Shown piece by piece: positions 1-64,000 of a stretch of DNA of 64,000 nucleotides. Numbering within the stretch: position 1 is the first letter of the stretch; each line of letters starts with the position of its first letter. The position numbers were made by a program, and so were the translations under genes. The notes under the pieces are model-generated. The model did not search any database. It saw only the letters and a program-made list of their open reading frames with translations, and was not told the DNA's origin. Source of the DNA: Desulfamplus sp. (GTDB lineage Bacteria > Desulfobacterota > Desulfobacteria > Desulfobacterales > Desulfobacteraceae); assembly GCA_015232465.1 (NCBI GenBank), contig JADFZO010000001.1, positions 1 to 64,000 on the forward strand, in the 5' to 3' direction.

Positions 1-1869
1 TTCAAAGCTCTTCACAACGCCTCTTTTGGTGGTATAACTATTCACGATAAAGGCGTTATTTTAGATTGCAATCAGGGATTGTCAGAAATAACAGGCTATT
101 CCATGAACGAGTTGATTGGCATGGACGGTCTGTTGCTGATAGCAGAGAAATCAAGAGACTTTGTAATGCAAAATATTCTATCTGGTTACGAAAAACCTTA
201 TGAGGCAGTTGGATTACGTAAAAATGGAGAAGAGTATCCAATTCGTTTGGAAGCTCGAAATATTCCTTATAAAGGAAAAACTGTCAGAGTGGTTGAATTT
301 AGGGACATTACCGAGCAGAAGCGGATAGAGGAAGAGCTTAGGGTCAGTGTAATCAAGCATAAAACAATCCTTGAGGCATTGCCTGTAGGTGTTACTGTAT
401 CTGATAATGCAGGAAATATTGTGGAATCGAACAATGCAGCACAGAAGATGCTGGGTCTATCCAGAGAAGAACATCTGAAAAGAGGGATTCAGGGAAACGA
501 GTGGAATATCATCAGGGAAGATGGTTCTCCCATGCCTCCTGACGAGTTTGCAAGCGTAAGAGCATTGAAGGAAAGGTGTCTTGTTGAAAATGTCGTAATG
601 GGCATTGTCAAAGAGGATAATGAGGTTACATGGATAAGTGTTTCCAGCACACCTGTTCATTTAGAAGGCTATGGAGTGGCGATAGCATTCAGCGACATCA
701 CCGAGCGTAAGCGGACAGAGGAGAAATATCTTACTCTTTTCCGTGAGATGCTTGATGGTTTTGCTCTGCACGAGATTATATGTGATGAAAATGGAAAACC
801 GATAGATTATAAATTTTTGACTGTTAATCCTTCGTTTGAGTGTATGACAGGACTTAAGGCTGCTGATATAGTTGACAAAAGAGTTTTGGAGGTGCTGCCA
901 GATATTGAAAAATACTGGATTGAAATTTACGGCAAGGTTGCCATTACAGGTGAACCCGCATTTTTTGATAACTATTCCGATGAATTAAAAAAGCATTTTG
1001 AGGTAAAGGCTTTTAGACCCGCCTATGGTCAGTTTGCCTGCATCGTTTCTGATATTACCGAGCGAAAGCAGATGGAGATAAAGCAAAGAGAGCTTGAAGC
1101 CACGAACCTGCGACTTCAAAAAACTGAAAGCCTTGCACAGATGGCTGGTGGAATTGCACATATTTTCAATAACTATCTTTATGCTGTAAGCGGGAATTTA
1201 GAGTTAGCTTTGTATGATTTACCAGAAGATTCCTTGATTCGTGAAAGGCTCATGGACGCAATGAAAGCAGCTCGTAGATGTGCTGATGTAAGCGGGTCTA
1301 TGCTTACATATCTTGGACAGAGTTTTATTCAAACGGAATCTCTTGATATTGCAGACTTTTGTCGAAAGCATCTGCCAGACTTTCAATCATCAGTTCTCAA
1401 TGACATCACCATAGAAGTAAAACTGATGGATACAGAATTGCTTGTCCGTGCAAATGCTGGGCAGATGCAGCAGGTTCTGAATCATCTGATTACCAATGCT
1501 TATGAGAGTATTGGTGAGAATAAAGGCAGAATTAATCTGATTACAAAAGCTATACCATCAGAGGATATTTCAAAATTCTATATTTTCCCTGCTGATTCTA
1601 AGCCAGCAGCAGATACCTATGTTTGTTTAGAAGTTACTGATACTGGATGCGGCATTTCAAAAGAGGATTTTCATAAAATATCAGACCCGTTTTTTACGAC
1701 CAAGTTCACAGGACGAGGTTTGGGGCTGGCAATTATATCGGGAATAGTGAAATCATGGGAAGGCATGATTGGTGTGAGGAGTGAAGTTGGTCATGGAAGC
1801 TCTTTTATGGTTTTTCTTCCCATGTCTGTTGACAATTCAGTTCGACAATCAAAAAGTCAGCAAGCATAA
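1..1869 (+). CDS. PAS-domain sensor histidine kinase, 5'-truncated by window edge
   Basis: Frame open from base 1 (FKALHNASFGGITIHDKGVILDCNQGLSEITGYS...), so the track start at 79 (TTG) is probably internal. Repeated PAS/PAC signatures (DITERK), H-box-like AGGIAHIFNN, HATPase boxes DTGCGI and GRGLGLAI. Confidence 0.9.
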   Translation, partial: FKALHNASFGGITIHDKGVILDCNQGLSEITGYSMNELIGMDGLLLIAEKSRDFVMQNILSGYEKPYEAVGLRKNGEEYPIRLEARNIPYKGKTVRVVEFRDITEQKRIEEELRVSVIKHKTILEALPVGVTVSDNAGNIVESNNAAQKMLGLSREEHLKRGIQGNEWNIIREDGSPMPPDEFASVRALKERCLVENVVMGIVKEDNEVTWISVSSTPVHLEGYGVAIAFSDITERKRTEEKYLTLFREMLDGFALHEIICDENGKPIDYKFLTVNPSFECMTGLKAADIVDKRVLEVLPDIEKYWIEIYGKVAITGEPAFFDNYSDELKKHFEVKAFRPAYGQFACIVSDITERKQMEIKQRELEATNLRLQKTESLAQMAGGIAHIFNNYLYAVSGNLELALYDLPEDSLIRERLMDAMKAARRCADVSGSMLTYLGQSFIQTESLDIADFCRKHLPDFQSSVLNDITIEVKLMDTELLVRANAGQMQQVLNHLITNAYESIGENKGRINLITKAIPSEDISKFYIFPADSKPAADTYVCLEVTDTGCGISKEDFHKISDPFFTTKFTGRGLGLAIISGIVKSWEGMIGVRSEVGHGSSFMVFLPMSVDNSVRQSKSQQA

Positions 1870-1896
1870 TTTATGCACCAGATAGCCCCTCTCTCT

Positions 1897-4425
1897 TTAG
1901 CTCTTCTTTTTCTTTACCAACTCCATACTAAAATCCTCCATCTGATAGATACACAGCCCATCTACATAAAGAAGCCCATCTGCTGTTATCTTTTGGCAGT
2001 TGTTATCTTTATCTTTAATGTGTGCCATAATCTCAATTTTACTGCATGATGGGATAATCTGACCCCTGTAAATCCATTTATGGGTATGTGGGCTTAATAC
2101 TAACTCGTAAAGCAATGGATCATATTTCCAAAGTTTGAGCGAGTAAAACTTGATGAGTTGAAGAAACGACTCTACCCCAAGAGAGCCAGGGCATACTGGG
2201 TCTTGATAAAAGTGGGCTTTAAAAAACCACTCATCAGGATCAACCAATTTTGTCCCCTTTATAAAACCTTTTTGGTATTTGCCCCCATCAAATGAAATCT
2301 TATCAATTGTGTCAACCATACGAATAGCCTTTGCAGCCATACCGTAATTAATAGCTGTGTCAGTATCTTCAATCATATCATCAGGAGTTAAAGGGTGGTG
2401 ATCTTTTAGGTAAAATTTATCGCTACTATTTGATTGTTCTGATTGCGTATCGTGCAGATGAGAGCTTTTTATCCCAGCCTGATTTTTAAGGGCTTGGGCT
2501 GTAAAAAAGCCAAAATTTGTCGAGCCTTTGTAGATGTATTGCCCATCTTTTAGAACCTCCATAAGAAAATTTTGGATAATTAGCCCCCCAGCATGAGATA
2601 CAGATGTCATTTTAGATCGCATGGTTAAGGTTCCAGATTCACGAGTTACTGGCTCAAAAATTTGAGCCTCACCACCAAGATTTCTGAAAAATAGCCTCTC
2701 TTTGCTCTTTAAAGCAGAGCCAACATAAGCTGCAAGCCAACCGCAAGGCTGCAAGGCAATCTCAAGCAAAATGCAAAATGGCAGATAATCTGTGTGAGCT
2801 GCCCTAAAATACCACCCATTGCTTGGCATATCAAATTGAGCCTCTATCCATCCACCACAAACCATCTCCCAAGGTTTTGCATCAGCTTTTATAACTCTAT
2901 CCATAAAAAAGTATGGGGGACCAGGAAGCCTTGCAATCTCTCGTTTTTCATCAAAATCCTTATATTTTTCCCCAAATGCTTTTGATGGGCTACCAATTGC
3001 AAACTCAACTATTTTATCTCTGTCAAATAGCGAAGGAGTTGATAAAAGAGATGCACCAATAACCACTTCAACATCTTGAAAATCGACCACATCTGATGAA
3101 CTATCTTTAGATATTGAGTTGCAAATCTCTTGAACAAAACTTTTTGCCCCTAAATTTAGATCAATCAGATCAATCCCCCGTTTTTTAAAGGCATTTTTAA
3201 GTGAAAGCGATACCATTCCACCCTCCCAAGCTCCCCAATTTATTGAGATAAATCTGCACCTGTCAATATCAATCTCTTTGCTGCTTTTTTTAGAGTTTGC
3301 AAGATGTTGAGCTGTTTTATTTAGCACCTCATTTGCCATTGCATAATCAACCTGACCAACATTGCCATACCTTGCTGCAACTGATGAGAAAAAGAGTACA
3401 AACTTTAGCTTCTCCTTAGCCGTAGCCTTTAAAAGATTCTCCATACCAACGACTTTTGTATCAAAAACTGCATCAAATTGGAATAGAGTTTTATCAACTA
3501 TCAGCTTATCTTCTAAGACTCCAGCACCATGAACAACTCCAGTTATTTTTCCAAAATTTTGTTTTGCATCTTTAAGAGCTTTGTTTAGCTCTTCAAAATC
3601 TCTAATATCAACGCTGTAATATTTAACAAAAGAGCCAGCAGCCTCTATGCGTTTAAGATTTTGGCTTATCTCTCTATTTGAAGATATTTTTTTATAGATT
3701 GCCTGAAGTTCAGAAGGGGTAGGGGCTGATTTAGATTTAAAGATATTTAAAAGGATCGCTTTTTTTATATCAACTTCAGATACTAAGCCATGTAGCCACT
3801 CTGGTTCTGGCTCTCTAAGCAGAGGTGATCTTCCAATAAGTATTATTTTTGGTGAAAATGTAGATGCAAGCTCAACAGCACATTCAGCAGTAACGCCTCT
3901 TGCTCCGCCTGTAATTACAATGACATCATCGCTATTTAACCTGTTATTTAAAGTCTCAAAAGAGGAAAACAAGGGTATGGGGGACTCTTTTAATTGCGGT
4001 ATTATGATACAATTATCTTTTATGCCAATCTCCACATAATCAGATAAGACAAAATTGCCAATAGCTCTTTTAGTCAGCATAAGATAGATAAGGCTCTGCG
4101 ATATTGAGGAGATAGAAAAATCAAAATCATCAATGCTTATAGGCTCAATATCAATTGCTCTGCATAAAACTTGACTCCACTCAAGTGCTGCTGTTTTTAA
4201 AAGTCCTGCAACTGCCCCTTGTAATGGATTATCAACTTTTCCATCTTCAAAACCAAACGCTCCATTAAGAGATGAGAGGCTCACAAAAAAAGCACTATTG
4301 CCTGATATTTTAGCCTTGGCAGCAGAGTCTATAAGATATTTTCCATTTTGTTTTGCAAGAAGAAAGGATTTTTTAACAAAATCTTTTGAGTGGCTGCTAT
4401 CTGTGATTATAACAAGACCAGCCAT
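1897..4425 (-). CDS. PUFA-synthase-like megasynthase, C-terminal part: ketoreductase plus two FabA-like dehydratase domains
   Basis: KR motif VIVITGGARGVTAECAVELAS and YAMAN; DH1-like PPYFFMDRV...HTDYLPFCILLEIALQPCGWLAAYVGSAL; DH2 HFYQDPVCPGSLGVESFLQL. The frame is open upstream to the A10 tract at about 4687; ATG at 4425 lies inside the KR domain. Confidence 0.9.
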   Translation of the reverse strand: MAGLVIITDSSHSKDFVKKSFLLAKQNGKYLIDSAAKAKISGNSAFFVSLSSLNGAFGFEDGKVDNPLQGAVAGLLKTAALEWSQVLCRAIDIEPISIDDFDFSISSISQSLIYLMLTKRAIGNFVLSDYVEIGIKDNCIIIPQLKESPIPLFSSFETLNNRLNSDDVIVITGGARGVTAECAVELASTFSPKIILIGRSPLLREPEPEWLHGLVSEVDIKKAILLNIFKSKSAPTPSELQAIYKKISSNREISQNLKRIEAAGSFVKYYSVDIRDFEELNKALKDAKQNFGKITGVVHGAGVLEDKLIVDKTLFQFDAVFDTKVVGMENLLKATAKEKLKFVLFFSSVAARYGNVGQVDYAMANEVLNKTAQHLANSKKSSKEIDIDRCRFISINWGAWEGGMVSLSLKNAFKKRGIDLIDLNLGAKSFVQEICNSISKDSSSDVVDFQDVEVVIGASLLSTPSLFDRDKIVEFAIGSPSKAFGEKYKDFDEKREIARLPGPPYFFMDRVIKADAKPWEMVCGGWIEAQFDMPSNGWYFRAAHTDYLPFCILLEIALQPCGWLAAYVGSALKSKERLFFRNLGGEAQIFEPVTRESGTLTMRSKMTSVSHAGGLIIQNFLMEVLKDGQYIYKGSTNFGFFTAQALKNQAGIKSSHLHDTQSEQSNSSDKFYLKDHHPLTPDDMIEDTDTAINYGMAAKAIRMVDTIDKISFDGGKYQKGFIKGTKLVDPDEWFFKAHFYQDPVCPGSLGVESFLQLIKFYSLKLWKYDPLLYELVLSPHTHKWIYRGQIIPSCSKIEIMAHIKDKDNNCQKITADGLLYVDGLCIYQMEDFSMELVKKKKS

Positions 4426-4670
4426 ATCAGATAGCTCTTGATTTAAGGCATCATCAATTTTAACTATCTTTGAATCAACCCCATGTTTAGTAAATTGGGA
4501 TTGCAGAGCTATTGCAACATTGTAAGCATAACTACCATCTAAGTTTCCATCTTTATTATCGCACCAATCTGATGATATATAGACCTTTTTATTGCTCTCA
4601 ATGGTTATTAGCTCTGCATCTTTAAAATTAAGAGAATCAATTGGAATCTTTTTAAGAGAGATGACCTGCC

Positions 4671-7600
4671 TTAAAAGTTTTTTTTTTGACAGGAGCTGCT
4701 CTCACAAAGAGATGGCTCTTTTGTTGATGAGACCAAAATTTGCCCGCTCTTTTCAGAGTTATTGCCCATTAGATGAAGTGCAATCTCATCAATTGTCTTT
4801 AGCCGTCCAAGATCATCAGGCGATATTTGTGCTGCTTCTGGCAATTTCTCTTCAAGTTTGGATAGAATCTCAACCCGCTTTATTGAATCAATGCCAAGAT
4901 CAGACTCTATATCCATATCAGGGGTGAGCATCTCAACTGGAAAGCCCGTCAACTCGCTTATGGTCTCAAGTAAAATAGCCATGACTTTGTTGTTTTGGTT
5001 GTTATTTTCGTTGTTGATTAGCTCTTTTTGCTTGGCAATTTGAGTTGTCTCTTTTGGCAAAACGTCAATTTTAGCCTCTGTTCTATTGGCATGATTTTTA
5101 GGAATAAATGTGTTTGTTACTGGATTAGAGGCATTTTTACCATTATTTTTTGAATGCTCAACTATATGTTCAGGTTGAATCCTTGCTTGAGGAGGCTCTT
5201 CAATTCTTAGCTGTTCAACATTGTGAGTATGGTGAAGCTCTACAACAGTTGGGCTTGTGCCAACACGCATCTGATTTGGAATCTCGTGATTTGTTGAAAC
5301 TCTTGAGATTGTTGTTGGCTGCTGATAGTGATGAATATTTTGGTTGTTGTGATTTAGAGATAAGATTGCATTTTCAGCAAAAAAACGGGTCTGCTCCATC
5401 ATTGCTTGCAGTGTTTGGCTTGCTGCTGCTTGAGTCTCAAGAAATTTTTCATGTGCAAGGGCTGTTCGTGTCTGAAGCTCTTGCATTGAATCCATACCCT
5501 TTTGCACCATCTGCATTGCACTAAAAACAAGTGATGGTGGCTGTGAAATATCCCCTTTATTGTTCATGGTAGTTCCTCTTCCTTTTTCCTCTTTTTTGTT
5601 TGGACTATATATTTTTTTTGGCTCAATAATATGAGCCTCTAATTTAGGTTTTAAGTTAGGTTGGTTATCTGATTGCAAATTAGTAGGCGATTGCAAATTA
5701 GTTGATGGGTCAGAGACTAATACTTTTTGAGGCTTAGGCTTTATATTTGCCCCAGTTAAAGCAACTCTCATCATTTTTTTTGCAGGCTCTTTAACGCTAT
5801 CTTCCCACTGATCCAGCATAACTGTAATTCCACAAGCAGCAAGAGAGCAAAGAGTTGAGGCTAAATCGTAAATCGCCCCATTTTTTCCAGCAGATGAGTC
5901 AAAAGCAAAAGATAAGATTTTATTTGAACTCTCAATATTTTTAGACTCTAAAATAGATTTAGTAAGCCCTGTTAAGACAGCCTTAGGTCCAACCTCAATA
6001 AACGCTGTGATGTTTTTCTTTAACATGACCTCAATATTGGACATAAAGCAGACAGGATTTATAAGGTGCTCCCCAAGTATCTTTTTTGCAGCTTCACCAT
6101 CTAATGGGTAATCTTTTCCTGTGGTGTTAGAAAAGACAACTATGTTTGAGCCGTTAGATGGCTTAATCTCAATTGATGATACAATCTCTTTAAAAGGGGC
6201 AACTGCATTTTCAACAAGTTTGCTGTGAAATGCTGCTGCAACAGGCAGTTGAACGCCTCGCACCTTTCTATCTTTGCATATTTTTGATACCCTTTTTATC
6301 TCATCACTTTTGCCAGATAGCACAATCTGATTTGGGCTATTTATATTTGCAACAACAAGATCAAGATTTTCTGCCTTTATAAGCTCTTCTACATCTTCTA
6401 AAGATGCTTTTAGGGCAAACATACTGCCTCTATCTTCGCCATTTAAAGCAGCACCAGCCATAAGTCTGCCTCTTTGAGAGGCTAAATTTAAAAATGTATT
6501 TTCATCTATCCAGTTTGCAGCACAAAGGGCACTTAACTCGCCAAAGCTGTGTCCGCACACTGCATCTGGCTTTATGCCAAATCTTGCAAGAATTTTTACC
6601 ATACCAAGTGTTATAGCACCAATTGCAGGCTGGGCAACATCAGTGCTTCGTAGATTCTCCTCTGCACTCTTTTCATCTTGAGCATAAGGGGGCTGGCTAA
6701 ATATGTAATCTTTTAATTTTACCTTTTTATCATTTAGCCTGTTAAATATCTCTTCTGCCTCTTCAAGTGCCTCAAGAGCCTCTGGAAAGATGGAGATTAA
6801 ATCTCTTGCCATATCAACATATTGGCTACCTTGACCAGGAAATAAAAATCCAACTTTACCCTTATGCTCCCCTGAGCCGTAAAATATCCCTGAAAACTCT
6901 TTATCGCTCTTATCAGATTTGGTTATTTTATTGTGATTGTTCAATGAGTCAATATAATCAATAGCCTTTAAAGCCTTTTTTACGGGATCATCTTTATCAG
7001 TTATCAAGATCAAAAGCCTGTGCTTGTAAGATGATTTAAACTCTTTTCTCAAATTCTGAGACTCCCAAGCGATTTTATGCTCCATTTCGTAGGAGTCTAA
7101 CCCTTCGCCATTTTTTAAGAGTGCAGATGGCTCAATTGACTCCTTAAACTTTAAGATGCTCTTTTTTAAATCCTCTTTTGTGTTGGCACAAAATGGGGCG
7201 ATCTGAACAGTGCCGTCCCAAGATACATGCTCTTTTTTGGGGAGATACTCTTCAAGAAGAGCGTGAAAATTAGAGCCTCCAAATCCAAAAGCACTCACTC
7301 CGCACCTTCTTGGGTGATCTTTAGATTTAACCCAAGGTTTTGCAAGGTGGTTAAGATAAAATGGCGACTTTGTGATCTCAATTTCAGGATCAGGCTCTTC
7401 TGCTTTAAGTGTTGGTGGGATCACCTTGTGATAGAGGCTTAAAACAGCTTTGATAAGACCCGCAGCACCAGCAGCAGCTTTTGCATGACCAACCATTGAC
7501 TTAACAGAGCCAATTGCAGATTTAGAGTTTTTTTCTGAAAATAGAGACTTTAGAGCTGTAATCTCAATCTTATCGCCAACACGGGTTCCAGTTCCATGTG

Positions 7601-8651
7601 CCTCAATAAGCTCAACAGTAGAGGGATCAATTTGAGCCTCTTTGTAAGCTGCCTTTAATGCCCGCAACTGCCCATTAGCGTCAGGAGCGTATATCCCGCC
7701 AGTTTTTCCATCGCTTGATGTGCCAATCCCCTTTATTACAGCATAAATTTTGTCGTTATCTTTTTTTGCATCTGTAAGCCGTTTTAGAACAACCATGCCA
7801 ATACCTTCGCCAAGCACTGTTCCATCAGCATCTTTTGAAAATGGTCTTGCATCGCTTGTGTGAGAGAGCACGCCTGTTTTAGAAAAGCACATGTGCATAA
7901 AAATATCGTTTAAAGTATCAACTCCGCCGCTGATGCACATATCGCTTCTGTGTGCTGCAAGCTCTAAGCAGGCTGTATGGATAGCACTTAGCGAGCTTGC
8001 ACAGGCAGCATCAACAACTGTATTTGTGCCGCCAAGATTTAGGCGATTTGCAATTCTGCCTGCAACCACATTTCCAAGAAGTCCGGGAAATGAGTTTTCC
8101 TGCCATTTAGGCAGACCTTCAGAGATTCTTGCAACTATCTCATCACTCTTTTTACCAGTTATTCCAGACTCGTAAAGAGCCTTTTTCCATAATGGGTGGT
8201 AAAGGCGTGCTCCAAGCGGAATCACAAGCTCTTGAGTTCCAGTAACCCCTAAAATTACACCAGTTCTTAAATGGTTAGATGAAGATGAGTTAGAGGGTGG
8301 GTAACCAGCATCAACAAGAGCCATCTCAGCAACCATAAGAGCCAAAAGTTGAGATGTATCTGTTGCCTCAAGGTTGTTTGGGGGAAATCCATATTTTGCT
8401 GGATCAAAGTTGATTTTAGGGAGAAATCCGCCTCGTTTGCAGTAGGTGTAGTCTGGTGTGGCTGGATTGGAATCAAAGTAATCTGCAAGGGACCAGTGGC
8501 TCTCTTCAGGAATGGGGGTAATGGCATCTTTGCCATTAAAGATTAAACGCCAGTATGCTTTGTTGCCGTTTGAGGCTGGAAAAATAGCACCCATACCAAT
8601 AATGGCTATATCCATAGGCTGACCAGAAAAAGAGTTGTTTAGATTTCGCAC
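4671..8651 (-). CDS. PUFA-synthase-like megasynthase, N-terminal part: KS-AT-ACP (PfaA-like)
   Basis: KS: DAACASSLSAIH, EAHGTGTRVGD, GSVKSMVGHAKAAAG; AT: LFPGQGSQYVDMA, GHSFGELSAL; coiled linker; one ACP with LGIDSIKRVEIL typical of PUFA synthases. Confidence 0.95.
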   Translation of the reverse strand: MRNLNNSFSGQPMDIAIIGMGAIFPASNGNKAYWRLIFNGKDAITPIPEESHWSLADYFDSNPATPDYTYCKRGGFLPKINFDPAKYGFPPNNLEATDTSQLLALMVAEMALVDAGYPPSNSSSSNHLRTGVILGVTGTQELVIPLGARLYHPLWKKALYESGITGKKSDEIVARISEGLPKWQENSFPGLLGNVVAGRIANRLNLGGTNTVVDAACASSLSAIHTACLELAAHRSDMCISGGVDTLNDIFMHMCFSKTGVLSHTSDARPFSKDADGTVLGEGIGMVVLKRLTDAKKDNDKIYAVIKGIGTSSDGKTGGIYAPDANGQLRALKAAYKEAQIDPSTVELIEAHGTGTRVGDKIEITALKSLFSEKNSKSAIGSVKSMVGHAKAAAGAAGLIKAVLSLYHKVIPPTLKAEEPDPEIEITKSPFYLNHLAKPWVKSKDHPRRCGVSAFGFGGSNFHALLEEYLPKKEHVSWDGTVQIAPFCANTKEDLKKSILKFKESIEPSALLKNGEGLDSYEMEHKIAWESQNLRKEFKSSYKHRLLILITDKDDPVKKALKAIDYIDSLNNHNKITKSDKSDKEFSGIFYGSGEHKGKVGFLFPGQGSQYVDMARDLISIFPEALEALEEAEEIFNRLNDKKVKLKDYIFSQPPYAQDEKSAEENLRSTDVAQPAIGAITLGMVKILARFGIKPDAVCGHSFGELSALCAANWIDENTFLNLASQRGRLMAGAALNGEDRGSMFALKASLEDVEELIKAENLDLVVANINSPNQIVLSGKSDEIKRVSKICKDRKVRGVQLPVAAAFHSKLVENAVAPFKEIVSSIEIKPSNGSNIVVFSNTTGKDYPLDGEAAKKILGEHLINPVCFMSNIEVMLKKNITAFIEVGPKAVLTGLTKSILESKNIESSNKILSFAFDSSAGKNGAIYDLASTLCSLAACGITVMLDQWEDSVKEPAKKMMRVALTGANIKPKPQKVLVSDPSTNLQSPTNLQSDNQPNLKPKLEAHIIEPKKIYSPNKKEEKGRGTTMNNKGDISQPPSLVFSAMQMVQKGMDSMQELQTRTALAHEKFLETQAAASQTLQAMMEQTRFFAENAILSLNHNNQNIHHYQQPTTISRVSTNHEIPNQMRVGTSPTVVELHHTHNVEQLRIEEPPQARIQPEHIVEHSKNNGKNASNPVTNTFIPKNHANRTEAKIDVLPKETTQIAKQKELINNENNNQNNKVMAILLETISELTGFPVEMLTPDMDIESDLGIDSIKRVEILSKLEEKLPEAAQISPDDLGRLKTIDEIALHLMGNNSEKSGQILVSSTKEPSLCESSSCQKKNF
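4678..4687 (-). other. A10 homopolymer containing an in-frame A-AAA-AAC slippery heptamer at the ORF junction
   Basis: Minus strand ...TGT CAA AAA AAA AAC TTT TAA; a -1 shift gives ...AAA CTT TTA AGG CAG GTC... which reads open into the KR ORF. Confidence 0.8.
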
Positions 8652-8834
8652 AAAAATTCTCCATATTGCAAAGTTGTTTATTTTAGGCTATCTCTTTTAA
8701 AGTTTTAAAAAAAGAATATATTAATATTGCTATTTTATATAGCCATGCAGTGTTATTTTGACAAAAATTTTACATTAAAACTAAATTTATGACCAAAAGC
8801 AGTATTAATGATTTAACAATTTTAAGGAGAGTTT

Positions 8835-10886
8835 ATGTTTAGAAATTTGAAATTGGGTTCAAAATTGATGCTTGGATTCTCATTAGTTGCAACTATTACT
8901 CTCATATTGGGATTTATGGGTTACTATGGAGTGGTTAAAAATGGTAAATCTATCCATGAGATTGGGTTGATTGATCTTCCAGGGGTTGATGCTACTCTTG
9001 ATATGAAGGTGTCAGTAGAGAAGATTGTAAGGCATATACGAAATATGCTTATTCCAAGTCTTACTTTAGAAGATTACCAGAGGCAGTATGATAGCATTCT
9101 TGAGGCTCGACAAAATTATCAGGAGGCTTTTAAACTTTACGAGTCCCTACCTCAAACAGACGAGGAAAAAAGAGATTGGCAAGAGCTAAAGGGTATTATG
9201 CCTAAATGGGCAGATATAAATGATCAGGTAACTGCACTTCGCAAAGAGATTGATAAAATTGGCATTATGAATCCTGACGAGCTGTTAAGTTATCTACATA
9301 AGTTTAAAGCTGATCATTACGCTCTACAGCTTAAGGTTGCTGATATGATTCTTCTTGATGAGCCATTTGAGGGGGGCGATGATCACACATCATGTAACTT
9401 TGGTCGATGGGTAGCTTCGTTTAAGAGCACAAATCAAGAGCTTAATGAGCTTATTAAAAAGAGTGTTGAGCACCATAAAAATTTTCATGGCTCTATCGCT
9501 AAAATACGTGAAGATGCCAAAAATGGATATAAATATGATGCAACAAAACTTTTTAAAGAGTTAATGGTGCCTGCTGCAGAAGAGGTGTTTAATATTTTTA
9601 ATCAGATGATTGATAAAGCTGAAAATGTTGAGATGCTCCAAAAAAAGATGCAAGATATGGTTATGAATGATGCAAGACCTATGCAAAATAAGGCTCTTGG
9701 GCATCTTGAGAAGCTATCTCAAATTAAGATTAAAATTTCAAAAAATGAGGTAAGCCGTGCTAATAAGCAGGCACAATTTTTAAAAACAGCCCTATTTATT
9801 GCTACTATTGGTGCTATTATTCTCTCTTTGGCTCTTGCTTTTATCATAACAAGAAGCATAACACGACCAATTTTACAGGGTGTTGAATTTGCTCAAAAGA
9901 TGTCTGAAGGGGATATGACCCAACAGATAAACATTGATCGCAGTGATGAGGTTGGAATCTTTATAAAAGCTCTTAATAAGATGTCATCTGATTTAAGAGA
10001 GATGTTTAAGGGGATAATCATAGGGGTTCAGACTCTATCTTCATCAGCAACAGAGCTAAATCAGATTGCCCAAGAGATGGCAGTTGGTTCTGAAAATACA
10101 GCAACTAAAGCCCATACAGTTGCAGCAGCAGCAGAGGAATTAAGCTCTAATGTCAATTCAGTTGCAGCAGCAATGGAAGAGACTAACGCAAATATGAGCA
10201 TCGTTGCTTCAGGGGCAGAGGAGATGACAGCCACAATAAATGAGATAGCTATCAATGCTCAAAAGGCTCACCACACTACAGATAAGGCTGAAAAGCAGGC
10301 TCAAGCTGCATCTGGTAAAATTCAAACTCTTGGCAGGGCAGCCCAAGAGATTGGCAAAGTAACTCAAACTATTGCTGAGATTTCAAGCCAGACCAATCTT
10401 CTTGCTCTAAACGCCACAATTGAGGCTGCAAGGGCAGGGGAGGCTGGAAAGGGCTTTGCTGTTGTAGCAAGTGAGATTAAAGAGCTTGCTAAACAGACAG
10501 CATCTGCAACTGAGGAGATTAAAAGTCGCGTTAAGGGAATCCAAGATGCTACTGGCGGTGCTGTAGATGAGATTGTGAATATTGCAAATGTTATGACAGA
10601 GGTAAACGAAGGGGTATCAACAATTGCTACTGCTGTTGAGGAGCAGTCTGCAACAACAAAAGAGATTGCTGACAATGTGGCTCAGGCATCTGCTGCGGTT
10701 GATGATGTTGGCAGAAATGTGGTAGAAAGCTCGTCAGTTACTGCTGAAATTGCAAAGGATATATCGCAGGTAAATCGATCTGCCTCTGAAATGGCATCAA
10801 GCAGCCAAGAGGTTACAGCAAGTGCTAAAGAGCTTTCAAGGCTTGCAGAGGAGCTAAAAAATATGATGGTTAAGTTTAAAGTTTGA
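8835..10886 (+). CDS. Methyl-accepting chemotaxis protein with CZB-like zinc-binding motif in the N-terminal sensor region
   Basis: TM1 [20 protein letters not shown]2 [28 protein letters not shown] hairpin [44 protein letters not shown]...EHHKNFH between the TMs. Confidence 0.95.
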
Positions 10887-10929
10887 TTTTTATTGTTTTA
10901 TAAACAAATTAAGATGGAGACAAGAGATT

Positions 10930-11601
10930 ATGGAGACAAAAAAAGTTTTAGAGAATATCAAATGGCTTGGGCATGATTGCATGATGGTTAATTCAGTTGA
11001 TGCTAAATATCCTGTTATCTACTTTGACCCGTATCAGCTTGAGTCAGCCAATTTAGACAAGGCAGATATTATCTTGATAACACATGAGCATTATGATCAC
11101 TGCTCTTCTGACGATGTAAAAAAGATCATGGGGCAAGATACAGTTATTGTTACTGAAAAAGATTCTGCAAAAAAGCTAAAAAAAGAGCTTGGTAAGTTGG
11201 TTGATGGAAAGGTTGAGATTATCGCACCTAATCAGAGCATCAATGTAAAAGGGGTGCAAGTTTCTGCTGTTGTATCTTACAACATCAACAAAAAATTTCA
11301 CCCCAAAAAGAATAACTGGCTTGGCTTTGTTGTCGATATTGGAGGCGTTAAAATCTATCATGCTGGAGATACAGATTTTATACCTGAAATGTCTCAGATA
11401 GATTGCGATATTGCATTTTTGCCTGTATCTGGCACCTATGTAATGACTGCTGCGGAGGCAGCTTCTGCTGCTCTTGAGATAAAGCCAAAGCTCGCAATTC
11501 CAATGCACTACGGCTCACTTGTTGGTGAGCTATCAGATGCAGAGCTTTTTAAAAAGGCTCTTGATGGTAAAATAGAGGTTCATATCTGCTCAAAAAGTTA
11601 A
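10930..11601 (+). CDS. Metallo-beta-lactamase-fold metal-dependent hydrolase (UPF0173/UlaG-like)
   Basis: WLGHDCM, THEHYDHCS, HAGDTDFIPEM, PMHYG motifs. Confidence 0.85.
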   Translation: METKKVLENIKWLGHDCMMVNSVDAKYPVIYFDPYQLESANLDKADIILITHEHYDHCSSDDVKKIMGQDTVIVTEKDSAKKLKKELGKLVDGKVEIIAPNQSINVKGVQVSAVVSYNINKKFHPKKNNWLGFVVDIGGVKIYHAGDTDFIPEMSQIDCDIAFLPVSGTYVMTAAEAASAALEIKPKLAIPMHYGSLVGELSDAELFKKALDGKIEVHICSKS

Positions 11602-11617
11602 ATTAAGGTGGCTCTTA

Positions 11618-14600
11618 ATGGTCAAATCCCTTAAAAAAATTGATAGTTGCGATGGAGATAATTTAAATTGGCTTCTGTTTGACCAAAGAGACCATGAGCT
11701 TATAAAGATTGTAAATGAGCTTTATGATGGCGACAAATCGCTATCTTACACAAAAAAGCTCTTTTACCCATTTTTTCACCCGTTTGGGATTAAAGAGCTT
11801 GCAGAGTCAAAAGGGCTTCGCATTGCCTACTCAGTTGTAAATCTTCTCAACTCATTAGAGCGGGGCGATATAGATTACAGACTTCAGGCATTGCGAGGCT
11901 TACGCAACGAGATAATTGACACAACCTCTGGTGCAATGCCAAGAAATACAGCTCGCGTTCTGCTTCAAATTATGAAAGAGCTTGTTCGTGCACGGGGAAA
12001 ATATCAGCAGCAGCTTGAGCTTGCACACGATTTTAGAAAAACTGCATCAGGCAAACCAAGAGTTATAAGAAAGCAGCTTAAAAAATACCACCTTCTTGAG
12101 ATGCCTGAGTCGTGGAATCAACTCACATTTGACGATCATGTTCATGACGCAAACACAAAAGGGCGAAAAACTCCAACTCATCTTATTATGGACGCATGGA
12201 TAAAGGGGATTCGCCGCCTTAGAGTCATATATTACCAATATATTGAGCCCCGTTTTGTTGCAGAGCTTTCAGAGGCTGCAGAGATTATGAACATGGATAT
12301 AAGAATCGGGATTGAGTTCACAGCAAGGTTTAGAGACCGTTTTGCATCTTTTATTTGGGTATCGCGTGGGCTAAATGATGCCCAATCTTTTTTATGTTTT
12401 CTTGCAGAGCCTGAAGTTATTCGCTTTATGCAAAAGGGCAGAGAGGTGATGCAGTATCAGGCAAAGTATGTTCTTAAAATTCTTGAAGCCTTTAATCAAA
12501 CCTTTCGACAAAAATTTATTGAAGATACCTTAATTGAGCTTCCTTTGCTTGATGCTGAAAAGTTTATTCAGTTTGTAGCCCCAGGTCAGGCATCAATTCT
12601 CCATCTTGGAGAGTATATCCACTATCAGGCTGTTAAGGCTGTAAAAGATACTCTTCCTACTCAAAATCAAGAGATGGTTAAAAATGCCAATAACCTTACA
12701 ACCATCAAGATTGTCAACACCTACCTTGCCCCAGCTCTTTATCCTGATATTTCTGATCCATTAAAGCCCAAATTCCCCCCTAACCCTGATACTCCTGAGA
12801 GGCTAACTCTCTCTGTTCAAGAGCTTCTATTTCAAATATCTCAGCTACATTGCAGCTTTAAGCTCACCCTTAACTTAAGCAACCTAAAAGTTGAAGATGT
12901 GGTTGAGATTCTATACATGGGCGATGGGCTTATTACACGTTTGGAGATTTTTAACCTTAAAGATTACGCTGCTGGTGTAACAGATCACATTCCAGCCATA
13001 AATGAGCTTCAGCAGGCTATTAATCAAGGCAGCTTGATTAAACTAAAGAGTGTTGTAAGACATATTATTTATAATATGGAGAGGGCGGGCTATCCTGACG
13101 AGGCAGACAGACGAGAAAAGCTCGTTGATATTCTTCACGATTTAGCATCGTTAAAGAGCATGTATAACAAAGTAGTGCTTAAATCAAGAATTGGAAGCGA
13201 CTCTACAGGCAGATCCCTTCTTGCCTATGGAATGGGGCTTGGAATTGTTGAAACACTCTCTTTAAGGGCACAGAGGGAGATAGAGCAAAAATCATCTTCT
13301 CGCTTGATTATTCCAATTAGCATAAAGGTCTATCCAACAGTAAGTTCAATTCCAAGAGAGGGCAAAAAAGGGGTTGGCTCAAAGATTTTTTCAGCTTTAA
13401 GTGCTCTTCCTGGTCTTGAGTATTTAGGGGCAAAAAAGGTCAAAGATTGGGTTGTTAAAGAGGACTCAACTGTGATGGGTTACCCCGGAAATATAGTTAC
13501 TTTAGGGGGTGTTCAACAAAACATAGGGGACGAGCTTTTAATCTCACAGTGCCAAAATGGTGCACTAAAAAGTTCTCAAGACAAAGAGTGTAGCAGCACA
13601 AATAAAATAAGCCAAAATATCACAAAGTTATGGGCAAATCTAAACACTGGAATAAAAAACTCTCTTAAAGTCTTGATAGGATTTATCCCAGCATTTGCAA
13701 CATTTATGCTAACCAAAGATTGGTGGTTTCTTGCTTGGTTTGGTGCTTTTATCTGGTTTGGAATTACTGGTTTAAGAAACATAGTTCAAGCTGTGCTTGG
13801 CGGCGGCGGTATTATGCGATCGCCTCTTTTGAGGTGGAATGACTATGTAAGTTGGGAGAGGCTCACAGACTCTTTAATGTTTACGGGCTTTTCTGTTCCT
13901 CTGCTTGATTATTTGGTAAAGACCCTCATTTTAGATCAGACAATGGGAGTTACTATATCTACTAATCCAACAGAGCTATATGCTATTATGGCTCTTTCTA
14001 ATGGCATCTATCTATCGAGCCACAACGCATTTAGAGGTCTGCCAAAGGCTGCTATTGTTGGTAACTTTTTTAGAAGTATCTTTTCCATTCCAATTGCAAT
14101 CTTATTTAGCTCAATAATTGGAGTTATCCTTACAGATGTTAGTGGTATCACCACTCTTGCTGCTGCTGATATTTTGCAAAAATGGGCTGCTGTAATCTCT
14201 AAAGCTGCCTCTGATCTTGTGGCTGCATTGATTGAGGGTCCGGCTGATAGATTTCAAAATATTTCGTTAAGGCTGCGTGATTACAGGCGAAAGTTTTCAG
14301 AGCTGTTTGACTCATACTCTAAACTTGAGCTTATATTTCCAGATTGTGGGGAGTTATCCCTGCTTGAAAATCCTGAAAAGTTGATAAACAGCACAAATGC
14401 AGAGGTGCGTGATCTTATAACTGTTATGATTATAAATGCTCTTGATATGCTATACTTTTGGATGTATCAGCCAAGGGCACGAATCACCTTAAAAGAGATG
14501 ATGGGGCGATTCACACCAGAGGAGAGGCGGATATTTTTGCTATCACAGCATCTTTTAGAAGAGGAGCAACATATAAGCAGGCTATTTGTTGATGGGATTC

Positions 14601-14680
14601 TTGGCAGAAAATTTTCTAAACCATTATCATTTTATCTTGTAAGGTATGAGGAGTATTTAGAGGATTTAAATAATATGTGA
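11618..14680 (+). CDS. Large uncharacterised membrane protein with degenerate PHP-like N-terminal region
   Basis: Long ORF starting 17 bp after the upstream gene; FDDHVHD...TPTHLIMDAWIKGIRRL...GIEFTARFRD resembles the PHP pattern; several hydrophobic helices between about residues 680 and 880. Confidence 0.75.
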   Translation: MVKSLKKIDSCDGDNLNWLLFDQRDHELIKIVNELYDGDKSLSYTKKLFYPFFHPFGIKELAESKGLRIAYSVVNLLNSLERGDIDYRLQALRGLRNEIIDTTSGAMPRNTARVLLQIMKELVRARGKYQQQLELAHDFRKTASGKPRVIRKQLKKYHLLEMPESWNQLTFDDHVHDANTKGRKTPTHLIMDAWIKGIRRLRVIYYQYIEPRFVAELSEAAEIMNMDIRIGIEFTARFRDRFASFIWVSRGLNDAQSFLCFLAEPEVIRFMQKGREVMQYQAKYVLKILEAFNQTFRQKFIEDTLIELPLLDAEKFIQFVAPGQASILHLGEYIHYQAVKAVKDTLPTQNQEMVKNANNLTTIKIVNTYLAPALYPDISDPLKPKFPPNPDTPERLTLSVQELLFQISQLHCSFKLTLNLSNLKVEDVVEILYMGDGLITRLEIFNLKDYAAGVTDHIPAINELQQAINQGSLIKLKSVVRHIIYNMERAGYPDEADRREKLVDILHDLASLKSMYNKVVLKSRIGSDSTGRSLLAYGMGLGIVETLSLRAQREIEQKSSSRLIIPISIKVYPTVSSIPREGKKGVGSKIFSALSALPGLEYLGAKKVKDWVVKEDSTVMGYPGNIVTLGGVQQNIGDELLISQCQNGALKSSQDKECSSTNKISQNITKLWANLNTGIKNSLKVLIGFIPAFATFMLTKDWWFLAWFGAFIWFGITGLRNIVQAVLGGGGIMRSPLLRWNDYVSWERLTDSLMFTGFSVPLLDYLVKTLILDQTMGVTISTNPTELYAIMALSNGIYLSSHNAFRGLPKAAIVGNFFRSIFSIPIAILFSSIIGVILTDVSGITTLAAADILQKWAAVISKAASDLVAALIEGPADRFQNISLRLRDYRRKFSELFDSYSKLELIFPDCGELSLLENPEKLINSTNAEVRDLITVMIINALDMLYFWMYQPRARITLKEMMGRFTPEERRIFLLSQHLLEEEQHISRLFVDGILGRKFSKPLSFYLVRYEEYLEDLNNM

Positions 14681-14696
14681 AATGTTTTTTTAAAAA

Positions 14697-14764
14697 CCCC
14701 ACCCCCGCAGGAGTAAATTATTGCCCTCCTAATGGGCGAGAAAAGGAGGGGTAAAAAGGTGGGG
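14697..14764. repeat. Nested inverted repeats in convergent intergenic region
   Basis: CCCCACC(14697-14703)/GGTGGGG(14758-14764) enclosing CCCTCCT(14724-14730)/AGGAGGG(14744-14750). Confidence 0.7.
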
Positions 14765-14810
14765 ATTAATTTTTTATCGCCCTAAGCTAAAGCTCTGGGC
14801 TAAGTTATCC

Positions 14811-14863
14811 AAGCCCGCTTAAGCGGGCTTACTTACCTAAGCCGATGGCTTGAGCCTACGGCT
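14811..14863. repeat. Palindrome cluster, REP-like
   Basis: Perfect 20-bp palindrome AAGCCCGCTTAAGCGGGCTT (14811-14830) followed by hairpin GCCGatGGCTtgAGCCtaCGGC. Confidence 0.7.
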
Positions 14864-14908
14864 GAAAAGATTGAGTAAAAACTCACTTTATGACCTTTAA
14901 CAGTATAG

Positions 14909-16189
14909 CTACTTAAACAAGAGATTTGGCAGCCACAGAGAGATAGCTGGAACATAGGTAATTACCATTAAATAGACAAGCATAACTATAATCCATGGGG
15001 CACAAGCCTTTGTGGTCTCTGTAAGTCCTAAATGGGAGATACCAGAGGCAACATAAAGATTTAGTCCAACAGGAGGTGTAATCATACCTATCTCCATGTT
15101 TACAGTCATCAAAATTCCAAGATGTATTGGATCAATGTTTAGCTGCATAGCCATAGGGTAGAGTAGCGGGGCAGTGATAAGCAGAATTGATGAAGGCTCC
15201 ATAAAATTACCGCCAGCCAATAAAAGAAGGTTGACCATAATAAGAAAGCCAACAGAGCCAAGCCCCATGTTTGTTATCCATGCAGTAAGCTGTTGCGGAA
15301 TCTGCTCTGATGTAAGAAGAAATGAAAATAGCACAGCATTTGTGATAATATAGAGAATCATTGATGACATATTTGCTGCTGCTAAAAGGGTTTTTGGCAC
15401 CTCTTTAAGTGTCATATCTTTATAGATAAAAACCGCAACTATAAAGGCATAAACAGCACTCATTGCTGCTGCTTCAGTTGGGGTAAAGATACCAGAGTAG
15501 ATACCTCCAATAACCACAACAATCAGCATAAGCCCCCATACACTCTCCTTAAAAGCCTTTACAACTGTAATAAAATTTGCTTTAGGAAGGCGAGGATAGT
15601 CTCTTTTTCTTGCAACAAACCATGTAACACCCATTAATACAGCACACAAAAGAATACCGGGTATAATACCAGCAATAAAGAGTTTACCAATTGATGCGTT
15701 GGTTGAAACTGCATAGATAACCATAACAATTGATGGAGGGATTAAAATTCCAAGTCCTCCAGATGTAGCAATAACACCAACTCCAAACTGCATAGGATAG
15801 CCCTGTTTAACCATGGCGGGCAGAAGTATTGAACCAATAGCAACAACAGTTGCAGGACTTGAGCCAGAGACAGCAGCAAATAAAGCACAGGCAAGAACAC
15901 CACCAAGTGCCAGACCACCAGTTAGATGACCAACCAAAGCTGTAGCAAAGTTGATCATACGTTTTGCAACTCCGCCGTGAGTCAAAAAATTACCAGCAAG
16001 GATAAAGAATGGAATTGCCATGATCTCAAACTTTTCAATACCAGTAAAGAGCTTCATAGCAACAGATTCAATAGGCACGGTAGTCATAGTAAATAGATAT
16101 GTTAGAACAGTAAGACCCAAAGAGATGGAGATGGGCATACCAGTAAGCATAAGTAGTGCAAGCAGTGTAAAAATAATCAATCCGCTCAT
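14909..16189 (-). CDS. dctM: TRAP transporter large permease (DctM family)
   Basis: Multi-TM protein with GGLGILIPPS, TPTEAAAMS and TPPVGLNLYV motifs; adjacent to DctQ and DctP genes. Confidence 0.93.
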   Translation of the reverse strand: MSGLIIFTLLALLMLTGMPISISLGLTVLTYLFTMTTVPIESVAMKLFTGIEKFEIMAIPFFILAGNFLTHGGVAKRMINFATALVGHLTGGLALGGVLACALFAAVSGSSPATVVAIGSILLPAMVKQGYPMQFGVGVIATSGGLGILIPPSIVMVIYAVSTNASIGKLFIAGIIPGILLCAVLMGVTWFVARKRDYPRLPKANFITVVKAFKESVWGLMLIVVVIGGIYSGIFTPTEAAAMSAVYAFIVAVFIYKDMTLKEVPKTLLAAANMSSMILYIITNAVLFSFLLTSEQIPQQLTAWITNMGLGSVGFLIMVNLLLLAGGNFMEPSSILLITAPLLYPMAMQLNIDPIHLGILMTVNMEIGMITPPVGLNLYVASGISHLGLTETTKACAPWIIVMLVYLMVITYVPAISLWLPNLLFK

Positions 16190-16851
16190 TATGGTTTACC
16201 TCCATTTGTTCCAGCAATTTGAGAGCCATTTGCACTGCCTAAATTTTGGCTGTTAGTCTCATCTTCATCAATACCATCAACATGACCTGCATTGTGGTGA
16301 GGAAGCTGCCCTGTTTTGATAAAACTTACAATTACCTGCAAAAATCTAAAACACATAAGATATGAACCAAGTGGAATTGCTGAGTAGAACATCCAGACAG
16401 GCCACTCAAGATCAGGAGAGACAGGACCTTCTGTTAAGTTTGTTAAATCTAACCCTAAGGTAGAGAAAACAGCATAATGCATTCCAACTTCCCAAACAAA
16501 CATCAAACCTAATGTGCCAATAATTGAGGTAAATATAGCTCCACCACTAAGACCAATTACAACAAACTTTGCCCGTAATTTGCTATTAAGGCTGTTGATA
16601 AAGACATCAACACCAACATGGATTCCAGTTCTAACTCCGTAGGCTGCTCCAAATTTAGCCATCCAGATAAACATGTAAATACAAAGCTCCTGCGTCCAGC
16701 TCATATTAAGGCTAAGAAGCCAATCTTGTAACACAGGAATTGGCAAACCACTTCCGTAACGGTGAATAACTGATAGAAAAATTATTACAGTTGCAGCACC
16801 GATAAAGGTTGCGACTAACCACTCTTCCAAGTGATCAAGGAATTTTAACAT
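16189..16851 (-). CDS. dctQ: TRAP transporter small permease (DctQ family)
   Basis: Small four-TM protein, abuts dctM. Confidence 0.88.
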   Translation of the reverse strand: MLKFLDHLEEWLVATFIGAATVIIFLSVIHRYGSGLPIPVLQDWLLSLNMSWTQELCIYMFIWMAKFGAAYGVRTGIHVGVDVFINSLNSKLRAKFVVIGLSGGAIFTSIIGTLGLMFVWEVGMHYAVFSTLGLDLTNLTEGPVSPDLEWPVWMFYSAIPLGSYLMCFRFLQVIVSFIKTGQLPHHNAGHVDGIDEDETNSQNLGSANGSQIAGTNGGKP

Positions 16852-16946
16852 TGCCTGTTTTTCTCCCTTAAAGATTTATTTTATGAGAGCAAAGGGTTAA
16901 TGAGTAACTTTTAACCTCCCTCACCCTTTACAATTTGATTTTTGGT

Positions 16947-16971
16947 TGTGCCCCCAATGAGGCGGGGCACA
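16947..16971 (-). other. Intercistronic hairpin between dctP and dctQ
   Basis: TGTGCCCC / GGGGCACA 8-bp stem, 9-nt loop, flanked by CCTCC...GGAGG. Confidence 0.55.
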
Positions 16972-17011
16972 GGAGGGGATTTATTGGTAGATACTTAAAA
17001 AATAGTGAATG

Positions 17012-18019
17012 CTATTTTTGAAAACCAATAGCCTGATAAACCTCTTGAATCAAATCTTTACCAATACGATCAGCCATCTTGTCATGAACGCTTACAAGAG
17101 CATCTTTCCATACTTCTCTCTCTTCTGGGGTTAGTTTAATAATCTCAGATTTTCCAGAAGCTGCAACAGATGCAAGGTCTTTTTCGTTATTCTTTTTTGC
17201 TATGTCATTGGCAAAAATTGTTGCCTCAGCCATTGCACTCTCAAGCTGGGTACGAATATCAGCGGGCAGACCTTCCCAGAACTTTTTGTTTACAAGAACA
17301 GCATAACCTAAATAGCCATGATCAGAGACAGTTACATACTTTTGAACCTCAAACATCTTTTGGGTGTAAAGATTTGATGGTGGGTTCTCTGTTCCATCAA
17401 CAACTCCAGTTTGAAGAGCCTGATAAACTTCAGAAAATGCCATAACCTGTGGAATTGCACCAAGTGCACGCATCTGAGCATCAAGAATTTTTGAGGACTG
17501 GATACGCATCTTCAAACCTTTGCAATCTGCTGGAACTTTAAGAGGTTTGTTTGCACTCATAACCTTAAAACCATTGTCCCAGTAAGCAAGTCCTAAAACC
17601 CCTTTTGGCTGCAATTTATCAAGCAGCTTCTTTCCAATAGGTCCAAGGGTTATCTTGTGCAAATCTTCATAACCACTAAAGATAAATGGAAGGTCAAAAA
17701 GTTCAAACTCTTTTACTCCAAGTGGTGCAAACTTAGCAAGAGATGGGGCAAGCATGTGAACAGCACCCATTTGGAGAGCTTCCATCTCCTCTTTGTCTTT
17801 GTAAAGCTGGCTGTTTGGATAGACTTCAACCTTTACAGCACCATTTGTCTTTTCCTCTGCAAGTTTCTTAAAATAGTTGGCAGCTTCACCTTTTGGTGTA
17901 TCATCAGCTACAACGTGGCTGAATTTAATAATTATAGGGTCAGCAGCCATTACGCTTGATGTAAAGGCAAATATTACGGCAATAGACAGAAGGAACATAA
18001 TTCTAATACTTTTACTCAT
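17012..18019 (-). CDS. dctP: TRAP transporter solute-binding protein (DctP family, C4-dicarboxylate type)
   Basis: Signal peptide; FSHVVADDTPKGEAANYFKKLAEEKTNGAVKVEVYPNSQLYKDKEEMEALQMG; GLKMRIQSSKI. Confidence 0.93.
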   Translation of the reverse strand: MSKSIRIMFLLSIAVIFAFTSSVMAADPIIIKFSHVVADDTPKGEAANYFKKLAEEKTNGAVKVEVYPNSQLYKDKEEMEALQMGAVHMLAPSLAKFAPLGVKEFELFDLPFIFSGYEDLHKITLGPIGKKLLDKLQPKGVLGLAYWDNGFKVMSANKPLKVPADCKGLKMRIQSSKILDAQMRALGAIPQVMAFSEVYQALQTGVVDGTENPPSNLYTQKMFEVQKYVTVSDHGYLGYAVLVNKKFWEGLPADIRTQLESAMAEATIFANDIAKKNNEKDLASVAASGKSEIIKLTPEEREVWKDALVSVHDKMADRIGKDLIQEVYQAIGFQK

Positions 18020-18216
18020 TTTTCTCTTCTCCTTTGTTAAAAGTGTTAAATAGTTGTGGTGTTCTATGTAGGGCTTGAAAAAAACACTTTCTTCTGCCCT
18101 TCATTTCTTAGTTTAACAGTTAATATCACTATGGGTAATAAAAAACAATCCTTGTATTTCTGATATTAGTGTAGGGATTTTTCTTACAGTTTCACAATTT
18201 AGGGGTCTGAAAATAG

Positions 18217-18858
18217 TTATAGCTCAATAATCCTATTTTGAATGGCAAATCTTGAAAGTTCTGCATTATTTCTAAGATTTAGCTTTTTTAATATTCTTGA
18301 TCTGTAGGTATCTACGGTCTTTACACTGATGTGGTAGCTCTCTGCAATTTCATGATTTGTCTGACCTAATGCAAGTTGACGCAGAACTTGAAGCTCTCTC
18401 ATTGATAGAGCCTCACTGCCTGATTTGCTACTCTCGCCTCGAACAACACGCAAAGCAAGTGCCTCGCTTGCCTTTTCAGTAAGATAGCGACCCCCTGAAT
18501 AGAGCTTTTTTACAGCATCAACAAGCTGCTCTGGTGCAGACTGTTTTGTAACATAGCCCATTGCACCAGCCTCAACAGCCCGAACAACATACTGCTCCTC
18601 ATCGTGCATGGTCAAAATTAGAACAGGTATTGATGGCATCTGAAATTTAAGTTGAGATACAACCTCAAGTCCGTCCATTCCGGGCGGCATTGAAATATCG
18701 ACAACAGCAACATCTGGTTTGAATTTAAGAGCCTTTTGTATTGCCTCATCGCCATTAGAAGCCTCAGCAACAACCTCCATCTCTCCGCTCTCTTGAATGA
18801 TACGGCGAAGCCCTTCACGGACAATTTTATGGTCATCTGCAAGTAGAACTTTAATCAT
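18217..18858 (-). CDS. NarL/FixJ family response regulator
   Basis: REC domain (DDHKIVREGL, VVDISMPPGMDGLEV) plus LuxR-type HTH (LRQLALGQTNHEIAESYHISVKTVDTYRSRILKKL). Confidence 0.95.
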   Translation of the reverse strand: MIKVLLADDHKIVREGLRRIIQESGEMEVVAEASNGDEAIQKALKFKPDVAVVDISMPPGMDGLEVVSQLKFQMPSIPVLILTMHDEEQYVVRAVEAGAMGYVTKQSAPEQLVDAVKKLYSGGRYLTEKASEALALRVVRGESSKSGSEALSMRELQVLRQLALGQTNHEIAESYHISVKTVDTYRSRILKKLNLRNNAELSRFAIQNRIIEL

Positions 18859-18914
18859 ATCAAAGAGTTCTCCATCTTTTTTTAAAATCTAATACCTTAA
18901 CCACAGCAGATGTT

Positions 18915-21092
18915 TTATGAGATATTTAGGCTACACACAATTTTTGTTCCAATGTTTAGCTCTGAAAATATCTCCAATTTTCCGCCAACTAAGGTTGCAC
19001 GCTCTCTCATTCCAGTTAGCCCTAAACCATGATACTCCCTATTTTCAACAGATGAAAAACCGCAGCCATTATCTTCAACACTCAATTTTAAGCACCCTTT
19101 ATCATTAGAATCTTTTGGCAGCTCTGCTGTAAGATCAACTGAAATTTCAGTAGCTTTTGAGTGTTTTAGTGCGTTTGTCAAAGCCTCTTGAGCTATTCTG
19201 TAAAGTGCAGTTGCAACAGTGTCATCAATCTCTGGAATTGGGGTATGACGAAACAGAAACCAGACATCTGAGCGTTTTTCAAAATCACGCACAAGAGACT
19301 CTAAAGCATCAACAAGACCAAGATCATCAAGAAGCCCAGGTCTTAGACGAAACGCCATAGCTCTAACATCTGCAATTGTGTCATCAATAAGAGAGCAGAT
19401 GCGACTTGCCCGATTAGCAGCATCTGGATCAATTGGCTCAAGATACTTTTCAAGCCACACGCTATCCATTTTAAGTGCTGTAAGAACCTGCCCTAAATGG
19501 TCATGCAGCTCCCTTGCAACTGCTCGCCGCTCATTTTCATGTGCTGCCATTATATTGCCAGATAGTTTTCTTAACTGATCTTGAACACGTTTTAGCTCCT
19601 CTGTTCGCTCCTCAACCTGCTGTTCAAGATCAAGAGAGTAGCGAGATAATCTCTCTTGTGCTAACTCAAGATCGTGCTGTGCCTGATTTTTTTCTGTAAC
19701 ATCAACGCTTACAGCAAGAGACCTTACAACTTTTCCCGTCTCATCTCTAACTCCATAACACGATAGAAGAATCTCAATCTCTTCGCCACTCTTTTTAACA
19801 TAGTTATATGGAACATCTTTGCAAAAACCAGTTTTAAAAAAATAGGGGAAAATAACATCTTCAGCATATTTTCTTGACGATTCATTGTAAAAATCTGTCA
19901 ATTTTTTTCCAATAACCTCATCTCTTGAGTATTCCATCTTTTCAAGCCAAAAATCGCTGACTCTAATAATTTTGCCCTCAGTATCAATCGAGTGTAGCAT
20001 CACTGGAGTTTTATGGTAGATGTGTCTGTAACGAGCCTCATTTAATCTTAGCTCATTTTCAGCCTTTTTTCGCCTAAATATCTCTTGAAGAGCCTTTCTG
20101 TAGAGAATAAAAACAGAGATTCCAATAAATATGGATATAATAAGAGTAACCTGCCCAATTACCCGAATAAATGGGTCTGCAAGCTCACGTGAAATCTCTT
20201 TAAGGCTTCTTAAATGGACTATTTTCCAACCAGGGTACCCATCAAGAGCCATCTGAGAGTAGAGGTATTTTTGCCTATTTTGATCAATAACGTAGCCATT
20301 ATTTAGCTGTGAAAAACCAGCCCAGCTCCAATCAATATTGCCAAATTGACGGGTGGAGTTGATCTTTTCAATCTCCTCTTTATTAAGCTGCCATAAAAGC
20401 ATTAATTTAAGCTCATCGTGGTTGGAGATAAATATAACGCCGTTTGGGTCGCTAACCAACAGTATCCCTTCTGAATCTGCAAATAGCTTTGATTCGATCA
20501 TCTCAACAGATGCCTTCATTACAGCCACGCCAATAATTTTGCGATTTATATTTCTATCCTCAGATTCAAAAGATTTAGAGTTATCAATAAGATTTGGGAA
20601 GTCATAAATTGGGTGGCTATAATAGACCCCTCTTTTTCTTGATGTTGTTCCAAGTGCAAGATATGTTGATGGTCTATCTGCAATTGCCTCTATAAAGTAT
20701 GGTCTAAATGCAAAATTTTGTCCCACAAAGCTGTCTGGCTCATCTCTGTTGCTTGAGGCTATTGTGTTGCCTAAGTTATCCATAAGATAGCAGACCTCAA
20801 GGTTTAGCGATTGTGCAAAGTTATCAAGAATAGAGTTTGCCCTGTTTATCTCTTTATTTAGCTTTAGAGCCTCTTTTAACTCTTTTAGTCCAGCAAGTGC
20901 CTTTACAGGCTTTACATGCTCTGAGAGCGAAGATGTAAGCTGTCTATTAAAGAGTTCAAGTCTTGTGTTTGCATGGCTTTCTGCCTGCTGAAATGCAGCT
21001 TGTCTTAAAGAGTGGTAGTATAAACCTCCTCCTGCAGATGCAGACAAAACAGCAAGAATTGCTAAAACTAATATTATTATTCTTAATCGCAT
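18915..21092 (-). CDS. Cache-PAS sensor histidine kinase (HisKA_3 type), partner of the adjacent regulator
   Basis: N-terminal TM plus Cache-like domain, PAS, H-box ELHDHLGQVLTALKMD, HATPase GLGLTGMRERA. Confidence 0.93.
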   Translation of the reverse strand: MRLRIIILVLAILAVLSASAGGGLYYHSLRQAAFQQAESHANTRLELFNRQLTSSLSEHVKPVKALAGLKELKEALKLNKEINRANSILDNFAQSLNLEVCYLMDNLGNTIASSNRDEPDSFVGQNFAFRPYFIEAIADRPSTYLALGTTSRKRGVYYSHPIYDFPNLIDNSKSFESEDRNINRKIIGVAVMKASVEMIESKLFADSEGILLVSDPNGVIFISNHDELKLMLLWQLNKEEIEKINSTRQFGNIDWSWAGFSQLNNGYVIDQNRQKYLYSQMALDGYPGWKIVHLRSLKEISRELADPFIRVIGQVTLIISIFIGISVFILYRKALQEIFRRKKAENELRLNEARYRHIYHKTPVMLHSIDTEGKIIRVSDFWLEKMEYSRDEVIGKKLTDFYNESSRKYAEDVIFPYFFKTGFCKDVPYNYVKKSGEEIEILLSCYGVRDETGKVVRSLAVSVDVTEKNQAQHDLELAQERLSRYSLDLEQQVEERTEELKRVQDQLRKLSGNIMAAHENERRAVARELHDHLGQVLTALKMDSVWLEKYLEPIDPDAANRASRICSLIDDTIADVRAMAFRLRPGLLDDLGLVDALESLVRDFEKRSDVWFLFRHTPIPEIDDTVATALYRIAQEALTNALKHSKATEISVDLTAELPKDSNDKGCLKLSVEDNGCGFSSVENREYHGLGLTGMRERATLVGGKLEIFSELNIGTKIVCSLNIS

Positions 21093-21305
21093 ATTTTTTT
21101 ATTGATTTTGCTTTAAATTGAAAGTGTTGCAAAAGATATTTAGCCTAAACATAAAGCGAACTAACTTTGGTTGTTCTATCTATTTTAAGAGTTGGTTTGT
21201 CAACAGTTAAGATTTAAAAAATCATAGTATAATAAAATAACTTTAGTAATATCTTAAGGATCGTTTAAAAAAATACTTGATTTATTGTTGGTTAAGTAAT
21301 AATCT

Positions 21306-21391
21306 CCTTGCCGTAAGTCAAGGTAAGGTTTCGTTCTAAAGGGAAGTCTAAAGTAAAAAAGATCCATTTGTGAAAGAGGCAAGCACCTTGA
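21306..21391 (+). promoter_or_regulatory. Possible structured cold-shock 5' leader
   Basis: Mutually exclusive CCTTG/CAAGG, CTTGCC/GGCAAG and TCAAGGT/ACCTTGA pairings upstream of the csp start codon. Confidence 0.35.
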
Positions 21392-21436
21392 GTTTTTGGA
21401 ACTATATTATTTTATTTTTTTAAGGAGATTGTCAAA

Positions 21437-21637
21437 ATGGCAGATGGTATCGTAAAATGGTTTAATGATTCAAAAGGTTTTGGTTTTATTGAGCAGGAAA
21501 ATGGACCAGATGTGTTTGTTCACCACACTGGAATCAATGCAAGTGGTTTTAAATCCCTAAACGAAGGTGACCGTGTTAAATTTGATATTGAGCAGGGTCA
21601 AAAAGGACCTGCTGCGGTTAATGTTACTGTTATGTAA
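21437..21637 (+). CDS. CspA-family cold-shock protein
   Basis: [37 protein letters not shown] ribosome binding site. Confidence 0.97.
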
Positions 21638-21665
21638 TATTAATTAAAATATAAGCACAATTTTG

Positions 21666-21704
21666 AGCACCCCTGATGTAAAAGTCAGGGGTGCTTTTTT
21701 TTTT
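21666..21704 (+). terminator. Rho-independent terminator of csp
   Basis: AGCACCCCTGA / TCAGGGGTGCT 11-bp stem plus T-run. Confidence 0.93.
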
Positions 21705-21872
21705 CTTTTTTAAAATAGATTTCACTTCAAAATATGATAAAAAATTCATCTTTCTTATTTATACTTTATCAAGTCCATGCTACATTAAAAGATAATATAT
21801 GAAAAAATTTTAAGATAAATAAAATATAAAAATAGAGCAAAATAACAATCAAAAGAGATAAAAAGAGTCCTA

Positions 21873-22733
21873 ATGACAATTCAGTGGTTTCCCGGGCATA
21901 TGCAAGAGACAGAGCTTTTCTTAAAAAAGGCTGTCTCTGATGTTGATGTAGTTATGGAGATACTTGATGCTCGCCTGCCCTCCTCCAGTGCCAACCCCCT
22001 TATTGATAAAATCTGCAAATCTGTTTTACGGATAAAGGTTTTGAATAAAAAAGACCTTGCTGATCCTAAGCTAACTCAATTATGGATTGATTACCTAAAC
22101 TCTATAAATGTTTCAGATAGTCGATGCCAAGCCATTGCAATAACAGGGACAGATAGTGTAGATACGTGGCGTGTCATAGAGCTTGCACTCTCAACTCTTG
22201 ATGATTTAAAGGTGAGACTACCAAATAGCCGAAGGTTACGGGTAATGGTGGCTGGTATTCCAAACAGTGGTAAATCAACCATAATGAACACGCTTGCTGG
22301 TAAAAAGGTTGCAAAAATAGGCAATGTGCCTGCAATTACCAAACATCAGCAGCGAACATCTCTTAAAAATAAAATTGATATTTATGATACGCCTGGAGTT
22401 TTGCCGCCCATTTTGGAGAGTGAAGAGCGAGCTTTTAGACTTGCTGCAAGCGGAGCCATATCTGACGTGGCAATTGACTATAACGATGTTGCTATCTTTT
22501 CCATAAAATATTTGATAAAAAAGTATCCTGATGCTATTAAAAATAGGTATGGTATTGAAAATGATGATATATCTGATAGCATTGAAGTTATAAAAAAGAT
22601 CGGCTCTAAAAGAGGCTGTCTTAAAAAAGGGGGCGTTGTTGATCTTCAAAAGGCTTCAAAACTCATTATAAGAGAGTTGCGATCAGGTAAAATAGGACGT
22701 ATAACCTTTGAATCACCAGAAGATTTCTCATAA
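21873..22733 (+). CDS. Ribosome biogenesis GTPase, YlqF/RbgA-like circularly permuted
   Basis: QWFPGHM, DARLPSSSANP, NKKDL, GIPNSGKSTIMN, DTPGVLPP. Confidence 0.93.
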   Translation: MTIQWFPGHMQETELFLKKAVSDVDVVMEILDARLPSSSANPLIDKICKSVLRIKVLNKKDLADPKLTQLWIDYLNSINVSDSRCQAIAITGTDSVDTWRVIELALSTLDDLKVRLPNSRRLRVMVAGIPNSGKSTIMNTLAGKKVAKIGNVPAITKHQQRTSLKNKIDIYDTPGVLPPILESEERAFRLAASGAISDVAIDYNDVAIFSIKYLIKKYPDAIKNRYGIENDDISDSIEVIKKIGSKRGCLKKGGVVDLQKASKLIIRELRSGKIGRITFESPEDFS

Positions 22734-22748
22734 AAAGGCTTTTGAATT

Positions 22749-24944
22749 ATGACTACATTAAAAAAATTTTTAGAAAATTTTGTTTTATTTAAAGTGGCAG
22801 GGCTGCTATCTATAATCTTATTTGTTCTTATTTTTATTACGCCAAACTTGTCTTTAGCTTTAGATTCTCCCCCATACTCAATTGAGGGTAAAGCAATTGG
22901 CATTGGTGGTGAAATTAAAAAAGTAACCTTCTCAAAGTATGATGCTGATATATGTGTAAGCATTGTTGCAGCTCTTGAGAGGTCTCACTATCTTGGGCTT
23001 AAATTTAACGATAATCTATCATCAAAGATATTGAATCAATATATAAATATTCTTGATCCAGCTAAAAATCTCTTTACCATCAAAGAGATAAATGAGTTTG
23101 AAAAGGTTAGGTATTGGCTTGATAACACGCTCAAAAAAGGGGATTTAACACCTGGTTACACAATTTTTAATATCTATCTTGAAAGAAGCTATGAGAAACT
23201 TAGCTATATCAATAAAAATATAGAGACATGGCAAAAGAGCCTTAATTTTAATCAAAATGATGAGATAGATTTAGATAGAAAAGATGCCATATGGCCAGTT
23301 GATAAAGATGAGCTTCAAAGGCTTTGGGAGCATGAGTTAAAAAATACCATAATCTCTTTAAAGCTTGAGGGGGAGAGCGATGATGATATTACCAACCTTT
23401 TATCCAAACGCTATAAAAGCAGGCTCAATCGTCTTGTTCAGACAAACTCTGAAGATGCCTTTAAAACCTATATCAATGCTGTTGCAATGAGCTTTGATCC
23501 CCATACCCAATTTTTTCCCCCTCGTATGTCAGAAGATTTTGATATTCAGATGAGCCTGTCGCTTGAAGGTATTGGTGCTGTGCTGCAGACTGAGTATGAA
23601 TACACTAAAGTTGTAAGTCTAATTCCAGCGGGTCCTGCTGATAAATCAGGGTTTTTGATGCCGGGCGATAAGATTATTGGGGTAGGGCAGGGGTTAAAAG
23701 GTGCAATACAAGATACAGTTGGTTGGCGTATTGATGAGGTTGTCAACCTAATAAGAGGTCCAAAGGACTCGTTTGTTACGATAAAAATAATCCCTGTTGG
23801 GCAAAAAGGGTCTCACAATTTTAAGATAATCAATATAAAGAGAGATAAGGTTAAACTTGAAGAGCAGGCAGCAAGTAAAAAAATTATACCAATTAAACGA
23901 AATGGTCAGGCTTTTAATATTGGAGTGATTACAATTCCAACATTTTATCTTGATTTCAAGGGAATGCAAGAGGGGACAAGCGATTATAGAAGCACTACGC
24001 GTGATGTCTTTTTTCTACTTGAAGAGCTAAAAAAAGAGAATATACAGGGGCTTATAATCGATCTTAGAGATAATGGAGGTGGTGCTCTTCAGGAGGCTAA
24101 TCAACTGACAGGGCTTTTCATAAAATCAGGACCTACTGTGCAGATACGCTCAAGAAATGGATATATGTCAAGATTAGATGATATTGACCCTTCGGTTGAA
24201 TATGCTGGACCGCTTGTTGTAATGGTTAATCGTATGAGTGCATCTGCATCAGAGATATTTGCAGGTGCTATAAGAGATTATAACAGAGGCTTAATTGTTG
24301 GAAATCAGACATTTGGCAAAGGGACTGTTCAAGCTCTTCAGCCAATTGAAAATGGGCAGTTAAAACTTACCAATGCAAAATTTTACAGAGTGTCTGGCGA
24401 GAGCACGCAAAATCTTGGCATTTTGCCTGATATTGAGTTTCCATCAATCTATAACAGCGATGAGACTGGCGAAAGCTCTCTTGATGGTGCGCTACTGTGG
24501 GATAAGTCAGAGCGTGCACAATATAAACCCTATCCTGATACTCAGATTAGTTACACATTATCACAGCTAAAAGATAAGCACCTTAAACGGATTGATAAAA
24601 ATCCAGATTTTGCCCACCTAAGAGAGAGATATGAACTCTCAAAAGAGATATACAATTTAAAATCTTTATCTCTTAATATTGCCAAAAGAACAGAATATAA
24701 AGAGTATCTCAACCGTATGGAGCTTGAGATTGAGAATCGCCTTCGCCGTGCCAAAGGGCAGGAGCCTTTAACATCTATTGAGCAGCTTCAGCAGTTAGAC
24801 CCAAGAAGAAAAGGTGTTGATGATGAAGAGGTTGTGCTTGAAAAGCCCAAAAAAGAGGATAAAGATGATGTTCTTCTAAAAGAGGCTGAGGAGATTATGG
24901 CAGATTTTGTAAACATTGCTCAATCTAAGGGGTATAAGTGGTAG
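22749..24944 (+). CDS. prc: Carboxy-terminal processing (tail-specific) protease, S41
   Basis: PDZ region, MVNRMSASASEIFAGAIRDYNRGLIVGNQTFGKGTVQ, C-terminal Prc-type domain. Confidence 0.95.
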   Translation: MTTLKKFLENFVLFKVAGLLSIILFVLIFITPNLSLALDSPPYSIEGKAIGIGGEIKKVTFSKYDADICVSIVAALERSHYLGLKFNDNLSSKILNQYINILDPAKNLFTIKEINEFEKVRYWLDNTLKKGDLTPGYTIFNIYLERSYEKLSYINKNIETWQKSLNFNQNDEIDLDRKDAIWPVDKDELQRLWEHELKNTIISLKLEGESDDDITNLLSKRYKSRLNRLVQTNSEDAFKTYINAVAMSFDPHTQFFPPRMSEDFDIQMSLSLEGIGAVLQTEYEYTKVVSLIPAGPADKSGFLMPGDKIIGVGQGLKGAIQDTVGWRIDEVVNLIRGPKDSFVTIKIIPVGQKGSHNFKIINIKRDKVKLEEQAASKKIIPIKRNGQAFNIGVITIPTFYLDFKGMQEGTSDYRSTTRDVFFLLEELKKENIQGLIIDLRDNGGGALQEANQLTGLFIKSGPTVQIRSRNGYMSRLDDIDPSVEYAGPLVVMVNRMSASASEIFAGAIRDYNRGLIVGNQTFGKGTVQALQPIENGQLKLTNAKFYRVSGESTQNLGILPDIEFPSIYNSDETGESSLDGALLWDKSERAQYKPYPDTQISYTLSQLKDKHLKRIDKNPDFAHLRERYELSKEIYNLKSLSLNIAKRTEYKEYLNRMELEIENRLRRAKGQEPLTSIEQLQQLDPRRKGVDDEEVVLEKPKKEDKDDVLLKEAEEIMADFVNIAQSKGYKW

Positions 24945-24960
24945 GGGATAAATAGTAGTT

Positions 24961-25284
24961 ATGTATCTCATCTCTTTTTATGTGCCAGAATCTCATCTAA
25001 AATTAGTTACAGAATCTCTTTTTAATAAAGGTGCTGGCAGAGTCGGCAATTATGACTCTTGCTCATGGTTCACCAAAGGTGTTGGTCAGTTTCGCCCCTT
25101 AGATGGTAGCCTGCCTTTTGCTGGCAGAGTTGGTGAGGTTGAGCAGATAGAGGAGATAAAAGTTGAGATGGTTTGTAAAAATAGCCTTATAAAAGAGGCG
25201 ATGCAAGAGCTTTTAAGCGTTCACCCATACGAGACTCCTGCCTATCATGCAATTGAAATATTAACACTTGACGATCTTAAATAG
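24961..25284 (+). CDS. YqfO/NIF3-C-terminal-like small protein
   Basis: VGNYDSCSW, HPYETPAYHAIEI. Confidence 0.8.
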   Translation: MYLISFYVPESHLKLVTESLFNKGAGRVGNYDSCSWFTKGVGQFRPLDGSLPFAGRVGEVEQIEEIKVEMVCKNSLIKEAMQELLSVHPYETPAYHAIEILTLDDLK

Positions 25285-25292
25285 TTGATAGC

Positions 25293-26111
25293 ATGAGTAG
25301 ATTTGAATCTGAATTGGGAGTTTATGCCAAGAGATTGAGTGTTGGATATTCCACAATCGGCAAACAGGGGTTGCTAAAAATTGTCAGTATTATGAACTAT
25401 TTGCAAGATGCAGCCTCAGAACATGCTCATCTTATTGGCAGATCAGGTTTTGATTTGGCAGATGAAAATCTTGGCTGGGTTATCTTTCGCTACCATATTG
25501 AGATAAAAGCTCACCCTCGCTGGCAAGATGAAATTATTGTGAGAACTCGCAGGTTTTCATGCAAGAATCTTTATGAAATACGGCTTTTTAACATAACAAA
25601 AGATGAAAAGGATAAAGAAGAGCTTGTAAGTGCTAAAGGTTGCTGGATCATGGTAAATAAGAAGAGTGGACGACCAGTCAGACTTAGCAGATTTAATACA
25701 GAGCAAGGCGGCTCTTACCCTGAAACCAACTATTTTGAAAATAGCAGCGTTGGGTTAGAGTCATATTTTTCAGAGGTTATAAGATTTAAGGTACCCCATT
25801 ATAAGCTACAATTTAAGGTAGAGACGCACGATCTTGATCTAAATGGGCATGTCAACAATGCTGTTTTTGTCAAGTGGGGCGTGGAGAGTGTTCCAGAGTC
25901 AATTCTTGCCAACTTTTTTCCAGCTAAAATTGATGTTATATTTAATAAAGAGTCTCTCTATGGGGATCAAATTATATCGCAAACTGAGTTATGCGAGGTA
26001 GATGATAGCTTGCCTTTAACTCTTCACTCAATCAAAAGGCAGCAAGATAATGCAGAGCTTGCAAATATTAATATCTGCTGGCAAAGATATGTTACCAATT
26101 ATGTCAGATAG
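25293..26111 (+). CDS. Acyl-ACP thioesterase (FatA-like, hotdog)
   Basis: YLQDAASEHAHLIG, GWVIFRYHIEI, DLDLNGHVNNAVFVKWGVESVP. Confidence 0.85.
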   Translation: MSRFESELGVYAKRLSVGYSTIGKQGLLKIVSIMNYLQDAASEHAHLIGRSGFDLADENLGWVIFRYHIEIKAHPRWQDEIIVRTRRFSCKNLYEIRLFNITKDEKDKEELVSAKGCWIMVNKKSGRPVRLSRFNTEQGGSYPETNYFENSSVGLESYFSEVIRFKVPHYKLQFKVETHDLDLNGHVNNAVFVKWGVESVPESILANFFPAKIDVIFNKESLYGDQIISQTELCEVDDSLPLTLHSIKRQQDNAELANINICWQRYVTNYVR

Positions 26112-26182
26112 TTAAGATATGCAAGCCTTAAGATAGTTAAAAAAATAACTTATTAAAATTATTTGCTCACAAATGGATCATA

Positions 26183-27148
26183 TCACAACTCATAAGGGGT
26201 TAAACTCTCCCATCCTGTATCTGTAACCAATATTGTCTGTTCAAACTGGGCAGACAGAGAGCCATCATCAGTTACTGCTGTCCATTTATCATCTAAAAGA
26301 TGGAGTTTTCTTGTCCCAAGGTTAATCATTGGCTCAATGGTAAAGACCATGCCCGGAACAAGCATCACACCTTTACCCTTTTTGCCAAAATGGAGAACCT
26401 GAGGCTGTTCATGAAAGTTTAGCCCCACACCATGCCCCACAAACTCCCTTACAACTGAACAGCCTTGAGATTCAGCATAACTCTGAATTGCCCAGCCAAT
26501 ATCGCCAAGCCTTGAACCAGGCTTGACAGTCTCAATTGCCCGTTTAAGAGACTCTCTTGCCACAGATACAATTTTAATTGCATCAGGTCTTGGTGTGCCA
26601 ACAAAAAATGTTTTGTTGGCATCTGCATAATACCCATTTAAGATAGGGGTAATATCAACATTGACAATATCGCCATTTTTTAGAACTCGCTCACCGGGAA
26701 TCCCATGACATATCACCTCATTGACCGAAACACAGACACTTTTTGGAAAACCTCGATAATTTAAAGGTGCAGGAATAGCCCCAGCCTTTATTGTCTCATC
26801 ATGGACAAATGTGTTTATCTCATCGGTTGTAATTCCAGGGCAGAGCATCTTTTCAACTTTGTCCATAATATCAAGCAGCAGCACACCAGCTTTTCGTATC
26901 CCCTCAATCTCGTGCGGCTCTTTTAAAATAATATCAAATTTTTTTTTATACTCCTCTTTTAAGGTTGGCACTTTTGGAGGAATTTTAATTTGCAGCCTTC
27001 CAGCTATTCTGTTCAAAAGGGTAGGTGGCTGATTTTGAGCTACACTTGAGCCTTGATTTATCTTCATGCAGCAAAATTTATATTTTTTACCGCTTCCGCA
27101 TGGACATAAGCTGTTTCTTCCAACTATATTTTTAGATTGTTGTTTCAT
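26183..27148 (-). CDS. map: Methionine aminopeptidase type I with N-terminal SEC-C motif
   Basis: GRNSLCPCGSGKKYKFCC; NVDITPILNGYYADANKTF, GHGVGLNFHEQP, FTIEPMI. Confidence 0.95.
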   Translation of the reverse strand: MKQQSKNIVGRNSLCPCGSGKKYKFCCMKINQGSSVAQNQPPTLLNRIAGRLQIKIPPKVPTLKEEYKKKFDIILKEPHEIEGIRKAGVLLLDIMDKVEKMLCPGITTDEINTFVHDETIKAGAIPAPLNYRGFPKSVCVSVNEVICHGIPGERVLKNGDIVNVDITPILNGYYADANKTFFVGTPRPDAIKIVSVARESLKRAIETVKPGSRLGDIGWAIQSYAESQGCSVVREFVGHGVGLNFHEQPQVLHFGKKGKGVMLVPGMVFTIEPMINLGTRKLHLLDDKWTAVTDDGSLSAQFEQTILVTDTGWESLTPYEL

Positions 27149-28660
27149 TTAACTTAACTCTTCTTCTATTTTTGATTTATGCTTAATCGTTCCCCAAAGC
27201 GAGTGAGGATAAGCCTCTTTTATATAAACATCAACTATCTGCCCCTGACTTATATTGTCTGAATAAAAATGGACAATCTTGCCAGACTCTGTCCGTCCTG
27301 TCATCTGAGGCAGTTGCAATTGTGAATCTTCATTGTCATACTCTAATGTATCTTTTATCTGCCGTTTTTTAAGGCTTTTGCCCTCAACTAAAACAGTTTG
27401 ATAAGTGCCAATTAATGCCCTATTTTTCTTTTCAGTGTAGTTATCTTGAAGTGCAAGAAGCTCATTTAGCCTTGCGAGCTTCTCCTCTTCATCAACAGCA
27501 CCAGAAAATTTTGAGGCTGGTGCATTTGGGCGATCTGAATATGCAAAGGCAAAAATGCCGTCAAATTCAACGCTTTTTATAAGATCAAGGCTCTGTTCAA
27601 AATCGTTGCGAGTTTCAGACGGAAAACCCACAATCATATCAGAGGAGATAGCAATATCAGGGCACTGCTCTTTAAGCATTGATATTCTCTCTAAATATTT
27701 CTCCCTTGTATAGCCTCTGTTCATCTTCTTTAAAATGGCGTTTGAGCCAGACTGAACAGGAAGATGGAGCTGGCTACACACCTTTTTTATATCCCTGATT
27801 GCAAATATAAGCTCATCTGAAATATCTTTTGGGTGAGATGTTGCAAATCTGATACGCTCAATTCCATGAATTTTGCTAATCTTTTCAAGAAGTTCTGGGA
27901 AAGTGCAATTTTGCCTGTTAAATATTGTCCTTTGCGTGTGGTTACGCTCTTGAGCATTATTATCGCCAACTATGCCATAAGAGTTTACATTTTGCCCAAG
28001 CAGCGTAACCTCTTTAACTCCATGCCTTGCAAGGGTTGTAATCTCTTGCACAATGCTCTCTGGTGCTCTGCTTCGCTCACGCCCTCTGACATAAGGGACA
28101 ATGCAGTAGGTACAAAAGTTATTGCAACCCTGCATAATAGTTACAAATTTTGAGACCTTTTTGCTGTTACTTGTTAAATCTGAATCAGGGTTTGCTCTTC
28201 TAATATCAGCAGTTGGAAAGTAGGGCATTGATTCAAAAATTGATGCACTATCCTCAATATCAGTAATATGCTTTTTACCTTTTGGGTGTTTTCTGTTTAA
28301 CAAAACCATATTTATAAGGTTGGGGAGCCGTGCAAATGATTGAGTTCCCATAACAACGTCAAGATGAGGAATCCGTTTAAAGACATTTTCTCCCTCTTGC
28401 TGTGCAACACAGCCAGCCATAATGGCAATTAGATTTGGATTCTTACGTTTTTTAGTTGCAAGAGTGCCAAGAAAGCTAAACGCCTTCTCCTGAGCCTTTT
28501 CCCTTATTGAGCAGGTGTTACAAACCACAATATCAGCCTTGTCAAGTTTATCTGTCTGTGCATATCCAATATTGTCAAGAATTGATGCAATTTTTTCAGA
28601 ATCATAACTGTTCATCTGACAGCCAATAGTATAAATATAAGCATAACCTCTATAATTCAT
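27149..28660 (-). CDS. miaB: tRNA-2-methylthio-N6-dimethylallyladenosine synthase
   Basis: Radical SAM GCNNFCTYCIVPYVRGRERSR, UPF0004 GCQMNSYDSEKI, TRAM domain. Confidence 0.96.
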   Translation of the reverse strand: MNYRGYAYIYTIGCQMNSYDSEKIASILDNIGYAQTDKLDKADIVVCNTCSIREKAQEKAFSFLGTLATKKRKNPNLIAIMAGCVAQQEGENVFKRIPHLDVVMGTQSFARLPNLINMVLLNRKHPKGKKHITDIEDSASIFESMPYFPTADIRRANPDSDLTSNSKKVSKFVTIMQGCNNFCTYCIVPYVRGRERSRAPESIVQEITTLARHGVKEVTLLGQNVNSYGIVGDNNAQERNHTQRTIFNRQNCTFPELLEKISKIHGIERIRFATSHPKDISDELIFAIRDIKKVCSQLHLPVQSGSNAILKKMNRGYTREKYLERISMLKEQCPDIAISSDMIVGFPSETRNDFEQSLDLIKSVEFDGIFAFAYSDRPNAPASKFSGAVDEEEKLARLNELLALQDNYTEKKNRALIGTYQTVLVEGKSLKKRQIKDTLEYDNEDSQLQLPQMTGRTESGKIVHFYSDNISQGQIVDVYIKEAYPHSLWGTIKHKSKIEEELS

Positions 28661-28910
28661 TAATATAAATATCCTTTTTCAAATCACAAAGCACAGCCTC
28701 AACATCCTCTTCACAACCAGGTGCAATAGCAAACCTAACAAGTCCATATTTTATATCAGGGTTTAGTGCTGTATTGGGATTACTGTTTAAATTAGCAGGC
28801 GTTACATCAAGGGTTGTTATTACTGCAATCCCATCATAAGCCTCAAATATAAACTTTAAAAATCCGATTCTACTCTTATCTACCCTAAAAATTTTGTGAA
28901 TAGTTCTCAC
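28650..28910 (-). CDS. Small DUF4911-like protein
   Basis: Overlaps the miaB start by 11 bp; DKSRIGFLKFIFEAYDGIAVITTLD pattern. Confidence 0.6.
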   Translation of the reverse strand: MRTIHKIFRVDKSRIGFLKFIFEAYDGIAVITTLDVTPANLNSNPNTALNPDIKYGLVRFAIAPGCEEDVEAVLCDLKKDIYINEL

Positions 28911-28944
28911 AACTAAAACTCCTATAAATATGACCCGTATAGAC

Positions 28945-30690
28945 TTATTTTGTATCTAAGACATCACGAATAAGCATCTCTAAATTTTTTGTGATTAGCG
29001 GCTTTTCTACATATCTCTTAATCCCAATCTCCAATGCCAGCTCCTCTGATATTTTATGGCTATAACCTGTGCAGAGAATAATCGGAATATTTGGTCTAAT
29101 TTTAAGAGCTGCGGTTGCAAATTTATCACCCTCCATCTGTGGCATTGTCATATCTGTTATAATAAGATTAAAGCTATTTGGCTCGCTTTCAAAGGTGTTA
29201 AGTGCATCTATGCTGCTTATAAATGGAAAAACTTTATACCCCATGCCCTCTAAAATCGCCTTAGTAACATCTAATATCATCTGCTCATCATCAATAAGCA
29301 TGATTGACTCTGTGCCTAATTTTGTTGACTCTTTTCTCTTATCTGAGGCTGGTCTGCGGCTGCCATTTTTCTCAACCACTGGAAAATAGATGCGAAAAGT
29401 TGTCCCTTTACCAAGCTCGCTATCTACCTTTATGTAACCTTTATGCTCTTGGACCACAACATGGACAATCGCAAGTCCAAGCCCAGTTCCTTGACCCTCT
29501 TTTTTTGTTGTAAAGTAGGGATCAAAAATTTTTCCCTTAATATTGCTATCTATTCCAGAGCCAGTATCGCTGATTTCAAGCTCAAGATACTTTCCAAATT
29601 GATTGCTAATCTCAGGAATACACTCATCTTTTTGGCAATCAATCGCACGCAGATTTACAGCCAATAAGCCTCCGCTATCGCTCATTGCATGGTATGCGTT
29701 AGTGCAAAGATTCATTAAAAGTTGATGAATCTTAGTTGGATCAGCCATCATCTTTGCTGTGGATTCGATATTTACCTTAATCTCAATCGTAGTTGGAATT
29801 ATTGACCGAAGCAGCTTTAGGGTCTCTTTGACAGCGATTGATAGAGTCATGGGGTGCTGTTGCTGTTCAGGATCGTTTCTTCTGCTAAATGTCAATATCT
29901 GACGAATAAGATCAGCAGCCTTTTGTGCACTGTTAAGAATGTTGTCAATATAGGCAAGAGCCTTTCTTGAGTTATTCTCTTTTATGTAATTGCCTGCCAA
30001 TCTTGAGTAGCCAAAAATTCCTGATAAGATATTATTAAAATCATGTGCAATCCCGCCAGCAAGCGTTCCAATAGCCTCCATCTTTTGAGCCTGCAAAAGC
30101 CTTAATTTTACCTCCTCTTTTTCATGTTCAGCCTTAGCAAGCTCTGTAATATCTCTAAAAATTATGATTATATACGTATTCCCATCTATCTCTAACGATG
30201 AGGTGTTTATATCGCAGTAGATAGCCTCTCCAAAAGAGGTCTTCATCTCAATATGTCGTAGCTTTACCCTGTTATCAATGGAGTTGGATATAAGTTTTTC
30301 TAATATCTCACTCTTTTGGGGATCAGGAAACAGATTCCATATTTTAAGACTCTCCATGCTTTCATGCGAGTAGGCAAACATACGACAAGCAGTTCGATTA
30401 AAAAGATAAAAGCCTCCTGTGTTAATATCAACAAGAATTATTGCATCGCTTGTGCTGTTAAAGATCATGGAGAACTTTTTTTCGTTCTCTTCAGCCTTCT
30501 CCTTTGCAAGAGATAGGTATTTAATCTGTTTTTGCAGTTGCGGAAAATAGCTTTTTCTGAGCGAACCCTCCCCAAGCCCTACAATTTTGCTCCTTAAATC
30601 CTCTTTAGGATTATCTTGAAGCCCATTTTGCAGAGTCTTAATTTCGCTTAAATTGGTTTTAAGCTCATTATTGTCAGAAGAGTTTTGCAT
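28945..30690 (-). CDS. Hybrid sensor histidine kinase (PAS-HisKA-HATPase-REC)
   Basis: AGGIAHDFNNILSGIFGYSRL, DTGSGID, GTGLGLAIVHVVV, REC LIITDMTMPQMEGDKFA. Confidence 0.95.
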   Translation of the reverse strand: MQNSSDNNELKTNLSEIKTLQNGLQDNPKEDLRSKIVGLGEGSLRKSYFPQLQKQIKYLSLAKEKAEENEKKFSMIFNSTSDAIILVDINTGGFYLFNRTACRMFAYSHESMESLKIWNLFPDPQKSEILEKLISNSIDNRVKLRHIEMKTSFGEAIYCDINTSSLEIDGNTYIIIIFRDITELAKAEHEKEEVKLRLLQAQKMEAIGTLAGGIAHDFNNILSGIFGYSRLAGNYIKENNSRKALAYIDNILNSAQKAADLIRQILTFSRRNDPEQQQHPMTLSIAVKETLKLLRSIIPTTIEIKVNIESTAKMMADPTKIHQLLMNLCTNAYHAMSDSGGLLAVNLRAIDCQKDECIPEISNQFGKYLELEISDTGSGIDSNIKGKIFDPYFTTKKEGQGTGLGLAIVHVVVQEHKGYIKVDSELGKGTTFRIYFPVVEKNGSRRPASDKRKESTKLGTESIMLIDDEQMILDVTKAILEGMGYKVFPFISSIDALNTFESEPNSFNLIITDMTMPQMEGDKFATAALKIRPNIPIILCTGYSHKISEELALEIGIKRYVEKPLITKNLEMLIRDVLDTK

Positions 30691-31870
30691 AAATTTTCTC
30701 TACATCCTCTTGTGTTGGCATAACTGGATTTGTAAGAACACATGGGTCTGAAAGTGCAAAATTGGCAAGCTGAGAGATGCTCTCCTTTTTAATACCCATC
30801 TGTGATAGCTTTGTGTTGATTCCAACCCCTTTTCTAAGTTCACGCACTCTATCTACAAGATTTTGGCGTACAATATCTAAATTTGGCAGCACCTCATCAC
30901 CATCTAAATTATAATCATTATTAGTAACTTTAACACCCATTGCATTTGCAATATCGCAATATTTTTTAGCAGCATATTTAAAGTTGTAGTCAACAGCATG
31001 TTCAAGCAAAATAGCGTTACATTCACCATGAGCAAGATCAAAAGATCCGCCTAAACTGTGAGCCATAGAGTGAACAATCCCAAGACTTGCGTTAGAAAAT
31101 GCAAGACCAGCAAGAAGACTTGCAAGCATCATCTGGTATCTGTACTCTATGTTATCAGGCGAGTTATATGCACCTTGAATATTATTGTTAATTAATTCAA
31201 TAGCTTTTATAGCATTTATATCTGTAATTGTAGAGCTTGCGTTAGATACATAAGCCTCAAAAGCGTGAACTAAGGCATCAATTCCAGTCTCTGCCGTAAG
31301 TTTTGGGGACATAGTTATAGTTGTCATAGGGTCAATTATGGCAAGGTCTGGAACCATTGATTTACTTATAATAGCAATTTTAACTTTACGTTTTGTATCT
31401 CCAATAATTGCAAATTGGGAAATATCAGCAGCTGTTCCAGCAGTTGTAGGGATACAAATAAGGGGGGGACCAGGAATAGTAACTTTATCAACCCCCTCAA
31501 ACTCAAGAATATCAGCCTCGTTAGTGCTTACAATCCCAATCCCTTTTGCACAATCCATTGGACTGCCTCCGCCAACTGCAACAATAAGATCGCACGACTC
31601 TTTTAAAAATAGGGCAGCCCCAGCCATCACCTCATAATCTTTTGGATTTGGGGTAACATCGCTAAAGACAACACTCTTTAAGCCATAAGATGTTAATGAT
31701 TCGACCACTTTATCAACCCAGCCAGCAGAGATCACGCCATTATCAGTAACTACCAACACTCTGTTTATCCCAAAATTACTAACATACCCCCCAACTGTCT
31801 TAAGAGCATCTACCCCAATAAGAAACTCAGGGGCTACAAATTTCCTTAGCTCGCCTATGTTTGAGTCCAT
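30674..31870 (-). CDS. Iron-containing alcohol dehydrogenase
   Basis: VGGGSPMDCAKGIG, PTTAGTAADISQFA, GIVHSMAHSLGG, HGECNAILL. Confidence 0.95.
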   Translation of the reverse strand: MDSNIGELRKFVAPEFLIGVDALKTVGGYVSNFGINRVLVVTDNGVISAGWVDKVVESLTSYGLKSVVFSDVTPNPKDYEVMAGAALFLKESCDLIVAVGGGSPMDCAKGIGIVSTNEADILEFEGVDKVTIPGPPLICIPTTAGTAADISQFAIIGDTKRKVKIAIISKSMVPDLAIIDPMTTITMSPKLTAETGIDALVHAFEAYVSNASSTITDINAIKAIELINNNIQGAYNSPDNIEYRYQMMLASLLAGLAFSNASLGIVHSMAHSLGGSFDLAHGECNAILLEHAVDYNFKYAAKKYCDIANAMGVKVTNNDYNLDGDEVLPNLDIVRQNLVDRVRELRKGVGINTKLSQMGIKKESISQLANFALSDPCVLTNPVMPTQEDVEKIYAKLF

Positions 31871-32042
31871 ACAACCTCCTGTAATTTATGAGTTTTCAAT
31901 TTGATTTACATCTCCTTATGTCTCAAATTTCGATTGCATTGAACTTTTAAATAATCTTCTGGCTATTAATGGTTGATTTATATCATTAGAACTCTTATTT
32001 ATCCAAACACTATTTTTTTATCAGCTAAACGCACCTAAACTT

Positions 32043-33848
32043 TTGACAAAGAGAAACAGGAAATTCTTGGAGTATCAAAATATGGAAACAAGATGGCAAA
32101 TTCTCAATCCAGACCCTGAAAAGATCGATAAAATCTCAAAAGTTATTGGCTGCAATGAGATTGTCTCAAAGCTGCTTGTAAATCGCGGAATCAAAACTCC
32201 AGAAGAGGCTTTTAAATTCTTAAATCCAAGTTTTGAGCACCTTACAGAGCCGTTTCTACTCAAAGATATGCAAAAGGCTGTTGAGAGGATTTATACAGCA
32301 ATCTGCAATAAAGAGAGGATTTTAATTTTTGGAGATTTTGATGCTGACGGAATCACAGCCACAACAACTCTAAACGATTTTTTTAGCTATGTTGGGGCTG
32401 ATGTCTCGTGGTATATTCCGCACAGAATCAAAGAGGGTTATAGCCTTAAACTTCAACATATTGATATGGCAGTAAAACAAAGATGTGATCTTTTAATTAC
32501 AGTAGATTGCGGCTCAGATAGCCACGAGGCAGTTAAGGCAGCTACAAAAGAGGATATTGATATTATCATCACAGATCACCATGAAATATCTAACTCTCCA
32601 CCACCAGCGTATGCAATTGTAAATCCTAAGCAGCAGGGGTGTCAATCAGGATTGAGTAACCTTGCAGGTGTTGGAGTTGCCTTTTATTTGGTTGTGGCTT
32701 TAAGAAGTTATCTAAGATCAAAAGGTTTTTGGGAGGATATTAGTGAGCCAAATCTTGTTGATTATTGCGATCTTTTTGCTATTGGCACAATTGCCGATAT
32801 GGTGCCGCTTAAAGCTGAAAACAGAATTTTATCAAGGGCTGGAATATTAACAATAAAGCGGGGAAAACGTGTTGGGTTAAACTCGCTCATAAATAGCAGC
32901 GGCATTGATCAAAGATACATCAACTCTGATGACATTGCCTTTAAAATTGCACCTAAGATAAACGCTGCTGGCAGAATATCTCACTCTCGAATCTGCGTTG
33001 ATCTTTTATCTGAAAAGAGTAGCTCAAAAGCTGAACAGACAGCATTTATTTTAGAGGAGCTAAATAAAAGAAGACAAGAGCTTGAAAGAGCGATTATAGA
33101 AGATATTGAAAATAGGATTATTCGCGATCCAAATATTATAAAAAAAGCATCAATTGTGATGGCAGATAGGAGCTGGAGTCAGGGGGTTTTGGGCATTGCA
33201 GCATCAAGGGTTGCAAAAAAGTATTTTTGCCCAGTTGTGCTCATATCAACAGCCCCCATTAATGCTAATAACGCTTTAAACTCAAATCTTGTAACTGGCT
33301 CATGCAGAAGCATTGGCACAATAAATATCCATGATGCACTCTCAAAATCCTCTGATCTGCTTGAAAGTTTTGGAGGGCACAAAATGGCTGCTGGAATCTC
33401 AATTAAGCCTGAAAATATCGAAAAATTCTCAGAAAATTTTAACAGTGCTGTTCTAAGTCTATTAAACGGGGAAGATGATTTAACAAAATCTGAAATGGTA
33501 TTTGATACGCACCTTAATTTTAATGAGATTACAGATAAATTGCTCAATGAGATTGATATGTTAAGACCATTTGGCACAGATAACCCTGAGCCGTTTTTTT
33601 GCACATATAATGTTAAAGTTCTATCAAGCATTATGATAGCCTCAAAACATAGAAAGATGGTGCTTGAGCAGATAAGTTCTAAAGATGGGCAAAAAAGCAC
33701 AATTGATGCAATGCAGTTTAATGCAGTATTGCCAATGGAGTCAGATACAAATATCATACCAAATAGATTTGATAAAATAGCCTTTAAACTAAAGATAGAT
33801 AGGTTTAGTGGCAAAAATAAGCCTCAAATAGTTATTGAATCGGTTTAA
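32043..33848 (+). CDS. recJ: Single-stranded-DNA-specific exonuclease RecJ (true start possibly ATG at 32082)
   Basis: FGDFDADGITATT, DCGS, TDHHEI, GTIADMVPL, INAAGRI, ESFGGHKMAAG. Confidence 0.95.
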   Translation: MTKRNRKFLEYQNMETRWQILNPDPEKIDKISKVIGCNEIVSKLLVNRGIKTPEEAFKFLNPSFEHLTEPFLLKDMQKAVERIYTAICNKERILIFGDFDADGITATTTLNDFFSYVGADVSWYIPHRIKEGYSLKLQHIDMAVKQRCDLLITVDCGSDSHEAVKAATKEDIDIIITDHHEISNSPPPAYAIVNPKQQGCQSGLSNLAGVGVAFYLVVALRSYLRSKGFWEDISEPNLVDYCDLFAIGTIADMVPLKAENRILSRAGILTIKRGKRVGLNSLINSSGIDQRYINSDDIAFKIAPKINAAGRISHSRICVDLLSEKSSSKAEQTAFILEELNKRRQELERAIIEDIENRIIRDPNIIKKASIVMADRSWSQGVLGIAASRVAKKYFCPVVLISTAPINANNALNSNLVTGSCRSIGTINIHDALSKSSDLLESFGGHKMAAGISIKPENIEKFSENFNSAVLSLLNGEDDLTKSEMVFDTHLNFNEITDKLLNEIDMLRPFGTDNPEPFFCTYNVKVLSSIMIASKHRKMVLEQISSKDGQKSTIDAMQFNAVLPMESDTNIIPNRFDKIAFKLKIDRFSGKNKPQIVIESV

Positions 33849-33902
33849 CAGATATCAAAGTTGCTCACAAAAACAAAATAAGATAAAAAGGAGATACAAC
33901 TG

Positions 33903-35090
33903 ATGAGATCAATAAAAGATATTAATGTTGCTGGCAAAAGAGTTATGGTTCGTGTTGATTACAATCTGCCAATGGATAAAGATTTAAATATCACTGATGA
34001 TAATAGAATCGTGCAAACTCTGCCTTTAATTAAATATCTTATTCAAAATAGAGCAAAAGTTATCCTTATATCCCACTTAGGACGACCAAAAGGCAAGGTT
34101 GATCCTGCTCTATCTTTAAAGCCAGCATCAATTAGACTTGGCGAGCTTATTGGTCAACGTGTTGGATTTGTGGCTGACTGCATAGGTGATGAGGTTAAAA
34201 AAAAGGTGGCTGAACTCAAAGAGGGTGATACTCTTTTGCTTGAAAATTTGCGGTTTCACAGTGGCGAAAAGACCTCTGACCCTGATTTTGTAAGCCAGTT
34301 GTCAGCTTTGTGCGATGTTTATGTAAATGATGCTTTTGCTGTCTCGCACAGACAGGAGGCATCTATAACTGCACTTCCCTTGATTGTTAAAGAGTCTGCT
34401 GCTGGATTTTTGCTTGAAAAGGAGCTTTTATCTTATCAAAATGCAATGGCAAATCCAGCAAGACCTTTAGTTGCAGTGGTTGGCGGTGCTAAGGTCTCAA
34501 GCAAATTGGCTGCACTTGAAAATATGCTTAAATGCGTTGATACACTCATAATTGGCGGGGCAATGGCAAACACTTTTCTTAAAAGTCAAGGGGTTGATGT
34601 TGGGGCATCTTTAGTTGAAGCTGAACTTGTTGAGACTGCTGCAAAAATAGTTAAAGATGCTCAAGAAAAGGGGGTAAAACTTCAACTTCCAGTTGATCTT
34701 ATTTTTGCATCAAAGTTTGATAAAGATGCACAAAAGACCTCTATTGATGTTGGTAACCCTGCCCCTGAAGGTTGGATAGCTCTTGATATTGGAGAGAAGA
34801 GCTGCCAAGTTTTTGCAAATCTGATAGCTGGTGCAAAGACAATTGTTTGGAACGGTCCTATGGGCGTTTTTGAGATGGATAGATTTTCTCAAGGAACTTG
34901 CAGTGTTGCTTGGGCAATTGCTAATGCTTCTGCTTTTTCTGTTGTTGGCGGAGGAGATACTGGGGTGGCGGCTAAAGTTTGCAAAGTTGATGATAAAATA
35001 AGCTACATCTCAACTGGAGGCGGAGCCTTTCTTCATCTAATGGAGGGAAAAGAGCTTCCCGGTGTTGTGGCTCTTAAGGCAAGACGATAA
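33903..35090 (+). CDS. pgk: Phosphoglycerate kinase
   Basis: VMVRVDYNLPMD, SHLGRPKGK, VVGGAKVSSK, WNGPMGVFEMD, STGGGAFL. Confidence 0.98.
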   Translation: MRSIKDINVAGKRVMVRVDYNLPMDKDLNITDDNRIVQTLPLIKYLIQNRAKVILISHLGRPKGKVDPALSLKPASIRLGELIGQRVGFVADCIGDEVKKKVAELKEGDTLLLENLRFHSGEKTSDPDFVSQLSALCDVYVNDAFAVSHRQEASITALPLIVKESAAGFLLEKELLSYQNAMANPARPLVAVVGGAKVSSKLAALENMLKCVDTLIIGGAMANTFLKSQGVDVGASLVEAELVETAAKIVKDAQEKGVKLQLPVDLIFASKFDKDAQKTSIDVGNPAPEGWIALDIGEKSCQVFANLIAGAKTIVWNGPMGVFEMDRFSQGTCSVAWAIANASAFSVVGGGDTGVAAKVCKVDDKISYISTGGGAFLHLMEGKELPGVVALKARR

Positions 35091-35117
35091 TTAATTTAGA
35101 AATTTCAACATAACTGA

Positions 35118-35612
35118 TTAGCTTTGAGCTGATCCGTTATCCTTTTTAATCTTTTCTGACACAATATGTCTTAGCGTCTCATAAGCTACCTCTTTTTTCA
35201 TACCATGGCATGAGTTTGCCATGGTATCCCAATTTTCAGGGTGGGTTACAACTGTCTGTATGAAGGGCCAACTTCTGCACATTCGAGGTTTTACAGAGTG
35301 GATAGTGCACTGCTTCTTATCGTCAAAAAATATACATCTACCAGTTTCTGACTGACTTAAAACATACTTTGAGCCAGATTTATCACAAAATTTTGCTCTA
35401 AACTCAATTGGATCGCATTGGATAAAGTTGGCTATTTTTTCAATATCCTCGTCAGTAACGTATGTGCCACCAAAGCCTTTGCAACAATCTCCACACATGA
35501 CACATTGAAAAATATCGTCAGATGTTTTGTAGTCAGAATCCACGCCTGCCCTCCATAGCTCGTTGCATTGTAACCTGATCAACATATTGCAAATCACCAC
35601 CCATAGGGACAC
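35118..35612 (-). CDS. YkgJ-family Cys-cluster protein (start uncertain)
   Basis: FQCVMCGDCCKGFGG, GRCIFFDDKKQCTIHSVKPRMCRSWPF. Confidence 0.85.
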   Translation of the reverse strand: MSLWVVICNMLIRLQCNELWRAGVDSDYKTSDDIFQCVMCGDCCKGFGGTYVTDEDIEKIANFIQCDPIEFRAKFCDKSGSKYVLSQSETGRCIFFDDKKQCTIHSVKPRMCRSWPFIQTVVTHPENWDTMANSCHGMKKEVAYETLRHIVSEKIKKDNGSAQS

Positions 35613-36153
35613 CAGAGGCTATTCTTGAGATTATCATGTCTCTATTTTTTAAGTTTTTAAGGAGAATTTTAAGATTATCAAAGATGTATGAAGCTGTTGC
35701 CTCGCCCTCAACATCTGTGCCAGTAGCAATAATGACCTCTCTAATATCGTTTGATCTTGCCCTTAAAAAAAGCTCTTTAATTCTGATCTCATCAGGACCA
35801 ATGCCGTCCATAGGAGATAGTGCCCCACCTAAAATGTGATAAAGCCCCTTAAACACACCTGATTTTTCAATTGCTGCCATGTCAGTTGGACTCTCAACAA
35901 CACAGATAATAGAGCCATCTCTGTTCATGTTGCTGCATATTTTGCAATGCTCTGTGTCAGTAAGGGCAAAGCATTTTGAGCAGAGTTTAACTTTTTGTCT
36001 TAACTCAATAATATCTGATGCAATTGCTTCAGCTTCGTGCATCGGAGCATGAAGAATGTGCAGAGCTAATCTTTCTGCTGTTTTGCGTCCTATTCCAGGA
36101 AGAGTTGAGAGGCTCTTTATCAGCTTTAATATAGATTCTGGATAGTAGTTCAA
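35533..36153 (-). CDS. recR: Recombination mediator RecR
   Basis: LPGIGRKTAERLALHIL, four-Cys zinc finger, Toprim VVESPTDMAAIEKSGVFKGLYHILGG. Confidence 0.97.
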   Translation of the reverse strand: MNYYPESILKLIKSLSTLPGIGRKTAERLALHILHAPMHEAEAIASDIIELRQKVKLCSKCFALTDTEHCKICSNMNRDGSIICVVESPTDMAAIEKSGVFKGLYHILGGALSPMDGIGPDEIRIKELFLRARSNDIREVIIATGTDVEGEATASYIFDNLKILLKNLKNRDMIISRIASGVPMGGDLQYVDQVTMQRAMEGRRGF

Positions 36154-36154
36154 A

Positions 36155-36478
36155 TTACATCAAACCAGGTATGTTTAATCCACCAGTCAGTTTTCCCATC
36201 TCTGAGGAGACCATCTCTTGAGATTTTACCAAAGCATCGTTTACTGCTGCTAAAATTAAATCTTGAAGCATCTCAATATCTTCTGGATCAACAACCTCTT
36301 TTTCAAGAGATATTGACTCAATTTTTTGCCCACCATTTGCAACCACCTTCACCATGCCACCGCCAGCAGTAGCCTCAACAGTCTTTGCTGCTAACTCTTC
36401 TTGCATCTTTAGCATCTTTTTTTGAAGTTGCTGGGCTTGCTTCATCATGTTACCCATATTTCCACCAAAATTTTTCAT
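36155..36478 (-). CDS. YbaB/EbfC nucleoid-associated protein
   Basis: [23 protein letters not shown]; between dnaX and recR as is common. Confidence 0.95.
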
Positions 36479-36507
36479 TTTTCTCTCCTATTTAGTTATA
36501 ACTATTT

Positions 36508-38007
36508 TTAATTATTAACATTTTTAAATTTAACATCAACAATATTGCCTGAAAAAATCCTCATAGCATGGGTAACAAGTGGATGTCCCATTGCCTCATG
36601 TTTTAGCCTCTCCTCTTCTTGATGTTGAGATTTAGTATCAATAGGGTTAGTTTGAATTTTAACAGGTTCAGCCTCCTTATTATTTATAACCCCGCTCACT
36701 CTATTTTCAATATTAGGATTTGGCTTATTATTTGGAGCATCAATTTTATCGCTTATCTTATTATCAATTATCTCATTTGGAGTTACACTTGACTTTGGTG
36801 TAAAACTCTCAACCTGCTCTCGTGATATAATATGCTCTTGTGCCAGCTCTCTACCCTCCCCAATCTTGCCAGCAAGCAGATCAAGTCTTTTGATAAGCTC
36901 ATCAATTTCAATACCAGGTCTTATCTGGATAATTTTGAGCATCACCATCTCAAGAGCAACCCTTGTGTTAGATGCAAACTTAATAAGCTGCTCCTCTTTT
37001 AAAAGGGTATTTAAAATTTGAGTCAGATAGAGAACAGAGAAATTAGATACCATCTTTTCAATAATATCTCTGTCACTCTCAGTAATATCAACAACATCAC
37101 TGTTTTTACTGCAAGCCTTAATAACAGCAAAATTGCGAAAATGTTTTATAATAGCACTATAAAATTTTTTTAAATCTAATCCAAGATCATTGATTCTATT
37201 GATAAGCTCAAGCACAGAGGCAACATTATAGTTTAAAATAGAGTCAGATAGATCAAAGGTGATCTTTTTATCTATGATTCCAAGATTATTAATAATAGTA
37301 TCAAAATCTATCTCTTTTGTCTGGCTGCTTGATAAAACTCTATCAAGCAGACTTAAAGAGTCTCTTATTGAGCCGTCAGCCTCTGAAGCCACAAGATCAA
37401 TGCTCTCTTGCGAGATTATAAAATTCTCTTTAGTGCAAAGCCTCTGAAGATGGGCTGATATTTGGGCAAGTTTGACTCTGCCTAAATCATGACGCTGGCA
37501 TCTTGATAAAATTGTGATTGGGATTTTATGCGATTCTGTGGTTGCAAATATGAACATTACATGATCTGGCGGCTCTTCTAAAGTCTTTAGAAGTGCGTTA
37601 AAAGCTGCTGTGCTTAACATGTGAACCTCATCAATAATATAGATTTTCAATCTTGATGTGGTTGGCATGTAGGTTACATTGGCACGAAGCTCTCGTATCT
37701 GATCTACGCTGTTGTTAGATGCTCCATCAATTTCAAAGACATCAGAAGAGTTTCCAGAAGTGATGCTTTTGCAAGATTTGCAGATATTACACGGATTAGG
37801 GGTTGGTCCCTCTTGGCAGTTCATCGCTTTTGCCATTATTCGAGCAATAGTGGTTTTTCCTGTGCCTCGTGGACCTGTCAGAAGTATTGCGTGAGCAACG
37901 CGATTTGATGATATTGCATTAGATAGGGTTGTTGTAACATGCTCTTGACCAATAACCTCTTGAAATGTTTGGGGTCTGTATTTGAGGGCTAATACTTTAT
38001 AGGACAT
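36508..38007 (-). CDS. dnaX: DNA polymerase III subunit gamma/tau
   Basis: YRPQTFQEVIGQEHV, GPRGTGKTTIARIMAKAMNC, zinc-binding Cys cluster, IIDEVHMLSTAAFNALLKTLEEPP. Confidence 0.97.
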   Translation of the reverse strand: MSYKVLALKYRPQTFQEVIGQEHVTTTLSNAISSNRVAHAILLTGPRGTGKTTIARIMAKAMNCQEGPTPNPCNICKSCKSITSGNSSDVFEIDGASNNSVDQIRELRANVTYMPTTSRLKIYIIDEVHMLSTAAFNALLKTLEEPPDHVMFIFATTESHKIPITILSRCQRHDLGRVKLAQISAHLQRLCTKENFIISQESIDLVASEADGSIRDSLSLLDRVLSSSQTKEIDFDTIINNLGIIDKKITFDLSDSILNYNVASVLELINRINDLGLDLKKFYSAIIKHFRNFAVIKACSKNSDVVDITESDRDIIEKMVSNFSVLYLTQILNTLLKEEQLIKFASNTRVALEMVMLKIIQIRPGIEIDELIKRLDLLAGKIGEGRELAQEHIISREQVESFTPKSSVTPNEIIDNKISDKIDAPNNKPNPNIENRVSGVINNKEAEPVKIQTNPIDTKSQHQEEERLKHEAMGHPLVTHAMRIFSGNIVDVKFKNVNN

Positions 38008-38245
38008 CTTATTTCTTAGTTGAACCTGATAATTTAGTTAGTTTTATATTAGGGATTCTCTATTGTTCTCTTTGCAATTCTCATCTTTAGCGAGACATTT
38101 TAAACTTTTTCATTTTTTTGAATACTATTAATAAAACAATATCATGTCAATAATAAGGATCAACTTCTCATATCTTTCTTGATATTCATCAGTAGATAAT
38201 AGATAATAAATGGTTAAGAGATTGTTTATCTGAATCAGTATATTC

Positions 38246-38299
38246 AGGATAGAAGGATATTTCAAGGATTTTGCTTTATCCTGTTCTATCCTTTTTTTA
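38246..38299 (+). terminator. Terminator-like hairpin in pfaD-like gene leader
   Basis: AGGATAGAAGGATA ... TATCCTgTTCTATCCT followed by TTTTTTT; no + strand gene immediately upstream. Confidence 0.5.
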
Positions 38300-38388
38300 T
38301 TTTGGGTATTCTGATTCTAATTTTTGAGGTTAAAAGTCGTTTTTGTGGCAGTTTTTAAAATATATCAATCAAGGGGGCAAAAAGGGTA

Positions 38389-40065
38389 ATGTTTAAAGGC
38401 TACTGGCAGAGTGATAAAAGCAACTATTTTGATAATCAAACCAACACAGATATAATGGAGGCTCTTTTTCATATTCACGAACCAATCTATTTGGTTAGCA
38501 ATAGCCAAATAGATAGATGGGTCTGGGGTGGAAGGGCATTTATAGGGTATGATAAAGAGAATCTAAATAAAGAGGCTCTTTTAAAACAGGGTGATGGTAA
38601 ATATTTAAAGATTAAAGCATATATCCCGCAGCTTCCCCTTGAAAATTTAGGAGACACTCAATTTAAAGCTCGCCATCAACTAAAATACCCCTACATTGCT
38701 GGAGCTATGGCAAATGGAATCACATCTGTTGAGATGGTTGAATCTATGGCTCAAAATGGCATGATTGGCTTTTTTGGTGCTGGAGGATTATCTATTTCAG
38801 AGGTTGAAAAGGCTATAATCTATCTAAAAAATAGTGTTAAAGTTTTTGGATTTAACTTTATCCACTCACTTGGCGATCCTGAATTTGAGATGGCTCTTGC
38901 TAAATTATACATAAAACATGAGGTTCACAAAATTAGTGCTGCTGCATTTATGAGAATAACCCTTTCGCTTGTTTACTATCGGGTTAAAGGGATTCATCAA
39001 AATATCGAGGGAAACATTGTAACCCCAAATCAGATAGTTGCCAAAGTCTCAAGGGTGGAAGTTGCACGACAATTTTTCTCACCTCCCCCGCAAAAACTTG
39101 TTGCAGAGCTTTTAAATCAAGGGCTTATAACGCAAAGTGAGGCAGAGCTTTCAGCCCATATTCCAATGGCACAAGATTTAACAGCAGAGGCAGATTCAGG
39201 TGGACACACAGACAATCGCCCTGCAATATCGTTGTGGCCCACTATGATTTTATTAAAAGATGAGTTTAATCAAAAATTTAACTATGCCACGCCTTTATGC
39301 GTAGGTTTTGCTGGTGGCATCTCAACACCAGAATCAGTTGCAGCAGCTTTTCAGATGGGTGCTGGATATGTTCTGACTGGCTCTATAAATCAGTCTTGCA
39401 TTGAGGCTGGAACTTCAGATAGCGTAAAGCAGCTTCTTGCACAGGTTGAGCAGGCTGATGTTGCAATGGCTCCTGCTGCTGATATGTTTGAGATTGGGGC
39501 ACGGGTTCAGGTGCTAAAGCGGGGCACTCTGTTTGCTGTTAGGGCTGAAAAGCTCTACCAGATTTATAAAAATTATAATTCTTTTGAAGATGTGCCTGAA
39601 AAGTTGCAAAAAGAGATTGAGGATAAATATCTTCAAGCCCCTTTTTATCAAAAATGGGAAGAGACCAAAGAGTTTTTTAAAATACGAAACATAAAAGAGG
39701 TTGAGCGTGCAGAGGTTGACCCTCACCACAAAATGGCTTTGGTATTTCGATCATATCTTGGATTATCATCACGCTGGTCAATTGTTGGGGAGACTAACCG
39801 AGCTATGGATTATCAAATATGGTGTGGTCCAGCAATGGGAGCTTTTAACCAATGGGTAAAGGGGAGTTATTTAGAAAAGAGCGAAAATCGGCGTGTTGCA
39901 GATATTGCACTAAATCTGCTTTTGGGGGCATCAATCTCTACAAGATTGGGCTGGCTAAGAGCACAAGGGGTTGGGATTTACGAAGTTGGTGGTAAAAATT
40001 TTAAACCATTTAAACCAGTAGATAGAGCAACTATTTTAAAGCTCGTCTCACAAAATAGGGGCTAA
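38389..40065 (+). CDS. pfaD: PfaD-family trans-acting enoyl reductase (nitronate monooxygenase-like flavoprotein)
   Basis: YIAGAMANGITSVEMVESMAQNGMIGFFGAGG, TAEADSGGHTDNRP, GTSDSVKQLLAQVEQADVAMAPAADMFEIGARVQVLKRGTLFAVRAEKLYQIY. Confidence 0.92.
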   Translation: MFKGYWQSDKSNYFDNQTNTDIMEALFHIHEPIYLVSNSQIDRWVWGGRAFIGYDKENLNKEALLKQGDGKYLKIKAYIPQLPLENLGDTQFKARHQLKYPYIAGAMANGITSVEMVESMAQNGMIGFFGAGGLSISEVEKAIIYLKNSVKVFGFNFIHSLGDPEFEMALAKLYIKHEVHKISAAAFMRITLSLVYYRVKGIHQNIEGNIVTPNQIVAKVSRVEVARQFFSPPPQKLVAELLNQGLITQSEAELSAHIPMAQDLTAEADSGGHTDNRPAISLWPTMILLKDEFNQKFNYATPLCVGFAGGISTPESVAAAFQMGAGYVLTGSINQSCIEAGTSDSVKQLLAQVEQADVAMAPAADMFEIGARVQVLKRGTLFAVRAEKLYQIYKNYNSFEDVPEKLQKEIEDKYLQAPFYQKWEETKEFFKIRNIKEVERAEVDPHHKMALVFRSYLGLSSRWSIVGETNRAMDYQIWCGPAMGAFNQWVKGSYLEKSENRRVADIALNLLLGASISTRLGWLRAQGVGIYEVGGKNFKPFKPVDRATILKLVSQNRG

Positions 40066-40196
40066 CGATAAGAGTTTGGTTATTGATTGACACGATCTAA
40101 TATGACAGGTTATATACAAATTTATGTGAAAGTAGAGATGCTCGGCTGTGCCTCTCTATAGTTTAAAATCAATCTGAAATTTTAAGGAGATTAACA

Positions 40197-40616
40197 ATGA
40201 AACTTTTTTACCACCTTCTACTTGTTTTTGCTTTAATTTTGGGCGGTTTAGTTACCAATCTATCTGCTGGCAATACAGACCCGCTATTTATAAGCCTTAC
40301 AACTGATGATCCTCACCGTGCCTACATGGGAATAAATTTTGGTGCAAATCAGTTGGATCGGGGACATCCTTTAACCATATTTTTTAACGACAAGGGGGTT
40401 TTGGTTGGCTCTAAATTAAATTCTGATAAATTTCTACAACATCAAAAAACAATAACTGAAATTATTGGCAAAGGTGGAACTATCTTAATCTGCCCCATGT
40501 GCATTAAACATTATGGCGTTAATGAGAGTGATATTATTGAAGGTATAAAAGTGAGCAATCCTGATATTACTGGCGGTGCCCTTTTTAAAGATAATACCAA
40601 GACTCTTACTTGGTAA
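40197..40616 (+). CDS. Exported DsrE-like protein
   Basis: Signal peptide-like N-terminus; LFISLTTDDPHRAYMGINFGANQL; ILICPMCIKHYG. Confidence 0.75.
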   Translation: MKLFYHLLLVFALILGGLVTNLSAGNTDPLFISLTTDDPHRAYMGINFGANQLDRGHPLTIFFNDKGVLVGSKLNSDKFLQHQKTITEIIGKGGTILICPMCIKHYGVNESDIIEGIKVSNPDITGGALFKDNTKTLTW

Positions 40617-40622
40617 AACGAG

Positions 40623-41072
40623 GTGTTTTTTATGGTCAGCTCTTGTTGCAAAAGTGAAAAAGAGAAAATAGAAAAGATAGAAAATAAAATTGGTGTTTAT
40701 GAAATCTATGTCAAAGACCATTTTTCAGCAGCACATGCACTAAATGGCTATGATGGAAACTGCTCAAAAATACATGGGCATAACTGGATAATAGAGACCT
40801 TTGTTCAGTGCAGGCAGCTAAATGATATTGGCATTGGTATTGACTTTAGAGATGTTAAAAATTCAGTGAAAAATATTCTTAAAAAAGTTGACCATACCCA
40901 TCTAAATGAACTTGATGCTTTTAAAGAGATAAATCCAACATCAGAAAATATTGCCAAATTTTTATATAAAGAGCTTCAAACGCATCTTAACAGCCAATTT
41001 ATAAAGGTCTCTAAAGTTAAGGTATCTGAAACTCCAGGGTGTGGCTCAACCTATTGGGAGGAGTATCTTTAA
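40623..41072 (+). CDS. queD: 6-carboxytetrahydropterin synthase (start GTG 40623 or ATG 40632)
   Basis: FSAAHAL...CSKIHGHNWIIE, DFRDVK, DHTHLNEL, ETPGCGSTYW. Confidence 0.93.
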   Translation: MFFMVSSCCKSEKEKIEKIENKIGVYEIYVKDHFSAAHALNGYDGNCSKIHGHNWIIETFVQCRQLNDIGIGIDFRDVKNSVKNILKKVDHTHLNELDAFKEINPTSENIAKFLYKELQTHLNSQFIKVSKVKVSETPGCGSTYWEEYL

Positions 41073-41078
41073 AGAGTA

Positions 41079-41765
41079 ATGTCATTAAATCTATGTGAAA
41101 TATTTTATAGCATTCAAGGCGAATCAACATTTGCAGGATTGCCATGCGCATTTATAAGGCTTGCTGGTTGCAATTTAAATTGCAGTTGGTGCGACACCAT
41201 TTATGCAAGAGATGATATTGGTCTATCTGTTGAGATTGATGAGATAATCAGCAAAATTGAGGTGTTTGACTCTAAATTGGTTGAGATAACAGGAGGCGAG
41301 CCTTTGATGCAAAAAGAGACTCCAATTTTGATTGAGCAGCTTTTAAATATTGGTTATCAGGTGCTTGTTGAGACAAATGGCTCTATCAATATTAACACTA
41401 TTAGCAATAGATGCGTTAGGGTTGTTGATATAAAATGTCCATCAAGCAATGAGTCTGATAAAAATCTTCTCACCAATATTGATATGCTAACGGATCAAGA
41501 TGAGATAAAATTTGTGGTTGCAGATAAAAAAGATTATGAGTTTGCAAAAGAGATAATTTATGAGACAAATTTAAAAAAAATCAGCCCATCAAAGATTCAC
41601 ATTTCACCAGTAGGATTGGGTAGTAACTACAATAAATCTCTTTATAATTTAGAGCTACTCTCTCTTGAAGAGCTTGCTGCATTGATGGTTAAAGATAAAA
41701 TTGGGGCAAGGTTATCGCTTCAGATGCACAAAATAGTATGGAATCCTGAGAAAAGAGGAGTTTAA
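41079..41765 (+). CDS. queE: 7-carboxy-7-deazaguanine synthase
   Basis: [41 protein letters not shown]. Confidence 0.95.
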
Positions 41766-41766
41766 G

Positions 41767-42468
41767 ATGAGAAGTGTCAAAAAAAGGGCGGTTGTTCTAT
41801 CAAGTGGGGGAATTGACTCAACAACTGCAATGGCAATCGCAAAATTCGAGGGTTTTGATATTTACAGTTTAAGTTTTAGGTATGGTCAGCGTCATTATAC
41901 TGAACTTGTTGCTGCCCAAAAGGTTGCAGAGTTTTTCAGTGTCAAAAAGCATCTTATTGTCAATATTGATCTTAGAAGTTTTGGTGGGTCAGCTTTGACA
42001 GACTTGATTGATGTGCCAAAGCACCAAAGCGTTGATGAGTTATCTAAAGAGGAGATACCAATAACCTACGTGCCAGCCAGAAATACCATCTTTTTATCTT
42101 ATGCAGTTGCGTGGGCTGAGGTTGTAAAGGCTGAAAATATATTTATTGGCGTTACTGCGGTTGATTACAGCGGATACCCAGATTGCCGCCCTGAGTATAT
42201 TGCAGCTTATGAGAAGATGGCAAATCTTGCCACAAAAACAGGCGTTACTGGAGAGGTTCTCCTTAAAATTAGAACGCCGTTAATAGATATGTCAAAATCT
42301 GAAATCATACTAAAAGGGGCGGAACTTGGGGTTGACTACTCTCTAACACTTAGCTGCTACGATCCTGATACTCAAGGCAGGTCATGTGGACGGTGCGACA
42401 GTTGTCTTCATCGAATAAAAGGTTTTAAAGATGCTGGTATGGCTGATCCCACCATCTACTACTACTAA
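41767..42468 (+). CDS. queC: 7-cyano-7-deazaguanine synthase
   Basis: [28 protein letters not shown]-terminal CGRCDSC. Confidence 0.96.
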
Positions 42469-42495
42469 ATAAAGGGCAGGCGATAGCTTCTAAAT

Positions 42496-43215
42496 CTATC
42501 TTTTAGAGTCTATTTTTCCGCTAAAAAAATCCATTACAAAGGTTATATGGTTTTTCATGGCAATGTATGATTTATTAGAGTCTCGCCCTTTTATTGCATT
42601 AACAATATCATTATGTTGACTGATTATTATGTCAATATTATCCATATTTTCGTAAAGCCCAGCTAAATTCTCCTTAATTCCATAAAAGAGATAGTCGTAA
42701 AAATTTCGCATGATCAAAATATGCAGCGAATTTTTAGTAGCATAGGATACTGCCATGTGAAAAGATGTATCAGCCTCTGTTCCAAGACGACCCGAAGCTA
42801 TCTCTTTTTTCATCTCCTCAATGCTGTGTTCCATTGCATTTATATCCTGCTCGTCAGCACGCATAGCAGCAAGTGCAGCAGCGTTGCACTCAAGACCCAT
42901 TCTAACCTCAAGCAAATCATCAATTGAAGCATCTTGAGTCTGCATAGCTTTTGCTAAAGGGCTTTGGGTATCTGAGTCATAAGATTTGACAAAAGTGCCC
43001 TGTCCCTGTTTTTGAATAATCAACCCCATCACCACAAGCCTTTGAACAGCATCTCGAATTGTGGTTCTGCTAACTTTCATTGCCTCAGCAAGCTCTCGCT
43101 CTGGCATCATCTTCTCGCCCGGTTTTAGCTTGCCTCTATATATAAGTTCTCTTATCTGGTCAAAAACCTGATCTGATATACGCTTAGGTTTTATTGGTTT
43201 TATGGTTATTGTCAT
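42496..43215 (-). CDS. GntR-family (FCD/FadR subfamily) transcriptional regulator
   Basis: GKLKPGEKMMPERELAEAMKVSRTTIRDAVQRLVVMGLI plus helical FCD domain. Confidence 0.94.
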   Translation of the reverse strand: MTITIKPIKPKRISDQVFDQIRELIYRGKLKPGEKMMPERELAEAMKVSRTTIRDAVQRLVVMGLIIQKQGQGTFVKSYDSDTQSPLAKAMQTQDASIDDLLEVRMGLECNAAALAAMRADEQDINAMEHSIEEMKKEIASGRLGTEADTSFHMAVSYATKNSLHILIMRNFYDYLFYGIKENLAGLYENMDNIDIIISQHNDIVNAIKGRDSNKSYIAMKNHITFVMDFFSGKIDSKR

Positions 43216-43336
43216 AATCTCTATTCCTAACTTAAATTATACAAAGTTATTCATATACAAAATTAATCATTTAACTATTAAAATAGAGAACTTAAGAGAG
43301 ACACAAGCCGTGCATCTCTTAAGTTTTGTTTATGGA

Positions 43337-44638
43337 TTACTTACGAATAGCCTTTGCATAGAGTTCAATTGGATGGCAAACTTTTATATTTAGATTTTTC
43401 TTTGCAAGCATATCAGAGATTTGAACCATACAGGCAGGACAGCCTGTTGCTACTGTTGAGCAGTTGGTATCTGCGATATTTTTGCTTTTAATCTGACCGA
43501 TTTCAGACGATAGCTCATAATGGTAAAGATTAAAACTTCCACCCATTCCGCAACATTTATCAGAGCCTTCCATCTCAACAAGAGTGCCCCCTGATGCTTT
43601 AATTAACAACCTTGGCTCTTTAAAAACTCCAAGCGATTTTTTAAGATGGCATGGATCATGGTAGGTTACAATATCTCCTGATTCAGCATTATCTTCTGCC
43701 TGACTTAATGATATATTGACCTTATTGACCAAAAATTGATTTATATCAAGGGTTTTACTTGATAACTCCTTGACCCTCTCCCTTATTTTGCTACCACTAC
43801 CTTTATAAATTGATGACCAGAGCTTTTTAATTGTTGATGTGCATGTTGCACAGGCTGTAACAAGATAATCAAAGTGCTCTTGGCTAAATAGCTCAATATG
43901 ATACTCAACCAGCTTTTCAAAACTCTTCATATCGCCAGATGCAAGGGCTGGAATACCGCAGCAACCTTGACCTTTTGGAATATATGTTCCAACTCCATGA
44001 AACTCAAAAATATCAACCACATCTTGTCCAATGCGTGGAAAAAGTTTATCAATAATGCAGCCTGTAAAAAAGGCAGCTTTTACGCCAGATTTGCCTGCTG
44101 GAGTATTGATTAAAGGCGATGAGCTACGAAAAGGCGTATCTGACATTGGCAGAAAATGGCGATCTCCAAATAGAGGCGATACCACCCTTGCACACGAAGT
44201 TCCCTGTGCATTTTTATCTTTTTTTGTGAAGATGTTTTGAAATTTGCCTGCCCATTTAGTCAATTGATCAAAAGTTTCAGGATTTGAGAGCATTTTTTGG
44301 AAAATCAACTTTTTAGCAGGCGATAGCCCCTTAAACTCTGCAAGAATAGCCCTTGCTTTTATAAATATCTCAACAACATTTACCCCGCTTGGGCAGTTTG
44401 CAGCACATGAGCCGCACAAAAGACAGCGATTTAACCTCGTGTTCACACCATCAGGATCAGTAAATAGATTTTTTCCAAGACCATCAAGCAGAGCAAGTTT
44501 ACCCCTTGCAACATCAGCCTCTTTTCTGGTTCTATCAAAAAGGGGACAGACAGATTGGCACATTCCACACCTGATGCAGACAACCAACTGCTCCTCAAGC
44601 TCTTTTAAACGGTTTGCAAGCTCTTTCATTCCAGCCAT
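43337..44638 (-). CDS. GlcF-like glycolate/lactate oxidase iron-sulfur subunit
   Basis: CIRCGMCQSVCPLF, CLLCGSCAANCPSGVNV, CCG-type clusters HDPCHLKKSLG, CCGMGGSF, TGCPACMVQ. Confidence 0.92.
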   Translation of the reverse strand: MAGMKELANRLKELEEQLVVCIRCGMCQSVCPLFDRTRKEADVARGKLALLDGLGKNLFTDPDGVNTRLNRCLLCGSCAANCPSGVNVVEIFIKARAILAEFKGLSPAKKLIFQKMLSNPETFDQLTKWAGKFQNIFTKKDKNAQGTSCARVVSPLFGDRHFLPMSDTPFRSSSPLINTPAGKSGVKAAFFTGCIIDKLFPRIGQDVVDIFEFHGVGTYIPKGQGCCGIPALASGDMKSFEKLVEYHIELFSQEHFDYLVTACATCTSTIKKLWSSIYKGSGSKIRERVKELSSKTLDINQFLVNKVNISLSQAEDNAESGDIVTYHDPCHLKKSLGVFKEPRLLIKASGGTLVEMEGSDKCCGMGGSFNLYHYELSSEIGQIKSKNIADTNCSTVATGCPACMVQISDMLAKKNLNIKVCHPIELYAKAIRK

Positions 44639-44656
44639 ATTAGTCGCTCCTATTTT

Positions 44657-46057
44657 TTATATAATTCCTGTAATTTTGCCTGGATTTAAAATACCATTTG
44701 GATCAAGAGCTTTGCGAAGTCGTCTTGAAAAGATGATTGAAGATAGTCCAGTCTCTTTTGCCAAAAATGGGGCTTTGGCAAGACCTGTTCCATGCTCTCC
44801 TGATAGAGTTCCGCCCAATGCTAAGGCTCTATCAAAAATCTCCTCAATTGCAGATTCAACCCGATGCCACTCCTCTTTATTTCGCTTGTCTGTCAAAATT
44901 GTAGGGTGAAGATTGCCGTCCCCTGCATGACCAAATGTGCCAATTTCAATCTTATATTTTATAGCAATCTCTTGAAGAGCCTTGACCATTGCTGGAATTT
45001 TGCTTCTTGGAACTGTTGCATCTTCTAAAACTAAGGTTGGCTTTAGCTTTGCAAGTGCAGATAGAGCACTACGGCGAGCAGCCCATATTTTATCTCGCTC
45101 AATATCGTCAGCAGCAACCTTTACATCAACTGCACCAAGTGTTTTACAAAGCTCTTCAACCTTTAATCCATCTTCTGCAACTTGACCAGGGTGCCCATCA
45201 ACTTCAATAAGAAGAAGTGCTCCAGCATCAATTGGTAAACCTGCTTTGCTGTATGCCTCAACAGCACGGATAGTAAAATTGTCAAGCAGCTCAAGGGTAG
45301 CTGGAACAATTCGGTTACTGATTATGGCAGCAACAGTTTCAGAAGCTTCATCAATAGTTTTATAGACAGCAACCATTGATTTGCGAGCTTTTGGAAGCGG
45401 GATAAGTTTAAGGGTAATCTCATCAAGAATCCCAAGAGTCCCTTCAGAGCCAACCATCAACCCAGCTAAGTTATAACCAGTTGCACACTTTACAGTTCGT
45501 GAGCCAGATTTAACATGCTCTCCCATTGAGTCAAAAAAGCTAACACCCATAACATAATCTTTAGTTACGCCGTATTTAAGCCCTCTTAAGCCTCCAGCAT
45601 TTTCAGCAACATTGCCTCCAATTGTTGAGACAGCTTGACTTCCAGGATCAGGCGGATAAAAAAGCCCTTTTTTTTCAACTGCTGCTGCAAGAGTTGCAGT
45701 AACAACTCCGGGCTGGACCACAGCATACATATCAGCCTCGTTTATCTCTAAGATTTTGTTTAACTTGCCAGTTAAGAGTACAATAGAGGCTCTGCTTGAA
45801 GGTATTGTTCCGCCGCTTAAATTTGTTCCTGCACCACGAACTGTAATGGGTAGTTTATTATCACTGCAAAGTTTAACGATCTGTCCAAGCTGCTCGCTAT
45901 TTTCAGGCATCACTGCTGCGGAGGGCACAACAGGATCAAGAACTGCTGCATCATAGGAGTATGTAACCATATCCTCTTTTTGGGTTAGCACATTATCTGC
46001 TCCAACTATCTTTTTTAATTCGCCAATTACGCCTTGAGTTGTCATGTCGCCTCTCAT
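44657..46057 (-). CDS. GlcD-like FAD-linked oxidase / D-lactate dehydrogenase
   Basis: PITVRGAGTNLSGG, PPDPGSQAVSTIGGNVAENAGG, GTFGHAGDGNLHP, GGTLSGEHGTG. Confidence 0.94.
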   Translation of the reverse strand: MRGDMTTQGVIGELKKIVGADNVLTQKEDMVTYSYDAAVLDPVVPSAAVMPENSEQLGQIVKLCSDNKLPITVRGAGTNLSGGTIPSSRASIVLLTGKLNKILEINEADMYAVVQPGVVTATLAAAVEKKGLFYPPDPGSQAVSTIGGNVAENAGGLRGLKYGVTKDYVMGVSFFDSMGEHVKSGSRTVKCATGYNLAGLMVGSEGTLGILDEITLKLIPLPKARKSMVAVYKTIDEASETVAAIISNRIVPATLELLDNFTIRAVEAYSKAGLPIDAGALLLIEVDGHPGQVAEDGLKVEELCKTLGAVDVKVAADDIERDKIWAARRSALSALAKLKPTLVLEDATVPRSKIPAMVKALQEIAIKYKIEIGTFGHAGDGNLHPTILTDKRNKEEWHRVESAIEEIFDRALALGGTLSGEHGTGLAKAPFLAKETGLSSIIFSRRLRKALDPNGILNPGKITGII

Positions 46058-46090
46058 TTTTTATGAATTTTTATTTTATTGGTTTGATTA

Positions 46091-46101
46091 TGGTATTACC
46101 A
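46091..46101. promoter_or_regulatory. Candidate FCD-GntR operator TGGT-ATT-ACCA
   Basis: Perfect palindrome upstream of glcD-like start. Confidence 0.55.
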
Positions 46102-46273
46102 ATACTAAAACACCATTAATAACAGCTTGTCAACAATAATGGTATGATGGTTGAAAAAAACTTAATTTTGGTATGAATAGAATCGGCAAGTGTTAAAAAT
46201 ATCAATGTTATTAAGGTTATTAAGGGGGTTATAACAGAGCAAAAAATAAAATTCAAATATTTTATTTTTTAGC

Positions 46274-46314
46274 TTGACAAGCAATATCCATTAATTTAAA
46301 TATTGGTCATACCA
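46274..46314 (+). promoter_or_regulatory. Candidate sigma70 promoter (TTGACA-17-TAAATA) followed by operator TGGT-CAT-ACCA
   Basis: TTGACA 46274-46279; TAAATA 46297-46302; operator 46304-46314. Confidence 0.55.
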
Positions 46315-46522
46315 TAAAAGAATCGGCATAAAAGCATCGGTAAGATACCTCACATAAACAAGAACCTCAAAGAGCTTTTCAAAAGGGAGGTGGTAGCAGA
46401 TTAGACAATAAGTGTTTTAACCACCAATCTATTTTTAAATTTTTTTAACCTTTAACCTAAGATTTTTAACACCTAAACCATTTATTTACACCTAAAACTA
46501 TTTACTGGAGGAGAGAAACAAA

Positions 46523-47677
46523 ATGAAGAGAACCTTAAACTTTGTTATTGCTGCCTTAATAACAATCTGTCTTATTGTCCCTAATCTATATGCTGCTGAA
46601 AAACGCGAAAAATTTGGAACTGACAAGCGTCATATACAAGTAGATAAACTTAAAGTTGATACAAGTGATAAAAAATATCGTTGGAAAATGGTTATGCCTT
46701 GGTCAAAAGGTCTGCTTTTTTACGATATTGCTGTCCATTTTTGCGATACAGTAAGACTTGCCTCTGGCGGACGTCTTGATATTAAACCATTTTCTGCTGG
46801 TGAGCTTGTGCCTGCAATGGAGTCTTTTGATGCTGTAAGTAAAGGTTCATTTGAGGTTGGACACGATTGGCCCGGTTATTGGCAGGGCAAGAACGAGGCA
46901 TTTATACCCTTTGGTTCAGTTCCTTATGGATTAGATGGAGAGCTTTATAACATCTGGCTCTATGAAAGAGGCGGACTTGAGATGATGCAGGAGCTTTATG
47001 GAAGATATGGACTTTTTGCACTTCCTGGCGGTCAAGTGGGTCAGGAGATGGGTCTTGCATCAAACAGAGAAGCGAAAAAGATGGAAGACTTTAAAGGCAT
47101 GAAGATCAGAACTGCTGGCTGGTATATGGATATTTTAAATAAACTTGGCGCATCTGCCGTAGCTACACCTGGCGGCGAAATTTATCTCTCTCTCCAGACT
47201 GGTGTTCTTGATGCTGCTGAGTTTTCATCACCTGCGATCAACTGGCCTATGGGATTTGACGAAATCACAAAGTTCATAATTCAACCGGGTGTTCATCAGC
47301 CTGCATGTCAAAGTGCTGTCTTTTTTAACAAGAAAAAATATGACGAACTGCCTGACGATCTAAAGTGGATTATCGACACTGCTGCAAAAGAGACTCAGCT
47401 TTGGAGTTATAGTTGGATCAACAATTTAAATGCAGAGGCTATTCGTAAATTTGAAGAAAAGGTTAAAGTCGTGAAGATGGACGATGCGGCTATAATCGAG
47501 TTTGCTAAAGTTGCAAATGCCTATCTTGAAGAGAAAAAGGCTGCTAACCCTGATGTCAAAAAGATTCTTGATTCCCAAGATGCCCTTAAAAAGGATTTCG
47601 CAGATTGGAGAGAGTCAAGAAGTGGTGCAACTCCTTGGCCCTATGAGACATTCGTTGGCGGAAAACTGCATGAATAA
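46523..47677 (+). CDS. TRAP solute-binding protein (lactate/2-hydroxyacid-like)
   Basis: Signal peptide; GLFALPGGQVGQEMG; KGMKIRTAGWYMDILNKLGASAVATPGGEIYLSLQTGVLDAAE. Confidence 0.9.
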   Translation: MKRTLNFVIAALITICLIVPNLYAAEKREKFGTDKRHIQVDKLKVDTSDKKYRWKMVMPWSKGLLFYDIAVHFCDTVRLASGGRLDIKPFSAGELVPAMESFDAVSKGSFEVGHDWPGYWQGKNEAFIPFGSVPYGLDGELYNIWLYERGGLEMMQELYGRYGLFALPGGQVGQEMGLASNREAKKMEDFKGMKIRTAGWYMDILNKLGASAVATPGGEIYLSLQTGVLDAAEFSSPAINWPMGFDEITKFIIQPGVHQPACQSAVFFNKKKYDELPDDLKWIIDTAAKETQLWSYSWINNLNAEAIRKFEEKVKVVKMDDAAIIEFAKVANAYLEEKKAANPDVKKILDSQDALKKDFADWRESRSGATPWPYETFVGGKLHE

Positions 47678-47740
47678 TTTACCAACACTTCTGCATTGGT
47701 TAGAATTTCAGGTTTAAATATTGCAGGATTTGAATGAATA

Positions 47741-47773
47741 AGATTTGACAACTTTTTAAAAGTTGTCAAATCT
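47741..47773. repeat. 33-bp perfect palindrome, copy 1
   Basis: AGATTTGACAACTTTT-T-AAAAGTTGTCAAATCT, then ACAC; 29 bp before dctQ-like start. Confidence 0.95.
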
Positions 47774-47802
47774 ACACAAACTCAACAAAACGAGGTAAAC
47801 AG

Positions 47803-48306
47803 ATGTCAAAAGTATCTGAAGTTTTAGATAAAATAGTTGTAAAGCAGGGGCATGTCATGGCTTATCTTATGCCTCTGCTTGTGATTGTAACAGGATTAGA
47901 GGTTTTCAGAAGATATGCTCTATCCGCCCCTTCTGTCTGGGCACTTGAGTTTACAACCTTCTTGTTTGGCATACATTTTATGATGGGTTTTCCCTACACT
48001 GAACAGTATGATGGTCATGTAAGTGTAGATATTGTTACAGCACGATTATCAGAAAAGGCAAGGATAATTCTATGGCTTGTGGCAACACTGCTGTTGACTC
48101 TGCCCTCAGTGGCTCTGCTTGCTTATGGAGGGATTGTTTATGCCTATGAGTCTGTTGTTATTTTAGAGAAAAATTCAACTGCATGGAGTCCCCCTATTTG
48201 GCCCGTAAAACTATTCATACCTTTGGGATTTCTTCTTCTGCTTATGCAGATAGTCTCTAACATTCTTAAGAAGATTGAAGCTCTTAAAAATCTTAAAAAT
48301 AAATAA
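47803..48306 (+). CDS. TRAP small permease
   Basis: Four hydrophobic helices; between DctP- and DctM-like genes. Confidence 0.88.
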   Translation: MSKVSEVLDKIVVKQGHVMAYLMPLLVIVTGLEVFRRYALSAPSVWALEFTTFLFGIHFMMGFPYTEQYDGHVSVDIVTARLSEKARIILWLVATLLLTLPSVALLAYGGIVYAYESVVILEKNSTAWSPPIWPVKLFIPLGFLLLLMQIVSNILKKIEALKNLKNK

Positions 48307-48338
48307 TTCTTAACAGATTGTAAAAAAAGGGGTGGTGC

Positions 48339-49688
48339 ATGAGTCCTGAACTTATGAGTTTAATGATGTTTATTATGCTTGCCTTGTTTATTTTGACAGG
48401 CATGCCGTTGGCATTTGCTTTAGCAGCAACCGCAACAATTACAGGTTTTATAGATTATGGATTTAATGTTGATGCATTAGTTGGCGTTTTTATGAACAAC
48501 ACATGGGGAGTTATGGGCAACTTTGTTATTGTGGCAGTGCCTCTGTTTATTCTCATGGCTCAGTTGTTGGAACGCTCTCAAATATCAGAGGCTCTTTTTG
48601 AGGCTCTTTATGTTGTTATAGGAAAGATAAATGGTGGACTTGGCGTTGCTGTTGTTATTGTGTGCGTTATTCTTGCAGCCACCACAGGAATTGTTGGTGC
48701 GTCTGTTGTTGGAATGACACTGCTTGCAATCCCTACAATGCTTGAGAAAGGTTACGATAAAGGGATAAGTGCTGGTCTTATATGTGCTGGCGGAACACTT
48801 GGGATTCTTATTCCGCCAAGTATTATGCTTGTTGTTTTTGGTGGTCTGACTGGATTAAAAGAGACATCTGTAGGTAACCTCTTTGCTGGGGCTGTTATTC
48901 CTGGGCTGTTGCTTGCTCTGCTATATCTTATCTATGTTGCTGTAAGGTGCAATATAAATCCAAAACTTGGTCCTCAAATAAGTGCTCAAGAGGCTTCTAA
49001 ATACACAACGCAAGATAAAATAATTATGACAGTAAAGTCTCTGATTCCTCCTCTGTTTCTTATTCTTTCTGTTATGGGAACTATTTTGTTTGGAATTGCA
49101 ACCCCATCTGAGGCTGCTGCACTTGGTGTTATAGGTGCTACTATTCTTGCAGCATTTTACAGAAAACTTACATGGCAGGTAATAAAAGAGTCAAGCTACA
49201 ACACTCTTAAAATAACCTCTATGGTTATGATGCTCTTTGTGTGCGGAAACCTTTTTAGCTCTGAATTTCTCGCCATTGGTGGCGGTGATGTTATTACTGA
49301 TCTTTTAGTTGGTGGTGCTTTAAAAGATTATCCACTTGTTGTACTTTCGATCATGCTTCTTGCTGTTTTTCTACTTGGAATGTTTATTGACTGGGTTGCG
49401 ATTCTTCTTATTACAATACCAATTTTTCTGCCAATAACTATGGATTTGGGATTTGATCCACTCTGGTTCTCAATGCTTATGTGCATTACTCTCCAAACTT
49501 CGTTCCTCACACCGCCATTCGGATATGCCCTCTTCTATTTTGCAGGTGCAGCCCCAAAAGGTAAATATGATATGATGCTTATTTATAAGGGTGTTATGCC
49601 ATTTATTTTATTGCAGGTTCTGGGCATAATTTTATGTGTGGTCTTCCCCTCTATAATAACATATCTTCCTAAGCTGTTTTTTGGATAG
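48339..49688 (+). CDS. TRAP large permease
   Basis: GTLGILIPPSIML, TPSEAAALG, TPPFGYALFY; many TM helices. Confidence 0.93.
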   Translation: MSPELMSLMMFIMLALFILTGMPLAFALAATATITGFIDYGFNVDALVGVFMNNTWGVMGNFVIVAVPLFILMAQLLERSQISEALFEALYVVIGKINGGLGVAVVIVCVILAATTGIVGASVVGMTLLAIPTMLEKGYDKGISAGLICAGGTLGILIPPSIMLVVFGGLTGLKETSVGNLFAGAVIPGLLLALLYLIYVAVRCNINPKLGPQISAQEASKYTTQDKIIMTVKSLIPPLFLILSVMGTILFGIATPSEAAALGVIGATILAAFYRKLTWQVIKESSYNTLKITSMVMMLFVCGNLFSSEFLAIGGGDVITDLLVGGALKDYPLVVLSIMLLAVFLLGMFIDWVAILLITIPIFLPITMDLGFDPLWFSMLMCITLQTSFLTPPFGYALFYFAGAAPKGKYDMMLIYKGVMPFILLQVLGIILCVVFPSIITYLPKLFFG

Positions 49689-49822
49689 TAAACTAAAAAA
49701 TGGCAAAGGTAGAACATTACTACACTAAATTATCAGAAGGTTTTTGTTACCACTTGCCTGTTGGGAAATCATTTTCATCTGTTAGTGCGTGTAAAATCGG
49801 ATTTGTCAGATCGGGATTTGTC

Positions 49823-49855
49823 AGATTTGACAACTTTTTAAAAGTTGTCAAATCT
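49823..49855. repeat. 33-bp perfect palindrome, copy 2
   Basis: Identical to copy 1 including the ACAC 3' flank; 26 bp before LutC-like start. Confidence 0.95.
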
Positions 49856-49881
49856 ACACGTAAATATTTAAGGAGCATAAA

Positions 49882-50430
49882 TTGAACCCTACAAATATCA
49901 TATCGGAATTTAAAGAAAAAGCCTCTCTTGTGTCAGCAGTTATACATGAGACTAATACTATTGAAGATGCTTTTCGTATAGCTCTCTCATTATGCAAAAA
50001 AAACTTTATCATAGCCTCTCCCCAATTTGATAATTCTGCTCTCCCATTGTTAGAAAAACTGTGCATTGAAAATGGAATAACAATTCTTAAAGATAGCCTT
50101 CGTAAATATACTAATGGAATTGATATGGGCATCACATTTGCAGATTTTGGGATTGCTGAGACTGGCACGATTGTTGTTAGCTCAGATTCTGAAGATAAGC
50201 GTCTATCAACCATGATAAGCGAAATTCATGTTGCTCTGCTCTACAAATCAAATATTAGACCAACTGCTCTTGATATGGCAGACGAGCTATCTGCATTGAC
50301 ATCAAAACCATCATCATACACAGCGTTCATAACTGGTCCCAGCAGAACCGCAGATATTGAGCGTGTTTTAGCAATAGGGGTTCATGGACCCCTTGAGCTT
50401 CATATTATCCTTTTGGAGGATAAGGAGTAA
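49882..50430 (+). CDS. LutC-like LUD-domain protein
   Basis: GITFADFGIAETGTIVVSS, TAFITGPSRTADIERVLAIGVHGPLELHIILLED. Confidence 0.92.
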   Translation: MNPTNIISEFKEKASLVSAVIHETNTIEDAFRIALSLCKKNFIIASPQFDNSALPLLEKLCIENGITILKDSLRKYTNGIDMGITFADFGIAETGTIVVSSDSEDKRLSTMISEIHVALLYKSNIRPTALDMADELSALTSKPSSYTAFITGPSRTADIERVLAIGVHGPLELHIILLEDKE

Positions 50431-50432
50431 TC

Positions 50433-52703
50433 ATGGAGAATAGTGAGACTCTAAAAGAGTATAGACAGAGAATAGATTCTGCCCTTGATAATAAGTTTTT
50501 ACGATCTGCTATGGATAAATTTGCAGTTGCATATCGTGAGAGTAGAAAAAACGCATTTGCGGGAATGGACGTAGATGCACTTATTGCAGAGGTTGCAGAG
50601 ATTAAGCAAAATGCCATAAAAAACAACGATAAGCTCTTTGAAGAGTTTAAATCTGTTGCCCAAAAAAATGGTATTCATGTCCATTTAGCAGCCACAGCCA
50701 CAGATGCAAATAAGATTATCGCACAGATAGCCAAAGATACAGAATCCAAAAAGATCATAAAATCCAAATCAATGACAGCCGAAGAGATACACCTTAACAA
50801 ATGGCTTGAAAATGAGGGGTTTGAGGTTACTGAAACAGACCTTGGAGAGTGGATTGTGCAACTTCGCCATGAGGGACCATCTCACATGGTTATGCCTGCT
50901 ATCCATCTATCACGATTTCAGGTAGCAGAGCTTTTTGCAGGAGTTACAGGAGAAGAGCAGAACGTGGAAATTGAGCGGTTAGTTAAAGTTGCACGAAAAG
51001 AGCTAAGACAAAAATTTGTTGAGGCTGATATGGGTATCACGGGCGCTAATTTTCTCATTGCTGATACAGCAACTATTGGCATTGTAACCAACGAGGGAAA
51101 TGCCCGCCTTGCAACAACTCTTCCAAAGGTTCATGTTGCTTTAGCTGGCATTGATAAGCTGTTGCCAACCCTTAAAGATGCTTTAACCATTGCAAAGGTT
51201 CTTCCACGAAATGCAACTGGTCAGAGGCTAACCTCTTACGTTACTTGGATAACTGGACCATCTGAATATTTAGGTGCTGGCGAAAATTTCCCACCATCAA
51301 AGCGGGAGATGCACATTGTTCTTCTTGATAATGGGCGGCGAAAAATCGCATCTGATCCAGACTTTGCCCAAATATTACAGTGCGTGAGATGCGGAGCTTG
51401 TGCCAATGTCTGCCCTGTCTATCGCATGGTTGGGGGTCATACCCTTGGATATATCTATATTGGTGCGATTGGTCTTATCACCACATACTTTTTTCATGGT
51501 GCAGAAAATGCAAAAAATCTTGTTCAAAACTGCACAAATTGTGGAGCTTGCAAGGCTGTCTGTGCTGCTGGAATTGATCTGCCACGCCTTATTAAAGAGG
51601 TTCATGCACGAATCCAAGATGAAGATGGACATCCTCTTAAAAGCATGATGCTTGGAAGGATTTTAAGAGATAGAAAGATGTTTCACACCCTTTTAAGAAT
51701 CGCAAGCGTTGCACAAAAACCATTTGTCACGACACAAAATATCACGCAAAAAAAATCTTCTGCAAAAGGAGTTCAAACAGAAGAGCCTCTATACCTAAGA
51801 CATCTACCCCTGATATTTTTTAAAGAGCACAACTTTAGAGAGCTTCCAGCAATCGTAAAGACTCCATTTAGGGATAGATGGCGATCTATAAAGAGTGGTA
51901 TTGAAAATAAAAGGGTAAAAACTGCCAATAAAACGATTAAAATCGGTATATTTTCAGGTTGCGTTCAAGATTTTGTCTATCCAGAGCAGTTGGAGGCTGG
52001 GCTTAAAGTAATTAGCCAGATAGTTTTAAGTAATCCTAACTTAGATATAAAATTAGAGTTTCCAATGGGGCAGTCTTGTTGTGGACTTCCAGCCTTAATG
52101 ATGGGCGAAAAAGAGGCTGCAAAAGATGTGGCGATCCAAAATATTGAGGCTTTTAAGGGGTATGATCTTGATTATATCGTAACTCTTTGTGCTTCGTGTG
52201 CTTCACATCTGACTCATGCAACCCCTTGGCTTTTATCTGGATTGTATGACACTGATGCAAAAGAGTTTGCTAATAAAGTTGTGCCGTTTAGCCAATTTAT
52301 CAACAAAATTTTAATGGCAGAAGGGGAAAAAGGCTATGATATTTTAGATCGTAAAACTGACCTTACGCCGAAGCATGTTACGTGGCACTCTCCTTGTCAT
52401 CTCTGTCGCGGTCTTGGAATTAAAGACGATCCTAAGGAGCTTATTGCAAAATCAGGCAACTTATTTGTTCAGGCAAAAGAGGAGGAGACCTGCTGCGGAT
52501 TTGGAGGCAGTTTTTCAGCAAATTTTCCTGCAATCTCAAAAGAGATTCTTACCCGCAAATTAGATGATGTTGAAAATACAGGGGCAGAGATTTTAGCAAC
52601 AGAGTGTCCGGGTTGCGTGATGCAGTTAAGGGGCGGGGCTTTAAATCAGAATCGAAAATTTAAGGTGCTCCATTTAGCAGAACTGCTTGCTTCAAAATAT
52701 TAA
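50433..52703 (+). CDS. LutAB-type fusion: LUD domain + 2x[4Fe-4S] + CCG cysteine-rich domains
   Basis: GANFLIADTATIGIVTNEGNARL, CVRCGACANVCPVYR, CTNCGACKAVCAAGIDL, CCGLPALMMG, CCGFGGSF, TECPGCVMQLRGG. Confidence 0.94.
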   Translation: MENSETLKEYRQRIDSALDNKFLRSAMDKFAVAYRESRKNAFAGMDVDALIAEVAEIKQNAIKNNDKLFEEFKSVAQKNGIHVHLAATATDANKIIAQIAKDTESKKIIKSKSMTAEEIHLNKWLENEGFEVTETDLGEWIVQLRHEGPSHMVMPAIHLSRFQVAELFAGVTGEEQNVEIERLVKVARKELRQKFVEADMGITGANFLIADTATIGIVTNEGNARLATTLPKVHVALAGIDKLLPTLKDALTIAKVLPRNATGQRLTSYVTWITGPSEYLGAGENFPPSKREMHIVLLDNGRRKIASDPDFAQILQCVRCGACANVCPVYRMVGGHTLGYIYIGAIGLITTYFFHGAENAKNLVQNCTNCGACKAVCAAGIDLPRLIKEVHARIQDEDGHPLKSMMLGRILRDRKMFHTLLRIASVAQKPFVTTQNITQKKSSAKGVQTEEPLYLRHLPLIFFKEHNFRELPAIVKTPFRDRWRSIKSGIENKRVKTANKTIKIGIFSGCVQDFVYPEQLEAGLKVISQIVLSNPNLDIKLEFPMGQSCCGLPALMMGEKEAAKDVAIQNIEAFKGYDLDYIVTLCASCASHLTHATPWLLSGLYDTDAKEFANKVVPFSQFINKILMAEGEKGYDILDRKTDLTPKHVTWHSPCHLCRGLGIKDDPKELIAKSGNLFVQAKEEETCCGFGGSFSANFPAISKEILTRKLDDVENTGAEILATECPGCVMQLRGGALNQNRKFKVLHLAELLASKY

Positions 52704-52771
52704 AAATTTGTAATAAACGCTGAATGTTATTACCAGCTAAATTAGAGAGAACTAAAAGAGGAGTTTAGGTT

Positions 52772-54331
52772 ATGATTAAAATTCTATCGCATATATTTCC
52801 AAAAGCGATAGCCTCATCAATTGAAGAAATTGAGAGTATTTTTGTCAACCTTACTAAGTCAGACGATAAAAGAATCAATATTGCAACACCAGATGTTGAG
52901 CTAAAAAGTGATAGTTCTAAAAAAATTGGCGAAATATACTCAAAATTTCTTGTAAAGCTGCAAAATATTGTAGATAAAATTCGTTCTATTGGATTAGATA
53001 CTGCACTTAGTGCCACTAAAATCGCTGGTAATGCTGAAGTTATATCGTCTAAAACAGCCAAGCAAAAAGATATATCTGATGCCCTATTTTTTGCAAGCAA
53101 AGAGGCAGATAGTGCGATAGCTGAAGTTGCAAAGAGCACGCAGTTTGTTGCTGATAAGACAGCAGGCGATCTTAAAATGGCACAAGCCTCATACAAAGAG
53201 CTTGTAGATGTTACCCAAAAGATTGATCAGATAAATAGGGCTGTTGAATCTTTTGGTGTAACTGTTGAAAAACTTGGGCAGAGTTCTGCTAATATTCTCA
53301 AAGTGGTTGATCTTATTAACGAAATTGCTGATATGACAGCTCTTCTATCGTTAAATGCAACAATTGAGGCAGCAAGGGCAGGCGAACATGGCAAGGGGTT
53401 TGCTGTTGTTGCCCAAGAGGTAAGAGAGTTATCCCATAAAATAAAGCCAGCTACTCAAACTATATCGACAAATATCAACGAGATAATTGATATTGTAAAG
53501 CTGACTCAAAGTGAGACTTTAGAGATAAAGGATCACTCCCAAACAACTAAAGGTGCTGTTGTTAAGGCTGTTGATAATTTTAGCAGCATGGTGTCTGATT
53601 TTGAAGTTGCAACTGACGAATTGACGAAAATAGCATCAGCAGTTGAAGAGTTAGCTACAAACAACTCAGAGATAACAAAAAAAGTTGAGGAGATTAATGG
53701 GTTTAGTCAAGAGATCGCAAGTAAAATGAGCGAATCTGAAAAATCTATCCATAAACTCAACACAGTTACAGAAAAGATGCTGGAGATGGTCTCTACTATA
53801 AGAACTGGTACTGGTAAGTTTGATAAGTTTATATCTTTTTGTTATGAGACTAAAGATATTTACACCCAAAAGATCGTAGAGATTAAAAATAGTGGAGTCA
53901 ATGTCTTTGATACCAATTATAAGAAAATTGCCAACACAAATCCTCAAAAATATCTTACCGCCTTTTCAGAGCCGTTTATTCAAAAATTTCAAGACCTTGT
54001 AGATGATAGATTGATGAAATCAGGCGGAGCTATCTATTGCCTTGCAGTTGATAAAAATGGTTATCTACCAGTTCACCAAAAGCAGTTTTCTCAAAAGATG
54101 ACAGGCGATTATAAAAAAGACCTCCTAAATAGTCGGCATCAGCGAATCTTTTTTAACAACACAACAGAGAAGAGACGATGCTCACACACAGAAAATATGC
54201 TTTTGCAAACTTACAGACGAGACACAGGCGAAATTTTAAACGATCTCTCAATTCCAATTTTTATTGACGGAAAGCACTGGGGTGCTATGATAATTGGCTT
54301 TGATGCTAAGGTTATCTTTAATGATCTATAA
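52772..54331 (+). CDS. Soluble MCP-like protein with C-terminal sensor domain
   Basis: No obvious TM; hairpin [39 protein letters not shown]-terminal [39 protein letters not shown]. Confidence 0.9.
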
Positions 54332-54388
54332 ATCTTACACAAAAATTACAAAACAACAGATTAAAGTATAAAATAGGAGATTTTTAAG

Positions 54389-56389
54389 ATGTCTCAAAAT
54401 AGTCAAACTTCCAAAAGCGGTCATCCAATGCTATCTACCTTAACCCCTGTAAAGGCAAAAAAGGGTAAAATCGTCTCAAGCGAAGAGGCGATTCAGCTTA
54501 TTCGATCAGGCGATACTGTTGCCACTGGTGGATTTGTGGGAATTGGATTTCCAGAGCAGCTTGCAATTGATCTTGAGGAGTATTTTTTAAAAACTGGCAA
54601 CCCAAGAGATTTAACGCTTTTGTATGCAGCGGGTCAAGGGGACGGCGTATCAAGAGGGTTGAACCACTTTGGGCATGAGGGGCTTGTCAGACGTGTAATT
54701 GGCGGGCATTGGGGGCTTGTGCCAAAGCTGCAAAAACTTGCTGTTGAGAATAAAATAATCTCTTACAACCTTCCGCAAGGTGTAATCTCTCATCTTTATC
54801 GCGATATTGCTGCGAAAAAACCTCGCACAATCACCACAGTTGGACTTGGAACTTTTGTCGATCCACGAAATGGGGGAGGCAAAATTAATCAGCTTACAAC
54901 TGAAGACCTTGTAGAACTTATCTATTTTGATGGAAAAGAGTATCTTGCGTACAAAACTATTCCTATAAATGTTGCCCTTTTGCGTGGCACAACAGCAGAC
55001 ACAGATGGCAATATCACAATGGAAAAAGAGGCTCTGATTTTAGAGTCCCTTGCAATTGCAACTGCTGCAAGAAACTCAGGAGGCGTTGTTATTGTTCAGG
55101 TTGAGAGGATCGCACAAAAAGGGACGCTTAACTCAAGGAGTGTTAAGATTCCCGGAATCATGGTTGACTGCGTTGTTGTCTCAAAGCCTGAAAACCATTG
55201 GCAGACATTTGCTGAAATTTACAACCCATCTTTTAGTGCAGAGATTAAAGTGCCAATGCAGTCAATAAAGCCAATGGGCATGAGCGAGCGAAAGATCATT
55301 GCCAGAAGGGCAGCATTAGAGCTTAACACCAACAATATTGTAAATCTTGGAATTGGTATGCCAGAAGGTGTTGCAAGTGTTGCCAATGAGGAGAGCATAT
55401 TGGACTATCTGACCCTTACAGCAGAGCCTGGGGTTATTGGTGGAGTGCCTGCTGGAGGGCTTAATTTTGGTGCTGCTACCAATACTGACGCTTTAATTGA
55501 TCAGCCTGCTCAGTTTGACTTTTATGATGGCGGAGGTCTTGATATTGCCTTTCTTGGACTTGCTCAGTCTGATCAGCATGGCAATCTTAATGTTAGCAAA
55601 TTTGGTCCTAAACTTGCTGGTGCTGGAGGTTTTATCAACATTAGCCAAAACGCAAAAAAGGTTGTCTTTGTTGGCACTTTTACTGCTGGAGGGTTAAAAA
55701 TTGCTGTTGATGATGCAAAACTCTCAATTTTGCAAGAGGGAAAATCTAAAAAATTTATTGATCATGTTGAGCACGTTACTTTTAGTGGAAAGTATGCAAT
55801 ACAAAAGGGTCAACCCGTGCTCTATATCACTGAACGATGCGTATTTAAACTTACAACAAAAGGAATGGAGCTTATTGAAATAGCCCCTGGAGTTGATCTT
55901 GAAAAAGATATTCTTGCAAATATGGATTTTAAACCAATAGTTGCAAATCCGCTTGTTGTTATGGATTCAAGAATTTTCATGGATCAGCCAATGGGTTTAA
56001 AAGATGATATGCTCAATATCCCACTTGAAAAGCGGCTAACCTACAACGAAAAAGAGAATCTATTTTTTGTCAATTTTGAGGGGTTCTCAATTCAGACACG
56101 AGATGAGATTACAAAGGCAAAAGAGGCTGTAGAGAGAATTATCAAGCCTCTTAACAAAAAAGTTTATACTATTGTCAATTACGATAATTTCTATATAAAT
56201 CCAGAGATTCTTGATGAATATACACTTATGGTCAAGGGGCTTGTAGATGAACTTTATGCTTGTGTAACACGCTATACAACAAGTGCGTTTCAGCGTATGA
56301 AACTTGGTGATGCCTTGCAGCAAAAAAATCTTGAGCCTCGCATCTACTCAACAATTGAAGAGGCTGGAGATGCGTTAAAAAAACTTTAA
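54389..56389 (+). CDS. Fused acyl-CoA:acetate/3-ketoacid (propionate-type) CoA-transferase
   Basis: [38 protein letters not shown]...[23 protein letters not shown]. Confidence 0.92.
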
Positions 56390-56478
56390 AAAATTTATAG
56401 CCACTTTTTTTTAGTTATTTTAGTGTAGAGGTGCTATAAATTTGGCATCTCTACACTCTTATTTTAAATTAAGGAGCA

Positions 56479-57657
56479 ATGTTTATAATGATCTCACCCA
56501 TGAAAGCCCTTGTTGTAGATGATAATTTTCAGAATCGAATGTTATTAAAGGTAATATTAGAGCTTGATAATTTCACTATCTATGAGGCAGAAAATGGGTT
56601 AGATGCTGTTAATATGTTCAAAGAGGTAAATCCTGACATCGTGCTTATGGATGTTATGATGCCTGTTATGGACGGATATGACGCAACACGCCGTATTAAA
56701 GAGCACTCTGGCGATAAATTTGTCCCTGTAATTGTATTGACAGCGTTAAATGAACCAGAAGATATCTCAAAGGCGATTGAGTGCGGTGCAGATGATTTTT
56801 TAACTAAGCCTATCCACGCTCTTGTGTTAAAAAGCAAAATATTTGCTATGGAGCGATTACGGCAGCTATATCACAACTTAAATCTTCAAAAAGTTGAGCT
56901 TGAACTTTTAAATAGCAAAATGCGTCAGGAGCAAGATGCAGCAGCCGATCTTTTTAAAAAGGTGTTACGCTTAAATGAGGAGCGGGCTAAAGGCGTAAGA
57001 CAGATTGTGCTTCCAATGGAGAGATTTTCTGGAGATATTGTCTTTTCAAGAGCAAAGCCCTCTGGTGGTAAGTATCTTATTATTGGAGATTTTGCAGGTC
57101 ATGGCATTTTAGCTGCAATTGGCACTATACCTGTTGCAGAGATTTTTAATAGCATGGCAGATGCGGATCAGCCAATAGAGAGCCTTATTTTTGAGATAAA
57201 CAAAAAGCTAAAAGAGCTTTTACCGCCAGCAGCCTTTTTGTGTGCTGCTATTGTTGAGTGCAGCTCTAATCAAAGGGTTGTTAAGGTGTGGAGCGGCGGA
57301 ATGCCAGATATTTTTGTTGTGAACAGAGATGGCTTGATAAAGCAGAAGATAAAATCAGGTAATTTGCCGCTGGGCATTATTAATAGTATAAAGTGTGAAC
57401 CAGAGCCATTTATATTTGAAATTGATGATGCACTTTATCTCTTTTCTGACGGTGTTATAGAGACATTTAACGATAAAAATGAGATGTATGGTCAAGAGCG
57501 TTTAGAGGCTCATTTTAAAAGCGGTGCCCAAAGTAACCAAGCAAATAGATATAATCCAGATACAATCCTTGAAAAGATTAAGCAGAGTCTTGACGATTTT
57601 CGTGGAAACATAAGCCAGCAAGATGACATCTCAATGGTTCAGCTTATCTGCTTGTAG
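56479..57657 (+). CDS. Response regulator with C-terminal PP2C/SpoIIE-type phosphatase
   Basis: REC IVLMDVMMPVMDGYDATRRI; phosphatase FSGDIVFSRAKPSGGKYLIIGDFAGHGILAAIG, LFSDGVIETFN. Confidence 0.93.
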   Translation: MFIMISPMKALVVDDNFQNRMLLKVILELDNFTIYEAENGLDAVNMFKEVNPDIVLMDVMMPVMDGYDATRRIKEHSGDKFVPVIVLTALNEPEDISKAIECGADDFLTKPIHALVLKSKIFAMERLRQLYHNLNLQKVELELLNSKMRQEQDAAADLFKKVLRLNEERAKGVRQIVLPMERFSGDIVFSRAKPSGGKYLIIGDFAGHGILAAIGTIPVAEIFNSMADADQPIESLIFEINKKLKELLPPAAFLCAAIVECSSNQRVVKVWSGGMPDIFVVNRDGLIKQKIKSGNLPLGIINSIKCEPEPFIFEIDDALYLFSDGVIETFNDKNEMYGQERLEAHFKSGAQSNQANRYNPDTILEKIKQSLDDFRGNISQQDDISMVQLICL

Positions 57658-58993
57658 TATTTTTATCTGCAAAATCAAACAGCTCTTGTCTCATCTCTTT
57701 GTTGTTTTTAAGCAATACGTATAAAAGTGGAATCAGATGAAAAATAACCGTGATTCCAATAATAATATCGCTCAATGACCAGACAAATCTTAAATTCAAA
57801 AACGGTCCAATAAAGGTAACACTCAAAAATGCTAACCTATACCAGATTGAGTTTTTACCGCCAAGATACTTAAAACATCTCTCTGAAATGTGCTCAAATC
57901 CTGCAATTGTTGTTAGGGCAAATACAATCAAACTGCCTACTACCACCATCTCTCCAAAAGAGCCGAGTCCAGACTCAAAAGCCAATGCAGTAAGGTGTGC
58001 ACCAGTTTCATAGTGCCAATCTGAATCAGAAAGAATCACAAGACCTGTGATGCTGCATATTATAATTGTATCAACAAAAGGTGTGATAGCTGACATAAAC
58101 GCGCCGGCTGCTGGGTTATCCTTGTTAGCTCCTTGCAAAAATGCACTTGTTCCCATACCTGACATGTGCGAAAATATCCCTCGTGATACTCCAAACTGCA
58201 TTGCCTGCATAACAGTATATCCCACCAATCCGCCACCAATAGAGTATGGCATAAAGGCAGAGGTAAAGACTTTTTTTAAAGCATCTATTGACTGCTCAGG
58301 GTTTAAAATTAGTATAAAAAAGCCAGTTATCACATAGATTAGTATCACAAAAGGGGCAGTAGCAGAGCAGTAATCAACAATTTTTTTCAAACCGCCAAGT
58401 ATTACAACTGCAACGCATAGAGTTATTACTATTGCGATTAAAAGAGTGTTGATATCAAATAGATTGTGCATAGCCTGAGCAAGCGAGTTTACTTGAACCA
58501 TGTTGTAGAGAACAACCCCTTGAATCAACAGCAAAAGAGCAACCATTCGAGGGATAAAACGCAAACCTCCTGTCATATATTTTTCAAGATACAACATCGG
58601 TGTAGCAAAAGATAGAGATGACTCATCTTCTGGACGCAGACGGATTACCATATAGGTTGATGTCATTCTAAAAAACATACCAAAAAGGGCTGAGATCCAC
58701 ATCCAAAAGAGTGCGCCAGGTCCCCCAAGGTGAATAGCAGTTGCAACTCCAGCGATGTTGCCAATTCCAACAGTGGCAGCAACACTTGTGAAAAAGGCTT
58801 TTCTGTGTGAAATTATATGGTCGCCTGAACCCAAACTACCACTGCCTATTTTTCCGCTAACAATAATTTTCAAAAAGACCTTAAAACTTTTTCTCCACGC
58901 CACTGCACGGGTAAGAAATAGAAAAATAATCCCAATTTCAAGGTAAATAAGGCATAGGACGGGATCCCATATCCATTTAGCTAAAGTATCTAT
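57644..58993 (-). CDS. AGCS-family alanine/sodium symporter, probable ATA start at 58993
   Basis: VAATVGIGNIAGVATAIHLGGPGALFWMWISALFGM. Frame open upstream of the track's GTG: (ATA)DTLAKWIWDPVLCLIYLEIGIIFLFLTRAVAWRKSF; AGGAG 7 nt before ATA. Confidence 0.88.
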   Translation of the reverse strand: MDTLAKWIWDPVLCLIYLEIGIIFLFLTRAVAWRKSFKVFLKIIVSGKIGSGSLGSGDHIISHRKAFFTSVAATVGIGNIAGVATAIHLGGPGALFWMWISALFGMFFRMTSTYMVIRLRPEDESSLSFATPMLYLEKYMTGGLRFIPRMVALLLLIQGVVLYNMVQVNSLAQAMHNLFDINTLLIAIVITLCVAVVILGGLKKIVDYCSATAPFVILIYVITGFFILILNPEQSIDALKKVFTSAFMPYSIGGGLVGYTVMQAMQFGVSRGIFSHMSGMGTSAFLQGANKDNPAAGAFMSAITPFVDTIIICSITGLVILSDSDWHYETGAHLTALAFESGLGSFGEMVVVGSLIVFALTTIAGFEHISERCFKYLGGKNSIWYRLAFLSVTFIGPFLNLRFVWSLSDIIIGITVIFHLIPLLYVLLKNNKEMRQELFDFADKNTTSR

Positions 58994-59031
58994 TTCTCTT
59001 CTCCTAAATTAAGTTTTTAAAAAAAAGTTAT

Positions 59032-59328
59032 TCACCCTTTTTTAAAGCCAGCTTTAACCCAAACGATTGCCCAACCCAAAACAACAGGCATAACGCCAAT
59101 CGACAAAAACAGAACAAGATTATTATCCCACGGTTTTGTTATAAACATCATAATCAATGTAAACATTGCAGAGATAACAATACCAAGACGAGCTTTTCCC
59201 GAGAGTTTGCCCCCACTATTTTTAATTTTGCCATAGCGAGGTTGGTTGTCTCTTACGAGTCGAGGCACAAAAAAAATACATAAAATAATAAAGCCAATTG
59301 TGAATATTTCCTGAATACCAGCCAGCAA
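59032..59328 (-). CDS. Small membrane protein, unknown function
   Basis: 98 aa with about 3 hydrophobic helices, codirectional upstream of the symporter gene. Confidence 0.6.
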   Translation of the reverse strand: MLAGIQEIFTIGFIILCIFFVPRLVRDNQPRYGKIKNSGGKLSGKARLGIVISAMFTLIMMFITKPWDNNLVLFLSIGVMPVVLGWAIVWVKAGFKKG

Positions 59329-59456
59329 TTAATCTCCTTTAATAGCTACTTGAGTTTTCAAATAAATCTTAATATCAATACCCCCTAAATCACCACTTAT
59401 CAAGGCAAATTTACCCAGCAATTCTAATTTTGGAAATTGTTTTATGATAATTTTTA

Positions 59457-59510
59457 TAGCCGAGCGATAAATCGCACGGCTAAAGTGTAAAAAGTCCACT
59501 AAAGTGGACT
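59457..59510. repeat. Tandem hairpins, REP-like
   Basis: TAGCCGaGCGAT-aa-ATCGCaCGGCTA and AGTCCACT-aa-AGTGGACT. Confidence 0.75.
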
Positions 59511-59774
59511 CTAATAACAGTCAGCTTTAGCCGAAAAAAGGAAAAGGGGGCATCAAGTTTAGCTTTGATATTAATGTTGTGGTAGTTACAAAAAGTTATT
59601 TTAATAGACAAGAAGAGATAAAAACCATTGAAAAAGATTGTAAAATATGCGATACAGTCTTAAAAAACATATCAGTATTAAAGGATACTCCAGCTTGTTC
59701 AATCACTAAAAGATATGGTCAGTAATTACGAATATATAAGGCTGCTTGATGTACTATCGAAAAGAGGGTAAAAG

Positions 59775-60962
59775 ATGGGCAACAAATTGAATAACCAAAG
59801 TGATATTTCAAATAGCCAAGGGGTTCAAATAGCAGAAAAATCAAACATCGTCCTTGTAGATGATGTATCTGCAAATTTAAGGCTTTTGGTTGGTATTTTA
59901 GCCCGTCCTGATTACATGATACGCCCAATATTGGACCCTTTAATGGCAATTAGTGCCATAAAGGCAGACCCGCCTGATATTATTCTGCTTGATATTATGA
60001 TGCCCACAATGTCAGGTTATGATGCCTGTGCCTGCTTAAAGGCTGATCCTGATACTGCAGATATTCCAATTATATTTATAACTGCTAAAGATGATGTTGA
60101 AGATAAGATTAAGGGGTTCTCTTTAGGTGCTGTTGATTACATAACTAAACCTTTTCAGGCTGCTGATGTTACTGCACGGGTTCAAATTCACCTTAAAATG
60201 TATTCTCTTCAAAAAAATCTTAGAAAACAGGCAGAAGATATGGAGGTTCTAAATCAAGAGCTTGCAAGGGTTATTGTTGAGCGTCAAAAGGCTGAATCTC
60301 TACTACAAGAGTCATATATTTGGCTTCATAATGTCTTTGATGCCCTTAAAGAGTCAGTTATTATATTAACTCCTGATAGGTTCATAATAGATGTTAATCC
60401 TGCTGCAGAGAAAATTTTGGGCTACTCAAAAGATGAGCTAAAGGGGAGAGTATCTGAGATATTTCATGTTGATTCTAATCACTATTTGGAGTTCCAAAAA
60501 AAGATAGATGAGTCATTTAACAGCGGCAATACAGTTCTATTTGAGTATAGGCTAAAAAGAAAAGATGGCACTATATTTCCATCTGAACATAGCGTGGCTT
60601 TTTTAAAAACAGATGAGCACAAGCTCATAGGTATTGTAAGCGTTGTAAGAGATTTAACAAAGAAGAAAGAGGCTGAAGATAAGCTGATAGAGAGCGAAAA
60701 GCTCAAAGCCATTCTTGAGATCACAGGAACCGTGTGCCATGAGCTTAATCAGCCTCTGATGAATATCTCAGGCTACTCTGAGCTGGCTCTGATGGATAGC
60801 TCGCCTCAAAGCCCTGTCTATATGAAACTAAAAAAGATACAGCAGCAGATTGAACGCATGGCTATAATAACAAAAAAATTGATGCAGATTTCACGATATA
60901 AAACCAAATATTACCCTGATGGCAAGATTATTGATTTAGCTGAGTCATCAGATTTAAATTAG
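59775..60962 (+). CDS. REC-PAS-HisKA protein lacking a HATPase domain
   Basis: REC DIILLDIMMPTMSGYDA; PAS; H-box GTVCHELNQPLMNISGYSELAL; stop about 65 aa later without N/G boxes. Confidence 0.9.
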   Translation: MGNKLNNQSDISNSQGVQIAEKSNIVLVDDVSANLRLLVGILARPDYMIRPILDPLMAISAIKADPPDIILLDIMMPTMSGYDACACLKADPDTADIPIIFITAKDDVEDKIKGFSLGAVDYITKPFQAADVTARVQIHLKMYSLQKNLRKQAEDMEVLNQELARVIVERQKAESLLQESYIWLHNVFDALKESVIILTPDRFIIDVNPAAEKILGYSKDELKGRVSEIFHVDSNHYLEFQKKIDESFNSGNTVLFEYRLKRKDGTIFPSEHSVAFLKTDEHKLIGIVSVVRDLTKKKEAEDKLIESEKLKAILEITGTVCHELNQPLMNISGYSELALMDSSPQSPVYMKLKKIQQQIERMAIITKKLMQISRYKTKYYPDGKIIDLAESSDLN

Positions 60963-61141
60963 CAATAGCCACATTAAACTTTTTTATTATTGACATGGTT
61001 GAACACCATATTATAATAGTCTCCTAAATTTCCATAGATGCGGATTTTGTTCGGATTCTTATCAGGTAGATTGGGATACTGCCTGATATATGTATAAGGT
61101 GATAAAAACTACTATTAACTGTTAAAAGGAGTAAAAAAACG

Positions 61142-61600
61142 ATGAGTAAAAAATTTGTTACACTTATGTTGTCAGTAGCTATTGCTCTTCTTTTTGCTGC
61201 AACCTGTATCTATGCAGGAACAGAGGTTGCGGACACATTCAAAATGGAGACAAAAGAGTACGCAAAACGTACAAAAAGTTTAGCTGAGTTCACGCACAAA
61301 GATCACATTGAGAAACATAAAATTGCCTGCGGTGATTGCCACCATGACGATAAAGGTAAACCACTTGATCTTAAAATGGGTGATAATGTTCAAAAATGCG
61401 TAGAGTGCCATAAAGAGACTGGCAAGGCACCAGAGGGTGAGAAACTTGGCAAGAAAGAAAAAATTGTAAAGTATCATGAAAAAGCTATCCATGCTAACTG
61501 CATTGACTGCCACAAAGAGTCAAACAAAAAGGCTGGGGATCCAAAAGGCAAAGGTCCTGCCCCAACATCATGTAATGACTGCCACCCCAAACAACAGTAA
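61142..61600 (+). CDS. Periplasmic tetraheme cytochrome c3-like protein
   Basis: Signal peptide; four CXXCH: CGDCHH, CVECHK, CIDCHK, CNDCHP. Confidence 0.94.
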   Translation: MSKKFVTLMLSVAIALLFAATCIYAGTEVADTFKMETKEYAKRTKSLAEFTHKDHIEKHKIACGDCHHDDKGKPLDLKMGDNVQKCVECHKETGKAPEGEKLGKKEKIVKYHEKAIHANCIDCHKESNKKAGDPKGKGPAPTSCNDCHPKQQ

Positions 61601-61639
61601 TATCCCAAAAATTTAAGTAACTCTTAAATGGTTTATGTA

Positions 61640-61669
61640 GGGGTGTAGCGATGCTACACCCCTTTTTTT
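61640..61669 (+). terminator. Rho-independent terminator of cytochrome gene
   Basis: GGGGTGTAGC-gat-GCTACACCCC + T7. Confidence 0.93.
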
Positions 61670-61699
61670 ATTTTAAACTTTTCTTAAATTCAAAAAAAC

Positions 61700-64000
61700 T
61701 TAATAATTTTTTAAAAGCTCCTCAAGTGAAGTTTGTCTTAAAGTTGTATCTTGATTTTTAACAGCCATCAACATAGCCTTTCTTGTGCCAACAAATATGG
61801 CAAGTTTTTTTGCCCTTGTTAAGCCTGTGTAGATAAGATTTCTAAAGAGCATCTTAAAGTGTTGAGATAAAATTGGAATAATTACAGTATCAAACTCGCT
61901 TCCTTGTGATTTGTGTATTGTGATTGCGTAGGCTAAATCAAGCTCAAGAATATCATCACGCTGATATTTGACAACTCTTGAATCAGGATAAAAAGATACT
62001 AAGCATGTAAGATCAGTTATCTCCATATCAACGATAAGACCAATATCGCCGTTAAAAACTCCAAGATCGTAGTTGTTCCTGCGATGTATTACCCTATCTC
62101 CAACCCTAAAGATTCGCTCTCCAACTCTAATCTCCCGTTTTGCAGCAGATGGCGGATTTGCAGATGCCTGTATCATTCTGTTTAAGTTTATTGTGCCAAG
62201 TGTGCCTCTGGTCATTGGAGATAAAATCTGTATTTCGCAACTCTTGCCATAATATTTAGGAATTGAATCAAGGTAAATCCGTTTAACCATATCAGCAGCA
62301 GCGTAGCCATAATGCAGCGATGACCAAGGGTGAACGCTTTTTAAAACAGCCATCAACTCTTTTACCTCTGTATCTGCTCGGTTTACTCTATTTATATCAA
62401 CATGCTCAAATTTTTTAGGAATCTTTATCTCTGACTCATAAGGTCTTATAGGCTCATTAATGCCAAACTGGTAAAACTCTTCAGGGTTATCATAGCCAAA
62501 ATAGTGGGTATCAATTTCAGATGTTTTAATATTTGAGAGCTGTTTTACCCTATTTATAAAGTTTATCTGCTCTTTTGTTGCCTCATCTGAATCTATGAAC
62601 ATGCAGTCAAACTGTTTAGTCCATATTTCAGGTCTTTTAAATGGAGAAGCTATCCATGGAACCTCCCCTTTGTTAATCTGGTGGGCATACTTGATAATTA
62701 AAGACTCTTGAGCTTGCCTAAATATTTGAGTTAAGACAAAGCATGGAATAACTCCAGATGCAATCATATCTTTTAGCACATTACCAGCCCCAACTGATGG
62801 TAACTGGTCAGCATCGCCAATAAATAATACCTGACAAGATTCTGGCACAGCCCTTAAAAGTGCAGCAGTTAGGCTAATATCGAGCATGGAGCACTCATCA
62901 ACAATCAAAAAATCAGCTTTAAGTGGGCTCTCTTCATTTTTTTTAAACTCTCCGCCTTTCCACTCCAAGAGGCGGTGTATTGTCTTTGCCTCTTTGCCAA
63001 TAACTTCGCTCATTCGTTGGGCTGCCCTTCCTGTTGGGGCTGCTAAAACTATCTTTATCTGGTGATTATAGTGATTATCTGTCTGATTTTTATCTGATGC
63101 TGCCCCATCTTCTTGTGAACCTAAAAAGCTATATTTAGCTCTATAATCGCCAATTGCCTCAAGCAGTTTTACAATAACAAGGGTAGTAGTTGTTTTGCCG
63201 CAACCTGGACCTCCTGTTAGAATTGAAAATTTTTGGTTAGCAATTGAAATAACAGCCTTTGCCTGCTCATGGCTTAATTTTATATGCCTTGCCTTGCAGT
63301 AAAGATTTACCCATCGCTCTATCTGCTCATGCTCTGGATATGCTGCTGGCAGTGGCTCTTTGTTATCCTCTTTTATCTGATTTGACTCTTTGCACATCTT
63401 TGCTACCCGTTTAGCAACATAAAGCTCATCAAAATAGAGAGATTTTGAGTAGTAGCAAGTCTCTTGTTCTTCTTCCTTTTTATTAGATGCTTTATTAGAT
63501 GCGATATGACGCACCATTAAGAGTCTATCCTCTTTCATCTGATTTAAAATATCAGGTATGCGATTTTTTAAATTTTCTTGGTATGATGCGTTAAAATCAG
63601 CAATATTATCAGATATATTGCTCAGATCATCAAAATCATATTGAGATGGAGTCTGGCTCTCTTGAGGCAGTAAAAGCTCTACAACCTCATCTTGAATCTG
63701 AGGCAGGGTTAAGTAGCAGTGTCCAAAGTTTCTGCTTGCAGCCAAAACATGGCGGATTGCAGCTATAATTCTCTTTTGGCTATCAGGGGCAAAGCCAATG
63801 CTTAAAGCCACTTTGTCTGCTGAAAAAAATCCAATACCGTAAAAGTCATTTGAAAGGCGATACGGGTCTTGAGTAACATATTGTATGGCATTATCGCCAT
63901 ACTCTTTATAAATTCTTACAGCAAAAAGGGTGCTGATTCCGTGAGATTGCAAAAACATCATAACATCGCGAATAGATTTATGCTCTTGCCACGCTTGACT
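61700..64000 (-). CDS. RecD2-like (YrrC) ATP-dependent helicase, N-terminus beyond window edge
   Basis: ILTGGPGCGKTTTTLVIVKLL, DECSMLDISLTAALL, FIGDADQLPSVGAGNVL, AYAITIHKSQGSEFDTVIIP, LTRAKK; frame open to base 64000. Confidence 0.93.
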   Translation of the reverse strand, partial: SQAWQEHKSIRDVMMFLQSHGISTLFAVRIYKEYGDNAIQYVTQDPYRLSNDFYGIGFFSADKVALSIGFAPDSQKRIIAAIRHVLAASRNFGHCYLTLPQIQDEVVELLLPQESQTPSQYDFDDLSNISDNIADFNASYQENLKNRIPDILNQMKEDRLLMVRHIASNKASNKKEEEQETCYYSKSLYFDELYVAKRVAKMCKESNQIKEDNKEPLPAAYPEHEQIERWVNLYCKARHIKLSHEQAKAVISIANQKFSILTGGPGCGKTTTTLVIVKLLEAIGDYRAKYSFLGSQEDGAASDKNQTDNHYNHQIKIVLAAPTGRAAQRMSEVIGKEAKTIHRLLEWKGGEFKKNEESPLKADFLIVDECSMLDISLTAALLRAVPESCQVLFIGDADQLPSVGAGNVLKDMIASGVIPCFVLTQIFRQAQESLIIKYAHQINKGEVPWIASPFKRPEIWTKQFDCMFIDSDEATKEQINFINRVKQLSNIKTSEIDTHYFGYDNPEEFYQFGINEPIRPYESEIKIPKKFEHVDINRVNRADTEVKELMAVLKSVHPWSSLHYGYAAADMVKRIYLDSIPKYYGKSCEIQILSPMTRGTLGTINLNRMIQASANPPSAAKREIRVGERIFRVGDRVIHRRNNYDLGVFNGDIGLIVDMEITDLTCLVSFYPDSRVVKYQRDDILELDLAYAITIHKSQGSEFDTVIIPILSQHFKMLFRNLIYTGLTRAKKLAIFVGTRKAMLMAVKNQDTTLRQTSLEELLKNY

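Follow-up and report, generated by a model that had tools for sequence, protein, structure and literature searches.

Only a few bacterial genes are documented as using programmed slippage, among them dnaX, genes of type III and type VI secretion, and IS elements. In Citrobacter rodentium, tssM1 carries a run of 11 A's (A11) ahead of a premature stop; transcripts with added A's give ∼20–25% full-length protein, and both forms are needed (PMC4256274). In tssM3 of Yersinia pseudotuberculosis, the default product is reversed relative to tssM1 (PMC4256274). Polymerase slippage at an A9 run (nine T's in the template) of Thermus thermophilus dnaX yields a short and a full-length protein (PMC5009743). 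In the Roseiflexus IS630 element, slippage is stimulated by a nascent-RNA stem-loop with a four-base loop, which directly adjoins the slippery run on its 5′ side (PMC5009743). Escherichia coli dnaX makes its short and long products by −1 frameshifting, which needs an upstream Shine–Dalgarno (SD)-like element and a downstream stem-loop and is fixed in direction.

The gene described here encodes a PfaA-like megasynthase and is divided by a run of ten A's, which we argue is likely to be a conserved programmed slippage site. The tssM genes are its closest precedent and follow the same logic, with short and long forms and a reversible default. However, tssM encodes a secretion-system membrane protein and the case rests on two species, whereas the PfaA-like gene encodes a lipid megasynthase, has the tract in ∼55 species with four frame changes, and is without experiment. 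T. thermophilus dnaX likewise gives two products from one gene, but that gene encodes a clamp-loader subunit and its default frame is continuous; among PfaA-like orthologs, both continuous and split arrangements occur. The likeness to E. coli dnaX lies in an A-rich slippery sequence and in the short and long products proposed. With the PfaA family (TIGR02813; PMC3098273), the gene shares the KS-AT-ACP-KR order, the matching of both open reading frames (ORFs) to one model, and a PfaD homolog in the genome; it differs in having one or two ACPs, C-terminal FabA-like dehydratase domains, and the homopolymer split. No report of recoding in PfaA or in a polyketide or fatty-acid megasynthase was found in the open literature searched, and the large surveys and reviews of recoding that were consulted list no such synthase, apart from a polyketide cyclase cluster.

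The window, meaning the whole 64,000-nt stretch of DNA that was analyzed, belongs to a Desulfamplus genome (G000), an incomplete metagenome-assembled genome (MAG) of 3.02 Mb in 147 contigs that is 85.9% complete. Its features at the split are as follows.

4671–8651, minus strand: ORF1, the KS-AT-ACP half of the PfaA-like megasynthase, ending CQKKNF-stop and matching TIGR02813 model positions 5–1289
4770–4973, minus strand: ACP (PP-binding) domain, from domain search, the final domain before the tract
4678–4687, minus strand: A10 tract (T10 on the plus strand), the proposed slippage site
4671–4673, minus strand: ORF1 stop codon TAA, two codons past the tract, which terminates the short product
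4671–4701, minus strand: shift window, in which the ORF1 and ORF2 frames are both open
1897–4701, minus strand: ORF2, stop to stop in the −1 frame, the KR-DH-DH half, without ATG, GTG, or TTG between the tract and 4425
3950–4677, minus strand: N-terminal (structural) KR subdomain, beginning right after the tract, with RQ at codons 3–4 and a first beta strand at residues 2–12 (predicted)
4423–4425, minus strand: first ATG in ORF2, midway through the structural subdomain of the KR and implausible as a natural start

The 3′ end of ORF1 reads ...TGT CAA AAA AAA AAC TTT TAA, with exactly ten A's at 4687–4678. The −1 frame is open for 934 codons, from 4701 to the stop at 1897, and reads KKKLLRQVISLKKIPIDSLNF.... 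The initial annotation had proposed a split at the A10 run with the −1 frame open into the KR-DH-DH ORF and no ATG before 4425; all of this held, and GTG and TTG are absent there as well. KS, AT, and one ACP lie in ORF1, and KR and FabA-like dehydratase stretches lie in ORF2. Alone, ORF1 scores 954.7 bits against TIGR02813 (PfaA, NCBIfam) and ORF2, which covers model positions 1851–2255, scores 290.3 bits, these being different parts of a model whose curated cut-off is 1010.1; a fused ortholog, L059, matches the whole model at 1344.1 bits. Since the two ORFs match parts of one model that an uninterrupted relative matches whole, the window gene is one PfaA-like lipid megasynthase interrupted at the A10 run. 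Its lipid product is not identified. The window gene has one ACP motif, and most relatives have two. As a separate point of architecture, the Desulfamplus genes (1897–4425 in the window) lack ∼330 residues between the KR and the C-terminal dehydratase that are present in Desulfobacter and in fused orthologs, as seen in alignment against L046, L051, and L059.

Isolated A10 runs are sparse in this genome. A pattern search found 17 isolated A10 runs in the 3.0-Mb assembly, and none of the 15 examined outside the window splits an ORF. The other isolated A10/T10 inside the window, at 21694–21705, is the intergenic tail of a terminator-like hairpin. Across eight genomes, the same kind of search gives 17–55 exact A10 runs per genome. 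Recurrence of the A10 split at the same site among relatives puts it far outside chance expectation. In all, the gene is split at an A-run in 21 species: six of Desulfamplus, 13 of Desulfobacter, and two other MAGs. The gene was located in six Desulfamplus species and is split in all of them (6/6), five at A10 and one at A8; four species besides that of the window share its A10 split in the form [CG]AA AAA AAA AAC TNY TAA. The lone exception in the genus is D. magnetovallimortis (L042:8611–8660), in which the A8 run leaves the ORFs in a +1 rather than a −1 relation and the ORF1 stop lies 12 codons after the run. The 13 Desulfobacter species, which include D. vibrioformis DSM 8776, D. latus AcRS2, and several single-contig genomes, have their split at A9 or A10, after which the sequence reads CTT C.. 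ATG AC; in the two other MAGs the runs at the split are A11 and A10. A −1 shift is needed in 20 of the 21 split genes, and 20 of 21 have A9–A11 at the junction, the exception being the A8 of D. magnetovallimortis. The same out-of-frame phase is found in all 13 core Desulfobacter and all five A10 Desulfamplus. In three lineages a substitution lengthened the run from A9 to A10 and left the phase unchanged (in some Desulfobacter, CCT to ACA). The sixth codon after the tract is a stop in all 14 split Desulfobacter-type genes and in two fused relatives. This stop overlaps the minority codons ATA/GTA/TTA, and 20% of third positions in the segment are equally invariant (12 species tested), so a conserved short-frame stop in Desulfobacter remains a possibility that is suggested and no more.

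The run is also present where the gene is not split. It occurs as A9–A12 in the ACP-KR linker of 34 orthologs that have one uninterrupted ORF of ∼2500–2800 codons, in Desulfobacula, Desulfotignum, Desulfospira, Desulfocicer, and deep Desulfobacter. In Desulfobacula, Desulfotignum, Desulfospira, and Desulfobacter it mostly starts 157–162 nt past the ACP serine motif, in a linker that is otherwise very variable and partly 50–57% G+C. The protein around the run differs (KKKTS, EKKNAS, VKKNPF, QKKTS, KKKALRQ), whereas the run length stays at 9–12, and among orthologs the run begins at all three codon positions. On the KR-DH tree there are four changes between fused and split (in Desulfamplus, Desulfobacter, MAG.124, and SMBSF44) and five changes in the presence of a run of 9 or more; some fused relatives have lost the run (Desulfobacterium, Desulforapulum, and two Desulfobacula-like MAGs). 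One pair within a genus differs in phase, G012 being fused with A12 and G022 split with A11. Because the run is conserved in fused and split orthologs alike while its phase changes on the tree, what is kept is the homopolymer and not the frame across it. The comparison of orthologs thus supports an A-run that is older than the split. The claim of an in-frame A-AAA-AAC slippery site, made in the initial annotation, therefore holds only in part: the heptamer is present, but the conserved element is a run found in all three phases. Close relatives share both the split and the run, and distant ones are uninterrupted but keep the run; the pattern that would have refuted the proposal, close relatives with a single uninterrupted ORF and no A-run, was not met. 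Three Desulfotignum orthologs (L102, L098, and L115) share a second run of 9–11 A's, located at a single position in the KR-DH part, possibly a further slippage site.

Could the run simply be a consequence of the encoded lysines? At the first KK motif after the ACP, the codons in 47 species are 119 AAA to 1 AAG, and the sole AAG belongs to a species in which the run has been lost. By comparison, all 27 of the other conserved lysine columns in the KS-ACP part contain AAG, at 2–61% (median 22%). Runs of nine or more A's have a density of 6.06 per kb in the linkers versus 0.086 per kb elsewhere in the same genes, a 71-fold difference, and the other such runs in these genes are common to at most three species. 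Two cautions apply. The density and codon set was drawn from a clade that mostly carries the tract. Moreover, when codons were resampled within each species given the amino acids, single species were not significant (P mostly 0.05–0.7), because AAA is the usual lysine codon. The statistical case draws its strength from the number of species, which are not entirely independent of one another. Taken over these many species, the codon and density comparisons support conservation of the run beyond protein constraint.

ORF2 has no evident start of its own. The first ATG, GTG, or TTG in the −1 frame of the window gene lies at 4425, the 84th codon past the run. Such codons are missing from the first 84–132 codons of about ten of the 21 split species, those other than the window's own species lacking them for 98–132 codons or more. 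Across the 21 split species we found no start at a conserved position with an SD-like site, although some Desulfobacter species have a GTG near codon 17–27 of ORF2. In most Desulfobacter, a T joined to the first two A's of the tract makes a TAA that closes the ORF2 frame, leaving the tract as its only point of entry. A search for an internal promoter for ORF2 gave one weak sigma-70-like match, fewer than in shuffles. ORF2 nonetheless looks translated. It runs for 900–1200 codons without a stop and at low dN/dS. Codons 3–4 past the tract, R and Q, are invariant in 15 orthologs, each from its own species, both split and fused. In a structure model (mean pLDDT 81.5), residues 2–12 are predicted to form a beta strand of the KR structural subdomain, and the best matches of the model among solved structures are complete two-subdomain PKS ketoreductases; starting at the first ATG is predicted to cost the structural subdomain four strands and helices. 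The first 105 codons of ORF2 in Desulfobacter have a dN/dS of 0.10–0.33, including in species without any start codon there. The constraint is weaker at the start of Desulfamplus ORF2 (dN/dS 0.24–0.64), with sequences near saturation. What the analysis shows directly is the tract, its conservation, its phase changes, the lack of a start codon, and a constraint on ORF2 of the kind that translation leaves, reaching up to the tract. That ORF2 is translated from the tract onward without its own start is supported by dN/dS, the invariant RQ, and the model, in the absence of protein data.

In the reading we prefer, a conserved site of programmed slippage, most likely by RNA polymerase, lies at the A10 run and yields a short and a full-length product. 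We regard this as likely, but slippage itself, its level, its agent, and the need for both products are inferred, without RNA or protein data. RNA polymerase, or less likely the ribosome, would slip on the A9–A12 tract in a fraction of transcripts and so change the frame. In Desulfamplus and Desulfobacter, the unslipped message would give the short KS-AT-ACP protein. In split species of the −1 phase, a message slipped by a net +1 or −2 nucleotides would give the full KS-AT-ACP-KR-DH-DH synthase. Fused relatives would do the reverse: the default would be the full-length protein, and slippage would give a short one that extends a few residues beyond KS-AT-ACP, since in these species stops follow the tract in both other frames. 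The −1-frame stop lies at a median of five codons after the tract; such stops are no closer than synonymous resampling gives, and we did not use their position as evidence. The default product would then flip between lineages. That one locus makes both a short KS-AT-ACP protein and a full-length fusion, as the initial annotation had inferred, is strongly supported by comparison but not shown experimentally.

RNA polymerase is favored as the agent by the run length of 9–12, by the freedom of the phase, and by the one species in which the shift must go the other way. The run length fits the reported behavior of bacterial RNA polymerase, for which efficient slippage in vivo is described at a run of nine A's or T's (PMC5009743). 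D. magnetovallimortis counts against this reading, since its A8 falls short of the lengths at which strong slippage is known and its phase differs. In Desulfobacter, a six-pair hairpin, GGTTTC-CAAA-GAAACC, ends 2–3 nt before the A9 tract and resembles the stem-loop of Roseiflexus IS630. The slippery run there, however, is a T5C5 heteropolymer with loss of one C, whereas the PfaA-like gene has an A-run and a hairpin in part of the clade only. Three pairs of the Desulfobacter hairpin show base changes on both sides, 87.5% of cells are paired, and the covariation score is 0.301, compared with 0.136 for shuffled sequence and 0.273 or less when the hairpin is slid. The fused relatives G033 and G104 have the same fold at the same place with a different sequence. 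An upstream hairpin is absent from Desulfamplus and Desulfobacula.

Among the alternatives, programmed −1 ribosomal frameshifting on an A-AAA-AAC/A heptamer, as in E. coli dnaX, would make the same two products. It is favored by the in-frame A_AAA_AAC of five Desulfamplus species and A_AAA_AAA of Desulfobacter, and by the −1 shift that all but one of the split genes need. Even so, it is unlikely. Neither stimulator of E. coli dnaX was found at the PfaA-like junction, there being no SD-like element 8–14 nt upstream and no downstream structure beyond that in shuffles; the sole structure found sits upstream of the tract. Seven A's suffice for the heptamer, yet the run stays at 9–12. Nor is the direction constant, and it is the occurrence of the run in three phases, together with the +1 relation in D. 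magnetovallimortis, that favors transcriptional slippage over a dnaX-like −1 ribosomal shift, the initial annotation having named both. A different possibility is that the AAA codons follow from a KK(K/N) motif kept for the protein as a basic linker, the A-run being a by-product of codon usage. Indeed, AAA makes up ∼79% of lysine codons in these genes (AAG ∼21% elsewhere), so KKKT often yields A10, and alternative-frame stops are not enriched. We nevertheless give this explanation very little weight: the near absence of AAG at the motif is not matched at the 27 other lysine columns, the residues vary (KKKT, EKKN, VKKN, QKKT, KKKA) while the run length does not, and the out-of-frame orthologs are left unexplained.

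The tract could also be a contingency locus at which replication slippage toggles the synthase on and off between cells. Long homopolymers do mutate easily, and the G012/G022 pair and the four frame changes on the tree are phase shifts over time. But 13 of 13 Desulfobacter and 5 of 5 A10 Desulfamplus share one off phase, where random sampling would give some on states (one genome per species was available, without reads), and growth of the run by substitution in three lineages kept the phase; phase variation is therefore very unlikely. An error of sequencing or assembly might be suspected, or an indel that recently turned the gene into a pseudogene, since homopolymers are error-prone and the window comes from an incomplete MAG. 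This is very hard to credit: independently assembled genomes of 18 congeners, some of them single-contig and some recorded under strain names, show the same phase, and ORF2 is long, free of stops, and under constraint. The congeners were the ground for rejecting it. All three alternatives raised in the initial annotation, namely sequencing error, an inactivating indel, and a phase-variable tract, are disfavored by the single out-of-frame phase that 13 Desulfobacter and five Desulfamplus species share. Finally, the gene might have been split into two subunits, with ORF2 translated from its own start. In Psychroflexus, pfaA1 (KS-AT-ACP5) and pfaA2 (KR) are separate genes (PMC3098273), and the GTG of some Desulfobacter could serve. 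This too is very improbable, given the roughly ten split species without a start over 84–132 codons, the lack of a conserved SD-like start, and the KR strands and helices that a first-ATG start would delete; it would also leave the run in fused orthologs unexplained.

If programmed slippage is correct, genome annotations that treat these synthases as broken, or as pairs of genes, are mistaken, and one could test a control of domain ratio in an iterative megasynthase. With orthologs of both kinds, split and continuous, that carry matched tracts, the retention of recoding sites and flips in the default frame could be tested directly. A bolder reading, toward which the evidence tips only slightly, is that a family-wide poly-A switch sets the ratio of a KS-AT-ACP extending module without reduction domains to the full synthase. 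On this reading, the homopolymer itself would be selected, the default would have flipped at least four times with both products persisting, and the gene would be the first recoded polyketide or fatty-acid megasynthase. If so, these orthologs would form a natural evolutionary series for frame toggling. That the ratio of condensing to reducing units matters, as may be supposed by analogy with the tau and gamma forms of dnaX, is a guess, and a role for the short protein is not established.

Two observations concern the wider locus. A PfaD homolog (TIGR02814, 610.7 bits) lies at 38389–40065 on the plus strand, ∼30 kb from pfaA; in another Desulfamplus genome, G003 (L043), and in most relatives, a PfaD-like ORF lies directly upstream of pfaA, unlike in the window genome. 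At 40623–42468, also on the plus strand, three consecutive genes resemble queD, queE, and queC of 7-deazaguanine synthesis, judging from their translations only.
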